Of a DNA stretch of 64,000 nucleotides, positions 1 through 64,000 are shown piece by piece; the stretch's first letter is position 1, and each line of letters begins with the position of its first letter. The stretch comes from Xylanibacter ruminicola Ga6B6 (lineage in GTDB: Bacteria; Bacteroidota; Bacteroidia; Bacteroidales; Bacteroidaceae). The DNA lies in the NCBI RefSeq assembly GCF_000687715.1, contig NZ_JHXD01000019.1:1-64000 (forward strand), given 5' to 3'. The translations under genes were made by a program, and so were the position numbers. Below the pieces are notes generated by a model. The model was not told the DNA's origin. It was given only the letters and a program-made list of their open reading frames with translations, and ran no database searches.

Positions 1-10
1 AATGGGCATT

Positions 11-61
11 GTTCGTAGGGCCAAGGCCCTACGCTGGGTTATGAGCCCCCTACAGGGGCGG
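11..61. repeat. REP-like double palindrome, copy 1
   Basis: The copy has two consecutive hairpins. The first has arms CGTAGGGCC (14-22) and GGCCCTACG (25-33) around an AA loop. A conserved linker GCTGGGTTATGAG leads to the second, a CCCC/GGGG stem (46-58). The same architecture recurs at 85-130 and 366-420. It resembles the REP-like palindromes scattered between Bacteroidetes genes. Confidence 0.7.
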
Positions 62-84
62 GATTTGTGTGGTGTACCATTGTT

Positions 85-130
85 CATAGGGCCAAGGCCC
101 TACGCTGTGTTATTAAACCCCGTTGGGGTT
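85..130. repeat. REP-like double palindrome, copy 2
   Basis: Arms TAGGGCC (87-93) and GGCCCTA (96-102) surround an AA loop, followed by the GCTGTGTTAT linker. The second stem is AACCCC/GGGGTT (117-130). It differs from copy 1 mainly in the second stem, where changes on both arms keep the pairing. That covariation indicates selection on the hairpin rather than on the sequence. Confidence 0.7.
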
Positions 131-139
131 ATCCAATAC

Positions 140-360
140 CTAATACCATGCAAAAACACTCGGGGAGCGCCCCGCGGCAAGGGGCGGAAAGCCCCGACGA
201 GCGGAATGGGAGGACAATTAAAATCGAGGGGTTTGCCGCGCGGGTGGGGGCGAGTAGCCCCCAAAGAGCGAGGGTGGGATGGAGCGAGCGGTTTAGCGAG
301 CGGGGCGTGAGTGGGGTGGATGGCCCCGACGAGCGGAATGAAGAGAGAGGGGGGAATAAT
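140..360. repeat. GC-rich repeat-derived intergenic DNA
   Basis: This GC-rich stretch carries many G and C runs. It contains an 18-bp direct repeat, GCCCCGACGAGCGGAATG, at 191-208 and 323-340, and a small GGGGG/CCCCC hairpin near 244-261. No reading frame here looks like a protein gene, because all frames give low-complexity Gly/Arg/Pro peptides. Confidence 0.5.
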
Positions 361-365
361 GGGCA

Positions 366-420
366 ATTACGTAGGGGTAAACCCCTACGCTAGGTTATGA
401 GCCCCTTACAGGGGCGGAAT
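366..420. repeat. REP-like double palindrome, copy 3
   Basis: Arms CGTAGGGGT (370-378) and ACCCCTACG (381-389) surround an AA loop. The linker GCTAGGTTATGAG is followed by a second GCCCC/GGGGC stem (401-415) and a GGAATGAGG tail. The first stem differs from copies 1 and 2 by paired changes (GGGG/CCCC instead of GGCC/GGCC), so pairing is conserved. Confidence 0.7.
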
Positions 421-467
421 GAGGCATGGGTTTGGTGGAAAAGTGTAATGATTGAGCAAAAAAAAGT

Positions 468-498
468 ATTGCGGTTTGAGAAAGTTGTCGTAACTTTG
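468..498 (+). promoter_or_regulatory. Promoter of the mannan-disaccharide operon
   Basis: TAACTTTG (491-498) matches the Bacteroidetes -7 box TAnnTTTG, with an ATTG about 20 bases upstream as the -33 element. The leader to the start codon at 592 is about 85-90 nt. It contains two similar words, CGACAATCGATAA and CGACCATCGATAA, that could be an operator. Confidence 0.6.
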
Positions 499-591
499 CA
501 GCGGTAAACTTAAAATTGAATTATAAACGACAATCGATAACAATAAAAACGACCATCGATAATTAAAAATGAAATAATCATTAAATAAGAT

Positions 592-1761
592 ATGAGCGAA
601 TTTGAACAGAAGGTGGCAGCCCTCAGACAGCATCATGAGGAGCTGCTGGCCAAGAAGAACGAACCCCTGGAGTGGGGAAATGGGATTTACGAGAAGTACA
701 AGAACCCGGTGTTGACCGCTGAACACGTGCCCCTGGAGTGGAAGTACGACTTCAGCGAGCAGGACAACCCGTACCTGATGCAACGCATTATGTGCAATGC
801 GACGCTGAATGCGGGTGCCATCAAGTGGCAGGGAAAGTACTGTCTGGTGGCCCGTGTAGAGGGTGCTGACCGCAAGAGCTACTTTGCGGTGGCAGAGAGT
901 CCTAACGGTATCGACAACTTCCGTTTCTGGGACGAGCCCATCACCATGCCGGATGATGTGGTGCCTGCTACCAACATCTACGATATGCGTCTGACCCAGC
1001 ATGAGGATGGTTGGATATACGGTGTGTTCTGTGCCGAGCGTCATGACGACTCGCAGCCTGGCGACCTGAGTGCTGCCACCGCTACTGCCGGTATCGCCCG
1101 TACCAAGGACCTGAAGACCTGGTTCCGACTGCCCGACCTGAAGACCAAGAGTCAGCAGCGTAATGTGGTGCTGCACCCCGAGTTCGTGAACGGAAAATAC
1201 GCCTTCTATACCCGTCCGCAGGATGGCTTTATCGACACCGGTAGCGGTGGTGGTATCGGCTGGGCGCTGGTGGATGACATCACCCACGCTGAGATCAAGG
1301 ATGAGACGATTATCTACGAGCGCAAATACCACACCATCACCGAGGTGAAGAATGGTGAGGGTCCACACCCCATCAAAACGCCCAAGGGATGGTTGCACCT
1401 GGCCCATGGTGTACGTGCCACGGCCGACGGATTGCGTTACGTGCTGTATATGTATATGACGGCTCTGGACGACCCCACGAAGGTGATTGCGCGTCCCGGT
1501 GGCTACTTCCTGGTGCCCGAGGGCAACGAGTATTACGGTGATGTGATGAATGTGGCGTTTGCCAACGGTTGGATAGCTGATGCCGACGGCAAGGTGTTTA
1601 TCTACTATGCCTCGGCCGATACCCGCATGCATGTGGCTACATCGACCATCGATAAGCTTATCGATTACTGTATGAACACCCCTGAGGATGGTTATTATAC
1701 CGCTGCAAGCGTGGAGACCATCAAGCGACTCGTGGCCAAAAATAGGAATGTAAAAATTTAA
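592..1761 (+). CDS. 4-O-beta-D-mannosyl-D-glucose phosphorylase (GH130)
   Basis: The protein has 389 residues, almost exactly the length of the characterised Bacteroides fragilis mannosylglucose phosphorylase. That enzyme splits beta-1,4-mannosyl-glucose with phosphate into mannose 1-phosphate and glucose in the cytoplasm. Asp131 in the YDMRLT motif matches the catalytic Asp of that enzyme, and the five-bladed propeller motifs RVEG, HPEF and GEGPHP are present. There is no signal peptide. It is the first gene of a three-gene operon with a transporter and a 2-epimerase, the same partners as in the B. fragilis mannan pathway. Assignment to the mannosylglucose subfamily rather than a mannooligosaccharide phosphorylase rests on length and the operon. 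Confidence 0.9.
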   Translation: MSEFEQKVAALRQHHEELLAKKNEPLEWGNGIYEKYKNPVLTAEHVPLEWKYDFSEQDNPYLMQRIMCNATLNAGAIKWQGKYCLVARVEGADRKSYFAVAESPNGIDNFRFWDEPITMPDDVVPATNIYDMRLTQHEDGWIYGVFCAERHDDSQPGDLSAATATAGIARTKDLKTWFRLPDLKTKSQQRNVVLHPEFVNGKYAFYTRPQDGFIDTGSGGGIGWALVDDITHAEIKDETIIYERKYHTITEVKNGEGPHPIKTPKGWLHLAHGVRATADGLRYVLYMYMTALDDPTKVIARPGGYFLVPEGNEYYGDVMNVAFANGWIADADGKVFIYYASADTRMHVATSTIDKLIDYCMNTPEDGYYTAASVETIKRLVAKNRNVKI

Positions 1762-1779
1762 AAATAGTATAATTAAACT

Positions 1780-3123
1780 ATGGCTAGTTTAAAAGAAAAA
1801 ATAGGTTACGCTTTAGGCGATGCGGCGGCTGGTGGTATCACCTGGAAAATCATGTCGATTGCCTTCCCGCTGTTTTTCACCAATGTGTTTGGACTGACAT
1901 TCGCTGATGCGGCCACGCTGATGCTGATTGCCCGTATGTTTGATGTGGTGACCGACCCGCTGATGGGTTCGCTCGCCGACCGTACACAGAGCAAATGGGG
2001 TACTTATCGTCCCTGGCTGATTTTTGGCGCCATCCCCTTCGGACTGGTGTTTGCCCTGCTGCTGTACACACCCGACTTCGGACTGACCGGCAAGCGCATC
2101 TGGGCTTATAGTCTGTACCTGCTGATGATGGCCCTGTACACCGCTGTGAACGTGCCCTACGGCTCACTGCTGGGTGTGATGACCGATGACGACAACGAGA
2201 AGAACCAGTTCTCGAGTTTCCGTATGGTAGGTGCCTATGCCATGGGTTTTATCACCCTGCTGTCGTTCCCTTACCTGCAGCGACTGGTGGGTGGTACCGA
2301 GCAGCACCAGTATGCCGTGCTGGGTGCCTTCTTCGGTGTGATAGCTGCTGCCGGTACCCTGGCTTGCGGCTTCCTGACCAAGGAGCGCCTGAAGCCCGTA
2401 CGTGCCGAGAAATTCGAGTTCAAGCAGTTTGGCGATCTGTTTAAGAACAAGCCCTGGATTATCCTGACACTTATCGGTATTTGTACGAACTTTTTTAATG
2501 GTTTCCGCTACGCTGTGGCTGGTTATCTGTTGGAATACTGTCTGCATGGCGATGTGACGGTGAGCGGACTGATTATCAACTACACCGTGTTTATGACCTT
2601 TGGTGAGCTAACTTGTATGATTTTCGGTGGTGTATCGCCTAAGTTCACCGAGATGATCGGTTCGAAGCGCAAGGCCTTTATGGCAGCTGCCCTGATTTGT
2701 GTTGTTTTTTCGGTGGCCTTCTTCTTTGTGCCCATGGATCCCAGCTATATCTGGGTGATGGTGGCCCTGGTGGTGCTTACCTCGATCGGTATCGGCTTGT
2801 ATTCGCCCCTGCTGTGGAGTATGTATGCCGATGTGGCTGATTATGCAACCGAAAAGAACGGTACCTCGAGCACCGGATTGATCTTCTCATCGGGTACCAT
2901 GGCCCAGAAGTTCGGTACCGCCATCTCTGGTTCGCTGGTAGCCCTGTTCCTGGGTCTGGCTGGTGCCAGCATGATTACCGACGACATGGGTAACACCATG
3001 GTGGACCCTGCCTCGATTACCGACTCGGTACTCTCGATGGTATGGAGTCTGTTCTCTCTGTTCCCAGCTATTATTGCTGGCCTGATTATTGTACTGACCT
3101 GGATTTATCCGATTAAGAAATGA
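1780..3123 (+). CDS. GPH/MelB-type sugar:cation symporter
   Basis: This 447-residue membrane protein has about 12 hydrophobic segments. It carries the glycoside-pentoside-hexuronide symporter hallmarks: an N-terminal KIGYALGDAA and a DPLMGSLADRTQSKWGTYRPW loop-2/3 motif. It belongs to the major facilitator superfamily and probably brings mannobiose or related beta-mannosides across the inner membrane. The stop codon overlaps the epimerase start (ATGA), and the phosphorylase ends 18 bases upstream, so the three genes are co-transcribed. Substrate is inferred only from the neighbours. Confidence 0.85.
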   Translation: MASLKEKIGYALGDAAAGGITWKIMSIAFPLFFTNVFGLTFADAATLMLIARMFDVVTDPLMGSLADRTQSKWGTYRPWLIFGAIPFGLVFALLLYTPDFGLTGKRIWAYSLYLLMMALYTAVNVPYGSLLGVMTDDDNEKNQFSSFRMVGAYAMGFITLLSFPYLQRLVGGTEQHQYAVLGAFFGVIAAAGTLACGFLTKERLKPVRAEKFEFKQFGDLFKNKPWIILTLIGICTNFFNGFRYAVAGYLLEYCLHGDVTVSGLIINYTVFMTFGELTCMIFGGVSPKFTEMIGSKRKAFMAAALICVVFSVAFFFVPMDPSYIWVMVALVVLTSIGIGLYSPLLWSMYADVADYATEKNGTSSTGLIFSSGTMAQKFGTAISGSLVALFLGLAGASMITDDMGNTMVDPASITDSVLSMVWSLFSLFPAIIAGLIIVLTWIYPIKK

Positions 3124-4397
3124 TGGGACAAGTAGATATGCTGAAGCGAGAGATGCAGGATGTGGTGGAGAATAACATCCTGCGTTTCTGGCTCGACCAG
3201 ATGATGGACTATGAGCATGGTGGCTTCTACGGCAGGATGGACGGCAACGGCGAGTTGCATAAGGATGCCGAGAAAGGCGCTATCCTGAATGCCCGCATAT
3301 TGTGGGCCTTCTCGGCTGCTTTCCGTGTGCTGAAGCACCCGGAGTACCTGGAGGCCGCCACCCGCGCCAAGGACTATATTATTGAGCATTTCATTGATCA
3401 GGAGTATGGTGGCGTGTACTGGAGCGTGGATTGCGAGGGAAACCCGCTGGACACCAAGAAGCAGTTCTATGCCATCGGCTTTATGATTTACGGACTCTCG
3501 GAATATGCCCGTGCCACGGGCGACAGAGAAGCGCTGGACTATGCGCTGGACCTGTACGACTGTATAGAGGAGCACGCTTTTGACAGCGAGCATAACGGCT
3601 ATATTGAGGCCTGCACGCGCGAGTGGGGCGAGATAGCTGATATGCGCTTGTCGGACCTGGATGCCAACTACCCCAAATCGCAGAATACCCACTTGCACAT
3701 TATCGAACCATACACCAATCTTCTCAGATGCTTAAAAGAAGTGCAAGCCCAGGAAAGCTGTGATTACGTGCCTGCCTTAGGCGCTGTTCTGCCGGTGGGC
3801 ATCAGCGTGCCCCAGGAGACCATCAGCATGGTGGAAGGTGCCCTCCGGAATCTGGTAGATATCTTTACAGATAAGATCCTGAACGAAGAGACCAACCATC
3901 TGGATCTGTTCTTTGAAATGGACTGGACCAGAGGTGCCGGACACCTGGAGAGCTATGGGCATGATATCGAGTGCTCGTGGCTGTTGCATGAGGCTGCTCT
4001 GGTGCTGGGTGATGCCAATGTGCTGGCTAAGGTAGAGCCTATTGTACAGGCCGTTGCGCAGGCTTCGGCCAAGGGTCTGCGACCTGATGGTGCCCTGATA
4101 CACGAGGCCAATCTGGACACTGGCCATGTGGATGACGACCTGCATTGGTGGGTACAGGCCGAGAATGTGGTGGGCTGGTATAATATCTGGCAGCATTTCG
4201 GCGATGAAGAGGCTTTAAATCGTGCTGAAAAATGTTGGCAATATATCAAGAAGCAGCTGATAGACTTTGAGCATGGTGAGTGGTACTGGAGCAGGCATGC
4301 CAACGGACTGCTGAACACCACCGACGACAAAGCCGGTTTCTGGAAGTGTCCGTATCACAACACGCGCATGTGTTTAGAAATCATCGAGCGCTCGTAA
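3120..4397 (+). CDS. Cellobiose 2-epimerase (AGE superfamily)
   Basis: The 425-residue protein is an N-acylglucosamine/cellobiose 2-epimerase-family (alpha/alpha)6 barrel. Histidines expected in the active site are visible in THLHIIEPY, YGHDIECSWLLHEA and the C-terminal PYHNTRMCLE. The enzyme would convert beta-1,4-mannobiose to mannosylglucose, the substrate of the phosphorylase at 592. The start overlaps the transporter stop, and a second in-frame ATG at 3123 is equally possible. No beta-mannanase is present next to it, unlike the B. fragilis operon. Confidence 0.88.
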   Translation: MMGQVDMLKREMQDVVENNILRFWLDQMMDYEHGGFYGRMDGNGELHKDAEKGAILNARILWAFSAAFRVLKHPEYLEAATRAKDYIIEHFIDQEYGGVYWSVDCEGNPLDTKKQFYAIGFMIYGLSEYARATGDREALDYALDLYDCIEEHAFDSEHNGYIEACTREWGEIADMRLSDLDANYPKSQNTHLHIIEPYTNLLRCLKEVQAQESCDYVPALGAVLPVGISVPQETISMVEGALRNLVDIFTDKILNEETNHLDLFFEMDWTRGAGHLESYGHDIECSWLLHEAALVLGDANVLAKVEPIVQAVAQASAKGLRPDGALIHEANLDTGHVDDDLHWWVQAENVVGWYNIWQHFGDEEALNRAEKCWQYIKKQLIDFEHGEWYWSRHANGLLNTTDDKAGFWKCPYHNTRMCLEIIERS

Positions 4398-4437
4398 AAA
4401 AATCCGCCAGAGAATTTGGAACTTTGGCGGATTTTTC
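4396..4437 (+). terminator. Terminator of the mannan operon
   Basis: Stem AAATCCGCCA (4400-4409) pairs with TGGCGGATTT (4425-4434), and the T run continues. It begins at the epimerase stop codon. Its loop holds the -33 element of the next promoter. Confidence 0.85.
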
Positions 4438-4446
4438 GTACCTTTG
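4415..4446 (+). promoter_or_regulatory. Promoter of the alkaline phosphatase gene
   Basis: TTTG (4415-4418), 20 bases, then TACCTTTG (4439-4446) is an excellent -33/-7 pair. The start codon at 4456 lies only 9 bases after the box, so the mRNA has almost no leader. The -33 element is inside the loop of the upstream terminator. Confidence 0.8.
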
Positions 4447-4455
4447 CAACCAATT

Positions 4456-5970
4456 ATGAGAAGATTGATACTATTCGTTGCAATGGCGTTGTGCTATATC
4501 GTTGATATACAGGCACAAACGCACTTTAACGAGCGCCCTAAGCTCGTGGTAGGAATCGTAGTTGATCAGATGCGTTGGGATTATCTGGGCAGATATTACA
4601 ATCAGTATCAGGAGGACGGACTGAAGCGCCTCATTAACCAAGGATACTCGTGTAATAACTGCCTTATTAATTATCTGCCCACCGTTACTGCCATCGGACA
4701 TACCAGCGTTTATACCGGTACCACCCCCGCTTTTCATGGTATCTGTGGTAACGCCTTTTACAAGAATGGCGTGAAGATCAGCAGTTGCGAGGATCACGAC
4801 GTGACTACCGTGGGTAGTGACAAGAAAGATGCTTCATCGCCCGTGAACCTGTTGGCCACCACCATTGGCGACCAGCTGAGACTGCATACCGACTTCAAGT
4901 CGAAGGTGATTGGCGTGAGCTACAAGGACCGTGCAGCCATTCTACCAGCCGGACGTAGTGCCAATGCCGCCTACTGGATTGATACCAAAGCCGGACAGTT
5001 TATCAGCAGCACCTGGTATATGCAGGAACTGCCAGACTGGGCCAAGGCTTACAACGCCCAGCTGAAGAAAAACAAGGAGCTGCAGAAGGTGGGTAAGAAC
5101 GTAGGACTGTATCCATTGTGTGGTCATATCACTGCTGATATGGCCATTGCTGCTTTAAAAGGCGAGCAGTTGGGCAAGGGTGAAGAGACGGATATGCTGT
5201 GTATCAGCTTCTCGCAGACCGATGTGATCGGACATGAGTACGGCACCCGTGGTGAGCATACCGACGGGGCCTATCTCGGACTGGATCAGGATATTGCCAA
5301 ACTGCTGAAGGCTTTCGACGAGCAGGTAGGCGAGGGTAACTATCTGGTGTTCCTGACTGCCGACCATGGTGGTGCGCATAACCATCAGTTTATGATTGAT
5401 CATAAGCTGGCCGGTGGCGCCTTTAAGTGGGACGAGGAGTATGTGGCCAATGCGGCCAGTCGTATTGCTGCCAGATTCGGATTGACCAAGAACGTGATTA
5501 AGGACTGTCTGGATTACCGTCTGGTACTGGACAAGGACGCTATACGTGAACAGGGCGTTGATGAGCAGGCGCTTCGCGATGGTATCGTGGAGGAGTTGCT
5601 GAACACCCCACATGTGGCTTTTGCCTGCGACTTTAAGAAGGCTGCCACAGCACCTATCCCCGCCTTCCTGAAGGAGCGCGTGCTGAAGGGCTATCACCAC
5701 GACCGTTCGGGTGATATCATCTTCATGCTGGAGCCCGGCTGGTACGGCTTTAACAGCAAATACTCGTCGCCCATCGGTACCACCCATGGCGAGTGGAACC
5801 CCTACGATGCCCACATCCCCCTGCTGTTCTACGGCTGGAAGGTGAAGCACGGCGAAACCAGCCGAGAGGTACACATTACCGACATTGCGCCCACCGTTTG
5901 TCACAAGCTGCACATACAGCAGCCAAACGCCTGTGTGGGTGAGCCAATCACAGAGGTGATGGGTGAGTAA
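4456..5970 (+). CDS. pafA: PafA-type alkaline phosphatase, periplasmic
   Basis: From the ATG at 4456 the protein has 504 residues. A signal peptide ends near IQAQ (residue 21), followed by the alkaline phosphatase fold. Asp37 of VVDQMR binds metal, Thr78 of PTVTAIGH is the expected nucleophile, and Asn99 of GICGN and Lys157/Arg159 of YKDR match the phosphate-binding residues of Elizabethkingia PafA. TADHGG and THGEWNPYD complete the two-zinc site. The enzyme releases phosphate from monoesters in the periplasm. A TTG at 4444 would extend the frame by four codons, but it lies inside the promoter box, so the ATG is chosen. Confidence 0.85.
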   Translation: MRRLILFVAMALCYIVDIQAQTHFNERPKLVVGIVVDQMRWDYLGRYYNQYQEDGLKRLINQGYSCNNCLINYLPTVTAIGHTSVYTGTTPAFHGICGNAFYKNGVKISSCEDHDVTTVGSDKKDASSPVNLLATTIGDQLRLHTDFKSKVIGVSYKDRAAILPAGRSANAAYWIDTKAGQFISSTWYMQELPDWAKAYNAQLKKNKELQKVGKNVGLYPLCGHITADMAIAALKGEQLGKGEETDMLCISFSQTDVIGHEYGTRGEHTDGAYLGLDQDIAKLLKAFDEQVGEGNYLVFLTADHGGAHNHQFMIDHKLAGGAFKWDEEYVANAASRIAARFGLTKNVIKDCLDYRLVLDKDAIREQGVDEQALRDGIVEELLNTPHVAFACDFKKAATAPIPAFLKERVLKGYHHDRSGDIIFMLEPGWYGFNSKYSSPIGTTHGEWNPYDAHIPLLFYGWKVKHGETSREVHITDIAPTVCHKLHIQQPNACVGEPITEVMGE

Positions 5971-6024
5971 CTACTTGATAATGGAATAATTAAAACATTT
6001 ATAAATAATTATAGTTAGCTTTTT

Positions 6025-6375
6025 ATGAACTTTACTTTGTTAATTACCGTCTTGGTGACGGCTATTACATTGGTGGTAGCGGCTTACGTGATGGCCAAGC
6101 TGTTGGGACCAAGGTCCTACGCAAAGGTCAAGGGTGAACCGTATGAGAGCGGTATTCCTACCCGCGGCAGCTCATGGTTGCCTGTTTCGGTAGGTTTCTA
6201 TCTCTTTGCCATCTTGTTCCTCATGTTCGATGTGGAAACGGTGTTTCTGTATCCATGGGCTGTGGTAGTGAAGGAGTTCGGCGCAATGGCTCTGCTTAGC
6301 ATCGGCTTCTTCTTAGTAGTTCTGGTATTAGGCTTGGCTTATGCCTGGCGGAAAGGAGATCTCGAATGGAAGTAA
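6025..6375 (+). CDS. nuoA: NADH-quinone oxidoreductase subunit A
   Basis: This 116-residue subunit has three transmembrane helices. The conserved YESGIP motif in the first loop and the FDVETVFLYPW segment identify it clearly as NuoA. It sits in the membrane arm at the junction with the peripheral arm, close to the quinone site. It is the first gene of the nuo operon and overlaps nuoB by 10 bases. No TAnnTTTG box is visible in the 54-base AT-rich leader, so the operon may use a divergent promoter or read-through from the phosphatase gene. Confidence 0.95.
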   Translation: MNFTLLITVLVTAITLVVAAYVMAKLLGPRSYAKVKGEPYESGIPTRGSSWLPVSVGFYLFAILFLMFDVETVFLYPWAVVVKEFGAMALLSIGFFLVVLVLGLAYAWRKGDLEWK

Positions 6376-7079
6376 GAAAGCCCCACATCAAGAGCATTCC
6401 TTACGAGGAGTGGAACGACAACGAGTCGTTGGAGAAGATTATCGACGAGCTGCATGAGGGTGGCGTGAACGTGGTTACAGGTTCGTTGGACCAGTTGATT
6501 AACTGGGGACGTAGTAACTCACTGTGGTCGCTCACCTTTGCAACATCGTGCTGTGGTATTGAGTTTATGGCTTGTGGTTGCTCACGTTACGACTTTGCCC
6601 GATTCGGTTTCGAGGTAACACGTAACTCACCACGACAGGCCGACCTGATTATGTGTGCAGGTACCATCACCCACAAGATGGCCCCAGCCCTGAAGCGTTT
6701 GTACGACCAGATGGCTGAGCCTAAGTATGTGGTAGCTGTTGGTGGATGCGCCATCAGCGGTGGACCTTTCAAGTCGAGCTACCATGTAGTGAAGGGTATC
6801 GAGGAGATTGTGCCCGTGGATGTGTTCATCCCTGGCTGTCCCCCACGTCCAGAGGCCATCATGTATGGTATGATGCAGCTGCAGCGTAAGGTGAAGGTAG
6901 AGAAATTCTTTGGAGGTGCTAACCACAAGCAGACCGCTGAGGAGCGCGAGCTGGGCGTATCTAACGAGGAGTTGACATTCCGTAACAACCTGGGTGATCA
7001 TCGTCGCGAGCCCATCGTGGTTACCGATGTGCCACAGGAGTTTGTTGAAGAATTAAAGAACGGGGAGGACAAGGCATGA
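6366..7079 (+). CDS. nuoB: NADH-quinone oxidoreductase subunit B
   Basis: The 237-residue subunit carries cluster N2, the last iron-sulfur centre before quinone. The N2 ligands are visible in TSCCGIEFMACG, VAVGGCAISGG and IPGCPPRPE. The C-terminal 60 residues form an extension longer than in many bacterial homologs and are rich in charged residues. It overlaps nuoA upstream and nuoCD downstream by a few bases. Confidence 0.95.
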   Translation: MEVRKPHIKSIPYEEWNDNESLEKIIDELHEGGVNVVTGSLDQLINWGRSNSLWSLTFATSCCGIEFMACGCSRYDFARFGFEVTRNSPRQADLIMCAGTITHKMAPALKRLYDQMAEPKYVVAVGGCAISGGPFKSSYHVVKGIEEIVPVDVFIPGCPPRPEAIMYGMMQLQRKVKVEKFFGGANHKQTAEERELGVSNEELTFRNNLGDHRREPIVVTDVPQEFVEELKNGEDKA

Positions 7080-8680
7080 AATTAGAATTCTTGAGTTTTG
7101 ATTTTGACAAGTTCGCCTCGGAGATGCAGAACTTGAAGAGCAAGAAAGGCTTTGACTATCTTGTGACTATCGTAGGTGAGGATTTCTCGCGTCCCGTTGG
7201 TAGCGAGCGAGCAGAGCTCGAGCGTAGTGGAGAGGAAGGCCTGGGTTGTGTGTATATCCTGGAGAATACCAATACCCATGAGCGTTGTGCTGTGAAGCAG
7301 CTGGCCCAGACTCAGAACGACACCCCTTATATCCCTACTGTATCAGATATCTGGAAAGTGGCCGACCTGCTGGAGCGCGAGGTTTACGATTTCTTCGGCA
7401 TCGTGTTCCTGGGGCATAAGGATATGCGTCGCTTGTTCCTGCGTACCGACTTCAAGGGTCACCCCTTCCGTAAGGACTGGGAGTTTAACGATAAGTACAC
7501 CCTTGAGGACGATGTAGAGCCTAACTACGGTCTGGAGTACTATCTGGATAAGGATGGTAAGCTGCAGTGCAAGCAGAACAAACTGTTTGAGGCCGACGAC
7601 TATGTGATTAACATCGGTCCTCAGCACCCTGCTACCCACGGTGTGCTGCGTTTGCAGACCGTGCTGGACGGTGAGACCGTGAAGCGCATCTATCCTCACT
7701 TCGGTTATATCCACCGTGGTATCGAGAAGATGTGGGAGGGTATGACCTATCCTCAGACACTGGCGCTTACCGACCGACTGAACTACCTGGGTGCCATGCA
7801 GCATCGTCATGCACTGGTAGGTGTGATTGAGGAGGCCATGGAGGTAGAGCTGACCGACCGTATCAAGTACATCCGTACCATTATGGATGAGCTGCAGCGT
7901 TTGGACAGTCACCTGCTGTACACCTCGTGTGTGGCTCAGGACCTGGGTGCCCTCACTGCCTTCCTGTATGGTATGCGCGATCGTGAGCATGTGCTGAACT
8001 GTATGGAGGAGACCACCGGCGGACGCCTGATTCAGAACTATTATAGAATAGGTGGCTTGCAGGATGATATCGATCCTAACTTTGTATCGAACGTAAAGGC
8101 ACTGGTGAAGTACCTGCGCCCAATGATCAAGGAGTACATGGATGTGTTTGGTGATAACGTGATTACCCACAACCGCTTGGAGAAGTGCGGACCTATGAGC
8201 CTGGAGGACTGTATCTCGTATGCAGTAACCGGTCCTGCCGGACGTGCTTCGGGTTGGAAGAGTGATGTACGTAAGAACCACCCATACGACATGTACGACA
8301 AGGTAGAGTGGGAGCAGTGCACACTTTCTGGTTGCGACTCTATGGACCGCTACCTGGTTCACATCAACGAGATGTACCAGAGCCTGAACATTATCGAGCA
8401 GCTCATCGACAATATTCCTGAGGGTGACTTCTACGTGAAGCAGAAGCCTATCATCAAGGTGCCCGAGGGCCAGTGGTACTACTCGGTTGAGGGTGTGGCT
8501 GGTGAGTTCGGTGTTTATCTCGACTCTCGTGGCGACAAGAGTCCATACCGCATGAAGATGCGTCCAATGGGTCTCTCGCTGGTAGGTGCTTTCGACCCCA
8601 TGTTGCGTGGTCAGAAGATTGCCGACCTGATTGCCACTTGTGCTGCCATTGACGTTGTTATTCCTGATATTGATAGATAG
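7076..8680 (+). CDS. nuoCD: NADH-quinone oxidoreductase subunits C and D, fused
   Basis: This 534-residue fusion has the 30-kDa NuoC domain (about 1-150, with EREVYDFFGI and GHPFRKDWE) followed by the 49-kDa NuoD domain (about 180-534, with GPQHPATHG, RGIEK and the C-terminal IDVVIPDIDR). The domains form the quinone-binding floor of the peripheral arm. A fused nuoCD also occurs in E. coli. The join is in frame with no sign of frameshift, and the start overlaps the nuoB stop (ATGA). Confidence 0.95.
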   Translation: MKLEFLSFDFDKFASEMQNLKSKKGFDYLVTIVGEDFSRPVGSERAELERSGEEGLGCVYILENTNTHERCAVKQLAQTQNDTPYIPTVSDIWKVADLLEREVYDFFGIVFLGHKDMRRLFLRTDFKGHPFRKDWEFNDKYTLEDDVEPNYGLEYYLDKDGKLQCKQNKLFEADDYVINIGPQHPATHGVLRLQTVLDGETVKRIYPHFGYIHRGIEKMWEGMTYPQTLALTDRLNYLGAMQHRHALVGVIEEAMEVELTDRIKYIRTIMDELQRLDSHLLYTSCVAQDLGALTAFLYGMRDREHVLNCMEETTGGRLIQNYYRIGGLQDDIDPNFVSNVKALVKYLRPMIKEYMDVFGDNVITHNRLEKCGPMSLEDCISYAVTGPAGRASGWKSDVRKNHPYDMYDKVEWEQCTLSGCDSMDRYLVHINEMYQSLNIIEQLIDNIPEGDFYVKQKPIIKVPEGQWYYSVEGVAGEFGVYLDSRGDKSPYRMKMRPMGLSLVGAFDPMLRGQKIADLIATCAAIDVVIPDIDR

Positions 8681-8682
8681 TT

Positions 8683-9771
8683 ATGTTCGATTTTTCTATA
8701 TTTACAACATGGTTCGACGCTCTCCTGCGCGATACACTCGGCTTGGGAGATTTCTGGTCGATATTGATTGAGTGCGTGCTGGTTGGCGCTGGTATCCTGG
8801 CTGGATATGCGCTGATTGCCATGCTGATGATTATGATGGAGCGCTGGGTATGCGCTTATTTCCAGTGCCGCCTGGGACCTACCCGTGTAGGTTTCCACGG
8901 TACCCTGCAGATTTTTGCCGACGTACTGAAGATGCTCGTCAAGGAGATTTTCTTCGTGGATCGTGCCGATAAGCTGCTGTATGCTGTAGCACCACTGCTG
9001 GTGATCATTGCTTCGGTTGGAACCTTCAGCTTCCTGCCTTGGAACAATGGTGCCCATGTGCTCGACTTTAATGTAGGTATCTTCCTGGTAACTGCCATCT
9101 CATCTATTGGTGTGGTAGGTATCTTCCTGGCTGGTTGGGGTTCGAACAACAAGTATTCGGTGGTTTCGGCCATGCGTGCTGCTGTTCAGATGATCTCGTA
9201 CGAGATGTCGCTCTGCCTCTGCTTGATTACTGCTGTGATCCTGACAGGTACCATGCAGATGAGTGGTATCGTAGAGGCTCAGACAGGTGCCTTCAAGTGG
9301 TTGATCTTCCAGGGTCATATCCCTGCCATCATCGCCTTTGTGGTGTTCCTGATTGCAGGTAATGCCGAGGCTAACCGTGGTCCCTTTGATATGGCTGAGG
9401 CTGAGAGTGAGCTGACCGCCGGTCACCACACTGAGTACTCGGGTATGGGCTTCGGTTTCTTCTACCTGGCTGAGTTCCTGAACCTCTTTATTATTGCAGG
9501 ACTGGCTTCGGCTGTGTTCCTGGGTGGTTGGGCGCCTATCAACATTGGTGTTGACGCCTTTGATACCGTGATGAACTACATCCCCGGTATCGTATGGTTC
9601 TTTGGCAAGACCCTGCTGGTAGTATGGTTGCTGATGTGGGTGAAGTGGACTTTCCCACGCCTGCGTATCGACCAGATCCTGAAGCTGGAGTGGAAGTACT
9701 TGATGCCTCTGGGATTGATTAACCTTGTGCTGATGACTATAGTTGTAGCTTTAGGTTTATATATTAAATAA
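8683..9771 (+). CDS. nuoH: NADH-quinone oxidoreductase subunit H
   Basis: The 362-residue membrane subunit has eight or more helices. GPTRVGFHGTLQ near residue 65 and the NRGPFDMAEAESELTAG loop carry the acidic residues lining the quinone channel. It anchors the peripheral arm to the membrane arm. It starts two bases after the nuoCD stop. Confidence 0.95.
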   Translation: MFDFSIFTTWFDALLRDTLGLGDFWSILIECVLVGAGILAGYALIAMLMIMMERWVCAYFQCRLGPTRVGFHGTLQIFADVLKMLVKEIFFVDRADKLLYAVAPLLVIIASVGTFSFLPWNNGAHVLDFNVGIFLVTAISSIGVVGIFLAGWGSNNKYSVVSAMRAAVQMISYEMSLCLCLITAVILTGTMQMSGIVEAQTGAFKWLIFQGHIPAIIAFVVFLIAGNAEANRGPFDMAEAESELTAGHHTEYSGMGFGFFYLAEFLNLFIIAGLASAVFLGGWAPINIGVDAFDTVMNYIPGIVWFFGKTLLVVWLLMWVKWTFPRLRIDQILKLEWKYLMPLGLINLVLMTIVVALGLYIK

Positions 9772-9780
9772 GGTATAGCA

Positions 9781-10326
9781 ATGGAAGATAACAAAACATA
9801 TTTCGGAGAAATCGGACACGGCCTGAAGACTTTGGCTACAGGTATGAAGATTACTTGGAAGGAGTATTTCAAGGATTTCTTCACCAATAAGTCGACAGAG
9901 CAGTATCCCGAAAACCGCAAGACTACACTGCACGTATCAAAGCGTCACCGTGGTCGCTTGACCTTCAAGCGCAACGAGGACGGCAGCTACAAGTGTACCG
10001 CTTGCACATTGTGCGAAAAGGCCTGTCCTAACGGAACCATCAAGATTACTGCCCACATGGCTGAGGATCCTGAGACAGGTAAGAAGAAGAAGGTGCTGGA
10101 TGATTACGCATACGATCTGGGCGACTGCATGTTCTGCCAGTTGTGTACCAACGCCTGCAACTTCGACGCCATCGAGTTTACAAACGACTTTGAGAACGCT
10201 GTGTTCGACCGCTCTCGTCTGGTGCTGCACCTGAACGAGGAGGTTTACGCTGGCGGCTCTCTGCCCAACCTGATTGAGGGTGGTGCCGAATGGCAGGTCG
10301 GTAAGTTTAACACTAAAACCAAGTAA
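9781..10326 (+). CDS. nuoI: NADH-quinone oxidoreductase subunit I
   Basis: The 181-residue subunit has two ferredoxin-type [4Fe-4S] motifs, CTACTLCEKACP and CMFCQLCTNACN, which carry clusters N6a and N6b. The spacer between the two motifs contains a lysine-rich GKKKK stretch. It passes electrons toward NuoB. With no nuoEFG in this operon, NuoI is the most exposed cluster subunit and the probable docking site for a reduced carrier such as ferredoxin; that is inference. Confidence 0.94.
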   Translation: MEDNKTYFGEIGHGLKTLATGMKITWKEYFKDFFTNKSTEQYPENRKTTLHVSKRHRGRLTFKRNEDGSYKCTACTLCEKACPNGTIKITAHMAEDPETGKKKKVLDDYAYDLGDCMFCQLCTNACNFDAIEFTNDFENAVFDRSRLVLHLNEEVYAGGSLPNLIEGGAEWQVGKFNTKTK

Positions 10327-10332
10327 CGCATT

Positions 10333-10848
10333 ATGGGTAATACAGTTATGTTTATCATTCTCGCGGTATTCATCATTGCTTCGGCACTGATGTGTGTGAC
10401 CACGACGAAGATTATGCGAGCCGCAACATTCATGTTGTTTGTGCTCTTTGGTGTGGCAGGTATCTACTTCCTGCTGGATTACACCTTCCTTGGAGCCGCT
10501 CAGATTAGCGTATATGCCGGTGGCGTTACGATGATCTATGTGTTTGCCATCCAGTTGGTAAGCAAGCGCACCCTTCAGGGTTTGGAGGAGCGAGTTAAGA
10601 GTAGCAAGATGATTACTGGCGCCCTGGCCGCTCTGGCTGGTCTGGTGGTAGTAGGCCTGATTCTGCTTAAGACTGGTTTCTATACACAGGAGATTGCTGG
10701 CGTAGAGGTACCTATGAAGGAGATTGGTACTGCTCTCGTTGGTTCGGGTAAATATCAGTATGTACTGCCTTTCGAGTTCATCTCAGTATTCCTGCTGGCA
10801 TGTATCATCGGTGGCTTGGTTGTAGCAAGAAAGGAGGATAAAGCATGA
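10333..10848 (+). CDS. nuoJ: NADH-quinone oxidoreductase subunit J
   Basis: This 171-residue protein has five predicted helices. The third contains the glycine-rich YAGGVTMIYVFAIQL segment, the pi-bulge helix of NuoJ. It overlaps nuoK by 4 bases (ATGA), which indicates translational coupling. Confidence 0.93.
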   Translation: MGNTVMFIILAVFIIASALMCVTTTKIMRAATFMLFVLFGVAGIYFLLDYTFLGAAQISVYAGGVTMIYVFAIQLVSKRTLQGLEERVKSSKMITGALAALAGLVVVGLILLKTGFYTQEIAGVEVPMKEIGTALVGSGKYQYVLPFEFISVFLLACIIGGLVVARKEDKA

Positions 10849-11153
10849 TTCCAGTAGAATGTTATTTCGCACTGAGTGCCCTGTTGTTCTTTATCGGTGT
10901 ATATGGTTTCACCACACGTCGCAACCTGATTGCCATGCTCATCTCGGTTGAGCTGGTTCTCAACGCCGTTGATATCAACTTTGCCGCCATCAACCGTCTG
11001 CTCTATCCAGAGGGCATGGAGGGCATGTTCATGACACTCTTCGTGATTGGTGTGGCTGCTGCCGAGAGTGCAGTTGCCATCGCTATTATCATCAACGTGT
11101 ATCGCAAGTTCAAGAGCGACAGCGTTGAGGCTATCCAGAATATGAAACGATAA
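10845..11153 (+). CDS. nuoK: NADH-quinone oxidoreductase subunit K
   Basis: The 102-residue protein has three helices. The conserved membrane glutamates of the proton path are visible in SVELVLNAVDINF and AAAESAVAIAI. The stop is followed by a heptanucleotide repeat that runs right up to the nuoL start. Confidence 0.94.
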   Translation: MIPVECYFALSALLFFIGVYGFTTRRNLIAMLISVELVLNAVDINFAAINRLLYPEGMEGMFMTLFVIGVAAAESAVAIAIIINVYRKFKSDSVEAIQNMKR

Positions 11154-11157
11154 GTAG

Positions 11158-11190
11158 TAATTGATAATTGATAATTGAAAATTGATAATT
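11158..11190. repeat. AATTGAT heptanucleotide repeat, nuoK-nuoL
   Basis: About four and a half units of AATTGAT (one variant unit AATTGAA) fill the gap between nuoK and nuoL and end directly at the nuoL ATG. Related arrays lie at 18470, 38915 and 49153. Confidence 0.75.
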
Positions 11191-13179
11191 ATGTTTAGTT
11201 ACACAATATTTATCATGCTTCTGCCACTGCTGTCGTTCATTGTTCTTGGACTGGCTGGCATGAAGATGCAGCATAAGGTGGCCGGACTCATCGGTACCTG
11301 CTCATTGGGAATGGTTACGATACTCTCTTATATCACCGCTTTCCAGTACTTCTTCGGACTGGACCGTGTGAATGGCGTGTATCAGACCTTTGTTCCGTAT
11401 AACTTCACCTGGTTGCCCCTGGGTAACCTGCATTTCGACCTCGGTATCCTGTTGGATCCTATCAGCGTGATGATGCTGATTGTGATCTCGACCGTATCAC
11501 TGATGGTTCATATCTACTCATTCGGCTATATGCATGGTGAGAAGGGATTCCAGCGTTACTACGCCTTCCTCTCACTGTTCACCATGTCGATGCTGGGATT
11601 GGTACTGGCCACCAACATCTTCCAGATGTACATGTTCTGGGAGTTGGTAGGTGTGAGCTCATACCTGCTCATCGGCTTCTACTATCCTTTGAAGCCTGCC
11701 ATCGCTGCCTCAAAGAAGGCATTCATCGTGACCCGCTTTGCCGATATGTTCTTCCTGGTAGGTATCCTGACATTCGGTTACTTCGTTGACTCGTTCAGCT
11801 TTAACTTCGCTGGCGACATCGTGATGGGACAGGGTACCACACCTTTCATCGAGGGTAACCTGGCTAAGGCTGTGGCTGCCGGTGGTTTCATCATTCCTAC
11901 TGCACTGGTACTGATGTTTATCGGTGGTGCCGGTAAGAGTGCCATGTTCCCTCTGCACATCTGGCTGCCCGATGCCATGGAGGGTCCTACACCTGTATCG
12001 GCCCTGATCCACGCTGCTACCATGGTGGTAGCTGGTGTGTTCCAGATTGCACGTATGTTCCCCTTGTGGATTGAGTATGCCCCACAGGCCATGAGCATTG
12101 TGGTTTGGGTAGGTGTCATCACTGCTTTCTATGCCGCTGCTGTGGCTTGCGCCCAGAGCGATATCAAGCGTGTGCTGGCCTTCTCAACCATCTCGCAGAT
12201 TGCCTTCATGATGGTGGCTCTGGGTGTATCACTGCCCGGACACCATGGTGCTATCCTCGATAACCACGCTCAGCTGGGTTATATGGCTGGTATGTTCCAC
12301 CTGTTTACTCATGCTATGTTCAAGGCTTGCCTGTTCCTGGGTGCCGGTTGTATCATCCACGCTGTACACAGCAACGAGATGGCGCTGATGGGTGGCTTGC
12401 GCAAGTACATGCCTATCACACATATCACCTTCCTGATTTCATGTCTGGCCATCGCTGGTATCCCCTTCTTCTCGGGCTTCAGCTCAAAGGATGAGATTAT
12501 CACTGCCTGCATGGAGTACAGTCCGGTGGTAGGTTGGATTATGACTGGTATCGCTGCCATGACCGCCTTCTACATGTTCCGCTTGTACTACGGTATCTTC
12601 TGGGGTACTGAGAACAAGGAGGCTCATGCACATCACACCCCACACGAGGCACCACTCACCATGACAATCCCCTTGATTGTGCTGACAGTGATCACCGTTG
12701 GTGTGGGTGTTTACACTACGATTGCAGGTTTTGCAGAGTGGGGCGGTTCGTTCGGTAGTTTCGTCAGTGCTGCCGGTACTGATTACACCATCCACTTCAA
12801 CATACAGATTGCTGCTACCTCTACTGTGATTGCGATCCTGAGCATCTGTCTGGCCACCTATATCTATAAGGGTGAGCAGCAGCCTATTGCCGACCGCCTG
12901 TATGCTACCTTCCCCAAGCTGCATCGCGCAGCCTACAAGCGTTTCTATCAGGACGAGATCTGGCAGTATGTAACACATCGCATCATCTTCCGTCTGGTAT
13001 CTACACCTATTGCCTGGTTCGACCGTCACGTGGTTGATGGCACCTTTAACTTCCTGGCATGGGGTGCTAACGAGGCTGGTGAGAGTATCCGTAGCTGGCA
13101 GAGTGGCGATGTACGCCAGTATGCCGTATGGTTTATCACGGGTACTGTGGCCCTGACATTAATCCTTTTATGCATCTAA
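11191..13179 (+). CDS. nuoL: NADH-quinone oxidoreductase subunit L
   Basis: The 662-residue antiporter-like proton pump is the distal subunit of the membrane arm. It carries a Glu in FWELVGVSSYLLIGFY, Lys in GGAGKSAMFPLH and the LPDAMEGPTPVSALIHAATMV helix pair typical of NuoL. A long C-terminal amphipathic helix is likely in the last 100 residues. The ATG at 11191 is preferred; an upstream TTG at 11182 lies in the repeat and would add only MII. Confidence 0.95.
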   Translation: MFSYTIFIMLLPLLSFIVLGLAGMKMQHKVAGLIGTCSLGMVTILSYITAFQYFFGLDRVNGVYQTFVPYNFTWLPLGNLHFDLGILLDPISVMMLIVISTVSLMVHIYSFGYMHGEKGFQRYYAFLSLFTMSMLGLVLATNIFQMYMFWELVGVSSYLLIGFYYPLKPAIAASKKAFIVTRFADMFFLVGILTFGYFVDSFSFNFAGDIVMGQGTTPFIEGNLAKAVAAGGFIIPTALVLMFIGGAGKSAMFPLHIWLPDAMEGPTPVSALIHAATMVVAGVFQIARMFPLWIEYAPQAMSIVVWVGVITAFYAAAVACAQSDIKRVLAFSTISQIAFMMVALGVSLPGHHGAILDNHAQLGYMAGMFHLFTHAMFKACLFLGAGCIIHAVHSNEMALMGGLRKYMPITHITFLISCLAIAGIPFFSGFSSKDEIITACMEYSPVVGWIMTGIAAMTAFYMFRLYYGIFWGTENKEAHAHHTPHEAPLTMTIPLIVLTVITVGVGVYTTIAGFAEWGGSFGSFVSAAGTDYTIHFNIQIAATSTVIAILSICLATYIYKGEQQPIADRLYATFPKLHRAAYKRFYQDEIWQYVTHRIIFRLVSTPIAWFDRHVVDGTFNFLAWGANEAGESIRSWQSGDVRQYAVWFITGTVALTLILLCI

Positions 13180-13183
13180 AGAT

Positions 13184-14704
13184 ATGAGTATATTAAGTAT
13201 TTTCGTAATAATTCCAGCCCTGATGCTGGTGGGCCTCTGGCTGGCCAAGAACGTTAATCAGGTGCGTGGTGTGATGGTAACGGGAGCTTCGTGTCTGTTG
13301 GCCCTCTCTGTCTGGTTAACCATCTACTTTATTCAGGAGCGTGCAGCAGGTAACACAGCCGAGATGCTGCTCACCTATAGCACGCCTTGGTTCAAGCCTT
13401 TGAATATCGCTTACAGCGTTGGTGTCGACGGTATCTCAGTGGTGATGTTGCTGCTTTCTAGCATCATCGTGTTCACCGGTACCTTTGCCTCATGGCAGCT
13501 GAAGCCACTCACCAAGGAGTACTTCTTGTGGTTCACCCTGCTTTCTACGGGTGTGTATGGCTTCTTTATCTCTACCGACCTGTTCACTATGTTTATGTTC
13601 TACGAGGTGGCTCTGATTCCTATGTACCTGTTGATTGGTGTATGGGGTTCAGGTCGCAAGGAGTACTCGGCCATGAAGCTTACCCTGATGCTGATGGGAG
13701 GCTCGGCCCTGTTGATCCTTGGCTTGCTGGGTATCTACTACTTCAACGGTATCTACAGCGGCAACTACACCTTCGAGTTGACTACGATTGCAGCTAACCA
13801 CTGCATTCCTGGACATATCCAGAACATCTTCTTCCCCTTCATCTTCATCGGATTCGGTGTGCTGGGCGCCCTGTTCCCATTCCACACATGGAGCCCCGAT
13901 GGTCACGCTTCAGCCCCTACAGCCGTATCAATGCTGCACGCTGGTGTACTGATGAAGTTGGGAGGTTACGGTTGCTTCCGTGTAGCCATGTATCTGTTGC
14001 CTGAGGCTGCTCAGGATCTCTCGTGGATCTTCCTCATCCTCACCACTATCTCAGTGGTTTACGGTGCCCTCTCTGCCTGCGTACAGACCGACCTGAAGTA
14101 TATCAATGCTTACTCTTCGGTTTCGCACTGCGGACTGGTACTGTTTGCCCTGCTGATGATGAGTCAGACTGCTGTGACCGGCGCTGTGCTGCAGATGCTC
14201 TCACACGGTCTGATGACAGCCCTGTTCTTCGCCCTCATCGGTATGATCTACGGTCGTACACATACCCGTGACATCCGCGAGCTGGCTGGATTGATGAAGA
14301 TTATGCCTTTCCTGGCTGTTGGCTATGTCATCGCCGGTCTGGCTAACCTTGGTTTGCCTGGTTTCTCTGGTTTCATTGCCGAGATGACCATCTTCGTAGG
14401 TTCGTTTGGTGCTCACCCACTCAGTGGCGACCCCAACACCTCGTTCCGCATGGTGGCTACCATCATCGCATGTATGTCGATTGTTGTAACAGCAGTTTAC
14501 ATCCTGCGTGTGGTTGGTAAGATTCTGTATGGCGAGGTAGAGAACAAGCACTTCCTCGAGCTCACCGATGCTACATGGGATGAGCGCGTGGCTGTTATCT
14601 GCCTGATTTTCTGTGTGGCCGGTCTGGGTTCGTTCCCATTCTGGGTAAGCGATATGATTTCGCCTGCAGCAGGTACAATCTTGGAGTCAATTGGTGTAAT
14701 GTAA
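13184..14704 (+). CDS. nuoM: NADH-quinone oxidoreductase subunit M
   Basis: This 506-residue proton-pumping subunit is homologous to Mrp antiporters. It has FYEVALIPMYLLIG with the conserved Glu, HTWSPDGHASAPTAVSMLHAGVLMK and DLKYINAYSSVSH with the conserved Lys residues. It starts four bases after the nuoL stop. Confidence 0.95.
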   Translation: MSILSIFVIIPALMLVGLWLAKNVNQVRGVMVTGASCLLALSVWLTIYFIQERAAGNTAEMLLTYSTPWFKPLNIAYSVGVDGISVVMLLLSSIIVFTGTFASWQLKPLTKEYFLWFTLLSTGVYGFFISTDLFTMFMFYEVALIPMYLLIGVWGSGRKEYSAMKLTLMLMGGSALLILGLLGIYYFNGIYSGNYTFELTTIAANHCIPGHIQNIFFPFIFIGFGVLGALFPFHTWSPDGHASAPTAVSMLHAGVLMKLGGYGCFRVAMYLLPEAAQDLSWIFLILTTISVVYGALSACVQTDLKYINAYSSVSHCGLVLFALLMMSQTAVTGAVLQMLSHGLMTALFFALIGMIYGRTHTRDIRELAGLMKIMPFLAVGYVIAGLANLGLPGFSGFIAEMTIFVGSFGAHPLSGDPNTSFRMVATIIACMSIVVTAVYILRVVGKILYGEVENKHFLELTDATWDERVAVICLIFCVAGLGSFPFWVSDMISPAAGTILESIGVM

Positions 14705-14724
14705 AGTAAGGAGGTAGAAAAGAT

Positions 14725-16164
14725 ATGAATTATTCTGATTTCTTACAGATGACGCCAGAGGTATTTCTGGTTATAACGTTGATCATCGCGTTCTTTGCTG
14801 ACTTCTGTCTGTTTAAGAGCGAGTCGAAAACAAATATCCTTGGTTCTGCTTTGGCAGGTCCACTGGTTATCGTGCTGGGTACATGTGTCTTAGCTGCTTC
14901 AAACCATCCAGAGCCCATTAGTGCTTTTGGTGGACTGTATGTAGTCACACCAGCCATCAATGTGATGAAGGCGATCCTTACCTTCGGTACATTGGTCGTA
15001 GTTATTATGGCCCAGAAGTGGGTTGAGAGCCAGAAGCGCCTTGCTGGCGAGTTCTACATGCTGATCGTGAGCACCCTGCTGGGTATGTTCATGATGATGT
15101 CGTCAGGCTCGTTCCTGCTGTTCTTCTTAGGCTTGGAGATGGCTTCAGTGCCCCTGGCCTGTATGGTGGCTTTCGATCGTCATCGCAAGGAGAGTGCCGA
15201 AGGAGCCGCCAAGTACATTCTGGTAGCTACCTTCTCAAGCGGTGTGATGCTGTTCGGTATCTCATTCATCTACGCTGCTACAGGTACACTGTACTTCGAC
15301 GATGTTTGTGCCGCCGTATCTAACTCGCCCCTGTGCATCATGGGTCTGGTATTCTTCTTCAGTGGTCTGGGCTTCAAGATTTCGTTGGTGCCTTTCCACT
15401 TCTGGACAGCCGATACCTATCAGGGTGCGCCTACACCAGTTACCGGTTACCTGAGTGTCATCTCTAAGGGTGCTGCTGCCATCACACTGTGCACCATCCT
15501 GATGAAGGCCTTCGCGCCTATGGTTGAGTACTGGAACTACATGCTCTATATCGTTATCGTGCTCTCAATCACCGTGGCCAACCTGTTTGCCATCCGTCAG
15601 AGCGAGCTCAAGCGCTTCATGGCGTTCAGCTCTATATCACAGGCCGGTTATATCATGCTGGCAGTGGTAGGCAATGGTCAGCTGGGTGTAGCCGCACTTA
15701 CTTACTACGTGCTGGTTTACATCGTAGCCAATATGGCCGTGTTCACCGTTATCAACGTGGTAGAGCAGAATAACAATGGTCGTACCGATATGGCTGCTTA
15801 CAACGGCTTCTATCAGACCAACCCCAAGCTGTCGTTCCTCATGACGCTGGCTCTGTTCTCGTTGGCTGGTATTCCACCTTTTGCAGGTATGTTCTCTAAG
15901 TTCTTTGTGTTCATGGCAGGTGTGCAGAATGGCGAGCCCATGGCCTATGGCGTGGTATTTATCGCCTTGGTTAACACCGTAGTATCACTTTACTACTATC
16001 TGCTCATTGTCAAGGCCATGTACATCACCAAGACCGACAGTCCACTGCCCACATTCCAGAGCGATGCTAATACCAAGATGGCCCTGGCCATCTGCACGGC
16101 AGGTATCGCCCTGTTCGGCGTAGCAAGCTGCGTTTACGAGTGGATTGCCGCCGCTGGTATTTGA
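14725..16164 (+). CDS. nuoN: NADH-quinone oxidoreductase subunit N
   Basis: The 479-residue proton-pumping subunit is the last gene of the nuo operon. Conserved segments include FFLGLEMASVPL (Glu), PFHFWTADTYQGAPTPVTGYLSV and SELKRFMAFSSISQAGY (Lys). It is followed by a strong terminator, so the operon ends here without nuoE, nuoF or nuoG. Confidence 0.95.
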   Translation: MNYSDFLQMTPEVFLVITLIIAFFADFCLFKSESKTNILGSALAGPLVIVLGTCVLAASNHPEPISAFGGLYVVTPAINVMKAILTFGTLVVVIMAQKWVESQKRLAGEFYMLIVSTLLGMFMMMSSGSFLLFFLGLEMASVPLACMVAFDRHRKESAEGAAKYILVATFSSGVMLFGISFIYAATGTLYFDDVCAAVSNSPLCIMGLVFFFSGLGFKISLVPFHFWTADTYQGAPTPVTGYLSVISKGAAAITLCTILMKAFAPMVEYWNYMLYIVIVLSITVANLFAIRQSELKRFMAFSSISQAGYIMLAVVGNGQLGVAALTYYVLVYIVANMAVFTVINVVEQNNNGRTDMAAYNGFYQTNPKLSFLMTLALFSLAGIPPFAGMFSKFFVFMAGVQNGEPMAYGVVFIALVNTVVSLYYYLLIVKAMYITKTDSPLPTFQSDANTKMALAICTAGIALFGVASCVYEWIAAAGI

Positions 16165-16197
16165 TAACACAGTTTTCGGATAAATAAATATTCAGAG

Positions 16198-16232
16198 TCC
16201 CAATTGCCCGTGAGGGTGGTTGGGATTATTTT
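16198..16232 (+). terminator. Terminator of the nuo operon
   Basis: Outer stem TCCCAA (16198-16203) pairs with TTGGGA (16220-16225). Inside it, CCC and GGG close a GTGA loop. A T-rich tail ATTATTTTAT follows. Confidence 0.75.
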
Positions 16233-16247
16233 ATCCTTTCGTTTTAA

Positions 16248-16316
16248 ATATTTTAAACAATAAAACGGGCGATTGTATCGATTTAATGATATTGGTCAAT
16301 AAATTGTTTAAAATAT
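16248..16316. repeat. Perfect 14-bp inverted repeat
   Basis: ATATTTTAAACAAT (16248-16261) is exactly complementary to 16303-16316, with 41 bases between. It lies between the nuo terminator and the small-RNA promoter. It could be a regulator binding site or part of an RNA fold; no function can be read from the sequence. Confidence 0.5.
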
Positions 16317-16359
16317 GTAAATTTCAAGGAAACCCGTCTTTTAGTTGCGGTTTTATGCT

Positions 16360-16367
16360 TACCTTTG
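16360..16367 (+). promoter_or_regulatory. Promoter of the probable small RNA
   Basis: TACCTTTG followed by CA matches the consensus used by the strongest promoters in the window. No gene starts within 290 bases downstream, which points to a non-coding transcript. The -33 element is weak. Confidence 0.6.
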
Positions 16368-16370
16368 CAT

Positions 16371-16520
16371 CACGAAAATAGATTGGGTGTTTAGTATTAA
16401 TAAAAGTATAGTAGAATTTTAAGAGAAAAGTAGGAAGTTTATCTTCTATAAAGATCTATCAGTCCATTAATTTTTTGATATCTGAAGGGGTGTGCGCCGT
16501 GAGGCACGCACCCTTTTGCT
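16371..16520 (+). ncRNA. Probable small RNA of about 150 nt
   Basis: A consensus promoter (16360) and a strong intrinsic terminator (16488-16520) bracket about 150 bases with no credible start codon or reading frame. The transcript would begin near 16371. The size and arrangement would fit a structured housekeeping RNA such as a 6S-like RNA, but I cannot confirm a family from the sequence alone. It lies between nuoN and asnA, and asnA has its own promoter downstream, so it is not an asnA leader. Confidence 0.5.
16488..16520 (+). terminator. Terminator of the probable small RNA
   Basis: An 11-bp stem starts GGGTGTGCGCC and is closed by a GTGA tetraloop (16499-16502), with one G-U pair and one C-A mismatch. 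TTTTGCTTTT follows. Confidence 0.85.
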
Positions 16521-16608
16521 TTTCTATAACCGGTCAGGTGTAAGGTGTCAAAAAGTTAGTAATAATCAATGTATTTGTGTCATTTTGCAAAAATATTCTC
16601 AATTTTGC

Positions 16609-16638
16609 TTGCATATTTGATAAAAATGTGTACCTTTG
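16609..16638 (+). promoter_or_regulatory. Promoter of asnA
   Basis: TTG (16609-16611), 19 bases, then TACCTTTG (16631-16638) form the -33/-7 pair. The leader to the ATG at 16666 is about 25 nt. Confidence 0.75.
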
Positions 16639-16665
16639 CACGCAAAATTATCATAAACGATTAAA

Positions 16666-17703
16666 ATGGGACAAGTAATTAAACCCGTGATGTACGAACC
16701 GCTGCTGGATATGAAGCAGACGGAACAGGGTATTAAACTGATAAAGGAGTTCTTTCAACAGAACCTGTCGACAGAACTGAGATTGAGACGTGTAACAGCA
16801 CCACTGTTTGTGTTGAAAGGACTGGGTATTAACGACGACCTGAACGGTGTGGAGCGCCCTGTGAGCTTCCCCATCAAGGATCTGGGTGATGCCAAGGCCG
16901 AGGTGGTACACTCGCTGGCTAAGTGGAAGCGCTTGAGTCTGGCTGAGTACAAGATTGAGCCAGGCTATGGTATCTATACCGATATGAACGCTATCCGTGC
17001 TGATGAGGAGCTTGACAACCTACACTCGTTGTACGTGGACCAGTGGGACTGGGAGGCTGTAATCCGTAAGGAAGATCGCACCCTGGCATTCCTGAAGAAC
17101 ATTGTGGAGCGTATCTATGCGGCCATCCGCCGTACAGAGTATCTTACCTGCGAGACTTATCCGCAGATAAAGCCTTTCCTGCCCGAGAAGATACACTTTG
17201 TACATGCCGAGGAGCTGGTAGAGATGTATCCCGACAAGACACCTAAGGAGCGCGAGGATGCCATCTGCGAGCAGTATGGTGCCGTATTTATTATAGGTAT
17301 AGGTGGCAAGTTGAGTGACGGCAAGAAGCACGACGGACGTGCACCAGACTATGACGACTGGAGCACCACAGCTGAGGACGGACGCAAGGGACTGAATGGT
17401 GATATACTGATATGGTACCCTGTGCTGGGACGTAGCTTTGAGCTGTCGAGTATGGGTATACGTGTGGATAAGGAGAGCTTGTTGCGCCAGTTGAAGCTGG
17501 AAGGCAAAGAGGAGCGCGAGCAGCTTTACTTCCACCAGCAGCTGCTGAACGACAAGCTGCCACTGAGCATTGGTGGTGGTATCGGTCAAAGCCGACTCTG
17601 TATGGTATTGCTACACAAGGGACATATCGGCGAGATTCAGGCCAGTATCTGGCCTGAGGAAATGCGTAAGCAGTGCAAGGCACTGGGGATGAACCTGATT
17701 TAG
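16666..17703 (+). CDS. asnA: Aspartate-ammonia ligase
   Basis: The 345-residue protein is an AsnA-type asparagine synthetase. It uses ATP and ammonia to make asparagine in the cytoplasm and has a class II aminoacyl-tRNA synthetase-like fold. Motifs include VTAPLFV, RPVSFPIKD, VDQWDWE, the GIRVDKESLL segment and the final GGGIGQSRLCMVLL ATP-binding motif. The length matches the family. It is a single-gene unit with its own promoter. Confidence 0.95.
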   Translation: MGQVIKPVMYEPLLDMKQTEQGIKLIKEFFQQNLSTELRLRRVTAPLFVLKGLGINDDLNGVERPVSFPIKDLGDAKAEVVHSLAKWKRLSLAEYKIEPGYGIYTDMNAIRADEELDNLHSLYVDQWDWEAVIRKEDRTLAFLKNIVERIYAAIRRTEYLTCETYPQIKPFLPEKIHFVHAEELVEMYPDKTPKEREDAICEQYGAVFIIGIGGKLSDGKKHDGRAPDYDDWSTTAEDGRKGLNGDILIWYPVLGRSFELSSMGIRVDKESLLRQLKLEGKEEREQLYFHQQLLNDKLPLSIGGGIGQSRLCMVLLHKGHIGEIQASIWPEEMRKQCKALGMNLI

Positions 17704-17769
17704 TTAGAACCCATGAAGGAATGGGTGTATCATTTTACGCTGAAATAATTGACCTATCATATTTTTAAC

Positions 17770-17820
17770 ACGGATTAATCTAAAATTTCGACGAGAAATT
17801 GAGGTTAATCCGTTTTCTTT
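17770..17820 (+). terminator. Terminator between asnA and purH
   Basis: ACGGATTAA (17770-17778) pairs with TTAATCCGT (17805-17813), with an inner AATTTC/GAAATT stem and a TTTTCTTTTT tail. It lies just before the next promoter. Confidence 0.75.
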
Positions 17821-17823
17821 TTG

Positions 17824-17831
17824 TACCTTTG
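17824..17831 (+). promoter_or_regulatory. Promoter of the purH-type gene
   Basis: TACCTTTG followed by CAG matches the -7 consensus. It starts within a few bases of the end of the preceding terminator's T tail. No clear -33 word is visible at the usual distance. Confidence 0.65.
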
Positions 17832-17869
17832 CAGCCAAAAATTATATTTATAACGTTATAAGGATAAAA

Positions 17870-18472
17870 ATGGCTGAAATTAAGAAGATTAAGACCGCAT
17901 TGGTGAGTGTTTTCCACAAGGATGGACTTGACGAGCTTTTGAAGAAACTGAATGCTGAGGGCGTAAAGTTCCTGTCGACTGGTGGAACACAGCAGTTTAT
18001 CGAATCACTTGGATATGAGTGTCAGAAGGTAGAGGATGTTACAACCTACCCATCTATTCTGGGTGGACGTGTAAAGACCCTGCATCCAAAGGTGTTTGGA
18101 GGTATTCTGGGACGCAGAGATAACGAGGGCGATCAGGAGCAGATGAAGAAGTATGAGATTCCTGAGATCGACCTGGTGATTGTTGACCTTTACCCATTTG
18201 AGCAGACTGTGGCCAGCGGTGCCAGCGAAGCTGATATCATTGAGAAGATTGATATCGGTGGTATTTCACTGATTCGTGCTGGAGCCAAGAACTTCAAGGA
18301 TGTGGTTATCGTGCCCAGCAAGGCTGAGTACAGTGTACTGCTCGACATCCTGAACAAGAAGGGTGCACAGACCGATATTGAGGATCGCCGTATGTTTGCT
18401 ACTCGCGCCTTTGGCGTAAGCAGCCACTACGATACTGCTATCAACGCTTGGTTTGAGAAAACCGCTAAGTAA
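17870..18472 (+). CDS. purH: IMP cyclohydrolase, stand-alone PurH N-terminal domain
   Basis: The 200-residue protein matches only the N-terminal MGS-like domain of bifunctional PurH, which closes FAICAR to IMP. Visible motifs are ALVSVFHKDGL, LSTGGTQQFIE, GGRVKTLHPKVFGGIL, VVDLYPFEQT and IGGISLIRAGAKNF. The AICAR transformylase domain (about 320 residues) is absent and the frame ends cleanly, so this looks like a natural split rather than a truncation. The transformylase should be encoded elsewhere. The stop codon is the first three bases of a heptanucleotide repeat. Confidence 0.9.
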   Translation: MAEIKKIKTALVSVFHKDGLDELLKKLNAEGVKFLSTGGTQQFIESLGYECQKVEDVTTYPSILGGRVKTLHPKVFGGILGRRDNEGDQEQMKKYEIPEIDLVIVDLYPFEQTVASGASEADIIEKIDIGGISLIRAGAKNFKDVVIVPSKAEYSVLLDILNKKGAQTDIEDRRMFATRAFGVSSHYDTAINAWFEKTAK

Positions 18473-18503
18473 TTGATAATTGAAAATTGATAATTGATAA
18501 TTA
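18470..18503. repeat. AATTGAT heptanucleotide repeat, purH-mreB
   Basis: Nearly five units of TAATTGA (one variant AAATTGA) begin at the purH TAA stop and end five bases before the mreB ATG. It is one of four related arrays in the window. Confidence 0.75.
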
Positions 18504-18507
18504 AATA

Positions 18508-19530
18508 ATGGGATTTTTTAGTTTCGTACAGGAAATTGCCATGGACCTTGGCACTGCCAACACCATCATTATCAGCGATGATAAGATTGTGGTAGATGAG
18601 CCTTCGGTTGTGGCTTTGGATCGCCGTACCGACAAGATGATTGCCGTGGGTAACGAGGCGAAGATGATGTATGAGAAGACTCATGAGAATATACGTACTA
18701 TCCGCCCTCTGCGCGATGGTGTGATTGCCGACTTCTCGGCTTGCGAGCAGATGATGCGTGGACTGATTAAGATGGTACACACAGGTAGCCGCCTGTTCTC
18801 GCCCTCACTGCGTATGGTGATTGGCGTTCCTTCGGGCAGTACCGAGGTAGAGCTGCGTGCTGTACGCGACTCAGCTGAGCATGCTGACGGACGTGACGTT
18901 TACCTGATTTTTGAGCCTATGGCTGCTGCTATCGGTATCGGTATCGATGTAGAGGCACCAGAGGGTAACATGATTGTTGATATCGGTGGTGGTTCTACCG
19001 AGATTGCTGTCATCTCACTGGGTGGTATCGTTTCGAACAACTCGATCCGTACTGCTGGTGACGACCTGACAGCTGATATCCAGGAGTATATGTACCGTCA
19101 GCATAACGTGAAGGTATCAGAGCGTATGGCTGAGCGTATCAAGATTAATGTAGGTTCGGCTCTGACCGACCTGGGCGACGAGGCTCCTGAGGACTTTATC
19201 GTTCACGGACCAAACCGTATTACAGCCCTGCCTATGGAGGTGCCTGTATGCTATCAGGAGATTGCACACTGTCTGGATAAGACCGTGGCCAAGATTGAGA
19301 ACGCTGTACTCTCGGCACTCGAGAATACTCCCCCAGAGCTGTATGCCGATATCGTGAAGAATGGTATCTATCTCTCAGGTGGTGGCGCTCTGCTTCGCGG
19401 CTTGGACCGTCGTTTGACCGACAAGATGCATATCCCATTCCACGTGCCCGAGGATCCCTTGCACAGTGTGGCTAAGGGTGCCGGCATTGCACTGAAGAAT
19501 ATCGATAGATTTAATTTCTTGATGAGATAA
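18508..19530 (+). CDS. mreB: Rod-shape-determining actin homolog MreB
   Basis: The 340-residue protein is a bacterial actin that forms membrane-bound filaments and organises the elongation machinery. It shows the phosphate-1 motif DLGTANT, VVDIGGGSTEIAV for phosphate 2 and the adenosine motif LSGGGALLRGLD. It is the first gene of mreB-mreC-mreD-mrdA-rodA. The start follows the repeat at 18470, with no visible ribosome binding site. Confidence 0.96.
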   Translation: MGFFSFVQEIAMDLGTANTIIISDDKIVVDEPSVVALDRRTDKMIAVGNEAKMMYEKTHENIRTIRPLRDGVIADFSACEQMMRGLIKMVHTGSRLFSPSLRMVIGVPSGSTEVELRAVRDSAEHADGRDVYLIFEPMAAAIGIGIDVEAPEGNMIVDIGGGSTEIAVISLGGIVSNNSIRTAGDDLTADIQEYMYRQHNVKVSERMAERIKINVGSALTDLGDEAPEDFIVHGPNRITALPMEVPVCYQEIAHCLDKTVAKIENAVLSALENTPPELYADIVKNGIYLSGGGALLRGLDRRLTDKMHIPFHVPEDPLHSVAKGAGIALKNIDRFNFLMR

Positions 19531-19551
19531 TCAATAAGGTAGTTTGGGCCG

Positions 19552-20421
19552 ATGCGCAATCTGCTGGATTTCCTATACAAGTATCATCACTGGCTAGTTT
19601 TCGTATTACTCGAAGTAGTCAGTGTTGTTCTGTTGTTTAAGTACAACAGTTATCAGAATAGTGTGTGGTTTACAAGTGCCAATGCCGTGGCAGGCAAGGT
19701 GTACGAGATGGAGAGTAAGCTGACCAGCTATATGGCTATGGCCGAGCTGAACGAACAGCTGACCCTGCGTAACATCTACCAGGAGCGACAGCTTGACCAG
19801 TTGCGACGCCTGTATGCCGAGGCTACCAAGGATACGACTGCCGCTGAGCGCGAGGAGCTGGCTTTCCTGAGTAACTACCAGCTGATACCCGCCAAGGTGG
19901 TTGAAAACTCCATACACAAGGCTGAGAACCTGATTACCATCGATAAAGGACGTAAGGATGGTGTAGAGCCCGATATGGGTGTGGCATGCGGTAATGGCGT
20001 GGTAGGTGTGGTTTACTTGGTGAGCGACCACTATTCGGTGGTTATCTCGGCCTTGAACGCTGCCTCGTCGCGTATCAGCTGCAGCATTCGTAACCGTGGC
20101 TACTTTGGCTATCTGCACTGGTATGGTGGCGACCCATCGGTGGCTTATGTGGAGGATGTGCCACGCCACGCCAAGTTTAACTTGGGCGAGTGGATGGTAA
20201 CCAGCGGCTTCTCGAGTATCTTCCCTTCGGGTGTGCAGGTAGGTAAGATTGAACAGGTGTATAACTCGAGCGATGGTTTGAGTTACAAACTGAAGGTGCG
20301 TCTGAGTACCGACTTTGGTAACCTGCGCGATGTGGTGGTGATCAGCGACAAGAGTATAGCCGAGCGTGCTGCATTGATGCAGGCTGCCCGCGACTCAATC
20401 AGTTTTAAACAGCGACAGTAA
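19552..20421 (+). CDS. mreC: Rod-shape-determining protein MreC
   Basis: The 289-residue protein has a short cytoplasmic N-terminus, one membrane helix (about 13-32), a periplasmic coiled coil (about 48-110) and the two beta-barrel domains of MreC (for example DKGRKDGVEPDMGVACGNGVVG). It activates the RodA-PBP2 synthase complex. It lies between mreB and mreD. Confidence 0.93.
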   Translation: MRNLLDFLYKYHHWLVFVLLEVVSVVLLFKYNSYQNSVWFTSANAVAGKVYEMESKLTSYMAMAELNEQLTLRNIYQERQLDQLRRLYAEATKDTTAAEREELAFLSNYQLIPAKVVENSIHKAENLITIDKGRKDGVEPDMGVACGNGVVGVVYLVSDHYSVVISALNAASSRISCSIRNRGYFGYLHWYGGDPSVAYVEDVPRHAKFNLGEWMVTSGFSSIFPSGVQVGKIEQVYNSSDGLSYKLKVRLSTDFGNLRDVVVISDKSIAERAALMQAARDSISFKQRQ

Positions 20422-20426
20422 GTGCT

Positions 20427-20927
20427 ATGAAGATAGAATTGATAAACCGACTGGTGATGTTTGTGGCCTTGTTTGTGGCTCAGGTACTGATTCTGAACCA
20501 TGTACACCTGTTAGGGGTGGGCACACCACTGCTGTACGTGTATTTTATCATCACCTTCCGTCGTAACTTCCCCAAGTGGCTGGTACTGGTATCGAGCTTC
20601 TTGTTAGGACTGCTGATTGATATATTCTCGAATACACCTGGACTGGCTGCCAGCACCATGACACTGGTGGCACTGGCACAGACATACCTGATTGATCTGG
20701 TGGCGCCACGCGACTCGGCCGAAGACCTGGAGGCATCGGCCAAAGTGCTGGGGGCCAGTAAGTTTGTAACGTTAAGCGCCCTGCTTACACTGCTGTACTG
20801 CCTGGTGTTCTTCGCACTCGAGGCGTTTAACTTTTTTGATGTGCTGTTATGGTTGGCCCGATCGGTAGTAAGCTTTGTGCTTACGATGGTACTGATTCTG
20901 GCCGTAGAAAGTGTGAGAAGCCGGTGA
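20427..20927 (+). CDS. mreD: Rod-shape-determining protein MreD
   Basis: This 166-residue integral membrane protein has about five or six helices, five bases after mreC. The family diverges strongly in sequence, so the call rests on hydrophobicity, size and the fixed order mreB-C-D-mrdA-rodA. Its stop overlaps the GTG start of mrdA. Confidence 0.88.
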   Translation: MKIELINRLVMFVALFVAQVLILNHVHLLGVGTPLLYVYFIITFRRNFPKWLVLVSSFLLGLLIDIFSNTPGLAASTMTLVALAQTYLIDLVAPRDSAEDLEASAKVLGASKFVTLSALLTLLYCLVFFALEAFNFFDVLLWLARSVVSFVLTMVLILAVESVRSR

Positions 20928-22783
20928 AGCAAAAAGACTTTGATCTGGAATACCGTAAATACGTGATTGCTGGGGTGGCCGCACTGATTGTGTTCATCTA
21001 CATCATCCGTTTGTTCATGCTCCAGATTACAAGTGATGACTACAAGAAAAGTGCCGACTCGAATGCTTTCCTGAAAAAAATAGAATACCCTTCGCGTGGA
21101 GCCATTCTGGATCGCAAGGGTAAGCTGCTGGTGTATAACCAGCCATCGTACGATATCATGGTGGTGATGAACGAGATGAAGGACCGTTTGGACACCCTCG
21201 ACTTCTGCACTGCCTTGGGCATTACCAAGGAGGAGTTTGAGAAGCGCATGGCCACCATCAAAGACCGCAACAAGAATCCTGGTTACTCGCGCTTTACCGA
21301 GCAGCTGTTTATGAGTCAGCTGAGCGATAAGGACTTTAGTGTGTTCCAGGAGAAGATGTACCGTTTCCCCGGCTTTTACATTCAGAAGCGCAGTGTGCGT
21401 CAGTATACCTATGACATGGGCGCGCACGTGTTGGGCGATGTGGCTGAGGTGTCGCCCGGGGATATCGAGGAGGACGACTACTATCAGCCGGGCGACTATA
21501 TCGGTAAGTTGGGTATAGAGCGCTCGTACGAGAAAGAACTGCGTGGACAGAAAGGTATCCAGATTCTGTTGCGCGATGCCCACGGACGTATCCAGGGGCG
21601 TTATAAGAACGGAGCCCTCGACCAGCGTGCCGTCCCTGGTAAGAACCTGACTCTGGGTATTGATGCCGATTTGCAGGCCTTGGGCGAGCGCCTGATGGAG
21701 GGTAAGATTGGTGCTATTGTGGCCATCGAGCCTGCTACGGGTGAGGTGCTGTGTATGGTATCATCGCCCACGTACGACCCCCGACAGATGGTAGGACGCT
21801 TGCGTAGTAAGAACCATCGTGCCCTGTCGCAGGATGTGTGGAAGCCCCTGCTGAACCGTGCCATCATGGGACAGTATCCACCAGGCTCTACCTTCAAGAC
21901 CACCCAGGGACTGACATTTATGACCGAGGGTATCATTAACTCGCACACCTTGTACCCCTGTTCGCATGGCTTTAATTTCAAAGGTCTGCATGTGGGCTGT
22001 CACGGACATGCGGCACCACTGCCTTTGGTACCTGCCCTGAGTACATCGTGTAACGGTTACTTCTGCTGGGGACTGTATCACATGATTAATACCAATGTGA
22101 GCAAATACGGATCGGTACAGAACGCCATGAACACCTGGCGCGACTATATGGTATCGATGGGATTCGGTTACCGTCTGGGTATCGACCTGCCTGGTGAGAA
22201 ACGTGGACTGATACCTAACGCCATGTTCTATGATAAGGCCTACAAGGGCTCGTGGAACGGACTCACCATCATCTCTATCGCCATTGGTCAGGGTGAGGTG
22301 AATGCCACCCCACTGCAGATTGCCAATCTGGGTGCTACCATTGCCAACCGTGGCTATTATCTGGTGCCCCATGTGGTGAAGAATGTGCAGGGACAGCCTC
22401 TTGATACGCTCTACACCCGCAAGCATTACACCAAGGCCAGCAAAGAGGCCTACGACTATGTGGTGCAGGGCATGCGCTCGTCGGTATTAGGCGGTACGTG
22501 TAAGGAGCTGGGAAAATACGATTTTAATGCCTGCGGTAAAACGGGTACGGCCCAGAACCGTGGACACGACCACTCGGTATTTATGGGCTTTGCACCCATG
22601 GAGAACCCGAAAATCGCTGTTGCCGTATATGTTGAGAACGGTGGATGGGGTGCCACCTACGGTGTGCCCATTGGCGGTTTGATTATGGAGAAATATTTAA
22701 AAGGTAAACTCTCGGAGGCCAGCATAGCTAAGGCCAAGAGTATTCAGGAACGTAGAATAGCTTATGGCGCAGGCGATAGGTAA
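20924..22783 (+). CDS. mrdA: Penicillin-binding protein 2, elongation transpeptidase
   Basis: From the GTG at 20924 (GTGA overlap with the mreD stop) the protein has 619 residues: an N-terminal membrane helix (about 12-32), a PBP dimerisation domain and a transpeptidase domain. The active-site motifs are STFK (SxxK), SCN (SxN) and KTGTAQN. It cross-links peptidoglycan during side-wall growth with RodA. The frame stays open upstream into mreD, but that part has no membrane-protein N-terminus, so GTG is the best start. Confidence 0.93.
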   Translation: MKQKDFDLEYRKYVIAGVAALIVFIYIIRLFMLQITSDDYKKSADSNAFLKKIEYPSRGAILDRKGKLLVYNQPSYDIMVVMNEMKDRLDTLDFCTALGITKEEFEKRMATIKDRNKNPGYSRFTEQLFMSQLSDKDFSVFQEKMYRFPGFYIQKRSVRQYTYDMGAHVLGDVAEVSPGDIEEDDYYQPGDYIGKLGIERSYEKELRGQKGIQILLRDAHGRIQGRYKNGALDQRAVPGKNLTLGIDADLQALGERLMEGKIGAIVAIEPATGEVLCMVSSPTYDPRQMVGRLRSKNHRALSQDVWKPLLNRAIMGQYPPGSTFKTTQGLTFMTEGIINSHTLYPCSHGFNFKGLHVGCHGHAAPLPLVPALSTSCNGYFCWGLYHMINTNVSKYGSVQNAMNTWRDYMVSMGFGYRLGIDLPGEKRGLIPNAMFYDKAYKGSWNGLTIISIAIGQGEVNATPLQIANLGATIANRGYYLVPHVVKNVQGQPLDTLYTRKHYTKASKEAYDYVVQGMRSSVLGGTCKELGKYDFNACGKTGTAQNRGHDHSVFMGFAPMENPKIAVAVYVENGGWGATYGVPIGGLIMEKYLKGKLSEASIAKAKSIQERRIAYGAGDR

Positions 22784-24239
22784 CAGAAAAGAAAAAGGAG
22801 TGATTCGCTCGCTCGATTACTGGACGATCATCATTTACATCGCCCTGCTTACCTTTGGATGGGTGAGTGTGTGTGGTGCCAGCTACAGTTATGGCGAGAC
22901 CGACTTGTTCAGTCTGAGCACCCGTTCGGGTATGCAGATTGTATGGATTGGTACCTCGATTGTGCTGGGCTTCGTCATCCTGATGCTCGACGACCGCTAT
23001 CTGGACATGTTTGCCTACATCATATTCGGCATCATGCTGCTACTGCTATTCGGAACCATCTTTAACCCGCATAGTATCAAGGGTTCCCGATCGTGGCTGG
23101 TGTTGGGACCCATCAGACTGCAACCAGCCGAGTTTGCGAAGTTCGCGACGGCCCTGGCCCTGGCGAAACTGATGAACACCTATGGTTTTACCATTGCCAA
23201 ATGGAAGGATTTTGCCCTGGTATTGGGTGTGATTTTCGTGCCCATGCTGTTTATCGTGCTGCAGCGCGAGACGGGTTCGGCACTGGTATATCTGTCGTTC
23301 TTTCTCATGCTGTATCGCGAGGGTATGCCTGGCAGTATCCTGTTTACTGGTGTGGCTATGGTGGTGTACTTTGTGGTGGGCATACGCTATGCCGACACCA
23401 TGATGGTATATACGCCTACATCAGTAGGAAAATTTGCTGTGCTGCTGATGGTGCAGCTGTTCTCTGCCGGACTGCTGTATGTGTACTGCAACGACAGGCG
23501 AGACACCATACGTATGGCCATGATAGGACTGGGTGCAACCCTGGTGGCCCTTATCTTCGGCTTGCTGATTATCCCCTTCGACCTGAATTACGTAGAGATG
23601 GCACTGTGTGTGGTGCTGATTATCTATCTGCTATACCGGTTCCTGGCCACACGCTTGCGTAACTATCTCTGGATTACCGCCTTTGCAGTTGGCTCGCTGA
23701 TGTTCTATAATGTGGCCGACTATGCGCTGAACCATGTGCTGGAACCCCACCAGCGTGTACGTATCAACGTGCTGCTGGGACTGGAGGAGGACCTGAAGGG
23801 TGCCGGTTATAACGTACACCAGAGCGAGATTGCCATCGGATCGGGTGGCTTGCAAGGAAAGGGCTTTTTGAATGGAACACAAACCAAACTGAAATACGTG
23901 CCTGAACAGGATACCGACTTTATCTTCTGTACCGTAGGCGAGGAAGAGGGTTTTGTGGGCTCAGCAGGTGTGTTGCTGCTGTTCCTGGCGCTGATATGGC
24001 GCCTGATACATCTGGCCGAACGTCAGGTACACAGGTTCGGACGTGTGTACGGCTATTGTGTGGTAAGTATCTTCCTGTTCCATGTGTTTATCAATGTGGG
24101 CATGGTATTAGGTCTTACACCGGTTATCGGTATCCCGTTGCCATTCTTCAGCTATGGCGGTTCATCGTTGTGGGGATTCACCCTGCTGCTGTTTATCTTC
24201 CTACGTATTGACGCAGGAAGAAACCTACTGAGAAATTAA
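22764..24239 (+). CDS. rodA: Peptidoglycan glycosyltransferase RodA (SEDS)
   Basis: The 491-residue SEDS polymerase works with PBP2. Family segments are WLVLGPIRLQPAEFAKFATALALAK, the catalytic Asp region of PEQDTDFIFCTVGEEEGF, and GIPLPFFSYGGSSLWGF. It is about 120 residues longer than E. coli RodA. The excess is a hydrophobic insertion around residues 210-310 with extra predicted helices. It overlaps mrdA by 20 bases and its 3' end overlaps the convergent gldH by 15. Confidence 0.93.
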   Translation: MAQAIGNRKEKGVIRSLDYWTIIIYIALLTFGWVSVCGASYSYGETDLFSLSTRSGMQIVWIGTSIVLGFVILMLDDRYLDMFAYIIFGIMLLLLFGTIFNPHSIKGSRSWLVLGPIRLQPAEFAKFATALALAKLMNTYGFTIAKWKDFALVLGVIFVPMLFIVLQRETGSALVYLSFFLMLYREGMPGSILFTGVAMVVYFVVGIRYADTMMVYTPTSVGKFAVLLMVQLFSAGLLYVYCNDRRDTIRMAMIGLGATLVALIFGLLIIPFDLNYVEMALCVVLIIYLLYRFLATRLRNYLWITAFAVGSLMFYNVADYALNHVLEPHQRVRINVLLGLEEDLKGAGYNVHQSEIAIGSGGLQGKGFLNGTQTKLKYVPEQDTDFIFCTVGEEEGFVGSAGVLLLFLALIWRLIHLAERQVHRFGRVYGYCVVSIFLFHVFINVGMVLGLTPVIGIPLPFFSYGGSSLWGFTLLLFIFLRIDAGRNLLRN

Positions 24240-24689
24240 GATACCTACATCGCTGATGCCTTGCATGTTCTCCTGTTTCATGTAATGCATCACGTACATG
24301 TGCAGCGAGTCGCCCTCGTTCAGCTGCAGACTGTCGACATCAAACGTATATTGGTAACAGCTGATGCCGCTGCCTATCACGTGGCCGTTCTTCTCTACCA
24401 GCTTACAATCTACACGTTTACGCAGCTTGCGTCCTACAGGGTAGATATCCTGCTCTACAATCACGCTGATGCCCAGGAAGGGCAGCTTGTTGTTGGTACG
24501 CAGCATCAGCTGCTGGTGATAGTTGCCAGCCTGCTTGACAGGGGGCACGTAGAAGTGCATGGTATCCGTGCGCTCCCAGCCCTCGTTATCCACATGCTCG
24601 TAGTGATTATACACCACCGAACGATCGCAGGCTACCATCATGAGGAAGCCTGCCATCGCCAGTATCAGAGTGATTGCCTTATTTCGCAT
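24225..24689 (-). CDS. gldH: Gliding-motility-type lipoprotein GldH
   Basis: From the ATG at 24689 the 154-residue protein starts with a lipoprotein signal ending in the lipobox MVAC, followed by DRSVVYNHYEHV typical of GldH. In gliding relatives GldH is needed for motility; non-gliding Bacteroidales keep it with unknown function. It overlaps the upstream ricT-type gene by 11 bases. A longer frame to 24860 is only antisense overlap with that gene. Confidence 0.85.
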   Translation of the reverse strand: MRNKAITLILAMAGFLMMVACDRSVVYNHYEHVDNEGWERTDTMHFYVPPVKQAGNYHQQLMLRTNNKLPFLGISVIVEQDIYPVGRKLRKRVDCKLVEKNGHVIGSGISCYQYTFDVDSLQLNEGDSLHMYVMHYMKQENMQGISDVGILISQ

Positions 24690-25827
24690 CCTTGGCCTCC
24701 TTTTTATCGTTAGCCTGTCGGTTGTTGTTGGGCTTCTTCTTCTTTTTCTTCTTCTTGGCCTTGTCGAAGCGACTGATATCGCCTCCTGCCAGATCGATAT
24801 GTGGCTTGGGCTCTGCCTTCTTACCCTCGTCGTGAGTGAGCGATACGGGTTTCTCGCCACGCTTGTTCATCTCGATGATGGCCTTGGCACGCTCGGCAGT
24901 AATCGTCTCGCAGTTGACTGCAATATTCTTATCGGTGCTGTAGGTGCTGAGACCAGCCAGAATATCGTTCTTAAACAAGTGATAGTCGCCATCCTGGGTC
25001 TGCAGGATAATATCCTTGCTTGGCATCTGCTTGCCTGCCTCGATGTAATCATCCACCTCGTAGTTCAGACAGCACTTCAGCTTGGCGCACATACCTGCCA
25101 GCTTCTGTGGGTTGAGCGAGATGTCCTGGAATCGGGCGGCATTGGTGCTCACACTCGAGAAGTTCTTCATCCAGGTGGCACAGCACAACTCACGGCCGCA
25201 AGGACCTGTTCCACCAATACGTCCTGCCTCCTGACGCGCACCAATCTGCTTCATCTCGATACGTACATGGAAGGCTTGCGCTAAGTCCTTGATGAGCTGA
25301 CGGAAATCCACACGCTCGTCAGCGATATAGTAGAAGATGGCCTTGTTGCCATCGCCCTGATATTCTACGTCGCCAATCTTCATGTCGAGACCCAGCCCCT
25401 TGGCTATCTTACGACTCTCGATCATGGTAGAGTGCTCACGAGCCTGTGCCTCACGCCATTTCTGGATGTCGTTCTCGCGGGCTATGCGATAGATGCGTTT
25501 GATATCGTCGGGCGACTTGATGTTCACCTTCTTCAGCTGCAGTTTTACCAGACGGCCTGTGAGGGTTACCACACCGATGTCGTGACCAGGACTGGCCTCT
25601 ACGGCTACAATGTCGCCCTTCTTCAGGTCCAGATTATTTACGTTGTGGTAGTAGCCTTTGCGGGTGTGCTTGAACTGCACCTCAACCAGATCGGTGGTGT
25701 AGGGGTTGCCAGGCACATCGGCCAACCAGTCGTAAGTGTTCAGCTGCTTGTCCTGGCGCCCCACTGCCTGGTGGCACAAACCGCGGTCGCAACCTACGTG
25801 TACGATATGTTCTTTAGATTTTTCCAT
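24679..25827 (-). CDS. ricT: PSP1-domain protein, RicT/YaaT family
   Basis: The 382-residue protein has a PSP1 domain (about 50-270) with conserved cysteines in GCDRGLCH, CGRELCCATW and MCAKLKCCLNYE. The C-terminal tail contains a run of lysines. In Bacillus subtilis RicT belongs to the RicAFT complex, which acts on RNA processing and carries Fe-S clusters; RicA and RicF are not in this window. It sits between holB and gldH, an arrangement common in this phylum. Confidence 0.83.
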   Translation of the reverse strand: MEKSKEHIVHVGCDRGLCHQAVGRQDKQLNTYDWLADVPGNPYTTDLVEVQFKHTRKGYYHNVNNLDLKKGDIVAVEASPGHDIGVVTLTGRLVKLQLKKVNIKSPDDIKRIYRIARENDIQKWREAQAREHSTMIESRKIAKGLGLDMKIGDVEYQGDGNKAIFYYIADERVDFRQLIKDLAQAFHVRIEMKQIGARQEAGRIGGTGPCGRELCCATWMKNFSSVSTNAARFQDISLNPQKLAGMCAKLKCCLNYEVDDYIEAGKQMPSKDIILQTQDGDYHLFKNDILAGLSTYSTDKNIAVNCETITAERAKAIIEMNKRGEKPVSLTHDEGKKAEPKPHIDLAGGDISRFDKAKKKKKKKKPNNNRQANDKKEAKDAK

Positions 25828-25830
25828 TCT

Positions 25831-26943
25831 CTATTTTTGTAACAGTAATACAATCATTTGTAGGGCCAAGTCGAAGAATACAATCTTTCCGTTGGCGTTC
25901 TGACCAATGTCGCGAATGGCCAGATTAGCCATATCGGTAATGGGCAGGATATTCTTCTCGTTCACAAAGCGCGCAAAGTTCTTGGCAAAGTCCTCTTCGC
26001 GTTGTGTCATATATACCAGTTCCTCGTTGTGGAAGTTGTACATGAAGTTCTCGCGAGTCATTCGCAAAAAGTACGTCAGCCAGCGCTTCTGCTTCTCACG
26101 TCCCATGCCAGCCAGCTGCTCGCTCCACTTGCGCAGGTCTTTAATCTTGCGCTGGTAGGCCAGACGCATCAGCATCATGTACATATCGAGGAACAGCTCG
26201 TTCTCAGAGCCTACCTGCAGCTCGTCGAGGGCCTTTATCCAACTGCCATTGGCCAGTCGGGCTATACGGTGGGCATCGTCGGCACTGATGCCACGCTTTT
26301 CTACGAGTGCCTGTTCGATGGCCTCGTTGGGTATCTTCTTTACATCGATGCGCTGCACACGACTGCGGATGGTTTCCAACAGCTTGTCGGGCTCCTCGCA
26401 TACCATGATGAATACCGTTTGCTGTGGGGGCTCCTCAATCAGCTTGAGCAGCTTGTTTGCGCACTCTATGTTCATGCGCTCAGGGAGCCAGATAATGCTG
26501 ACTTTATAGCCGCCCTGACTGGATTTCAGACTCAGTTTGCGTACCAGATCATCGCTCTCGCCAGCTGTGATGATGGCCTGCTGGTTCTCAGCGCCCATGG
26601 CTGTCATCCACTCTTCCATCGTGAAGTACAGACTGCGCATCACCAACTGGTGCCAGTCCTTGGCAAAATCGTCGCTCACGGGTTTGTGTTCGGCACTCAT
26701 CGATGGCAGTTTGATGGTGGGGTAGGTGAAGTGCAGGTCGGGATGCTCCAGCTTGGCCAGCATGGCTTTGGCTGATGGGGTGCCATTATCCAACAGATGG
26801 CAGGCAAAAGCCACGGCTAACGGCAGCTTGCCACAGCCCTGCGGACCGCACAGCATGAGTGCGTGGGGCAATCGCTCCTCGCGTACCAGCTGTAGCAATC
26901 GCTCCTCGGCCTCTTTCTGTCCTATAACCTCGTCGAAACTCAT
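25831..26943 (-). CDS. holB: DNA polymerase III delta-prime subunit
   Basis: From the ATG at 26943 the 370-residue protein has an AAA+ clamp-loader fold. The Walker A-like GPQGCGK is followed by Leu instead of Thr/Ser, as expected for delta-prime, which does not hydrolyse ATP. Sensor-like WLPERMN, LLKLIEEPP and TIRSRVQRI are canonical. It overlaps the metF stop by 4 bases. Confidence 0.88.
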   Translation of the reverse strand: MSFDEVIGQKEAEERLLQLVREERLPHALMLCGPQGCGKLPLAVAFACHLLDNGTPSAKAMLAKLEHPDLHFTYPTIKLPSMSAEHKPVSDDFAKDWHQLVMRSLYFTMEEWMTAMGAENQQAIITAGESDDLVRKLSLKSSQGGYKVSIIWLPERMNIECANKLLKLIEEPPQQTVFIMVCEEPDKLLETIRSRVQRIDVKKIPNEAIEQALVEKRGISADDAHRIARLANGSWIKALDELQVGSENELFLDMYMMLMRLAYQRKIKDLRKWSEQLAGMGREKQKRWLTYFLRMTRENFMYNFHNEELVYMTQREEDFAKNFARFVNEKNILPITDMANLAIRDIGQNANGKIVFFDLALQMIVLLLQK

Positions 26944-27902
26944 CTCACTACTAATCGCTTTACAATCTCTGCTACACTGTCTACAGCCGAAACGGTGTAG
27001 AAATGGATGTTGTGTACCCCATGCGCATGCAGATCCTTGCACTGCTGGGTAGTCCACTCTATACCTAACTGCTTGGCATCCTCATCGGTCTTGCATTTCA
27101 CTACCTCCTTGGCCAGGGGCTCAGGGATATCGCAGTGGAATGTCTTGGGCACTACCGTCAGCTGACTCAGCTTGGCCATGGGCTTGATGCCTGGGATGAT
27201 GGGGATAGTGATGCCCATCTGACGTGCCTTCTCCACAAAAGCATAGTACTTCTCGTTGTCGAAGAACAGCTGTGTTACGGCATACTGGGCACCCAGGTCC
27301 TGCTTCTGCTTCAGGTATTGCATGTCCATCTCCAGGTTAGGCGCCTCCTCGTGTTTCTCGGGGTAGCAGGCCACACCATAGTCGAACGGACGACCAGGAT
27401 TCTTGATGGGTGTGCCATCCGCAAAGAAGCCCTCGTTAAAGCGTTTTACCTGAGCCATCAAGTCGGTGGTGTGCGCATGACCGCCAGGGGTAGGCTGGAA
27501 CCGGCTGTCCTCCTTGGCCTTATCGCCACGCAACAGCAACAGATCGTTAATGCCTAAGAATTGCAGGTCGAGCAGCTCGTACTCGATATCCTCGATGGTA
27601 GCACCACTACAGATGACGTGGGGCTGAACGGGAATCTGATAACGCTGCTGGATGGCTGCGGCTATGGCGATGGTTCCTGGGCGGCGACGAATGCGACGAC
27701 GCTCAAACTGCCCATTCTCAAGTTCGTGATACACAAACTCCGAGTGATGGGTGGTAATGTTGATGTAGGCTGGGTCGAATTCTCTTAGTTTGTCGATATC
27801 GGCAAACAGTTTGGCTGTGCCAGTACCCTTCAGCGGTGGCAGCACTTCGAACGAGAATCGCTTAGCCTCCTTATCTTGATGTATAAACTCAGTAACACTC
27901 AT
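26940..27902 (-). CDS. metF: Methylenetetrahydrofolate reductase
   Basis: From the ATG at 27902 the 320-residue TIM barrel uses FAD to reduce methylene-THF to methyl-THF for methionine synthesis. Motifs are RFSFEVLPP, the FAD-binding LLLRGD, GVACYPEKH and TQLFFDN. It is the first gene of metF-holB-ricT-gldH. Its start is set by the promoter at 27911, which lies inside the longer open frame. Confidence 0.94.
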   Translation of the reverse strand: MSVTEFIHQDKEAKRFSFEVLPPLKGTGTAKLFADIDKLREFDPAYINITTHHSEFVYHELENGQFERRRIRRRPGTIAIAAAIQQRYQIPVQPHVICSGATIEDIEYELLDLQFLGINDLLLLRGDKAKEDSRFQPTPGGHAHTTDLMAQVKRFNEGFFADGTPIKNPGRPFDYGVACYPEKHEEAPNLEMDMQYLKQKQDLGAQYAVTQLFFDNEKYYAFVEKARQMGITIPIIPGIKPMAKLSQLTVVPKTFHCDIPEPLAKEVVKCKTDEDAKQLGIEWTTQQCKDLHAHGVHNIHFYTVSAVDSVAEIVKRLVVR

Positions 27903-27910
27903 ATTGGCTG

Positions 27911-27940
27911 CAAAGATACTAAAAATTTCTTTATTACAAA
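27911..27940 (-). promoter_or_regulatory. Promoter of the metF operon
   Basis: On the minus strand TTTG (27940-27937), 18 bases, then TATCTTTG (27918-27911). The ATG at 27902 is 8 bases downstream, so the leader is very short. Confidence 0.75.
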
Positions 27941-27949
27941 AATTTTTTG

Positions 27950-27957
27950 TAATTTTG
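27950..27957 (+). promoter_or_regulatory. Promoter of the BASS-like transporter gene
   Basis: TAATTTTG ends 4 bases before the ATG at 27962, so the transcript would start at or next to the start codon. It is divergent to and partly overlaps the metF promoter region. No clear -33 word is visible. Confidence 0.5.
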
Positions 27958-27961
27958 CGGC

Positions 27962-28915
27962 ATGAAACTGAAGCAATTTGTAAAAGACTGGACTCTTCCA
28001 GTGGCAATAGCCGTTGGTACTGTTGTGTATCTGCTGTTTTATCTGCTGCCTTTCCTTGATGGCGCAGGTGATACGTTAGGTGAGGTGGTGGATACCATTT
28101 TTCCGTTTATGGTGTTCTCAACACTGTTCTCGACCTACTGCCGTATCGACTTTCATCAGATGCGTCCCCACCGCTGGCACATAGGCGTGCTGGTGGCACA
28201 GGTGGCTTTGGTGGCACTTAACGTGTGGATCATCTTCCAGGTTGATGCCGACCCCGAACAGAAATTGCTTTGGGAGAGTGTGCTGACGTGTATCATCGGT
28301 CCTGCAGCTACGGCGGCTCCAGTGGTTACAGCCAAGATTGGCGGTAACATCAATACCATGACGGCTTACGTGGTGATGTCGGCCTTTGCTTCGGCCCTCA
28401 TGATTCCTGCCGCGTTCCCCTTGTTGGAACGTGGTGTCAGCACTGGTTTCTGGGCGGTGTTCTTCATCATCCTGCAAAAGCTGGCTATGGTGCTGGTGGC
28501 TCCACTGGTGCTGGGATGGTTGGTGCAGCACTATGCCAAGCGTCTCTGCGCATGGATTGTGTCGATACCCGACCTCTCGTTCTATCTTTGGGCTGCACAG
28601 TTGGCAGTAACATCGGGTGTTACCGTGCGTAACATTGTTCATAGCGATGCTGCCTTACGTACGCTGCTGCTGATAGCCATGATGTCGCTGATTCTTTGCT
28701 TTGTGCTTTTCCTGATGGGCCGTTGGATTGGTCGCCAGTTAGGTGATGAGATCGATGGCGGTCAGGCTTCGTTCCAGAAAAATACGGCCCTGAGCATCTG
28801 GGTAGCCTATACCTACCTAAACCCAGTGGCATCGGTCGGTGCAGGCTGTTATGTGCTGTGGCAGAATATCGTTAACTCGCTGGAGTTGTACGAATACCGT
28901 AAAAAGCATGCTTAA
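27962..28915 (+). CDS. BASS-like membrane transporter
   Basis: The 317-residue protein has nine or ten hydrophobic helices and resembles the bile acid:sodium symporter superfamily in size and layout, including the glycine/alanine-rich GPAATAAPVVTAKIGGN segment in the middle. It probably moves an organic anion across the inner membrane. The substrate cannot be inferred. It converges with the AraC-type gene, the stop codons overlapping by 4 bases. Confidence 0.6.
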   Translation: MKLKQFVKDWTLPVAIAVGTVVYLLFYLLPFLDGAGDTLGEVVDTIFPFMVFSTLFSTYCRIDFHQMRPHRWHIGVLVAQVALVALNVWIIFQVDADPEQKLLWESVLTCIIGPAATAAPVVTAKIGGNINTMTAYVVMSAFASALMIPAAFPLLERGVSTGFWAVFFIILQKLAMVLVAPLVLGWLVQHYAKRLCAWIVSIPDLSFYLWAAQLAVTSGVTVRNIVHSDAALRTLLLIAMMSLILCFVLFLMGRWIGRQLGDEIDGGQASFQKNTALSIWVAYTYLNPVASVGAGCYVLWQNIVNSLELYEYRKKHA

Positions 28916-29364
28916 GCTTTTTTGCTGCTACGCTTGCGCTTTTTAGGGCCCAGGTGCTTCACGCGGAATTCGCGTGGGGTGGTGTTCAAGAATCGGTAGA
29001 ACGAGGCATAGAATGCCTGACGGGTACCAAAACCTACCATCTCGCCAATTTCGCTGATTGATTTTTCACGGTATGCCTCCTCGGTCAAAAGCGTCATCGC
29101 CTCGTTAATGCGATGCTTGTTTATCAATCCATTAAAGTTAGTGTGGAATCGCTCTGTCATCACTGCTGAGATATAACGGCAGTTGGTGCCAAGGTCGGCA
29201 GCCAGTTTGCTGGCTGTGTAATCCTTTTCGCGATATTTCTTGTCATCTACAATAATCTCTACAATTCTGTCATGGAGCTCGTCCTTACGCTCGTCGCCTA
29301 ATATATTGTGGTAATCGGCTGTACACTTCTTTAGTTCAGTAATTTGATATTTTCCTGTTGCCAT
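28912..29364 (-). CDS. Small AraC-family DNA-binding regulator
   Basis: The 150-residue protein is mostly one AraC-type double helix-turn-helix domain (about 48-132), with TASKLAADLGTNCRYISAVM as the first and SISEIGEMVGFGTRQAFYASF as the second recognition region. There is no separate sensor domain; only about 45 residues precede the DNA-binding part. The lysine-rich end GPKKRKRSSKK could aid DNA contact. Targets are unknown; the adjacent transporter is a candidate. Confidence 0.8.
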   Translation of the reverse strand: MATGKYQITELKKCTADYHNILGDERKDELHDRIVEIIVDDKKYREKDYTASKLAADLGTNCRYISAVMTERFHTNFNGLINKHRINEAMTLLTEEAYREKSISEIGEMVGFGTRQAFYASFYRFLNTTPREFRVKHLGPKKRKRSSKKA

Positions 29365-29424
29365 TTTTTAACAATCTTTTTACATTTTTCCTGATATCGC
29401 AGCCCGAAAAGGGCAAAACGGATG

Positions 29425-29432
29425 CGAAGGTA
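29425..29432 (-). promoter_or_regulatory. Possible promoter of the AraC-type gene
   Basis: TACCTTCG on the minus strand differs from the -7 consensus by one base. It lies about 60 bases before the ATG at 29364. No convincing -33 word is seen. Confidence 0.4.
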
Positions 29433-29471
29433 CAAAAAATCGTCGACATAGCGCACCACTGCACGCTATGT
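29433..29471 (-). terminator. Terminator of the FlaA1/CapD-type gene
   Basis: ACATAGCG (29446-29453) pairs with CGCTATGT (29464-29471). On the minus strand this hairpin follows the stop at 29497 and is followed by CGACGATTTTTT. The spacer before the T run is longer than usual. Confidence 0.5.
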
Positions 29472-29496
29472 TAACGATATTTTAACATATTGAAAT

Positions 29497-31503
29497 TTAC
29501 TTATCTAACTTCTCGTAGACAGAGTTGTTAGATTTATATTCAGGCACAATCTGTTTCATCTTGGCTACTGTAGCCATATCGTCGTAATGCTGCGATATCT
29601 CGATGAGTTCGTTGATATCCTTGCATACTTGATCGTAGGCATACTCGCGCACCTCAGCGATACGAATCTTCTCGTGGAAGGTGGGTTTGGTACCCTCCAG
29701 TTCGTTCAGCACCTCTTCGTACAATTTCTCACCTGGGCGCAAGCCAGTAAACTTGATCTCTACGTTCTTGGCGCCTGAGAGCTTGATCATACGCTTAGCC
29801 AGATCGGCAATCTTCACGGGCTTACCCATATCGAAAACAAAAATCTCGCCACCGTTACCCTTGGTACCTGCCTCAAGCACCAGCTTACAGGCCTCGGGTA
29901 TCAGCATGAAGAAGCGTACAATGCGCTCATCAGTTACAGTCACAGGTCCACCATTCTTTATCTGCTCACGGAACAAGGGGATAACACTTCCGTTCGATCC
30001 CAGCACATTACCAAAACGGGTGGTTACGAACTGGGTGCGGGCTGTAGGACTGGCAATCTGGCCTGCAGTAACAAAACTGTTCGCGTTGCCCAGTTTCTCC
30101 ATATATGCGCCTATGCGACGTGTCTTGATAGCCAGATCCAGACTCTGCACGTAAATCTCGCAGATACGCTTTGAACAGCCCATCACGTTAGTGGGGTTCA
30201 CAGCCTTATCGGTAGATACCATCACAAATTTCTTCACGCCATATTTTACTGATAGGTCGGCTATCACCTTGGTGCCATAGATATTGTTCTGCACAGCCTC
30301 ACTGGGGTTGTCCTCCATCATGGGCACGTGCTTGTAGGCAGCAGCATGGAACACATAGTCGGGACGGAAGCGCTTAAACAGTTCCTCCATACGCTTCTCC
30401 TTGCAGATGGATGTTACCACCGTCTCGGCAGGGATATGGGGGAACTCCTTCATCATCATCAATCGGATGTCGTGCTCAGGGGTTTCAGCCTGGTCAATCA
30501 GCAGCATGGCTGCTGGATTCAACTTGGCTACCTGACGACAGATCTCCGATCCGATAGAACCAGCAGCACCAGTCACCAGCACACGCTGTCCTGTCAACAG
30601 TTCGCCAATCGATTTCATATCCACACGAATCTCCGAACGGGGCAGCAACTCTTCAACGCTGACCTCGCGCAACTGCATCTGGGTATAGTCGATATTGGCG
30701 TTCTCATCCAGCTGGTCCTGATCCATCTCTACCGCACCCTGTGCCATGTAGATTTTGGCGCCAGCACCGATGATGATATCCTGCAATTCCTGGTTATCAC
30801 GGAAGCCCTTTACACGCAGGGGCGAAACCATTACAGCCTCGATGTCGTTCTTGCGAATCACGTCGGCTATATCGTCGCTTATTGTATATACCTTCTGCCC
30901 CATAATCTCCTGGTGCTTGGCTTTCTCGTAATGCGTAATAAAGCCCTTTACCACATATTTGCGGGGGCGTTGCGATCTGATGTACTTAGCCAATCCCACA
31001 CCACCACTCATGGCACCATAAATCAAAATGCGCATAGCGCGCGTGTTTGAGAAGGCCACGTCGTACAGGGTCTTCACAAATATGCGCAGAGCCCACATCA
31101 GCAGGGTAGCAATAATAAAAATAAGGAATATGCTGGTGGTATTATAGCATACAAACAAGTCGCATGGCAACTCGCATGTGAAATGCTCTGCAATCCAGGC
31201 TAACACAAATGTCACGCCATTGCAATAGGCCACACGCATCAAGTCGACAAAGCTTGAGTAGCGCATAAAGCCCGAATAGGTATGGAAGATGCGGAATCCG
31301 GGTATGCTCAGCAGCACAAATATCATCACAGTGTTGATGACCTGCAACGTGTTTTCGAACAGTGTTACAGCATCATTAAATATCCAGTACGTTAACACAC
31401 CGCTAAACATCACTATTGCACAGTCAATCAGCAATATGATCCAATATGGTAGCGAGTTTTTGGTAAAATACCAGTTTAAAATCTTGTCAAAGGGATTCCT
31501 CAT
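29497..31503 (-). CDS. Membrane nucleotide-sugar 4,6-dehydratase (FlaA1/CapD/WbpM type)
   Basis: The 668-residue protein has four N-terminal membrane helices (about 15-135), a CoA-binding-like domain (about 150-270) and an extended SDR domain from about 295. The Rossmann motif is GAAGSIGSE, and the STDKAVNPTNVMG segment is typical of WbpM-like enzymes, which replace the usual Tyr of the active site with Met. Such enzymes make UDP-4-keto-6-deoxy-N-acetylhexosamine from UDP-GlcNAc for surface glycans. The gene has its own promoter and is not in the polysaccharide locus at 60.5 kb. Confidence 0.87.
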   Translation of the reverse strand: MRNPFDKILNWYFTKNSLPYWIILLIDCAIVMFSGVLTYWIFNDAVTLFENTLQVINTVMIFVLLSIPGFRIFHTYSGFMRYSSFVDLMRVAYCNGVTFVLAWIAEHFTCELPCDLFVCYNTTSIFLIFIIATLLMWALRIFVKTLYDVAFSNTRAMRILIYGAMSGGVGLAKYIRSQRPRKYVVKGFITHYEKAKHQEIMGQKVYTISDDIADVIRKNDIEAVMVSPLRVKGFRDNQELQDIIIGAGAKIYMAQGAVEMDQDQLDENANIDYTQMQLREVSVEELLPRSEIRVDMKSIGELLTGQRVLVTGAAGSIGSEICRQVAKLNPAAMLLIDQAETPEHDIRLMMMKEFPHIPAETVVTSICKEKRMEELFKRFRPDYVFHAAAYKHVPMMEDNPSEAVQNNIYGTKVIADLSVKYGVKKFVMVSTDKAVNPTNVMGCSKRICEIYVQSLDLAIKTRRIGAYMEKLGNANSFVTAGQIASPTARTQFVTTRFGNVLGSNGSVIPLFREQIKNGGPVTVTDERIVRFFMLIPEACKLVLEAGTKGNGGEIFVFDMGKPVKIADLAKRMIKLSGAKNVEIKFTGLRPGEKLYEEVLNELEGTKPTFHEKIRIAEVREYAYDQVCKDINELIEISQHYDDMATVAKMKQIVPEYKSNNSVYEKLDK

Positions 31504-31532
31504 AATTTTTTAAGTTATCGTAAAACTTGGTG

Positions 31533-31564
31533 CAAAGGTAGCCTAATTTCGTCAAAACGCCAAA
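31533..31564 (-). promoter_or_regulatory. Promoter of the FlaA1/CapD-type gene
   Basis: On the minus strand TTTG (31564-31561), 20 bases, TACCTTTG (31540-31533). It is divergent to the promoter at 31602. Confidence 0.8.
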
Positions 31565-31579
31565 TTTTTGCTAAGTTTT

Positions 31580-31609
31580 TTGCATTTATCGAAAAAAACA
31601 CTATCTTTG
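31580..31609 (+). promoter_or_regulatory. Promoter of the uronate-gene operon
   Basis: TTG (31580-31582), 19 bases, TATCTTTG (31602-31609). The ATG at 31631 follows 21 bases later. It is the only consensus promoter before the six-gene run that ends at 37142. Confidence 0.75.
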
Positions 31610-31630
31610 TAGCCAAAAAACGGATGCATT

Positions 31631-32365
31631 ATGAAGAATATCGTGATAGCGGCAGGTTATGCCACCCGTTTGGGCGAATTGACTAAGAACTTCCCCAAAC
31701 CTCTGCTCAAGATTGGAGAGAACACCATCTTGGGACGTATGCTCGATGATATCGACCAGATTCCAGATATCGACGAACACATTATTATTACCAACCACAA
31801 GTTTGCCCATATCTTCGAGGATTGGGCTGCCAAAGTTAAGTACAACAAACCCATCACCATCGTAGATGATGGTACCGAAACCAATGATAGCCGCTTAGGT
31901 GCCGTATGCGATTTGCTGTTTGCCATGGACAAACTGCATATCGACGATGATTTGCTGGTAGTGGCAGCAGATAACCTGCTGTTCTTCTCGTTTCAGGAGT
32001 TTGTAGATTTCGCCAAACAGAAAGGTACCTCATGCATTATGTGTCACGAGCAGCCTTCGATTGAAAAGCTACAGCGCACAGGTGTGGTTGAGCTCGATGC
32101 CGAAAACAAGGTGCTGGGCATGGAGGAGAAGCCCCAGCAGCCCAAGAGTCACTGGGCAGTGCCACCTTTCTATATATACCTGAAGCAGGATCTTGATCTG
32201 GTGCGTCACTCGGTAGAGAATGGTTGCGGCAAGGATGCCCCAGGTAATCTGGCCCATTATATGGTGGAACATACCACCATGCATGCCTGGCCCATGAGTG
32301 CCGGCAGATTCGATATCGGTTCATTGGATACTTACTACCAAGCAGTAGAAAAATATGGAAAATAA
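31631..32365 (+). CDS. Sugar-1-phosphate nucleotidyltransferase
   Basis: The 244-residue protein is a single RmlA/GalU-type NTP_transferase domain. The nucleotide-binding motif is AAGYATRLGELTKNFPKP (residues 7-24), with VVAADNLLFF for the metal site and GVVELD further on. It forms an NDP-sugar from a sugar 1-phosphate. The specificity is unknown, but its stop overlaps the galacturonokinase-like gene, so UDP-galacturonate synthesis from galacturonate 1-phosphate is a reasonable inference. RmlA-like dTDP-glucose synthesis is the alternative. Confidence 0.75.
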   Translation: MKNIVIAAGYATRLGELTKNFPKPLLKIGENTILGRMLDDIDQIPDIDEHIIITNHKFAHIFEDWAAKVKYNKPITIVDDGTETNDSRLGAVCDLLFAMDKLHIDDDLLVVAADNLLFFSFQEFVDFAKQKGTSCIMCHEQPSIEKLQRTGVVELDAENKVLGMEEKPQQPKSHWAVPPFYIYLKQDLDLVRHSVENGCGKDAPGNLAHYMVEHTTMHAWPMSAGRFDIGSLDTYYQAVEKYGK

Positions 32366-33503
32366 GTTTCAGTATCACATTTTCTCGCCCTATCGCGTAT
32401 GTCCCTTGGGCGCCCATGTTGACCACCAGCACGGTCTGGTTACGGGTTTTGCCATTGATAAAGGTGTCGACCTGTGGTTCGATGTTGTCGAAGATGGTCA
32501 TGTACATCTCGAAAGCAAGACTTTTGAAGGTATTGTTGATTTCGACATCGATGCACCTACGCAGGTAAAAGAACGTCATTGGGGCGACTATGCCCGTGGT
32601 GCCAAATATGCCCTCAAGAAGCGCTTCGAACTCAAACGAGGCATCACAGGTGTTATCCAGGGCTCGCTGCCTGTAGGCGGCCTCTCATCGAGTGCTGCTG
32701 TACTCATCGCTTACGTGATGGCTTTTGCCAAGGCCAATGATATCACGCTGCAGCCCTTCGAGGTGGTGAAGATCGCTTCAGAGGCCGAGCGCGAGTATAT
32801 CGGACTGAACAACGGTCTGCTCGATCAGGCCTGTATAGCCCTGGGCAAGAAGGATGGACTGCTGTTCCTGGATTGCGACAGCAACGATTGGCGCATCATC
32901 AAGCGCAACCCTGAGATGCCTGAGTTTGAGATTGGTATCTTCTTTAGCGGATTGACCCGAAGCTTGGTGAATAGCGATTACAACCTGCGTGTGTACGAAT
33001 GTAAGACAGCCGCCTGGAACATGCTGGCCTATACCGAACAGCCCCTGAAAACGTTCGACAAAACCTTCTTGCGCGATATCCCTAAGGCCACGTTCGAAAA
33101 AACGCGTATCGCCATGCCAGCGCGTTTTGCCCGCAGAGCAGAGCATTTCTACAGCGAGTATCGCAGAGTGCGCCAGGGTGTCACAGCCTGGGAGACGGGC
33201 AACCTGAAGCTTTTCGGAAAACTGAGCTTCGATTCCTGCGAGAGTTCTATCCACAACTACGAATGTGGCTCTCCTGAGCTCATCGCTATCTACGAGATTA
33301 TGCGTTCCCTCCCCGGAGTCTATGGCGGTCGCTTCAGTGGTGCCGGCTTCAAAGGTGCCTGCATCGCCCTGGTAGATCCCGCCCACAAGGCCGATATCGA
33401 AAAGGCCCTAACAGAACGCTATCTCGCCCAGTTCCCCGAATACGAACGCACCTTCCGAGTTTTCTGGGTAAAGCCCGATGACGGTGCAAGATTCATCGAT
33501 TAA
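32355..33503 (+). CDS. GHMP sugar kinase resembling galacturonokinase
   Basis: The 382-residue kinase starts with SPYRVCPLGAHVDHQHG, which is closer to plant galacturonokinase (SPYRICPLGAHIDHQGG as I recall it) than to the GEHTDYNGG signature of galactokinases. It also has WGDYARGAKYAL, the ATP loop PVGGLSSSAA (106-115) and Asp157 in GLLDQ as catalytic base. The predicted reaction is D-galacturonate plus ATP to galacturonate 1-phosphate. Neighbours on both sides fit a UDP-uronate pathway. Substrate is inferred; galactose or another hexose remains possible. Confidence 0.72.
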   Translation: MENKFQYHIFSPYRVCPLGAHVDHQHGLVTGFAIDKGVDLWFDVVEDGHVHLESKTFEGIVDFDIDAPTQVKERHWGDYARGAKYALKKRFELKRGITGVIQGSLPVGGLSSSAAVLIAYVMAFAKANDITLQPFEVVKIASEAEREYIGLNNGLLDQACIALGKKDGLLFLDCDSNDWRIIKRNPEMPEFEIGIFFSGLTRSLVNSDYNLRVYECKTAAWNMLAYTEQPLKTFDKTFLRDIPKATFEKTRIAMPARFARRAEHFYSEYRRVRQGVTAWETGNLKLFGKLSFDSCESSIHNYECGSPELIAIYEIMRSLPGVYGGRFSGAGFKGACIALVDPAHKADIEKALTERYLAQFPEYERTFRVFWVKPDDGARFID

Positions 33504-33517
33504 TAATAAATAAAGAT

Positions 33518-34579
33518 ATGAATAAAATTGATTTAAATGGTAAAACCATCCTTGTAACTGGCAGTGCCGGCTTTATTGGTTCAAATTTGGTCCTTCGTCT
33601 GTTCAAGGACCTGAGTGCGGGCACGATCATAGGTCTGGATAACCTGAACGATTATTACGATCCATCGCTGAAGGATTACCGCCTCAGCGTGATTGAAAAG
33701 GCAAAGCCTGCAGGAATAGAATACAAGTTTTTTAAGGCTGATTTGGCGGATAAGGCTACTATCGATAGTCTTTTCGAACAGTACCACTTCGATGTAGTAG
33801 TCAATCTGGCAGCTCAGGCCGGCGTGCGCTATAGCATCACCAATCCCGATGCCTATATCATGAGCAACATGATAGGCTTCTACAATATCCTCGAGGCCTG
33901 TCGTAATCACCCTGTAGAGCATTTGGTTTACGCCAGCTCATCCAGCGTTTATGGTGGCAATAAGAAGGTACCTTTCAGCACCGATGACCGTGTGGATAAC
34001 CCCGTGTCACTCTATGCTGCCACCAAGAAGAGCAACGAGCTCTTTGCCCACTGCTATTCTAAGCTCTACGATATCCCCAGCACAGGTCTGCGTTTCTTCA
34101 CCGTCTATGGTCCTGCCGGTCGTCCCGATATGGCCTATTTCGGCTTCACCAACAAACTGCTGAAAGGCGAGACTATCCAGATTTTTAACTATGGCAACTG
34201 CCGTCGCGACTTCACTTATGTTGATGATATCGTTGAGGGTATCGTACGTGTGATGCAGGGTGCTCCCGAGCGCAAGAAGGGCGAAGACGGTCTGCCCATC
34301 CCCCCATATGCTGTGTATAACATCGGTGGCGGTCAGCCCGAGAATCTGCTCGACTTCGTGAATATCCTTCAGGAAGAGCTGGTACGTGCAGGCGTACTGC
34401 CTCAGGACTTTGACTTTGAGGCCCACAAAAAGCTGGTTCCCATGCAGCCTGGTGATGTCCCCACCACCTATGCCGATGCTACTGCCTTGGAGCGCGACTA
34501 CGGCTTTACGCCAAAGATCACCCTGCGCGAAGGCCTCCGTCACTTTGCCGAGTGGTACAAGGATTATTATCAGAAATAA
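33518..34579 (+). CDS. UDP-glucuronate 4-epimerase-like NAD-dependent epimerase
   Basis: The 353-residue extended SDR protein has the NAD motif GSAGFIGSN (15-23), AQAGVRYS, Ser in ASSSSVYGG and YAATK (Tyr166, Lys170). The RPDMAYFGFTNKLLKG and NYGNCRRDFTYVDDIVEG segments are typical of UDP-glucuronate/UDP-galacturonate 4-epimerases. It would interconvert UDP-GlcA and UDP-GalA. Its position after a galacturonokinase-like gene supports that. Confidence 0.85.
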   Translation: MNKIDLNGKTILVTGSAGFIGSNLVLRLFKDLSAGTIIGLDNLNDYYDPSLKDYRLSVIEKAKPAGIEYKFFKADLADKATIDSLFEQYHFDVVVNLAAQAGVRYSITNPDAYIMSNMIGFYNILEACRNHPVEHLVYASSSSVYGGNKKVPFSTDDRVDNPVSLYAATKKSNELFAHCYSKLYDIPSTGLRFFTVYGPAGRPDMAYFGFTNKLLKGETIQIFNYGNCRRDFTYVDDIVEGIVRVMQGAPERKKGEDGLPIPPYAVYNIGGGQPENLLDFVNILQEELVRAGVLPQDFDFEAHKKLVPMQPGDVPTTYADATALERDYGFTPKITLREGLRHFAEWYKDYYQK

Positions 34580-34591
34580 CATAATTTACCA

Positions 34592-35755
34592 ATGAATATG
34601 ATTAGCGATACCATCAAGTATATCGGTGTAGACGATCTCGACATCGATTTGTTTGAGAGTCAGTATGTGGTGCCCGAGGGCATGAGTTATAACTCGTATC
34701 TCATCGACGATGAGAAGATAGCAGTGCTGGATACAGCCGATCGCAGAAAGGGCGAAGAGTGGAAGAAGAATCTTACTGCTGCGTTGAATGGTCGCCAGCC
34801 TGACTATCTGGTGGTTCACCACATGGAACCCGACCATTCGGCACTCATCGCTTGGATGCTGGAGACTTATCCTGGTGTGCAGCTGGTGTGCAGTGCCCAG
34901 GCCGTAAAAATGCTGTCTAACTTCTTTGAGGGGGTAGACTTTACTGGTCGTGTGGTTACTGTAAAAGAGGGCGACACCCTCGCATTGGGTAAGCACACAC
35001 TGCAGTTTATCGGAGCTGCGATGATTCACTGGCCCGAGGTGATCATGAGCTATGACACCACCGATAAGGTGCTGTTCAGTGCCGATGGCTTTGGTAAGTT
35101 TGGTGCATTAGTGAATGAGACTGATGACTGGGCTTGCGAGGCACGCAGGTATTACTTTAATATCTGTGGCAAGTATGGTTCGCAGGTGCAGATGGTAGTG
35201 AAGAAGATGGCTGCGCTCGATGTGCAGACTATCTGTCCGCTGCATGGTCCTGTGCTGAAGGGTGAGGCTTTGACCGAGGCTGTACGCTTGTATGATATCT
35301 GGAGCAAGTACGAGCCCGAGAGCGCGGGTATACTGATAGCCTACGCCAGCATTCATGGTGGCACAGCTAAGGCTGCTGAGAGACTGGGAGAGATCCTGCG
35401 CGCAAAGGGCGCTCCTAAGGTTGTGGTGAGCGACCTGAGTCGTTCGGATATGGCCGAGGTTATCGAGGATGCTTTCCGCTATCCTACAGTGGTGGTAGCT
35501 GCTTCGAGCTACGATGCAGGCGTGTTCCCCGTGATGCACGATTTCCTGTATCATCTGCAAATCAAGAACTATCAGAAGCGCAAGTTCGGTATTGTCGAGA
35601 ATGGTAGCTGGGCTCCTACGGCCGGCAAGACCATGCGTACCATGATCGAGGCATTGAAGGACTGTGAGATTGTGGAGCCTATGGTAACCATCCGTTCGCG
35701 TATGAAAACTACCGATGAGGCTCTGCTGCAGCAGTTGGCCGATAGCTTGCTGTAA
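34592..35755 (+). CDS. Flavodiiron protein (FprA family)
   Basis: The 387-residue protein has an N-terminal metallo-beta-lactamase-like diiron domain with HMEPDH (His77, Glu79, Asp81, His82) and ADGFGKFG, and a C-terminal flavodoxin domain starting at ILIAYASIHGGTAKAAERL. Such proteins reduce oxygen or nitric oxide to protect anaerobes. It lacks fused rubredoxin. It lies 12 bases after the epimerase gene and directly abuts glycerate kinase, so it is probably in the same transcript although the function is unrelated. Confidence 0.9.
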   Translation: MNMISDTIKYIGVDDLDIDLFESQYVVPEGMSYNSYLIDDEKIAVLDTADRRKGEEWKKNLTAALNGRQPDYLVVHHMEPDHSALIAWMLETYPGVQLVCSAQAVKMLSNFFEGVDFTGRVVTVKEGDTLALGKHTLQFIGAAMIHWPEVIMSYDTTDKVLFSADGFGKFGALVNETDDWACEARRYYFNICGKYGSQVQMVVKKMAALDVQTICPLHGPVLKGEALTEAVRLYDIWSKYEPESAGILIAYASIHGGTAKAAERLGEILRAKGAPKVVVSDLSRSDMAEVIEDAFRYPTVVVAASSYDAGVFPVMHDFLYHLQIKNYQKRKFGIVENGSWAPTAGKTMRTMIEALKDCEIVEPMVTIRSRMKTTDEALLQQLADSLL

Positions 35756-36820
35756 ATGAAAAAAATCATCGTAGCCATCGATTCGTTCAAGGGCTGTCTC
35801 ACATCTGTTGAGGCTAACCAGGCAGCCTGTGAGGGTATTCTTGCCAAGATACCCGATGCTCAGGTTGTTCAGGTGCCCGTGAGCGATGGTGGTGAGGGCT
35901 TTATGGAGGCATTCCAGGCTGCAATGGGTGGCGAGATTGTGCAGGCGAATGTAAAAGACCCGCTGATGCGCCCCATTGTAGCTCCTTATCTGTTGCAGGG
36001 TGATACGGCTGTGATAGAGATAGCCAAAGCCAGTGGTCTCACCCTGCTCAAGCCTGAGGAGCGGAATCCGATGGTAGCCACTAGTTACGGAACTGGTCGG
36101 TTGGTGGTTGATGCTGTGCGTAGAGGTTGCAAACATATCATCGTAGGTCTTGGCGGCAGCGCCACCAGCGATTGCGGTATCGGCATGCTGCGGGCAATTA
36201 TCGATGCCTTTGCAAAAGGTGGCTCGTGGGATGATGTGCGCCAGCTCGATGATGTGCGTTTCACCATCGCCACCGATGTTACCAACCCCCTTTGTGGCGA
36301 TAATGGCGCAGCCCATGTGTTTGCACCGCAGAAAGGTGCAACACCCGAACAGGTGCTTGCCCTTGATGCCCGTGCCCAACGTTTTGCTCATGTCTCTGCC
36401 AAACATATGGGGCGCGATTGTCAGGATATGTCAGGTGCAGGTGCTGCAGGGGGCTTAGGCTACGCTTTCCTGCAATACATGCAAGCTGAGTGTCGCTCTG
36501 GTATCTCCCTTTTGTTAGATACCATTCATTTCGACGACCTGCTACAAGATGCTGACTACGTCATCACTGGCGAGGGCTCAGCCGATTGCCAGACGCTCAT
36601 GGGTAAGTTGCCTTATGGTATCCTGCAGCGTGCCCAACGGCATGACGTACCTGTGTTGCTCATCGCTGGTCGTATTGCCGATGAACAACAACTCCTGGCT
36701 GCCGGCTTCGTCCGTGTTGCCTGCATCAATCCCCCAGGCACACCACTCGAAATCGCTATGCAACCCGCAACGGCTAAGGAAAACATCAGACTTACAATTC
36801 AGAATGAAGGATTATCCTGA
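35756..36820 (+). CDS. Glycerate 2-kinase (GarK/GlxK family)
   Basis: The 354-residue protein begins AIDSFKGCLTSVEA and contains VPVSDGGEGF and GLGGSATSDCGIGM, the hallmarks of the GarK/GlxK family. It phosphorylates D-glycerate to 2-phosphoglycerate. In other bacteria this is the last step of aldarate and glyoxylate use, so the link to the uronate genes upstream may be functional. It starts immediately after the flavodiiron gene stop. Confidence 0.9.
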   Translation: MKKIIVAIDSFKGCLTSVEANQAACEGILAKIPDAQVVQVPVSDGGEGFMEAFQAAMGGEIVQANVKDPLMRPIVAPYLLQGDTAVIEIAKASGLTLLKPEERNPMVATSYGTGRLVVDAVRRGCKHIIVGLGGSATSDCGIGMLRAIIDAFAKGGSWDDVRQLDDVRFTIATDVTNPLCGDNGAAHVFAPQKGATPEQVLALDARAQRFAHVSAKHMGRDCQDMSGAGAAGGLGYAFLQYMQAECRSGISLLLDTIHFDDLLQDADYVITGEGSADCQTLMGKLPYGILQRAQRHDVPVLLIAGRIADEQQLLAAGFVRVACINPPGTPLEIAMQPATAKENIRLTIQNEGLS

Positions 36821-37142
36821 CAAGATGTCGCCAGAACAGGCGAGAGCCTTTCGCGATGCTGTGTTGAACATTGTGGCTCAGATACCCTGCGGTTGCGTTA
36901 CCACCTATGGTGATATCGCTGCTCTGGCAGGCTGGCCCAGTCATTCGCGTATGGTAGGTAGAACACTTCGCTATACGCCTGGTGCTGAGGTGTTACCCTG
37001 TCATCGGGTGGTGAACAAAGAGGGGCGTACTGCGCCTGGCTGGAGTAGACAAAGAACCTTGCTGGAAGAAGAAGGTGTATCTTTTAAATCAAACGGATAT
37101 GTAGATATGCAGAGGCACCTTTGGGTACCAGAAGTGGAATAA
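36804..37142 (+). CDS. Short MGMT/Ogt-family DNA alkyl-transfer protein
   Basis: The 112-residue protein has only the C-terminal DNA-binding/active-site domain of O6-alkylguanine-DNA alkyltransferases. The PCHRVV motif with Cys66 is intact, so it is not an alkyltransferase-like protein with Trp at that site. TTYGDIAALAGWPSHSRMVGR forms the helix-turn-helix and the Arg finger. It overlaps the glycerate kinase gene by 17 bases, which fixes the start, and the long upstream open frame is a shadow. Activity without the N-terminal domain is uncertain. Confidence 0.82.
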   Translation: MKDYPDKMSPEQARAFRDAVLNIVAQIPCGCVTTYGDIAALAGWPSHSRMVGRTLRYTPGAEVLPCHRVVNKEGRTAPGWSRQRTLLEEEGVSFKSNGYVDMQRHLWVPEVE

Positions 37143-37148
37143 TAGGCC

Positions 37149-37910
37149 CTACCCAGGGTGTAGCCAATACTGGCGCTCGGGTTCGGGGAGTTTCTCGATG
37201 GCATAGCGAAGCATGGTACGGGGCATTTCGTGGGCGTGTTGGCGGAGGAAATCGCGCAAGAGGTCTTCGCTAACACGCTTGCCCATCTCTCTTAGCATCC
37301 AACCAACGGCCTTATGTATGAGGTCGTGTGGGTGATGCAGATGGATTTCGGCATAACGCAGGCACCAGGTGGGATCACCCATCTGTGAGGTTTTCCAAGA
37401 ACAGACCATACTCATGCGCTGTTTCCACAGGCAGGGGCTTTGGGCCAGCTCATCTAATACCTGCAGTTTGTAATCTTTATCGCCTAAGTTGGAGGGCAAC
37501 AAGAGCCAGTGGCCGAGGATTTTGTGAACAGAAAGATCTACCAGATCCCAATTGTTGGCTTGTTCGGCATATTGCAGATAAAGGGTGAGTATCTCGTCGC
37601 GGGTGCGTATGGCTTCTGGGTTGTGCTCAAGTCGCTTAGTGGCTAATTTCTCAAATTTAGCTACCAATATCAGCAGTCCACAAAGGCGCACCTCGTGCCA
37701 GCGGCACATGAGGAGTTCAGGAATTTCGCTTAATGGGAAATCCATCCCAACCAGCTTGACCACCTCGCGCGTCTGGGGAACCTTCAGACCTAAGAACTCA
37801 TCACCCTCGCCATATTCTCCAGGACCAGTCTTGAAGAAGCCCATCAGAATACGTCGCTGAGCATCGTTGCGCAGCGATTCCATATGGTTGATAACTTCTT
37901 TGGCTGTCAT
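37149..37910 (-). CDS. AlkD-like DNA alkylation repair protein
   Basis: The 253-residue all-helical protein consists of HEAT-like repeats as in AlkD glycosylases. Diagnostic segments are GVKVP-like LGLKVPQTR, WHEVRLCGLLILV, NNWDLVDLSVHKILG and HKAVGWMLREMGKR, with aromatic and acidic residues at the DNA face. It would remove cationic alkyl bases such as 7-methylguanine. It converges on the MGMT-type gene with a 6-base gap. Confidence 0.85.
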   Translation of the reverse strand: MTAKEVINHMESLRNDAQRRILMGFFKTGPGEYGEGDEFLGLKVPQTREVVKLVGMDFPLSEIPELLMCRWHEVRLCGLLILVAKFEKLATKRLEHNPEAIRTRDEILTLYLQYAEQANNWDLVDLSVHKILGHWLLLPSNLGDKDYKLQVLDELAQSPCLWKQRMSMVCSWKTSQMGDPTWCLRYAEIHLHHPHDLIHKAVGWMLREMGKRVSEDLLRDFLRQHAHEMPRTMLRYAIEKLPEPERQYWLHPG

Positions 37911-37912
37911 TA

Positions 37913-38908
37913 TTAGCGGAATGAATCGGTAAGGAGCTTAATCTCGATCTGGGGGGCGATGCGTTCGTATAGAATGTTATACACGGCATCGAGGATAGGC
38001 ATGTTGACGTGACAGTGGCGATTGATCTCCTTCATACACTTGGTACCGAAGTAACCCTCGGCAATCATCTCCATCTCGATCTGGGCCGACTTAACGCTGT
38101 AGCCCTTACCAATCATGGTTCCGAAGGTGCGGTTACGACTGAAGTTGCTATAACCCGTAACCAGCAAATCGCCCAGATAAACACTATCGTAAGCATTGCG
38201 ATCCAACGGATAAACGGCTGTGAGGAAACGATTCATCTCCTGCACGGCATTGGCCATGAGTACCGACTGGAAGTTATCGCCATATTTCAGGCCGCTGCAG
38301 ATACCTGCAGCAATGGCATACACATTCTTCAGAACAGAAGAATACTCGATACCCACCACATCGGTAGAGGTCTTGGTCTTGATATACTCGCTCGACAGTA
38401 CATCGCAGAAAGCCTGGGCTTTCTCACGGTCGGCACAACCTACGGTGAGGTAGCTGAGACGCTCGAGTGCTACCTCCTCGGCATGAGAAGGACCACCGAT
38501 GCAAGCGAGATTCTCGTAAGGCACGTCGTAAACCTGATGAAAATACTCGCTACATACGAGATTTTCATCAGGTACGATACCCTTAATAGCTGTCAGTATG
38601 AATTTGTCGCGAATGCGCGTCTTCAACTTCTTCAGGTGACTCTTGAGGTAAGGCGAAGGGGTGACAAACACCAGCGTGTCGTACTGCTGGGCAATACGAT
38701 TCAAATCGCTATCGAAGTTGATCTCATCGATATTGAAGTGGACACTGGTGAGGTAGGCGGGGTTGTGACCCATGCGACGGAAGTCCTCGATACGGTCGTC
38801 GCGACGCATATACCAACCTATATGGTGAGTGTGACTCACCACAATCTTGGCAATAGCTGTTGCCCAGCTGCCACCTCCGATAATTGCTATCTTACCACAA
38901 TCGTACAT
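37913..38908 (-). CDS. gpsA: Glycerol-3-phosphate dehydrogenase (NAD(P)+)
   Basis: From the ATG at 38908 the 331-residue enzyme has the N-terminal nucleotide-binding motif IGGGSWATAIAK, followed by GPSHAEEVA, the lysine in SVLKNVYAIAAGI, and NFSRNRTFG near the substrate site. It makes glycerol 3-phosphate for phospholipids. An open frame continues upstream through a heptanucleotide repeat (reading NCQLSIVNYQFEE), but this part is not GpsA and the ATG is the sensible start. It lies in line with lysS. Confidence 0.92.
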   Translation of the reverse strand: MYDCGKIAIIGGGSWATAIAKIVVSHTHHIGWYMRRDDRIEDFRRMGHNPAYLTSVHFNIDEINFDSDLNRIAQQYDTLVFVTPSPYLKSHLKKLKTRIRDKFILTAIKGIVPDENLVCSEYFHQVYDVPYENLACIGGPSHAEEVALERLSYLTVGCADREKAQAFCDVLSSEYIKTKTSTDVVGIEYSSVLKNVYAIAAGICSGLKYGDNFQSVLMANAVQEMNRFLTAVYPLDRNAYDSVYLGDLLVTGYSNFSRNRTFGTMIGKGYSVKSAQIEMEMIAEGYFGTKCMKEINRHCHVNMPILDAVYNILYERIAPQIEIKLLTDSFR

Positions 38909-38914
38909 TTCTTC

Positions 38915-38948
38915 AAATTGATAATTGACAATTGATAATTGACAATTA
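38915..38948. repeat. AATTGAY heptanucleotide repeat, lysS-gpsA
   Basis: AATTGAT and AATTGAC alternate for about four and a half units. The array includes the stop codon of lysS (38946-38948) and ends about 6 bases before the gpsA start. Confidence 0.75.
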
Positions 38949-40673
38949 GGCTTGCGCCTTCTCAATCCAGGCGGCTACTTCATCAACTGAAGGCTTCTGG
39001 AGTTCGAGCTTGTACTTCTTGAAGATCTCACCAATCTTCTGCTGCAGCCCCTGAGGCTTCTCGTCCTTGATGTTGGTAATCAGGTTGAAACCAGCCTTGC
39101 GCAGTACTGGAACGATATCCTCAGGTACGCCAATCTCGGCCCACTCAGCAACAGATGACTGAGGAATCTTCTTCTCAGGCTTCATCTGTGGGAACAGCAT
39201 CACCTCGCCAATAGCGAACTTACCAGTCATCAGCATCACCAGGCGGTCGATACCGATACCAATACCGAAGGTAGGAGGCATACCATACTGCAGAGCGCGC
39301 AAGAAGTCGTGATCGATGATCATAGCCTCGTCGTCGCCCTTATCGGCAAGCTTCATCTGCTCGATGAAACGCTCCTCCTGATCGATAGGATCGTTCAACT
39401 CTGAATATGCGTTAGCCAGCTCCTTACCATTAACCATCAGCTCGAAACGCTCGGTGAGACCGGGCTTAGAGCGGTGCATCTTGGTAAGTGGTGACATCTC
39501 AACAGGATAGTCGGTGATGAAAGTAGGCTGGATGAAGGTACCCTCGCAGAACTCACCAAAGAGCTCGTCGATCAGCTTACCCTTACCCATGGTCTCATCT
39601 ACATCCATACCCTTAGAGAGGCAGAATGCACGAATCTCGTCCTCGGTCTTGCCATCGCAATCGAAACCAGTCTTCTCCTTGATGGCATCGAGGATAGGCA
39701 GGCGACGGAATGGGGCCTTGAACGAGATGATATTGCCATCGATCTCAACCTCGGGCTTGCCGTTTACGGCAGTACAGATCTCCTCGAGCATCTTCTCGGT
39801 GAAGGTCATACCCCACAGCAGGTCCTTATAGCTCACGTAGAGCTCCATACAGGTGAACTCAGGGTTGTGAGTCTTGTCCATACCCTCGTTTCGGAAGTTC
39901 TTACCCATCTCGTACACACCCTCGAAACCACCAACAATCAGGCGCTTGAGGTAAAGTTCGGTGGCGATACGCATATACATGTCCTGATTCAGGGCATTGA
40001 AGTGGGTGATGAATGGGCGGGCTGATGCACCACCTGCGATGCTCTGCAGGATAGGTGTGTCAACCTCGGTATAACCAGCGTTGTCGAGAATGCTACGCAT
40101 GGTGCGGATGATCGTTGCACGCTTCAGGAAGGTATCCTTCACGCCCTCGTTAACTACCAGGTCGACATAACGCTGGCGATAACGCAACTCGGGATCATCA
40201 AACTTATCGTAGGCCACACCATCCTTATACTTTACGATTGGCAGTGGCTTGAGGCTCTTAGAAAGCAATGTGAGCTCAGAGGCATGTACTGAAATCTCAC
40301 CAGTCTGGGTGCGGAAAACCTTACCCTTTACACCGATGAAATCGCCAATATCGAGCAAACGCTTGAATACATTATTATATAAGTCCTTGTTTTCGCCTGG
40401 GCAGATATCATCGCGGGTGATGTACACCTGGATGCGACCCTTTGAGTCCTGAAGCTCGGCAAATGATGCCTTACCCATGACACGACGGCTCATCATACGA
40501 CCTGCGATAACGACCTCACGATCCTCATCGTCCTTGAAATTCTCCTTAATTTCTGTGCTGAATGCATTTGTTGGGAACTCGGCTGCAGGATATGGATTGA
40601 TGCCCATGGCACGCAGTTCCTGAAGGCTCTGACGCCTTCCGATTTCTTGTTCGCTTAACTCTAAAATGTTCAT
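38946..40673 (-). CDS. lysS: Lysyl-tRNA synthetase, class II
   Basis: The 575-residue enzyme has the N-terminal OB-fold anticodon domain (about 50-150) and the class II catalytic core: motif 2 in FRNEGMDKTHNPEFTCMELY and motif 3 in GIGIGIDRLVMLMTG. A C-terminal extension of about 70 residues after motif 3 is typical of Bacteroidetes LysS. Its stop codon is formed by a heptanucleotide repeat. Confidence 0.95.
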   Translation of the reverse strand: MNILELSEQEIGRRQSLQELRAMGINPYPAAEFPTNAFSTEIKENFKDDEDREVVIAGRMMSRRVMGKASFAELQDSKGRIQVYITRDDICPGENKDLYNNVFKRLLDIGDFIGVKGKVFRTQTGEISVHASELTLLSKSLKPLPIVKYKDGVAYDKFDDPELRYRQRYVDLVVNEGVKDTFLKRATIIRTMRSILDNAGYTEVDTPILQSIAGGASARPFITHFNALNQDMYMRIATELYLKRLIVGGFEGVYEMGKNFRNEGMDKTHNPEFTCMELYVSYKDLLWGMTFTEKMLEEICTAVNGKPEVEIDGNIISFKAPFRRLPILDAIKEKTGFDCDGKTEDEIRAFCLSKGMDVDETMGKGKLIDELFGEFCEGTFIQPTFITDYPVEMSPLTKMHRSKPGLTERFELMVNGKELANAYSELNDPIDQEERFIEQMKLADKGDDEAMIIDHDFLRALQYGMPPTFGIGIGIDRLVMLMTGKFAIGEVMLFPQMKPEKKIPQSSVAEWAEIGVPEDIVPVLRKAGFNLITNIKDEKPQGLQQKIGEIFKKYKLELQKPSVDEVAAWIEKAQA

Positions 40674-40706
40674 CTTTAATATTCGAATATTTCAATTTTA
40701 TGGGTG

Positions 40707-40737
40707 CAAAGTTACAAAAATCTCGCGAAAAATGCAA
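40707..40737 (-). promoter_or_regulatory. Promoter of lysS
   Basis: On the minus strand TTG (40737-40735), 20 bases, TAACTTTG (40714-40707), followed by CACC. The leader to the ATG is about 30 nt. Confidence 0.75.
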
Positions 40738-40773
40738 GATATGGGTAAATATTTGCAAAAAAAGTGAGAAAGA

Positions 40774-40805
40774 TTTGCTCAGTCTCTAAAAAAAGTATAT
40801 ATTTG
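40774..40805 (+). promoter_or_regulatory. Promoter of the ROK triplet
   Basis: TTTG (40774-40777), 20 bases, TATATTTG (40798-40805). It precedes the first ROK gene by 24 bases and is the only consensus promoter before the menaquinone genes that follow. Confidence 0.7.
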
Positions 40806-40829
40806 TGGCTGATAACTGAGAACACTTTG

Positions 40830-41810
40830 ATGGAACAAGAAACAATCAAGAAGAGAGTCGTCGGGATTGACATCAGTCTTGAAGCTACCACCTACGCAAT
40901 TGTTGACGTGAAGGGTGAGGTGGTTGTGATGGACAGTTTCCCGACATTAGACTATCCAGATATAAACCTGTTTGTATCAGTGCTGAGTGAGCGCGTGATG
41001 GAAATGGTGGAACGCAACGGTGGCTACGAGAGCATTCGTTCGGTAGGCATCAGTGCGCCTAGCTCCAACTTTATGACTGGTAGTATTGAGAATGCACCTA
41101 ACCTGCCTTGGAAAGGCGTTATTCCCTTAGCTACTTTGCTTAGAGAACGTACTGGCTACGCTGTGGCTGTGGCTAATAATGCAGATGTAAGAGCTCTGGG
41201 TGAGCATACCTACGGACTGGCCAGAGGCATGCGCGACTTTGTGGTACTTACCATGGGCAGTGGCATTGGTAGCTGTATGTTCTCGAATGGTCTGATACAT
41301 AAAGGTAACGAAGGTTTTGCTGGTGAGATTGGTCATACTTGTGTGGTAAATGGCGGCAGACAGTGCAGCTGTGGTAACAAAGGTTGCTTAGAGGCCTACG
41401 TGGCAAAAAAAGGCATCGTAGCTACTGCCAAAGAACTGTTGGACGAAACAACCACACCATCGTTGATGCGTGGCGTTGAGAATCTGAAGGCCTTGCAGAT
41501 TGCTGAGTTTTGCAATCAGGGCGATGAACTGGCCATCGAAGTGTACCGTCGCACAGGTGAGATGTTGGGATTCGGATTGGCCAACTATGCTTCGCTGGTA
41601 GATCCTGAGGCCTTTATCTTTACTGGCGGACTTACAAAGGCTGGTAAATGGTTGTTCGATCCTGCCAAGGAGACATTTGACAAGCTGGTGTTCCATAATA
41701 CCTATGGCAAAATCCAGTTCCTGATATCTGATGAGTATAAGGCCTCGAATGATATGTTAGGCGCCAGTGCCCTGGCATGGGAAGTAAGAGAATATTCGTT
41801 GTTTAAATAA
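40830..41810 (+). CDS. ROK-family protein 1, degenerate kinase motifs
   Basis: The 326-residue protein has the ROK fold with the zinc motif CSCGNKGC and GEIGHTCV. The phosphate-1 loop is GIDISLEATT where active ROK kinases have DxGGT. At the catalytic position the usual Asp of NDAN is Asn117 (NNAD). The second loop GSGIGS is normal. It may be an inactive or altered kinase, a sugar sensor, or an enzyme with another base. The ATG at 40830 is chosen because the promoter lies inside the longer frame. It shares much of its sequence and the final EYSLFK with the two genes that follow. Confidence 0.8.
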   Translation: MEQETIKKRVVGIDISLEATTYAIVDVKGEVVVMDSFPTLDYPDINLFVSVLSERVMEMVERNGGYESIRSVGISAPSSNFMTGSIENAPNLPWKGVIPLATLLRERTGYAVAVANNADVRALGEHTYGLARGMRDFVVLTMGSGIGSCMFSNGLIHKGNEGFAGEIGHTCVVNGGRQCSCGNKGCLEAYVAKKGIVATAKELLDETTTPSLMRGVENLKALQIAEFCNQGDELAIEVYRRTGEMLGFGLANYASLVDPEAFIFTGGLTKAGKWLFDPAKETFDKLVFHNTYGKIQFLISDEYKASNDMLGASALAWEVREYSLFK

Positions 41811-41822
41811 CAGAGAATAGTT

Positions 41823-42821
41823 ATGGAGAAGAAAGACGAGAGCATCGACCAGATCAAAACACGTGTAGTAGGTATCGATATCCGCGTGGACCGTACCACT
41901 TTTGCTGTGGTAGATATCAGAGGAGAGATCGTGGCTCAGGATTATTTCCTGACTTCCGACTATACTGATATTAATGAATACGTGGCAGCCCTTTGTGAGC
42001 GTGTGGTAGCGCTGGTTGAGGAGAACGGTGGTTACGAAACCATCCGCTCGGTAGGTGTGAGTGCGCCTAGTGCCAGTGCAGTGACAGGTTGCATTGAGAA
42101 TGCGGCCAATCTGCCTTGGAAGGGTGTGATACCTCTGGGAGCTATGTTGCGCGACCAATTAGGACTGGCTGTGGCAGTGGCCAATGATGCTCATATTACA
42201 GCGCTCAGCGAGAAATCGTACGGCAGTGCGCATGGCATGAAAGACTTCGTGGTGATTTCGATCAGTCATGGCGGACTGGGTAGCTGTTTCTTCTCAAACG
42301 GTCAGCCCCATCTGGGCTTTAATGGCTTTGCTGGTGAACTGGGACATACTTGTGTAGAGTTGAACGGTCGCCAGTGCGGTTGTGGTAACAAGGGCTGTCT
42401 GGAGACTTATTGCTCGGAGAAGGGCTTGATAAAGACTGCCGAAGAGATGATTGCTGCCAGTAAGGAGCCCACACTGCTGAGCGACATGCAGGAGCTGAGC
42501 ATCAAGAGCATTGCTGACTGTTGTTATAAAGGTGATAAAGTGGCCATCGAGGTATTCCGTAAGACTGGAGAGATATTGGGATTGGGTATGGCCAACTATG
42601 CATCAGTGTTGAACCCTGAGGCTATTATCCTGACAGGCGATATGACGCAGGCAGGTAAGTGGCTGTTGAAACCCATGCGTGCCTCGTTCGAGGAGCACGT
42701 ATTCCACAATATCAAGAATAAGACCCGTATCCTGGTGTCGATTCTGAAGGAAGGTGAGCGTGATGTGCTTGGCGCCAGCGCTCTGGCGTGGGATGTGAAG
42801 GAATATTCGTTGTTTAAATAA
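41823..42821 (+). CDS. ROK-family protein 2
   Basis: The 332-residue paralog of the genes on both sides starts 12 bases after ROK 1. It keeps the catalytic-type Asp122 (NDAH) and the zinc cluster CGCGNKGC. The phosphate-1 loop is again degenerate (DIRVDRTT), and the second loop reads SISHGGLGS instead of GTGIG. Sugar kinase activity is therefore doubtful. There is no DNA-binding domain, so it is not a NagC-type repressor. Confidence 0.8.
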   Translation: MEKKDESIDQIKTRVVGIDIRVDRTTFAVVDIRGEIVAQDYFLTSDYTDINEYVAALCERVVALVEENGGYETIRSVGVSAPSASAVTGCIENAANLPWKGVIPLGAMLRDQLGLAVAVANDAHITALSEKSYGSAHGMKDFVVISISHGGLGSCFFSNGQPHLGFNGFAGELGHTCVELNGRQCGCGNKGCLETYCSEKGLIKTAEEMIAASKEPTLLSDMQELSIKSIADCCYKGDKVAIEVFRKTGEILGLGMANYASVLNPEAIILTGDMTQAGKWLLKPMRASFEEHVFHNIKNKTRILVSILKEGERDVLGASALAWDVKEYSLFK

Positions 42822-42838
42822 TAACTAGACCTATATCT

Positions 42839-43822
42839 ATGGAGGAGTACAAGATTAAAACGAAAGTTGTAGGTGTTGACATCAGTAATGAGAGTACAAC
42901 CTATGCCATTGTGGACATCCGCGGTAATATTATCGCTGAGGAATCGTTCCTTACATGCGGCTATTCGGATGTGAACAACTTTGTGACTGCCTTAAGCGAT
43001 AAGATTGTGAATCTGGTTGAGGCTAATGGCGGTTACGAAACCATTCGTTCCATCGGTGTTAGTTCGCCCAGTGCCAGCTCGGTTTCGGGCTGTATAGAGA
43101 ATGCAGCCAACCTGCCTTGGAAGGGTATCGTGCCCCTGAGTGCTATGCTGCGCGACCGCATTGGCTTGGCTGTAGGCTTGTCGAACGATGCCCACGTGAG
43201 TGCTCTTGGCGAGTTTACCTTTGGCTGTGCCCATGGAATGAAGAATTTCATTATTCTCAGTCTGGGTGTTGGCATAGGCAGCTGTTTCTTCTCGGCAGGC
43301 GACGATCATACTGGTCATAATGGTTATGCTGGCGAGTTTGGACATACCTGTATAGTTAATAAAAACGGTCGTGCTTGTGGTTGTGGTCATACTGGCTGCT
43401 TGGAGTCGTACGTTGGTGCCGCAGGTATTGTGAATACTGCCAAGGAACTGATGGCCGAGAGCGATGCACCTACACTGATGCGCAATCTGGAGAAGTTATC
43501 ACCACGTACCATCAAGGAGTGCTGTGATCAGGGCGACGAGATGGCTATCGAGGTGTACCGCCGTACGGGTGAGATGTTAGGTTTGGGCTTGGCCAACTAT
43601 GCATCGCTTGTTGACCCTGAGGCCATCATCCTGACGGGTGGTATCTCGCATGCTGGTAAATGGTTGCTCGAACCAACCTGCCAGGCGTTCGAGGAGCATG
43701 TATTTGGAAATTTGCGAGGCAAGGTAAAGATTCTTGTTTCGAAACTTGAAGATAGAGAACGCGATGTGCTGGGCGCCAGTGCCCTGGCCTGGAGTGTACC
43801 AGAGTACTCGCTGTTTAAATAA
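42839..43822 (+). CDS. ROK-family protein 3
   Basis: The 327-residue third paralog keeps Asp117 (NDAH), a near-normal GVGIGS loop and the zinc cluster CGCGHTGC, so it is the copy most likely to be active. The phosphate-1 loop DISNESTT still lacks the two glycines of DxGGT. It starts 17 bases after ROK 2 and ends 40 bases before the menaquinone genes with no terminator between. Confidence 0.8.
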   Translation: MEEYKIKTKVVGVDISNESTTYAIVDIRGNIIAEESFLTCGYSDVNNFVTALSDKIVNLVEANGGYETIRSIGVSSPSASSVSGCIENAANLPWKGIVPLSAMLRDRIGLAVGLSNDAHVSALGEFTFGCAHGMKNFIILSLGVGIGSCFFSAGDDHTGHNGYAGEFGHTCIVNKNGRACGCGHTGCLESYVGAAGIVNTAKELMAESDAPTLMRNLEKLSPRTIKECCDQGDEMAIEVYRRTGEMLGLGLANYASLVDPEAIILTGGISHAGKWLLEPTCQAFEEHVFGNLRGKVKILVSKLEDRERDVLGASALAWSVPEYSLFK

Positions 43823-43862
43823 AATGTAAAAATTCAAAAATTTAAGAATTAAAAAATTCAGA

Positions 43863-44276
43863 GTGAACGTAGAAAAGATAGTAGAGATTATTAACGCAAA
43901 GCCGAATTTAAGTACAGCCCTCGGGATGGAATTTATTTCTACTCCTGAGGTTGATACTTGTTTGGCGAAAATGAAAGTTGATGAGCGAAATCGCCAGCCA
44001 TTCGGCTTTTTGAGTGGTGGCGCTTCGTTGGCTCTGGCCGAGAATGTGGCCGGGGTGGCATCGTCGGCTCTCTGTCCAGGATGCGCCTGTGTGGGCATCG
44101 AGGTTACCGGGAGTCATGTGAAAGCTGTGGCTGAAGGCGACACGGTAACTGCCTTCGCAAAGATGTTGCACAAGGGAAAGACGCTGCACGTGTGGAATGT
44201 GGATATCAAGGACACGGCAGGCGATCTGATATCAAATGTGCGAGTTACTAACTATGTTATTAAGCAGAAGAAATAA
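43863..44276 (+). CDS. menI: Hotdog-fold DHNA-CoA thioesterase
   Basis: The 137-residue protein of the 4HBT/PaaI hotdog family starts with GTG. The active-site Glu is in FLSGGASLALAENVAG. As the first gene of a men cluster it probably hydrolyses 1,4-dihydroxy-2-naphthoyl-CoA, the product of MenB. Its stop overlaps the menF start (TAATG). The thioesterase fold is certain, the substrate is inferred from the operon. Confidence 0.83.
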   Translation: MNVEKIVEIINAKPNLSTALGMEFISTPEVDTCLAKMKVDERNRQPFGFLSGGASLALAENVAGVASSALCPGCACVGIEVTGSHVKAVAEGDTVTAFAKMLHKGKTLHVWNVDIKDTAGDLISNVRVTNYVIKQKK

Positions 44277-45316
44277 TGTCAGCATACGCTATTTACAGAT
44301 TACCCCATGAAGACCACGCCACACTGATTACGCAATCGGTAGGTGAGCCCATGGAATTGCATTCGCTGACAGAGTTGAATGGTAAACAGGGTTTTGTTGT
44401 GGCCCCCTTCGAGGTGAAGGCCGACCAGCCCGTGGTTTTGATACAAGGAAAAACAGAGACGATTGCTTTGAGCAACGAGCAACTAACTGCTGATGACGGT
44501 AAAAACAGGTTGCCAAGCGATATGTCGAACTATTATAAGGTTGACTTTGCGAACTATCACTCGCAGTTAGAGGCTGATAAGTTCCGCAAGATTGTGTTGG
44601 CGCGATGTGCCGATGAACAGATGCCCAAAGGTGTAAAACCTATCGATTTGTTCTATCGTGCCTGCCAGCTTTACCCCCGCTTGTTTATCGCACTGGTAGA
44701 GACAGAGAAGAGTGGGTGCTGGTTAACTGCCACGCCAGAGATCCTGTTGGATGGACATGGGGCCGATTGGCGAACCATCGCCTTGGCAGGAACCATGAAA
44801 CTGGAAGGCGACCAGCTGGATGGCGAGGGCGAAACGCTGACCTGGAGCACCAAGAATATTCAGGAGCAGCGTATTGTGGCCACCTATATCACCGAGTGCC
44901 TGGAGCAGTTTACAGGTGATTTCCGTGAGGAGGGACCACGCACGGTGCGAGCCGCTAACCTGGTACACCTGCGTAGCGACTTTACCTTTAAGTTGGCCGA
45001 CAACAATAAAATTGGCGATTTGTTACAGGCCTTGCATCCTACACCTGCCGTGTGCGGACTGCCTAAGCGCGAGGCCTTTAAGTTTATAGTAAAGAACGAG
45101 CATACCCCACGCAGATACTACAGTGGGTTTATGGGACCTGTTGCACAGGAGGATACCCATCTCTATGTGTCGCTAAGATGTATGAACATCGATGGCGATG
45201 TGTGTCATCTCTATGCTGGCGGCGGACTGTTGAAAGACAGCGTCGAAGAGCAGGAGTGGTTGGAAACTGAAGCGAAAATGGAAACAATGAAAAAACTATT
45301 ATATGTACAGCAGTAA
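44276..45316 (+). CDS. menF: Isochorismate synthase
   Basis: The 346-residue chorismate-utilising enzyme belongs to the ADC synthase/isochorismate synthase superfamily. Conserved parts are KIVLARC, LAGTMKLEGD, PTPAVCGLPK, YYSGFMGPV and LYAGGGLLKDS. It converts chorismate to isochorismate, the first committed menaquinone step. It is on the short side for the family because the N-terminal part is reduced. It overlaps menD by 14 bases. Confidence 0.9.
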   Translation: MSAYAIYRLPHEDHATLITQSVGEPMELHSLTELNGKQGFVVAPFEVKADQPVVLIQGKTETIALSNEQLTADDGKNRLPSDMSNYYKVDFANYHSQLEADKFRKIVLARCADEQMPKGVKPIDLFYRACQLYPRLFIALVETEKSGCWLTATPEILLDGHGADWRTIALAGTMKLEGDQLDGEGETLTWSTKNIQEQRIVATYITECLEQFTGDFREEGPRTVRAANLVHLRSDFTFKLADNNKIGDLLQALHPTPAVCGLPKREAFKFIVKNEHTPRRYYSGFMGPVAQEDTHLYVSLRCMNIDGDVCHLYAGGGLLKDSVEEQEWLETEAKMETMKKLLYVQQ

Positions 45317-46994
45317 GCAGAACGTAAATATCCTGACCAGCCTGTTGGTGGCTCATGGAGTAAGATTTGCAGTGGTTTGTCCTGGTAGCCGTAACTCAGC
45401 TATCGTACACAACCTGAACGAGTGCCCTGATATCGAGTGCTATCCTGTAACTGATGAACGCAGTGCAGGTTTCTATGCCCTGGGTATCGCACAGGTAGTT
45501 CATCGTCCCGTAGCCGTATGCGTAACCAGTGGTACGGCCTTGCTGAACTTAGCACCAGCAGTGGCCGAGGCTTATTATCAGCACATGCCATTGGTGGTTA
45601 TCTCGGCTGATCGTCCTGCACAATGGATTGATCAGTTGGATGGTCAGACGCTACCTCAGCCCGATGCCTTGGGTCGCTTTGTGAAGAAGGCTGTGAACCT
45701 GCCCGAGGTGTATAACGATGAGATGCACTGGTACTGTAACCGTTTGGTTAACGAGGCCATGAACGAGACACGCCACCATGGTTGTGGTCCTGTACATATC
45801 AATGTGCCTATCTCTGAGCCCCTGTTCGAGTATAATGTCGAAGAGTTGCCTCAGGAGCGTGTTATCCAGCTGCTCACCCCTCGTAGCAATGCGGCTTTGA
45901 TATCGTTGGAGTGTGCCGGGCAGTTTGCTGCAGCTAAGAAACCTATGGTGGTGATTGGTCAGATGTCTACCGAAGACCTGATTCCTCAGGAGCTGTTCAT
46001 GCTGTCGCAGTGTGCTGTGGTGGTTCACGAGGCACTGAGTGTAGGTAAGGGTGGCACCAATTTCGATGAGGTGATACACGTGCTGGGTGATAACCCCGCT
46101 TACCAGCCCGACTTTGTGCTGTACTTAGGCGATACGCTGGTTAGCAAACGTATCAAGAAATGGTTGCGTGGTCTGAAGGATTGTCATATCTGGGCTGTTA
46201 CCGAGGATGGTAGTATCCACGATACATCGATGCAGCTGTATGGTGTGATTGAGGGTAGTCCTGCCGATGTGATCGAGGACTTGGTGAACGCCATCAAGTT
46301 CAAGGCCATCAGTTCTACTGCTACCTTTAAGGCCCGTTGGGATCAGGCCACCCGTTTGGCTGCCTATCGTGCCATGAAGTTCGAACCCGAGTATTCGCAG
46401 ATGGCTGCTATCAAGTATCTGGAGGATAAACTGGGTAAGGCCTTCTATCGCTATATCCATTATGGCAACAGCAGTCCTATCCGTTTTGCCAACCTCTTTG
46501 CCAAGCATTATGTGTTCTGTAACCGTGGTGTGAATGGTATCGAAGGCTCGCTATCTACAGCTGCTGGCAGCTCGATAGTGACTGGCGACGAGAAGGTGCT
46601 GTGCGTGCTGGGTGATCTGAGTTTCTTCTACGATCAGAATGCCCTGTGGAATCAGAACCTGAATGGCAACCTGCATATCATTGTGCTGAATAATGGCAAG
46701 GGTGGTATCTTTAACATGCTGAAGGGCTTGGAGCAGAGTCCTGTTCGCGATAGCTTTATCTCGGGCGCACATCAGACGACAGCCCAGGGCATCTGTAAGC
46801 AGAACAATATCCGTTATATGAAGGCCACCAATATGGAGGAGATGCAGCAGTGTGTCGACACCTTATTAAATAAGAAATCTACTCGTCCTGTACTGCTCGA
46901 GATATTTACCGATGCCGATGAGGATGAGCGTGTAGCAAAAACATATTATCAAATTTTGAAAAATGAGAAACTGGCAAACGATAAGAGAGTTTAA
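45303..46994 (+). CDS. menD: SEPHCHC synthase
   Basis: The 563-residue thiamine-diphosphate enzyme condenses isochorismate and 2-oxoglutarate. The N-terminal pyrimidine-binding domain has CPGSRNSA and [12 protein letters not shown] with the conserved Glu neighbourhood, and the C-terminal domain has [18 protein letters not shown] and NNGKGGIF for ThDP and metal. It overlaps menF and menB on its two sides. Confidence 0.94.
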
Positions 46995-47814
46995 GGAGAT
47001 TTTGTTTGAGGAGTATAATGGTATCGCCAAGATTACCATTAATCGTCCACGCTATCGCAATGCCTTCACCCCCAAGACCACTTGGGAGTTGAGTCAGGCT
47101 TTTGCTATGTGTCGCGAGATGCAGGATATCAGTGTGGTATTGTTGACAGGTGCCATGAGCGAGGTGCCCGAGGGTAAGACTCTGGCCGATGTGAAGCATG
47201 CTTTCTGCTCTGGTGGCGACATGCATGTAAAGGGTCGTGGTGGCTATGTTGATGAAGAGGGTGTGCCCCGTTTGAGCGTGCTCGATGTGCAGATGCAGAT
47301 TCGCAGGCTGCCCAAGCCTGTAATTGCGATGGTGAATGGTTATGCCATTGGAGGTGGTCATGTGCTGCACCTGGTGTGCGACCTGACGATTGCTTCGGAG
47401 AATGCTATCTTTGGTCAGACTGGTCCTAAGGTAGGTTCGTTCGATGCTGGTTTTGGTTCGTCGTACCTGGCTCGTATCGTTGGTCAGAAGAAGGCTCGCG
47501 AGATATGGTTCCTGTGTCGTCAGTACACTGCCAAGGAGGCCGAGGAGATGGGTATGGTGAACAAGGTGGTGCCTATCGAGCGTCTGGAGGACGAGTGTGT
47601 AGAGTGGGCCGAGATTATGATGGAACGTTCGCCACTGGCTCTGCGTATGATCAAGGCTGGACTGAATGCCGAGTTGGATGGTCAGGCTGGTATCCAGGAG
47701 TTGGCAGGCGATTGCACCATGCTGTATTACTTCCTGGATGAGGCTCAGGAGGGTGGTAAGGCTTTCCTTGAAAAACGTAAGCCTGATTTCAAAAAATATC
47801 CGAAGATGCCTTGA
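46963..47814 (+). CDS. menB: 1,4-Dihydroxy-2-naphthoyl-CoA synthase
   Basis: The 283-residue crotonase-fold enzyme cyclises o-succinylbenzoyl-CoA. [20 protein letters not shown] for the oxyanion hole, [18 protein letters not shown] and [21 protein letters not shown] are diagnostic. It overlaps the end of menD by 32 bases. Confidence 0.95.
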
Positions 47815-47822
47815 TTTATTAG

Positions 47823-47864
47823 GCACGGATTAACACGGCCTTTTTATAAAAGGACACGGCCTTT
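47823..47864. repeat. Short direct repeat between menB and menC
   Basis: ACACGGCCTTT occurs at 47833-47843 and 47854-47864, with a small CCTTTT/AAAAGG hairpin between. The preceding CACGGATTAA is also found in the terminator at 17770. It may be a repeat remnant inside the men operon. Confidence 0.45.
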
Positions 47865-47868
47865 ATTA

Positions 47869-48897
47869 ATGAAGATAATTATGCGATTTGAGATAGAAAA
47901 GAAAATATTGCATTTTAAACAACCCGCGGGGACTTCTCGCGGGGTTTATTTAACCCGCAAGCTGTGGCTGATTCATCTGAGTGATGGCGATAAGCATGGC
48001 GTGGGTGAGTGTGCACCGTTGCCCGATTTGAGTTGCGATGCGATGCCTGATGAGGATTATGAGGCTTTGCTGAAGCGTGCTTGTGAACGTTTCTGTGAAA
48101 CGGGCGAGATAGATTATGATGCCCTGCGCGATTATCCTTCGATGCTGTTCGGCTTGGAAACGGCCAAGCTGAATCTGCAGAAAGGCGAAAAACTCTTCGA
48201 TACCGCTTTTGCCCGTGGCGAAGTGGGCATCCCCATCAACGGATTGGTGTGGATGGGCAACTACGAGGAGATGCTGCAGCGTATGGAGGAGAAACTGAAA
48301 TTGGGCTTCCGCTGTGTCAAACTGAAGATTGGTGCCATCGACTTTGAGAAGGAGTTTGACTTGGTGAAACGTATCCGCGATCGCTTCTCGCATCACGAGG
48401 TGGAGTTGCGACTGGATGCCAATGGTGGCTTTACTTACGACGAGGCGCTGTATAAACTCGAACTCCTGTCGCAATACAATATCCATTCTATCGAGCAACC
48501 CATCAAACAAGGACAGTGGGCTTATATGGCTGAACTCTGCAGGGAGTCACCCCTGCCCATCGCCCTCGATGAGGAGCTGATAGGCGTGAACGATGCAGAG
48601 ATGAAGCGTCACATGCTCGAGATCATCAAACCCCGTTATATCATCCTCAAACCCTCGTTGCATGGTGGCATGATGGGCAGTAAGGAGTGGATTGATATCG
48701 CTAAGAGCTTGGGTATCGGCTCGTGGATTACCTCGGCCCTTGAGAGTAATATCGGCTTGAATGCCATCGCCCAGTTTGCTTCGAGTGTGTATGGCGATCA
48801 TATCAGCATGCCACAGGGCTTGGGCACTGGTCAGCTGTTTACAGATAACATCGAAATGCCCCTCACCATTCAAGGCGATCAACTATGGCGTTTATAG
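47869..48897 (+). CDS. menC: o-Succinylbenzoate synthase
   Basis: The 342-residue enolase-superfamily enzyme dehydrates SHCHC to o-succinylbenzoate. The catalytic lysine pair is in CVKLKIG, metal ligands in LRLDANGG, SIEQPI and ALDEEL, and the second base in IILKPSLHGG. An alternative start at 47881 would remove four residues. It overlaps menE by 13 bases. Confidence 0.93.
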   Translation: MKIIMRFEIEKKILHFKQPAGTSRGVYLTRKLWLIHLSDGDKHGVGECAPLPDLSCDAMPDEDYEALLKRACERFCETGEIDYDALRDYPSMLFGLETAKLNLQKGEKLFDTAFARGEVGIPINGLVWMGNYEEMLQRMEEKLKLGFRCVKLKIGAIDFEKEFDLVKRIRDRFSHHEVELRLDANGGFTYDEALYKLELLSQYNIHSIEQPIKQGQWAYMAELCRESPLPIALDEELIGVNDAEMKRHMLEIIKPRYIILKPSLHGGMMGSKEWIDIAKSLGIGSWITSALESNIGLNAIAQFASSVYGDHISMPQGLGTGQLFTDNIEMPLTIQGDQLWRL

Positions 48898-49850
48898 ACG
48901 AGTGGAATAATGATTCGGAGTACGTTGAGGTAAAGACATCGGGTAGTACTGGTGAGCCTAAACGTATGTTGGTGGAGAAGCGCAGAATGCTGAATTCTGC
49001 CCGCATAACCTGTGACTTTTTGGGACTGAAGGCTGGCGATACGGCGCTGCTGTGCATGAGTACTGATTATATTGCTGGTAAGATGATGGTGGTGCGCTCG
49101 ATTGAGCGCGGCCTCAAATTAATTGAGGTGCCCCCCTGTGGCCACCCACTAAATAATTCTCAATTATCAATTGTAAATTGTCAATTGGATTTCGCTGCCA
49201 TGGTGCCCATGCAGGTGTACAACTCGTTGCAGGTGCCTGAGGAGAAAGAGCGATTGATGGCTATCCGGCACCTGATTATTGGTGGTGGTGCTATCGACGA
49301 GGCGATGGAGGCCGAGTTGCGTACCTTTCCCCATGCCGTGTGGAGCACCTATGGTATGACGGAGACACTCTCGCATATCGCCCTGCGACGTATCAGCGGC
49401 CCCGAAGCTTCTGAGTGGTACATGCCTTTTCCCGCTGTGAAGCTGAGTACTACCGACGAAGGTTGTCTGGTGATTGATGCTCCTGAGGTCTGTGCCCAGA
49501 CACTGACCACCAACGATATTGTGGAACTGAAGTCCGATGGAAGATTCCGCATCCGTGGTCGTAAGGATAATGTGATTTGTTCGGGTGGTATCAAGATACA
49601 GATCGAGGAGGTTGAGCAAACTTTAAAAAAGTACATGCGCGTACCTTATATTATAAGTAAGCGTAAGGACGAGAAGTTTGGCGAGATAGTGGTGCTGTTG
49701 ACAGAGGGTGATACAGTCGAGGCCCAGACTATCTGCGAGCAGGTGCTACCAAAGTACCATCAACCTAAAGTTTACTTGCACGTAAACCAAATTCCGCTTA
49801 CCGAAACAGGCAAACCTGCCCGAAAAAAAATCCTCGACCTTGTTTTTTAG
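48885..49850 (+). CDS. menE: o-Succinylbenzoate-CoA ligase, short form with repeat-derived segment
   Basis: The 321-residue ANL-superfamily enzyme has TSGSTGEPKRM as P-loop, WSTYGMTETLSH, the RGRKDNVI hinge and the lysine in TETGKPARK. It lacks the first 100 or more residues of typical acyl-CoA synthetases, a form common in Bacteroidetes. Around residues 89-101 the peptide NNSQLSIVNCQL is encoded by a heptanucleotide repeat (49153-49187) in line with the frame. No stop or frameshift results, so the gene appears intact. It is the last gene of the men operon. Confidence 0.9.
   Translation: MAFIDEWNNDSEYVEVKTSGSTGEPKRMLVEKRRMLNSARITCDFLGLKAGDTALLCMSTDYIAGKMMVVRSIERGLKLIEVPPCGHPLNNSQLSIVNCQLDFAAMVPMQVYNSLQVPEEKERLMAIRHLIIGGGAIDEAMEAELRTFPHAVWSTYGMTETLSHIALRRISGPEASEWYMPFPAVKLSTTDEGCLVIDAPEVCAQTLTTNDIVELKSDGRFRIRGRKDNVICSGGIKIQIEEVEQTLKKYMRVPYIISKRKDEKFGEIVVLLTEGDTVEAQTICEQVLPKYHQPKVYLHVNQIPLTETGKPARKKILDLVF
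49153..49187. repeat. Heptanucleotide repeat inside menE
   Basis: This is the same AATTGAY array as at 11158, 18470 and 38915 but in the opposite orientation (units TCAATT plus one base). Here it lies wholly within a coding sequence. Confidence 0.75.
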
Positions 49851-49890
49851 ATAAAAAGAACATAAGAACAAAAGGGGCTAAAAAGTGAAT

Positions 49891-49914
49891 AGGACTACTC
49901 TCGCGAGCAGTCCT
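49891..49914. terminator. Possible bidirectional terminator, menE/aroB
   Basis: AGGACT-A-CTC pairs with GAG-C-AGTCCT around a TCGC loop. It lies between two convergent genes. A T run is missing, so termination strength is doubtful. Confidence 0.45.
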
Positions 49915-49980
49915 ACTCTGATTAGTTAGTAATATGATTAGGTCTATTAAGTTGAATTGGTTTGTATTAAGTCACCAGCA

Positions 49981-51030
49981 TCAGCTTTCTCTATAAAAGT
50001 CGAATGCCTCATAGATTTCTTCCTTCGTAGCAGTCTGGTCGATAAGGATATCGCCTACACCTCCCAGCAGTGTGAAGTTTATGATGCCTGCTATATTCTT
50101 CTTGTCGTGCGTCATCAGCTCCAACAGGGTGGGGTAATCATCGCACGTGATGTTCATCTTTCCGTAGTGATCCAATATGAATCTTACCGTCTGGCGCATC
50201 TTGTCAGTGGGGAATCCCGTCTTAATGGCGCTCAGGTACAGCTCTACTATCAGTCCCCATGCCACAGCATAGCCATGCAATACGGGCTTGTGCTTCAGGG
50301 CGAACGATTCGAACGCATGTCCAGCGGTATGACCTAAGTTCAATGCCTTGCGGATGCCCTTCTCGGTGGGGTCTTCAGTTACGATACGTTGTTTAACAGC
50401 TACCGATTCGGCCACCATACGCTTTAACTGAACCAGATCAGGGTGCTCGATATCGAACGAGAGCAACTCGCCCAGCATCTTTGCATCGTTAATCAGTCCG
50501 TGTTTCAGCATCTCGGCATAACCCGACAGCATGTTTTCAGTATCCAGGGTTTTCAGAAATTCAGTGTCCAGTATCACGCTCTTGGCATTGTTAAACACGC
50601 CAATCTCGTTTTTCAGGCCTAGGAAGTTGATGCCTGTCTTACCACCTACCGATGCGTCAACCATCGAGAGCAGGGTAGTGGGGATGTTAATGTAGTTTAT
50701 GCCGCGCTTAAAAGTTGAAGCCGCAAAACCACCTAAGTCGGTTACCATGCCACCGCCTATATTTATTAATAAGGTGTGACGTGTAGCACCGCCCTCGCTC
50801 AAGTCGTGCCATACATGACTCAGCGAAGCCAGATTCTTATGCGTATCAGTAGCCTCGATCACGATGCGTTTAGCGCCTGCCATGCTATCGAACTGCTCGA
50901 TGACTGGCAGACAGCACTCAGCAGTGGTCTCGTCGGCCAGGACGAAAACCTTATCGTGTTCACACTCTGCTATAGCTTCAGCGAGTGTACGATCCAGCTG
51001 GTCTGATATGACAACTTTCTGTAGGCTCAT
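49981..51030 (-). CDS. aroB: 3-Dehydroquinate synthase
   Basis: The 349-residue enzyme makes dehydroquinate from DAHP in the shikimate pathway, which supplies chorismate for the men genes next door. Conserved are NIGGGMVTDLGGFAAS for NAD, DASVGGKTGIN, and the zinc site with LGHTAGHAFE. It converges with menE. Confidence 0.95.
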   Translation of the reverse strand: MSLQKVVISDQLDRTLAEAIAECEHDKVFVLADETTAECCLPVIEQFDSMAGAKRIVIEATDTHKNLASLSHVWHDLSEGGATRHTLLINIGGGMVTDLGGFAASTFKRGINYINIPTTLLSMVDASVGGKTGINFLGLKNEIGVFNNAKSVILDTEFLKTLDTENMLSGYAEMLKHGLINDAKMLGELLSFDIEHPDLVQLKRMVAESVAVKQRIVTEDPTEKGIRKALNLGHTAGHAFESFALKHKPVLHGYAVAWGLIVELYLSAIKTGFPTDKMRQTVRFILDHYGKMNITCDDYPTLLELMTHDKKNIAGIINFTLLGGVGDILIDQTATKEEIYEAFDFYRES

Positions 51031-51070
51031 TGTTTGGTGCCGTAGTTGACTTTTTAATTTTTATTGAGTG

Positions 51071-51104
51071 CAAAGATAACATTATTTTTTTAAAACGTAA
51101 CAAA
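51071..51104 (-). promoter_or_regulatory. Promoter of aroB
   Basis: On the minus strand TTTG (51104-51101), 22 bases, TATCTTTG (51078-51071), followed by CACTCA. The ATG at 51030 is about 40 bases downstream. Confidence 0.65.
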
Positions 51105-51186
51105 TTAAACAAAAAAATAGCCTGTAGGTTAAACTTTTTTTTCGAAAAGGCGTCAAACTTTCAAAAAAACGTAGAAAAAAGTAGCA

Positions 51187-54141
51187 ATGAGAAGATTATT
51201 ACTATTCATGATGGCCGTATCTTTTACGGTATTGTCAGTACACGCACAACGCGTGGTTACAGGTAAAGTGATTGAGCAGGATACGCAGGATGCAGTTATT
51301 CAGGCCACCGCTTCTATTCTCTCAGGCGAGAAGGTTGTGGCTAATGGTGTAACCAACACCGATGGAGCTTTCCGTGTTACAGCCCCCAACGATGGTACTT
51401 ATACCTTGAAGATTACTTATGTGGGCTTTAAGACCTACACCAAGAAGATTACCTTGAAGGATGGTAAGGGTTACAATGCCGGTACCATTTCGCTGAGTCC
51501 CGATGCTATTATGCTGAAGGGTGCCACTGTTACAGCACGCGCCTCGAAGGTGACACTGAAGGCCGACACCTTTGTATATAATGCTGCCGCCTTCCGTACC
51601 CCCGAGGGTTCGGTAGTTGAGGAGCTGGTTAAGCGTCTGCCAGGTGCCGAGGTGAGCGACGATGGTACTATTAAGATTAATGGTAAGGAGGTGAAGAAGA
51701 TTCTGGTAGATGGTAAGGAGTTCATGACTGGCGATACCAAGACTGCCATGAAGAACCTGCCTACCAATATCATCGACCGCATTAAGGCTTATGATAAGCA
51801 GAGCGATCTGGCCCGTGTATCAGGTATCGAGGATGGCGAAGAGGAGACTGTGCTCGACTTTGGTATCAAGCAGGGTATGAACAAGGGCTTTATGATGAAT
51901 GCCGACCTTGCCGCTGGTACCAAGAACCGTTATGCAGGCCGTATCTTTGGTGGTATTATGAATAGCGATATGAAGGTGTTCCTGATGACCAATGCCAATA
52001 ACACCAACGATATGGGATTCCCCGGTGGTGGCGGTGGTGGCCGTTTTGGTGGTGGTCGCCAGGGGCTTACTGCTAATAAGATGACTGGTATCAACCTGAA
52101 CTACGAAAATACCGGCAAACTGGTGCTGGATGGTAGTGTACGTTGGAACCACAGCGATGGCGATGCCCTCTCGAAGGTAACTCGCATGACCATGTTTGGT
52201 GCCACCAACTCGCAGTATGGTAACAGTCTTACGCAGAACTACACCCGTTCTAACAACTGGAATGCCCAGATGCGTTTGGAGTGGACGCCCGACTCGATGA
52301 CCAACATCATGTTCCGCCCAAACTTCCGTTACAACTCTCAGGATGGCGATAACGAGGGTGCCGAGGCTACCTTTACTGCTAACCCATTCGATAATAAGAG
52401 CATTATCAGCCCGCTCGACCAGTTGGATGAGCTGAAGGATATCTTGCAGAATGATCGTACGCAGAAAAGCGTGTCTTACAGCGATTCAAAGAATGTGAGT
52501 GGTATGTTGCAGTTCAACCGTCGTCTCAGCAACACCGGTCGTAACATCACCGTTCAGCTGAATGCAGGTTGGAGTGATGGTACCAGCAAATCGGCTTCTA
52601 ACAGTTTGATTAATTATTATAATCTGGGTATTATTACCGGTGATTCAATCAACAATCGCTATTCTATCACCCCCACCAAGAACTGGAACTATAGTGCACG
52701 CATCACCTATAGCGAGCCTATTCTGCCTCGCACCTACTTGCAGTTCAGCTATCAGTACCAGTACCGTTTCCAAAAGAGCGATCGTGGTACCTACGATTTC
52801 AGTAAGATTGATCCAGTAGCTGCTTGGAATGGTGGTTATCGCTCATGGGATGAGTATCTGGGCCAGTTCGGCCGTATCACTTCGCTCGCTCCTTATCGCG
52901 ATGATAGCCAGAGCCGCTATTCGGAATACCAGAACTATATCCATACAGCTGAGATGATGCTGCGCATCGTTCGCAACTCTTATACCTTTAATATTGGTGT
53001 ACAGATGGTGCCTCAGAAGTCGCACTTTATTCAGGACTACAAGGGTATCCATGCCGATACCACCCGCACTGTTACCAACTTTGCACCAACCATGGACTTC
53101 CGTTGGAAGAAGTCGCAGACAGGTCAGTTGCGCTTCACCTATCGTGCCAACACCTCGCAGCCCTCTATGAGCGATCTGCTGGATATCGTAGATAACAGCG
53201 ACCCCTTGAACATTACACGAGGTAACCCTGGCTTGAAGCCTTCGTTCCGTCAGAATTTCCAGCTGTTCTACAACGATTACTTCCAGAAGCACCAGCGTGC
53301 TGTGATGACATTCGTAAACTTCTCTACCACTGCTAACTCTATCGCCAACAAGGTAACCCTGTTGGAAGGTGGTGGCCGTATGAGCCGTCCTGAGAACGTG
53401 AATGGTAACTGGAATGCCAACGTGGGCTTTATGTTCAACACCGCTATCGACTCGGCTGGCTACTTTAACGTGAATACATTTACTAACTTTGGATACAACC
53501 ACAACGTAGGTTTTGTTAATGATGGTGTGAGCGATGCCAAGGCTGTTACCAAGTCGCAGACCATCATGGAGCGTCTGGCCTTCAGCTATCGTAACGACTG
53601 GTTGGAGGTTGAGCTCAACGGATCGCTGAACTACAACCGCAACCGTAGCGAGCTGCAAACCAACAACAACCTGGATACCTGGCAGTTCACCTATGGTGGT
53701 ATGATTGGCGTGACAGCTCCTTGGGGCACATCGCTTACCACCAACCTGAACATGCAGAGCCGTCGTGGTTACTACGATGCCTCGATGAACACCAACGAGC
53801 TTATCTGGAATGCTCAGCTCTCGCAGAGCTTCCTCAAGGGTAAACCCCTTACCATCTCGCTGCAGCTGTACGACATCCTGCACCAGCAGAGCACACTGTC
53901 GAGCACAGTCACAGCTATGATGCGTAACGATACACAGTACAACGCCGTTACCAGCTATGGCATGGTTCACGTCATCTATCGTCTGAACCTGTTTGGTGGT
54001 AAGGCTGGTCGTCAGGGTGGCTTTGGTGGCCCTGGTGGTCCTGGTGGCCGTGGTGGACGTGGCGGCTTTGGCGGCGGTCCTCGTGGCGGTATGGGCGGAG
54101 GTCGTCCTGGTGGCGGCTTTGGTGGCCCACGTATGTTCTAA
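51187..54141 (+). CDS. Outer membrane beta-barrel protein with carboxypeptidase-like domain
   Basis: The 984-residue protein has a signal peptide ending at VHAQ (residue 20), a CarboxypepD_reg-like domain (about 23-105), a plug-like region (about 110-235) and a large barrel of the OMP_b-brl family resembling TonB-dependent receptors. No SusD partner follows, so it is not a SusC/D pair. Two glycine-rich parts stand out: GFPGGGGGGRFGGGRQG near 278-294 and a 48-residue Gly/Arg/Pro tail (937-984) after the last strand YRLNLF. The tail ends in Phe. Function is unknown; transport or surface assembly is likely. Confidence 0.8.
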   Translation: MRRLLLFMMAVSFTVLSVHAQRVVTGKVIEQDTQDAVIQATASILSGEKVVANGVTNTDGAFRVTAPNDGTYTLKITYVGFKTYTKKITLKDGKGYNAGTISLSPDAIMLKGATVTARASKVTLKADTFVYNAAAFRTPEGSVVEELVKRLPGAEVSDDGTIKINGKEVKKILVDGKEFMTGDTKTAMKNLPTNIIDRIKAYDKQSDLARVSGIEDGEEETVLDFGIKQGMNKGFMMNADLAAGTKNRYAGRIFGGIMNSDMKVFLMTNANNTNDMGFPGGGGGGRFGGGRQGLTANKMTGINLNYENTGKLVLDGSVRWNHSDGDALSKVTRMTMFGATNSQYGNSLTQNYTRSNNWNAQMRLEWTPDSMTNIMFRPNFRYNSQDGDNEGAEATFTANPFDNKSIISPLDQLDELKDILQNDRTQKSVSYSDSKNVSGMLQFNRRLSNTGRNITVQLNAGWSDGTSKSASNSLINYYNLGIITGDSINNRYSITPTKNWNYSARITYSEPILPRTYLQFSYQYQYRFQKSDRGTYDFSKIDPVAAWNGGYRSWDEYLGQFGRITSLAPYRDDSQSRYSEYQNYIHTAEMMLRIVRNSYTFNIGVQMVPQKSHFIQDYKGIHADTTRTVTNFAPTMDFRWKKSQTGQLRFTYRANTSQPSMSDLLDIVDNSDPLNITRGNPGLKPSFRQNFQLFYNDYFQKHQRAVMTFVNFSTTANSIANKVTLLEGGGRMSRPENVNGNWNANVGFMFNTAIDSAGYFNVNTFTNFGYNHNVGFVNDGVSDAKAVTKSQTIMERLAFSYRNDWLEVELNGSLNYNRNRSELQTNNNLDTWQFTYGGMIGVTAPWGTSLTTNLNMQSRRGYYDASMNTNELIWNAQLSQSFLKGKPLTISLQLYDILHQQSTLSSTVTAMMRNDTQYNAVTSYGMVHVIYRLNLFGGKAGRQGGFGGPGGPGGRGGRGGFGGGPRGGMGGGRPGGGFGGPRMF

Positions 54142-54156
54142 CTAACTTATTAACGG

Positions 54157-54192
54157 AATTGCTCCAAAATTTTTTGGGGCAATTTCTTTTTT
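54157..54192 (+). terminator. Terminator of the outer membrane protein gene
   Basis: ATTGCTCC pairs with GGGGCAAT (one G-T pair) around an A/T-rich loop, followed by TTCTTTTTTAT. Confidence 0.8.
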
Positions 54193-54209
54193 ATCTCCCA
54201 AAAAAGTGC

Positions 54210-54217
54210 TACCTTTG
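54210..54217 (+). promoter_or_regulatory. Promoter of the nucleotidyltransferase-guaA pair
   Basis: TACCTTTG followed by CAC is a full -7 match. The ATG at 54245 is 27 bases downstream. Confidence 0.7.
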
Positions 54218-54244
54218 CACCCCAAATAAAGCATAGTGCGCCGA

Positions 54245-54946
54245 ATGAAGCAAGCGATGATATTTGCCGCAGGGCTTGGCACTCGTCTCAAGCCACTAAC
54301 CGACACCATGCCTAAGGCACTGGTGAGGGTAGGGGGGCAGCCGCTCATTTGGCATGTAATACAAAAACTTAAAGCCTCTGGTTATGAGCGCATTGTGGTA
54401 AATGTTCACCACTTTGCCTATCAGATTGTAACCTATCTCGAGGAAAATCATAACTTTGGTTTGGATATCCGTATCAGCGACGAAACCAGTGCGCTGCTCG
54501 AAACAGGTGGTGGCATCAAGAAGGCGTTGCCTTTGTTCGATGCCAACGAGCCTATCCTGATTCATAATGTGGATATCCTGAGCAATCTCGATCTCGAGGC
54601 GCTACCTATGGATGCGCCCCTGCTGGTAGTGAGCGAGCGCCAGACCAAGCGTTATCTGATGTTCGACGACGAGATGCGCCTGCATGGCTGGACTAACATC
54701 GAAACAGGTCAGGTTAAGGGCGAAAAAGCTGATAAGCTATTAGCTTTTTCGGGCATCCACGTGTTCCACCCGTCACTCGTGCCATTGTTAGACGAGTGGC
54801 CCGAGCGCTTTCCCATTATGGACTTTTATCTCAAGGCCTGTGGCACCCACCTGATCCGTGGTTACGAGGCTAAGGATTTGCGCCTGCTTGATGTGGGTAA
54901 GCTTGATACCCTCGACAACGCTGAAAAATTTATCAAATCATTATAG
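54245..54946 (+). CDS. MurU-like sugar-1-phosphate nucleotidyltransferase
   Basis: From the ATG at 54245 the 233-residue protein is an NTP_transferase domain. AAGLGTRLKPLTDTMPKAL is the nucleotide motif, and HNVDILSNLD and LLDVGKLDTL fit the MurNAc-1-phosphate uridylyltransferase (MurU) group, which recycles MurNAc into UDP-MurNAc. The partner kinase AmgK is not in the window. A GTG at 54236 would add three residues. It lies 6 bases before guaA and shares its promoter. Confidence 0.72.
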   Translation: MKQAMIFAAGLGTRLKPLTDTMPKALVRVGGQPLIWHVIQKLKASGYERIVVNVHHFAYQIVTYLEENHNFGLDIRISDETSALLETGGGIKKALPLFDANEPILIHNVDILSNLDLEALPMDAPLLVVSERQTKRYLMFDDEMRLHGWTNIETGQVKGEKADKLLAFSGIHVFHPSLVPLLDEWPERFPIMDFYLKACGTHLIRGYEAKDLRLLDVGKLDTLDNAEKFIKSL

Positions 54947-54952
54947 TTTTAT

Positions 54953-56557
54953 ATGACACAGAAGATTATTATTCTCGATTTCGGTTCGCAAACCACGCAG
55001 CTTATCGGCCGCCGTGTGCGCGAGCTGGACACCTTCTGCGAGATTATGCCCTACAACAAATTCCCGAAGGACGATCCCTCGGTGATTGGTGTAATTCTGA
55101 GTGGTTCGCCCTACTCGGTACACGATCCTGAGGCTTTCAAGGTCGACCTGTTGCAGTTTGTAGGTCGTGTGCCTGTGCTGGGTATCTGCTATGGTGCTCA
55201 GTTCATCAGTCACACCCTGGGTGGTAAGGTCGAAAAGGCCGACTCTCGCGAGTATGGACGTGCCAACCTTGAGACTGTCGACACCACGAACCCTCTGTTC
55301 AAAGGTTTCGAGCAGCATTCTCAGGTATGGATGAGCCATGGCGACACCATCACCTCAATCCCTGAGGGTTTCGAGGTTATTGGTTCTACTAAGGACGTTA
55401 AGAACGCTGCATTCTGGCGCGATGGCGTATGGGCTGTTCAGTTCCATCCCGAGGTGTTCCACACCCTGCAGGGTACACAGCTCCTGAAGAACTTCGTAGT
55501 TGATATCTGTGGCAGTAAGCAGGAGTGGAGTGCCGCTTCGTTCGTCGATTCTACAGTAGCCGAGCTCAAGGCTCAGCTGGGCGACGACCGTGTGATCCTC
55601 GGCCTCTCAGGTGGTGTTGATTCATCTGTTGCTGCTGTACTGCTCAACAAGGCCATTGGCAATCGCCTTACCTGTATCTTTGTTGATCATGGTATGCTGC
55701 GTAAGAACGAGTTCAACCAGGTGATGGACGACTACAAGGTGCTGGGCCTGAACGTAATTGGTGTTGATGCCAGCGCTAAGTTCTTTGCCGATCTGTCTGG
55801 TGTTACCGATCCAGAGCAGAAGCGCAAGATTATTGGTCGCGACTTCGTCGAGGTGTTCAATGCCGAGGCCAAGAAGATTACCGATGCCAAGTGGCTGGCT
55901 CAGGGTACTATCTACCCCGACCGTATCGAGAGTTTGAATATTACAGGTAAGGTCATCAAGAGCCACCACAACGTAGGCGGTCTGCCAAAGGAGATGCACT
56001 TGCAGCTTTGCGAGCCCCTGCAGTGGTTGTTCAAGGACGAGGTTCGTCGTGTAGGTCGCCAGTTGGGCATGCCCGAGCACTTGATTACCCGTCACCCCTT
56101 CCCTGGTCCTGGCTTGGCTGTTCGTATCCTGGGCGATATCACTCCTGAGAAGGTACGTATCCTGCAGGATGCCGACGATATCTATATCCGCGGTCTGCGC
56201 GATTACAAGGTAAAACTGAGTGGCGAAGAGGCCCGCAAGGTGCTGGCTGCCGGTATCCCTGCTGATATGAAGGATGGCGAGATCGAGGTTTCGCTCTACG
56301 ATCAGATCTGGCAGGCAGGTGCCATCCTGCTCTCTACTGTTCGCAGTGTAGGTGTGATGGGCGATGAGCGTACCTACGAGCATCCCGTTGCCCTGCGTGC
56401 TGTAACATCAACTGATGCGATGACTGCCGACTGGGCACATCTGCCTTACGACTTCATGGCTAAGGTAAGTAACGAGATTATTAATAAGGTACGTGGCGTA
56501 AACCGCGTTTGCTACGATATCTCGTCGAAACCACCCGCAACCATCGAGTGGGAGTAA
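54953..56557 (+). CDS. guaA: GMP synthase (glutamine-hydrolysing)
   Basis: The 534-residue two-domain enzyme converts XMP to GMP. The glutamine amidotransferase domain has Cys79 in GICYGAQ and QFHPEV, and the ATP pyrophosphatase domain has the P-loop LSGGVDSS. The C-terminal dimerisation part with [13 protein letters not shown] and KPPATIEWE is complete. It ends at a bidirectional terminator. Confidence 0.96.
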
Positions 56558-56562
56558 GCAAT

Positions 56563-56593
56563 AAAAAACCCCGCCAACTGGCGGGGCTTTTTA
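56563..56593. terminator. Bidirectional terminator, guaA/mscL
   Basis: CCCCGCC (56569-56575) pairs with GGCGGGG (56580-56586) around AACT, with A6 on the left and T5 on the right. It serves both convergent genes. Confidence 0.9.
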
Positions 56594-56597
56594 TTGA

Positions 56598-56996
56598 TTA
56601 TTTATTTTTCAACAGATCTCTGATCTCAGCCAGCAGCTCTTCCTGCGTGGGACCCTTTGGAGCCTCGGGCTCTGGAGCAGGCTCTTCCTTCTTGCGGTTC
56701 AGCTTGTTAATGCCTTTCATCATCAGGAAGATACAGAATGCCACGATTACAAAATCTACCACGTTCTGTATAAACGTACCATACTTCAGCACAGCTGCGC
56801 CCTCGCCTTCGCCAATCTGGAAAGCCAGGCTGGTAAAATCTACATTGCCAGTAAACATACCTACAACAGGCATCAGCACATCGTCAACCAGCGAGCTTAC
56901 AATCTTACCAAAGGCACCGCCAATGATAACACCCACTGCCATGTCCATCACATTGCCCTTAACGGCAAACTCCTTGAATTCTTTAATAAATCCCAT
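56598..56996 (-). CDS. mscL: Large-conductance mechanosensitive channel
   Basis: The 132-residue protein has two membrane helices (about 16-45 and 75-97), the N-terminal [27 protein letters not shown] pore segment and a cytoplasmic C-terminal helix after the [13 protein letters not shown] linker. It opens on osmotic downshock to release solutes. No TAnnTTTG box is visible upstream on the minus strand. Confidence 0.95.
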
Positions 56997-57164
56997 AAGC
57001 TTTTAATTTTAAAGATTAATATGTTAATGTTCCAAGTTCAAATTGTAATCTGTATTTTGCAATCATTGGTTTTTTGCCGCCGATTTTTATACTTTTTACT
57101 TTTCAGTTTTCACTTTTCACTTTATTTTTAAGTGATTTATGCTGCAAATATAGGAATAATTTTG

Positions 57165-57172
57165 TAACTTTG
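57165..57172 (+). promoter_or_regulatory. Promoter of gap
   Basis: TAACTTTG followed by CATCC. The leader to the ATG at 57256 is about 80 nt, longer than most here, and contains AAAAAGTTAGTAATAAT (57209-57225), also found at 16550-16566. A -33 word is not evident. Confidence 0.6.
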
Positions 57173-57255
57173 CATCCGAAATCAAAAAAAAGTTCGTTTT
57201 TCGAGCTAAAAAAGTTAGTAATAATAGGTATAACCCATTTAAATAATTAAGTAAA

Positions 57256-58281
57256 ATGACAAAAGTAGCAATTAACGGTTTTGGCCGTATTGGTCGTCTC
57301 GCATTCCGTCAGATGTTCGAGGCTGAAGGTTATGAAGTAGTAGCAATCAACGACTTGACAAGTCCTAAGATGCTCGCTCACCTGCTGAAGTACGATACCG
57401 CTCAGGGTGGTTTCTGCGGCAAGATTGGTGAGAACAAGCACACTGTAGAGGCTGGTGAGGATTACATCGTTGTTGATGGTCAGAAGATCACTATCTATGC
57501 TATTCCTAACGCTGCTGAGCTCCCTTGGGGTAAGCTGGATGTAGACGTTGTTCTGGAGTGCACAGGTTTCTACACATCTAAGGAGAAGGCATCTGCTCAC
57601 CTCACTGCTGGTGCTAAGAAGGTTGTTATCTCTGCTCCTGCTGGTAACGATCTGCCTACTATCGTTTACAATGTAAACCACAAGACTCTGACTCCTGCTG
57701 ACACTGTTATCAGCGCTGCTTCTTGTACAACAAACTGCCTGGCTCCTATGACAAAGGCTCTGAACGACCTCGCTCCAATCCAGAGCGGTATCATGACAAC
57801 TGTTCACGCTTACACAGGTGACCAGATGATCCTCGACGGTCCTCAGCGCAAGGGTGATGTTCAGCGTGCTCGTGCTGGTGCTCAGAACATCGTTCCTAAC
57901 TCAACTGGTGCCGCTAAGGCTATCGGTCTCGTAATTCCTGAGCTCAACGGTAAGCTCATCGGTGCTGCTCAGCGCGTTCCAACTCCAACTGGTTCTACAA
58001 CTATCCTGCACGCTGTTGTTAAGGGTGATGTAACTGTTGAGAGCATCAACGCTGCCATGAAGGCTGCTGCCAACGAGAGCTTCGGTTACACTGAGGAGAA
58101 GCTCGTTTCTAGCGACATCATCGGTATGAAGTTCGGTTCACTCTTCGACGCTAACCAGACAATGGTAAGCAAGATGGAGGACGGCAACTCACTCGTACAG
58201 GTTGTTTCTTGGTACGACAATGAGAACTCTTACACTTCTCAGATGGTTCGTACTATCAAGTACCTCGCTGAGCTCAAATAA
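57256..58281 (+). CDS. gap: Glyceraldehyde-3-phosphate dehydrogenase
   Basis: The 341-residue glycolytic enzyme has [11 protein letters not shown] for NAD, the catalytic Cys157 in [12 protein letters not shown], and [11 protein letters not shown]. Codon choice differs from the neighbours, with frequent GCT, TCT and ACT, as expected for a very highly expressed gene. It is a single-gene unit with its own promoter and terminator. Confidence 0.97.
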
Positions 58282-58306
58282 GATCAAATCTTAGTTTGAC
58301 ATATTT

Positions 58307-58340
58307 TAAGCCACTCGATTTTGTCGGGTGGCTTTTTTTG
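58307..58340 (+). terminator. Terminator of gap
   Basis: AGCCACTCG (58309-58317) pairs with CGGGTGGCT (58325-58333), one G-T pair, then TTTTTTT. The loop holds a TTTG that fits as the -33 element of the next promoter. Confidence 0.85.
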
Positions 58341-58350
58341 TGTACCTTTG
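58320..58350 (+). promoter_or_regulatory. Promoter of the secreted hydrolase gene
   Basis: TTTG (58320-58323), 19 bases, TACCTTTG (58343-58350). The -33 element lies in the loop of the gap terminator, as at 4415. Confidence 0.75.
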
Positions 58351-58393
58351 CCATCGTAAATAACGTATTATTACAGTAAACCTAACGTAAAAA

Positions 58394-59446
58394 ATGAAAA
58401 AGTTACTATTATCAGCTATGCTGTTCGCAGCGAGTGCTGGGATGATCAATGCCCAGACAGTTCAGAAACAAATTGTAGAAGAGGGAGGCACAGGCCCGTT
58501 TAAGTCCGAGGTGGTAGGCGATGCCTCCTGCCCAGGCTTCACTGTTTATCGCCCCCAGAACCTTCAGCAGGTGGTAGCCCAGAAAGGTGCCCTGCCAGTC
58601 ATTGTCTATGCCAATGGCGCCTGCTTTAATAATAATGTAGAGATGCGCCTGCTGCTCAGCGAGGTAGCCTCGTATGGCTACGTGGCCGCTGCTATCGGTC
58701 CTTACGACGAGGCCGATGTCATGGCCCAGTGGCGTGGTGTGCTCAAGTCGGCCTATCCTGCCACCAAAGGCGAGGTAGTGATGGCCAATGGCGAGAAGAT
58801 TCAGCCCCTCACCCCCGAGGAGATCAAGGCCCAGCAGGAAGAGCAGGCCAAGATGATGGCCCAGGCCACCAAGAAGGCCAAGAAGGCCGCCAAGCAGCCT
58901 GCTGCCCCTCAGTTCAGCACCTATCCCAAGATGCTGCTCGAGGTGCTCGATTGGCTTACCGAGCAGAATGCCGCTGCTGGTTCCGAGTATTACCATTGCT
59001 TGGATCTGCAGCGTGTAGCCGCCATGGGTCAGTCGTGTGGTGGCGCTCAGGTGCTTGCCATCGCCTACGATCCCCGTATCCGCACCTGCGTGATGCTTAA
59101 CACCGGTATTGGCGACATGGAGATGATGGGAGCCACCAAGGAGTGCCTTAAGAACCTGCACACCCCAATGTTCTATATGATTGGTGGACCAGCCGATATC
59201 GCCTATGCCAACGCCCAGAAGGATTACGAGCGCATTGCCGACGATATCCCTGTAGTGATGCTCAACTCAAAGGATGGCCACAGCGGCACCTATTACGAGG
59301 CCCATGGTGGCAACTATGCCAAGGCCGTAGTAAAGTGGCTCGACTGGCAGCTCAAAGGCCAGGTAGGCCAGTCGGCCCTCTTCCTCGACGATGAGTACCT
59401 CAAGCTCAAATTCCCCGAGTGGCAAGGCGTCCGTAAGAACTTCTAA
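58394..59446 (+). CDS. Secreted alpha/beta hydrolase, function unknown
   Basis: The 350-residue protein has a signal peptide ending at MINAQ (residue 21) and an alpha/beta hydrolase fold related to dienelactone hydrolase/cutinase-like enzymes. A triad is suggested by Ser214 in GQSCGG, Asp268 in GGPADIAY and His296 in KDGHSGTY. Residues about 140-172 form a Glu/Lys/Ala-rich insertion between the oxyanion region and the nucleophile, predicted as a charged helix. Substrate is unknown; an ester or polyester is possible. Confidence 0.7.
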   Translation: MKKLLLSAMLFAASAGMINAQTVQKQIVEEGGTGPFKSEVVGDASCPGFTVYRPQNLQQVVAQKGALPVIVYANGACFNNNVEMRLLLSEVASYGYVAAAIGPYDEADVMAQWRGVLKSAYPATKGEVVMANGEKIQPLTPEEIKAQQEEQAKMMAQATKKAKKAAKQPAAPQFSTYPKMLLEVLDWLTEQNAAAGSEYYHCLDLQRVAAMGQSCGGAQVLAIAYDPRIRTCVMLNTGIGDMEMMGATKECLKNLHTPMFYMIGGPADIAYANAQKDYERIADDIPVVMLNSKDGHSGTYYEAHGGNYAKAVVKWLDWQLKGQVGQSALFLDDEYLKLKFPEWQGVRKNF

Positions 59447-59492
59447 TCCGTAGGGTTTTTCCTATACACAAAGGATTTTTACTATTTTTTTT

Positions 59493-59538
59493 AATTAGGC
59501 CGATTTTTGTGATTCTAGTCAACATTATCGGCCTAATT
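59493..59538. repeat. Perfect 12-bp inverted repeat upstream of the porin-like gene
   Basis: AATTAGGCCGAT (59493-59504) is exactly complementary to 59527-59538, with a 22-base loop. A T run precedes rather than follows it, so it is not a standard terminator for the upstream gene. It could be an operator or a terminator of an unusual type. Confidence 0.55.
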
Positions 59539-59557
59539 CGGCATTTCCTGCAAAACT

Positions 59558-59591
59558 TTTGCTTCAGATTAAAGTTTTCGCCGTACCTTTG
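59558..59591 (+). promoter_or_regulatory. Promoter of the porin-like gene
   Basis: TTTG (59558-59561), 22 bases, TACCTTTG (59584-59591), followed by CAG. The leader to 59668 is about 70 nt. Confidence 0.65.
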
Positions 59592-59667
59592 CAGTGCATT
59601 TAGAATCAAAACAGGCGGTACTTTTGGGAGACCAAATGTTTATGTTTAATTATTAAAAAGAAAAGAA

Positions 59668-60225
59668 ATGAAAAAGATTTTTATGACACTCGCAGCAGTG
59701 TGTGTAGCTGCAACAATGAATGCACAGGTTTACGTAGGTGGCGGTCTTGGTCTGGCTTCTACATCTCAGGATGGCAACACCAACACTAGCCTTAAGCTCA
59801 TGCCCGAGATTGGTTACAACATCAACGATAGCTGGGCCATTGGTGTAGCTTTCGGATATGCCGAGAACGAGCAGAAGGTAAAAGCTGGCAATCTCACTGT
59901 ATCAGCCAAGGACAAGGTATTCCAGATTAATCCTTACGCCCGTTACACCTTTGCTAAGTTTGATAAGGTAAACCTGTTCCTGGATGGTGGTTTAGATTAT
60001 ATCCACGAGGATCCCGCAGCTGGTAACAAGGTAAACACCTTTGGTCTGGGCATCAAGCCAGGAGTTGCTGTTAACCTGAACGATAAGCTCAGCTTCGTAG
60101 CTCACGTAGGCTTCGTGGGCTGGCAGAGCGAGAAGGAGGACTACGATGGCGCCAAGGCTGCTAACACCTTCGGTTTCGACCTGGATGGTTCTAACCTCAG
60201 CTTCGGTGTTTACTACAACTTCTAA
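59668..60225 (+). CDS. Small outer membrane beta-barrel protein
   Basis: The 185-residue protein has a signal peptide ending at MNAQ (residue 20) and alternating amphipathic strands of a probable 8-stranded barrel (VYVGGGLGLAS, SWAIGVAFGYAE, NLFLDGGLDY, LSFVAHVGFVGW). It ends LSFGVYYNF, the aromatic C-terminus recognised by the BAM complex. It is similar in plan to OmpX/OmpW-like or porin_4-family proteins. Role unknown, probably structural or a small pore. Confidence 0.8.
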   Translation: MKKIFMTLAAVCVAATMNAQVYVGGGLGLASTSQDGNTNTSLKLMPEIGYNINDSWAIGVAFGYAENEQKVKAGNLTVSAKDKVFQINPYARYTFAKFDKVNLFLDGGLDYIHEDPAAGNKVNTFGLGIKPGVAVNLNDKLSFVAHVGFVGWQSEKEDYDGAKAANTFGFDLDGSNLSFGVYYNF

Positions 60226-60259
60226 TAGTAAAACCTTAGTTTATATAAATCAAAAACAG

Positions 60260-60295
60260 ATGGCTGCGCCCTTCCCGGTGCAGCCATTATTGTTT
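60260..60295 (+). terminator. Terminator of the porin-like gene
   Basis: ATGGCTGC (60260-60267) pairs with GCAGCCAT (60280-60287), followed by TATTGTTT. Confidence 0.75.
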
Positions 60296-60352
60296 AGATT
60301 ACCAAAGTTCTGCGAAAACTTTCATCTCAAACGTGCCTTAGTCATCGGTACC

Positions 60353-60366
60353 AATGGTATACCATT
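60353..60366. promoter_or_regulatory. 14-bp palindrome upstream of the polysaccharide locus
   Basis: AATGGTATACCATT is a perfect palindrome about 100 bases upstream of the promoter at 60441. It has the form of a dimeric regulator site. No regulator can be named. Confidence 0.35.
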
Positions 60367-60440
60367 CAAAGAATTCTTCCTGATGAAATTAGAGGATTTT
60401 TTGTTATTTTGTCTCTTCAAACATTTTTTTTCTTTGATTC

Positions 60441-60472
60441 TTTGATATTTAGAAACATTTTTACTACATTTG
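60441..60472 (+). promoter_or_regulatory. Promoter of the polysaccharide locus
   Basis: TTTG (60441-60444), 20 bases, TACATTTG (60465-60472). The ATG at 60518 follows after a leader of about 40 nt. Confidence 0.7.
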
Positions 60473-60517
60473 CAACATAATAGAATTTATAGAAATGTCA
60501 AAAGAAAAAAAACGACT

Positions 60518-61573
60518 ATGGAAAAGGAAAACAGAATAATCAATATCAACCTTCCGATGGTTGTCAGGATGCTTATTGCTGACAAACGTAAGATTATCAT
60601 CTTTACATGTGTATCTGGTCTCGTAGGTTTGATTTTGGCTTTTTGTACACCTAAGATATACAAGTCAACAGTCATTTTGGCTCCAGAAGAATCTGGAGCA
60701 GGTTTTTCAGGCAGTCTGTCGTCATTGGCATCCATGGTAGGTATGAACATCAAAGTGGGCCAGACAGGTGATGCAATCTACCCTGAGATATACCCCGGTT
60801 TGATGTCATCCAACAATTTCATTGTTGACTTGTTTCCCGTTACCGTCACCAGAGATGAAACAGGTGAGCAGTATACTTATCAAGATTATTTGCAGCATCA
60901 TCAGCGGGAGGCCTTTTACATTTATCCGGGAATTTGGATAAAAAAAATGATTGAAGGTTTAACATCTAAGCAATCCTCTGACATCCACAAGGTGAATCCG
61001 TTCCGTCTGACCAAGGATGAATACAAGATTGTCAAAGTAATAAAGAAAAGAATCAGCTGTTCCGTTGATAAGAAAACGAATGTTATTACGATAACCGTAG
61101 AAGACCGTGATCCGCTCATTGCTGCTACTATGGCAGACTCCGTTCAGGTACACCTGCAACATGCTATTACTAACTATCGCACAAAGAAAGCACGTATTGA
61201 TCTCGAATATATGCAGCAGCTATTCGATGAAGCTAAGGAGCAATACAGACAAGCCCGTCAAGCATACGCTGCCTGTGCCGATTCCTATCAGAACGTAAAG
61301 CTCCAATCTTACGCCCAGAAGGTGAATGAACTTGAAAACGAGATGCAGTTGAAATTCACGATCTATCAGCAGATAAGTGAACAGCTGCATTTGGCCAAGG
61401 CGAAGGTACAGGAGCGCATACCTGCTTTTACCATTGTGCAGGGAGCTAGCGTCCCCGTCAAGTCCAGTAGTCTTCCAAAGGTAGTATCACTCTTTATATG
61501 GATGATACTTGGTTTCATGCTACGTATCAGCATGTTATTATGGAAAAACCGTCAACAGTTCATCAATATCTAA
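60518..61573 (+). CDS. Wzz-type polysaccharide chain-length regulator
   Basis: From the ATG at 60518 the 351-residue protein has a membrane helix near 25-43, a long periplasmic part with coiled coils (about 215-300) and a second membrane helix near the C-terminus (about 325-345), the layout of Wzz/polysaccharide co-polymerases. IVQGASVPVKSSSLPK is the proline-containing segment before the last helix. It sets the length of O-antigen or capsule chains. It lacks a kinase domain. A longer frame starting at 60470 begins inside the promoter. Confidence 0.82.
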   Translation: MEKENRIININLPMVVRMLIADKRKIIIFTCVSGLVGLILAFCTPKIYKSTVILAPEESGAGFSGSLSSLASMVGMNIKVGQTGDAIYPEIYPGLMSSNNFIVDLFPVTVTRDETGEQYTYQDYLQHHQREAFYIYPGIWIKKMIEGLTSKQSSDIHKVNPFRLTKDEYKIVKVIKKRISCSVDKKTNVITITVEDRDPLIAATMADSVQVHLQHAITNYRTKKARIDLEYMQQLFDEAKEQYRQARQAYAACADSYQNVKLQSYAQKVNELENEMQLKFTIYQQISEQLHLAKAKVQERIPAFTIVQGASVPVKSSSLPKVVSLFIWMILGFMLRISMLLWKNRQQFINI

Positions 61574-61585
61574 ATACTGTTCATC

Positions 61586-63550
61586 TTGAAAAGACATCCC
61601 TATATCGTCACTACTGTTATAGCCACACTACTTGCCATTGTAGTATGGCTTTTGGTGCCTAAGGAATATACTGCTATTACCGAACTTAGTGATGAATACA
61701 AGGAGGTTGATTTAGCCATTGGACTTGATAAGATAAAAGCCCAAATCAAAAATGTTTCTGGTGGTGCAAACAAAGGCCTTGATAATATAGAAGTATATGC
61801 GAAAATCTTGAAAAGCAGAGATTTTGCCCGTTCCATATCCCAGTCAACAATTCCGGAAAAAAACGTGACGTATGGTGAGTATTTGAATGAAAAGGACACC
61901 ATAGATGCCATTCTTGATCATATCAACTACAACCTAAATGTCAAACGTCAAACCCTCACTATCAGTTTTACAGATCGCGATCCTGTTATCGCTGCACAAA
62001 TGTTAGACAGCGTAACAGCGCATCTGCAAACCACCATTACGGCCCAACGTCACCAAGTGGCTGAGGCTGCGCTGAAAAATGCCGTAGCCGAACTGGAGAG
62101 GGCGAACAGGGATTACCAGAACATAAGTAAAAGATACACCGCTTTTGTCGATTCTCATCATAACTCATCCACAGAGTTGGATATTCAGGAAGAAAAAGCA
62201 TTAGAGAATGAATGTAAGCACTCCTATGATCACCTCAGAAATATCACTAACGAGTATGTCCGTCAGTTGGCACTAAAGCAACGTGCCTATATGTCGTTTG
62301 CTGTGATACAAAGCAATACAATTCCTTTAGAACCCAATAGTTCTTTTCTTGGATACCTTCTTAGTTTCTTTTTCATTGGGCTTCTTTTTTCGCATGGTCT
62401 TATCTGTTATAAAAGAAAAAAAAGGGTCTTTGAATTGACTGTATTAAGTGATTGTTTTTCACCTTGGAATCTCACTATCCTTATTTGGGCACTTATTTTG
62501 GGATTGTATTACATTTTAAACACACAATTATATCCAATTACTGAACAGTTTTATTACTGCCTAATCATTTGGGTCCCCATATTTTGCGTCTGTTCATATC
62601 TTTTTTATGAATTAACAGATTCTTCTAAATACAATAATAACAATGGATTTAATAAGAATGTCTTTTCATTCTTCTTAATTATCTCAATGATTATAACACC
62701 ACTCTACGTATATCGCATTTTTCAGATCGTCTCCATGTTTAGTGCCGATGACCTTATGATGAACATTCGAATACTAGCAGTTTTTGGTGAAGGTCAAGGA
62801 ATTCTCGGCCAGTCCATTATGCTTAATCAGGCTTTACTAGTTACCGCATTATGGGCATATCCCCGGATACCATTATGGCAGGTTATAATTTCTGCTATAG
62901 TATGTTGCTTGTCTGCATTCGCAATTATGGAAAAAGGTACACTGTTTTTCATCTTTATTTGTATAATATTTGTTTTGCATCATAAGAAAATAATCAAATT
63001 AAGGACTATTATTGTAGCAGGATTATTACTTGTCGTTTTTTTCTATGTGTTCACCATACAGCGCGGAGGTGATGACAATGGTTATTCTACCATTTCTGAC
63101 TTTATTGCAATGTATGTTTTGTCGCCGCCTGTAGCTTTTTGCCAACTCTTGCCTGAAACAACGCCTCAATTTGGAGCAAATACATTTGGAACCATTTACC
63201 ATTTTATGATTCGTTTTGGCATAAATGACGTTGTCGAAAAATTAAGGACTCAGGATGTTGTTATGGTACCTATTCCAACCAATGTTTATACAATTTTCCA
63301 ACCTTTTTATATCGATTTTGGGTATAAAGGTATTGCATTTTTTTCTGCATTATATGGTATAATATGCGGTTTTCTATATCGTCTGTATAAAAACAATAAC
63401 ACTATCGGATGCTGTCTTTATACATTTGTTGTATACGTCTTAATTCTTCAGTTTTATCAAGAAAATATATTTTTTAACCTTGCTCCAGTTGTCGTATTTG
63501 CAGTTCTTGTATATTTGATGACTCAGCAACATATAAAAATCCAGTTCTGA
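61586..63550 (+). CDS. Wzz-like domain fused to a Wzy-like polysaccharide polymerase
   Basis: The 654-residue protein appears to join two functions. Residues 1-275 have the Wzz plan: helix 6-24, periplasmic coiled-coil part, then IQSNTIPLEPNSSFLG and a second helix (254-275), homologous in outline to the preceding gene. Residues about 295-654 hold ten or more helices with loops like those of Wzy/EpsG oligosaccharide repeat-unit polymerases, ending in YQENIFFNLAPVVVF. The frame is continuous across the junction and starts with TTG, 12 bases after the previous stop. Polymerase function is inferred from topology and position. Confidence 0.68.
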   Translation: MKRHPYIVTTVIATLLAIVVWLLVPKEYTAITELSDEYKEVDLAIGLDKIKAQIKNVSGGANKGLDNIEVYAKILKSRDFARSISQSTIPEKNVTYGEYLNEKDTIDAILDHINYNLNVKRQTLTISFTDRDPVIAAQMLDSVTAHLQTTITAQRHQVAEAALKNAVAELERANRDYQNISKRYTAFVDSHHNSSTELDIQEEKALENECKHSYDHLRNITNEYVRQLALKQRAYMSFAVIQSNTIPLEPNSSFLGYLLSFFFIGLLFSHGLICYKRKKRVFELTVLSDCFSPWNLTILIWALILGLYYILNTQLYPITEQFYYCLIIWVPIFCVCSYLFYELTDSSKYNNNNGFNKNVFSFFLIISMIITPLYVYRIFQIVSMFSADDLMMNIRILAVFGEGQGILGQSIMLNQALLVTALWAYPRIPLWQVIISAIVCCLSAFAIMEKGTLFFIFICIIFVLHHKKIIKLRTIIVAGLLLVVFFYVFTIQRGGDDNGYSTISDFIAMYVLSPPVAFCQLLPETTPQFGANTFGTIYHFMIRFGINDVVEKLRTQDVVMVPIPTNVYTIFQPFYIDFGYKGIAFFSALYGIICGFLYRLYKNNNTIGCCLYTFVVYVLILQFYQENIFFNLAPVVVFAVLVYLMTQQHIKIQF

Positions 63551-63561
63551 ATGATATAATA

Positions 63562-64000
63562 ATGGAAGAGATAAATAATAAAAGGTCCAAACTAATACGT
63601 AATAATATCATACTTTCCTTCTTTACTAAAGGATGGTCTGCTATCGTATTGCTTATGATAGTTCCTGTAACGCTTAATTGTTTGGGAGAGTATAAAAACG
63701 GAGTGTGGTTGACAATCAGTAGCCTTCTTTTGTGGATTGAAAACATGGACATTGGATTAGGAAATGGTTTGAGAAACACACTTGCTATACATCTGGCACA
63801 TAATGACATTCAGAAAGCAAAATCAGTCATATCATCAGCATATGCCATGCTGACATTGATTATGATACCTATTGCAATAGTATTGTTTGTTCTTATCAAG
63901 ACGTATGACACATATATACTATTTAATGTATCCACAAACATTGTTACAAACCTTGATTCTTTGCTGATCGTTACGTCCCTTTTAGTTTGTACCTCCTTTA
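63562..64000 (+). CDS. Polysaccharide repeat-unit flippase (Wzx-like), partial
   Basis: This gene runs off the window; 146 codons are visible. The N-terminus has a hydrophobic helix SAIVLLMIVPVTLNCLG, then GVWLTISSLLLWIENMDIG followed by LGNGLRNTLA, a pattern typical of Wzx-like lipid-linked oligosaccharide flippases, and further helices. It starts 11 bases after the polymerase stop. Base composition is clearly more AT-rich than the housekeeping genes, as in many surface-glycan loci. Confidence 0.75.
   Translation, partial: MEEINNKRSKLIRNNIILSFFTKGWSAIVLLMIVPVTLNCLGEYKNGVWLTISSLLLWIENMDIGLGNGLRNTLAIHLAHNDIQKAKSVISSAYAMLTLIMIPIAIVLFVLIKTYDTYILFNVSTNIVTNLDSLLIVTSLLVCTSF

Follow-up and report, generated by a model that had tools for sequence, protein, structure and literature searches.

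A natural fusion of a second Wzz co-polymerase with the predicted repeat-unit polymerase Wzy in Xylanibacter ruminicola and its relatives

We show that a single open reading frame of Xylanibacter ruminicola Ga6B6, located at positions 61586-63550 (+) of the analysed window (the whole stretch of 64,000 nucleotides from contig NZ_JHXD01000019.1), is a genuine and conserved fusion of a second Wzz chain-length regulator (Wzz2) with a predicted repeat-unit polymerase (Wzy), and that this wzz2::wzy gene belongs to a surface-polysaccharide system comprising OPX, wzz1, wzz2::wzy and wzx. The preliminary description of this DNA, made from the sequence alone, had proposed one continuous frame with a Wzz-like module (residues 1-275) and a Wzy-like module (residues 295-654) directly behind a second, separate Wzz. 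Our analysis bears this out: the frame runs for 654 codons without a stop, the modules lie at residues 1-279 and 288-643, the earlier limits thus being correct to about ten residues, and the preceding gene wzz1 passes the Wzz family PF02706 (30.9 bits, cut-off 25.5, scored on the longer reading from TTG 60470).

The fused frame and its two modules

The protein of 654 amino acids starts with a TTG codon (61586-61588, +), the only ATG, GTG or TTG candidate ahead of membrane helix 1 since the preceding in-frame stop codon is that of wzz1 (61571-61573). Its Wzz2 module (residues 1-279; 61586-62422, +) shows the layout of a Wzz protein, i.e. a membrane helix on either side of a periplasmic domain that contains long helices: according to model and hydropathy, helix 1 covers residues 5-23 (6-24 by hydropathy; 61598-61654, +), helix 2 covers residues 254-277 (62345-62416, +), and the periplasmic domain in between (28-242) contains long helices at residues 133-190 and 197-233. 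The model of the whole fusion, built from 23 fusions, is of middling confidence (mean pLDDT 75.8, pTM 0.62). Structure prediction had been suggested as a check, and in our model residues 1-279 match polysaccharide co-polymerase (PCP) folds, including KpsE (Z 16.1), Wzc (Z 15.0, rmsd 2.4 over 168 residues) and WzzE (Z 12.6); the best 25 matches by Z (11.2-16.1), falling inside model residues 1-284, are all KpsE, Wzc, WzzE or FepE entries. No solved Wzy is present among the fold matches listed, and the comparison is not informative on the fold of that half.

Profile comparison connects Wzz2 to the Wzz family by way of Wzz1: columns 24-349 of the Wzz1 profile match residues 2-279 of the fusion profile with a probability of 99.9 and an E-value of 1.2e-34, showing Wzz2 to be homologous to a Wzz that passes PF02706. 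The fusion itself reaches 18.5 bits as whole protein and 21.8 bits for the N-terminal part, both below the PF02706 gathering score of 25.5, and a match at E <= 0.01 is obtained for 6 of 23 fusions. Because of these scores we file Wzz2 as PCP by fold and profile, not as a member of PF02706. In an NCBIfam scan of 23 fusions the polymerase is named in all of them and a chain-length family in only one, so that the fusion is easily overlooked.

The Wzy module (residues 288-643; 62447-63514, +) matches the oligosaccharide repeat unit polymerase family TIGR04370 with 172.5 bits (cut-off 40) over model positions 6-395 of 396, and all 23 aligned fusions match this family at E <= 0.001. The preliminary description had made its reading depend on the C-terminal part belonging to a Wzy-type family, which is thereby supported, and the fused Wzy is, by family, a predicted repeat-unit polymerase. 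The Pfam family O_anti_polymase scores 20.5 bits on the C-terminal part, under its cut-off of 24.2. The module carries several predicted membrane helices and begins with an FSPW motif (residues 291-294; 62456-62467, +), which is preceded by a short charged linker (residues 278-290; 62417-62455, +) placed in the cytoplasm by inference from the alignment.

The whole-model match, the FSPW motif and several predicted membrane helices are features that the fused Wzy has in common with separate TIGR04370 polymerases; the two differ in what stands ahead of the motif. Among 42 separate polymerases, 39 of them with an alignable start, an own hydrophobic helix ending just ahead of the (D)xFSPW-type motif is present in 38 of these 39, whereas the fusion has only Wzz2 helix 2 and the short charged linker before the motif. 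Since the own helix of Wzy is missing from the fusion, our conclusion, as judged by position in the sequence, is that Wzz2 helix 2 replaced Wzy helix 1. The charges following the helix suggest, by the positive-inside rule, that Wzz2 helix 2 and Wzy helix 1 both run from the periplasm to the cytoplasm. The sole exception among the 39 (L067:1-2925, genome G201) is a separate TIGR04370 polymerase without an own first helix, starting with MQNKFNIFSPW and sitting directly behind a CotH-kinase reading frame (PF08757).

Conservation, gene neighbourhood and module exchange

A search for the same architecture in relatives, as proposed earlier, was done as a conservation scan of another genome collection, in which each species is represented once, resulting in 23 further loci from records of Prevotella, Prevotellaceae or Bacteroidaceae, eight of which name a ruminant stomach compartment. 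In all 23 loci one unbroken frame contains both modules, and wzz1 lies just upstream on the same strand; a fusion without wzz1 was found neither among these loci nor in the window. The loci L038/L039 and L046/L048 look like near-copies. In an alignment of the window's fusion with 22 of the 23 loci, identities to the window's fusion range from 38 to 86%. Among four pairs tried, every calculable dN/dS ratio of either half lies far below 1; for the window compared to L044 it amounts to 0.21 in Wzz2, 0.17 in the linker (19 codons) and 0.18 in Wzy, the exception being the linker of the pair L038-L056 (0.82 over 20 codons).

The Wzz2-Wzy fusion is rare, most of the relatives sampled having the polymerase as a gene of its own. 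In a 300-genome family search the fusion occurs in three genomes beyond that of the window (G189, G049 and G295, which are the genomes of L053, L054 and L057), and no full-length match is found in other sampled genomes of the window's genus. TIGR04370 matches at E <= 1e-15 are present in 50 of 395 genomes of the phylum, and among the matches listed no frame other than the window's is longer than 477 codons. At E <= 1e-10, 77 of 399 family genomes show a match; among the matches listed joint frames occur only in the window's genome and in G189, G049 and G295, the next longest frame (G184) having 568 codons but encoding 407 amino acids from its first start codon. Within the window's genome no match other than the fusion passes the TIGR04370 cut-off.

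The separate co-polymerase gene wzz1 (60518-61573, +) encodes 351 amino acids from ATG 60518, which is likely to be its start rather than TTG 60470, and its model contains two helices (pLDDT 71.1). In the window wzz1 and the fusion share one frame, and we considered readthrough from wzz1 into the fusion; as the gap between them is 12 nt in 7 of 23 loci and varies in the others from -8 to +63, we reject it as a rule. Behind the fusion follows a wzx-like flippase gene (63562-64000, +, continuing past the window to contig base 64893; 443 amino acids) with scores just under the cut-offs (MatE 24.1 bits against 24.9, Polysacc_synt_3 20 bits against 23), and a wzx homologue lies directly behind the fusion in all 22 other loci tested. 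An OPX match is found in 19 of 22 other loci, in 16 of them upstream and adjoining wzz1 and in three downstream on the opposite strand. On the window's contig wzx is followed by three glycosyltransferases (two of family 2, one of group 1) and, further downstream on the opposite strand, by an 815-amino-acid OPX protein with Poly_export and SLBB domains. Near the contig end this OPX gene adjoins a transposase reading frame (rve, HTH_21; L059:10997-12369, contig 70496-71868), by reading of IS3 type, with a second reading frame behind it at the contig end. L074, from the same genome as L054, contains two systems back to back on either side of a single OPX gene: the minus strand carries wzz and wzy as a pair of separate genes, the plus strand wzz1, the fusion and wzx.

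Four relatives have the same gene set in split form: OPX, wzz1, wzz2, wzx and wzy follow each other in this order as separate genes in G040, G079 and G111 (OPX not being seen in the stretch covered for G111), and G213 has the order OPX, wzz1, wzz2, wzy, again as separate genes. Their Wzy proteins are 38-39% identical to that of the window and, unlike the fusion, keep their own first helix. In G111, wzx lies in two separate frames (L065:2312-3634). Several more distant relatives have a single Wzz, and we infer that a second, shorter Wzz arose first and was later joined to Wzy. In a quick Wzz tree with long branches, whose root was not inferred, one side of a branch (SH-aLRT 98) consists of the fused Wzz2 rows, apart from Wzz1. 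The split wzz2 rows join next to the fused ones, as would be expected if split wzz2 were the same gene as fused Wzz2. A single origin of the fused polymerases is compatible with the polymerase half (AU p 0.37).

Comparison of the two halves shows exchange of modules between fusions. L045 shares 70% identity with the window in Wzz2 and 37% in Wzy, with a switch point at residue 242 (240-245) before helix 2; L036 switches near residue 220, also before helix 2, in the opposite sense to L045; and a clade consisting of L046, L047, L049, L052 and L053 combines a distant Wzz2 with a close Wzy, the switch in this older clade being located at FSPW or beyond. A strong change (gain > 15) is detected in 93 of 231 row pairs, at residues 280-299 in 41, at 350-379 in 25 and elsewhere in the others. 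With groups picked after the identities had been seen, AU tests reject L045 grouping with the window and L044 for Wzy (p 1.5e-5), L045 grouping with L055 and L058 for Wzz2 (p 1.2e-4) and leaving L045 out of the window-L036-L044 group for Wzz2 (p 9e-5). Identities of Wzz1 and Wzz2 correlate with r 0.89, those of Wzz2 and Wzy with r 0.29; the latter weak correlation is mostly due to one divergent clade, as without it the values are 0.84 and 0.63, and without this clade and L045 0.85 and 0.75. The switch positions are mixed: helix 2 moved with Wzy in two recent exchanges and more often with Wzz2 in the older split, and it may belong to either module.

Mixed-ring proposal and alternatives

We propose a model according to which Wzz1 would supply most of the periplasmic and membrane ring and the fusion would join this ring via its Wzz2 part as one or few subunits, thereby placing Wzy inside the membrane lumen of the ring, with a possible effect on chain length. 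Wzz2 helix 2 would substitute for Wzy helix 1 so that ring subunit and enzyme share a helix, the TTG start would hold the fusion scarcer than the ATG-started Wzz1, and recombination could replace the Wzy part behind the Wzz2 handle, presumably upon a change of the sugar repeat unit. We give this proposal, taken as a whole with mixed ring, shared helix, TTG-limited fusion and exchangeable Wzy, an even chance. A tentative reading of the fusion as a stoichiometry-setting chimera, with one fusion per Wzz1 ring that brings its polymerase into the lumen via the shared helix, a scarcity set by TTG, a constant ring-docking handle and a swappable polymerase cartridge, is somewhat less likely than that.

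The mixed ring builds on the enterobacterial pair WzzE-WzyE (PCP-1, enterobacterial common antigen), which has the same two functions by family and assembles into a single complex whose Wzz ring encloses Wzy in its lumen, at a Wzz:Wzy ratio of about 8:1 (9.6 by dot blot), as described in PMC10030265. There the two are separate proteins, whereas in the present loci Wzy is covalently linked to one Wzz and another Wzz is encoded separately. This ratio, although that of the enterobacterial pair, together with the presence of wzz1 in all loci makes it more likely that the fusion is one subunit of a mixed ring than that it forms the whole ring; with eight fusions, eight Wzy would be present, presumably too many for the lumen. 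The preliminary description had expected a covalent co-polymerase to fix the ratio of Wzz to Wzy: the covalent link holds, but a simple 1:1 ratio need not follow from it. As to the shared helix, a review states that Wzz needs its second membrane helix to interact with Wzy, and it describes a 31-residue phage peptide as a mimic of this helix (PMC12004945).

The start codons are consistent with a scarce fusion. Of 23 fusions, 16 begin with TTG, which is the sole candidate in 15 of these 16, L045 having an ATG inside helix 1, whereas the chosen start of wzz1 is ATG in 20 of 23 loci and the first start of wzx is ATG in 19 of 20 genes recovered from 23 loci. TTG would lower translation of the fusion, and conservation of such a weak start would suit a subunit of which few copies are required; the weak start is not universal, as seven of 23 fusions begin with ATG. 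The TTG start may predate the fusion, since the second Wzz has no ATG in three split loci: the first 60 codons are free of ATG in three of the four split wzz2 genes, those of L063, L064 and L065.

An alternative that we consider unlikely is that the fusion forms a homo-oligomeric ring of its own with several Wzy around or under it, Wzz1 forming a separate ring or acting in export with OPX. Wzz2 having a full two-helix PCP fold, the upstream OPX gene standing beside wzz1 in 16 of 22 loci and the pairing of Wzz1-like proteins with OPX also in single-Wzz systems would agree with such a division, but the measured complex holds one Wzy in its lumen (PMC10030265), Wzz1 and Wzz2 change together, and wzz1 accompanies every fusion. 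It is similarly improbable that Wzz2 is a mere tether or anchor without chain-length control, or that the joining of two neighbouring genes was a neutral accident. Compared with Wzz1, Wzz2 is shorter and has lower identity between loci, and joining would have been easy since wzz2 and wzy are neighbours in G213; against this, Wzz2 is under purifying selection (dN/dS 0.07-0.21 in three of four pairs, those that could be calculated), has invariant residues such as DEYK 36-39 in all 23 fusions, and the fusion was retained across deep divergence and Wzy exchange.

We regard it as very improbable that the gene yields two proteins, separate Wzz2 and Wzy, by linker cleavage or an internal start. A possible in-frame ATG, GTG or TTG occurs at the columns of residues 255-300 in 16 of 23 fusions (in the window a TTG at residue 284), but seven of 23 have no such codon, and a Wzy cut there would be devoid of the first helix present in nearly all separate polymerases. 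An assembly error, frameshift or chance joining of two genes, for which we found no supporting point, is ruled out to near certainty by the identical joint frame in 23 loci from other assemblies and the low dN/dS on both sides; the earlier concern of a sequencing error is thereby dispelled as a general explanation, even though some relatives have two genes.

Relation to known systems and other long polymerase frames

PCP-2a proteins such as Wzc, which is among the best fold matches of Wzz2, likewise combine a PCP with a pathway partner, the Wzz-like part being C-terminally fused to a tyrosine kinase (PMC12004946). The partner there is a cytoplasmic kinase, whereas that of the fusion is a membrane polymerase: Pfam and NCBIfam scans detect no kinase family in the fusion, its C-terminal part being TIGR04370, and it therefore differs from PCP-2a. 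The preliminary description knew of no well-described example, and we found no natural Wzz-Wzy fusion among the open-licence papers listed by our literature searches. The Wzz-Wzy fusion is a new arrangement of known parts, which domain-architecture databases may already list without comment.

How Wzz controls Wzy, and in which ratio, is still being worked out, and structures of Wzy and of native complexes are lacking according to a 2025 review (PMC12004945). A natural covalent pair that evolution has retained and that strains exchange represents a stable object for cryo-EM, and the fusion allows a direct test of where Wzy is located, which Wzz helix it contacts and how many polymerases are needed per ring. 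Its presence in some Prevotella and close relatives provides a natural handle on regulator-polymerase cooperation.

We searched for a second fusion type among long Wzy_C (PF04932) frames in 296 Bacteroidota genomes. Twelve long frames were picked by eye among the matches listed and ten of them scanned, resulting in no Wzz match at E <= 0.01 in these ten and TPR matches in eight. Other Wzz-Wzy fusions may exist, most of all outside Bacteroidota. L138:1820-3895 and L139:1838-3904 encode Wzy_C proteins of about 690 amino acids without TPR, in which the family match falls in two stretches.
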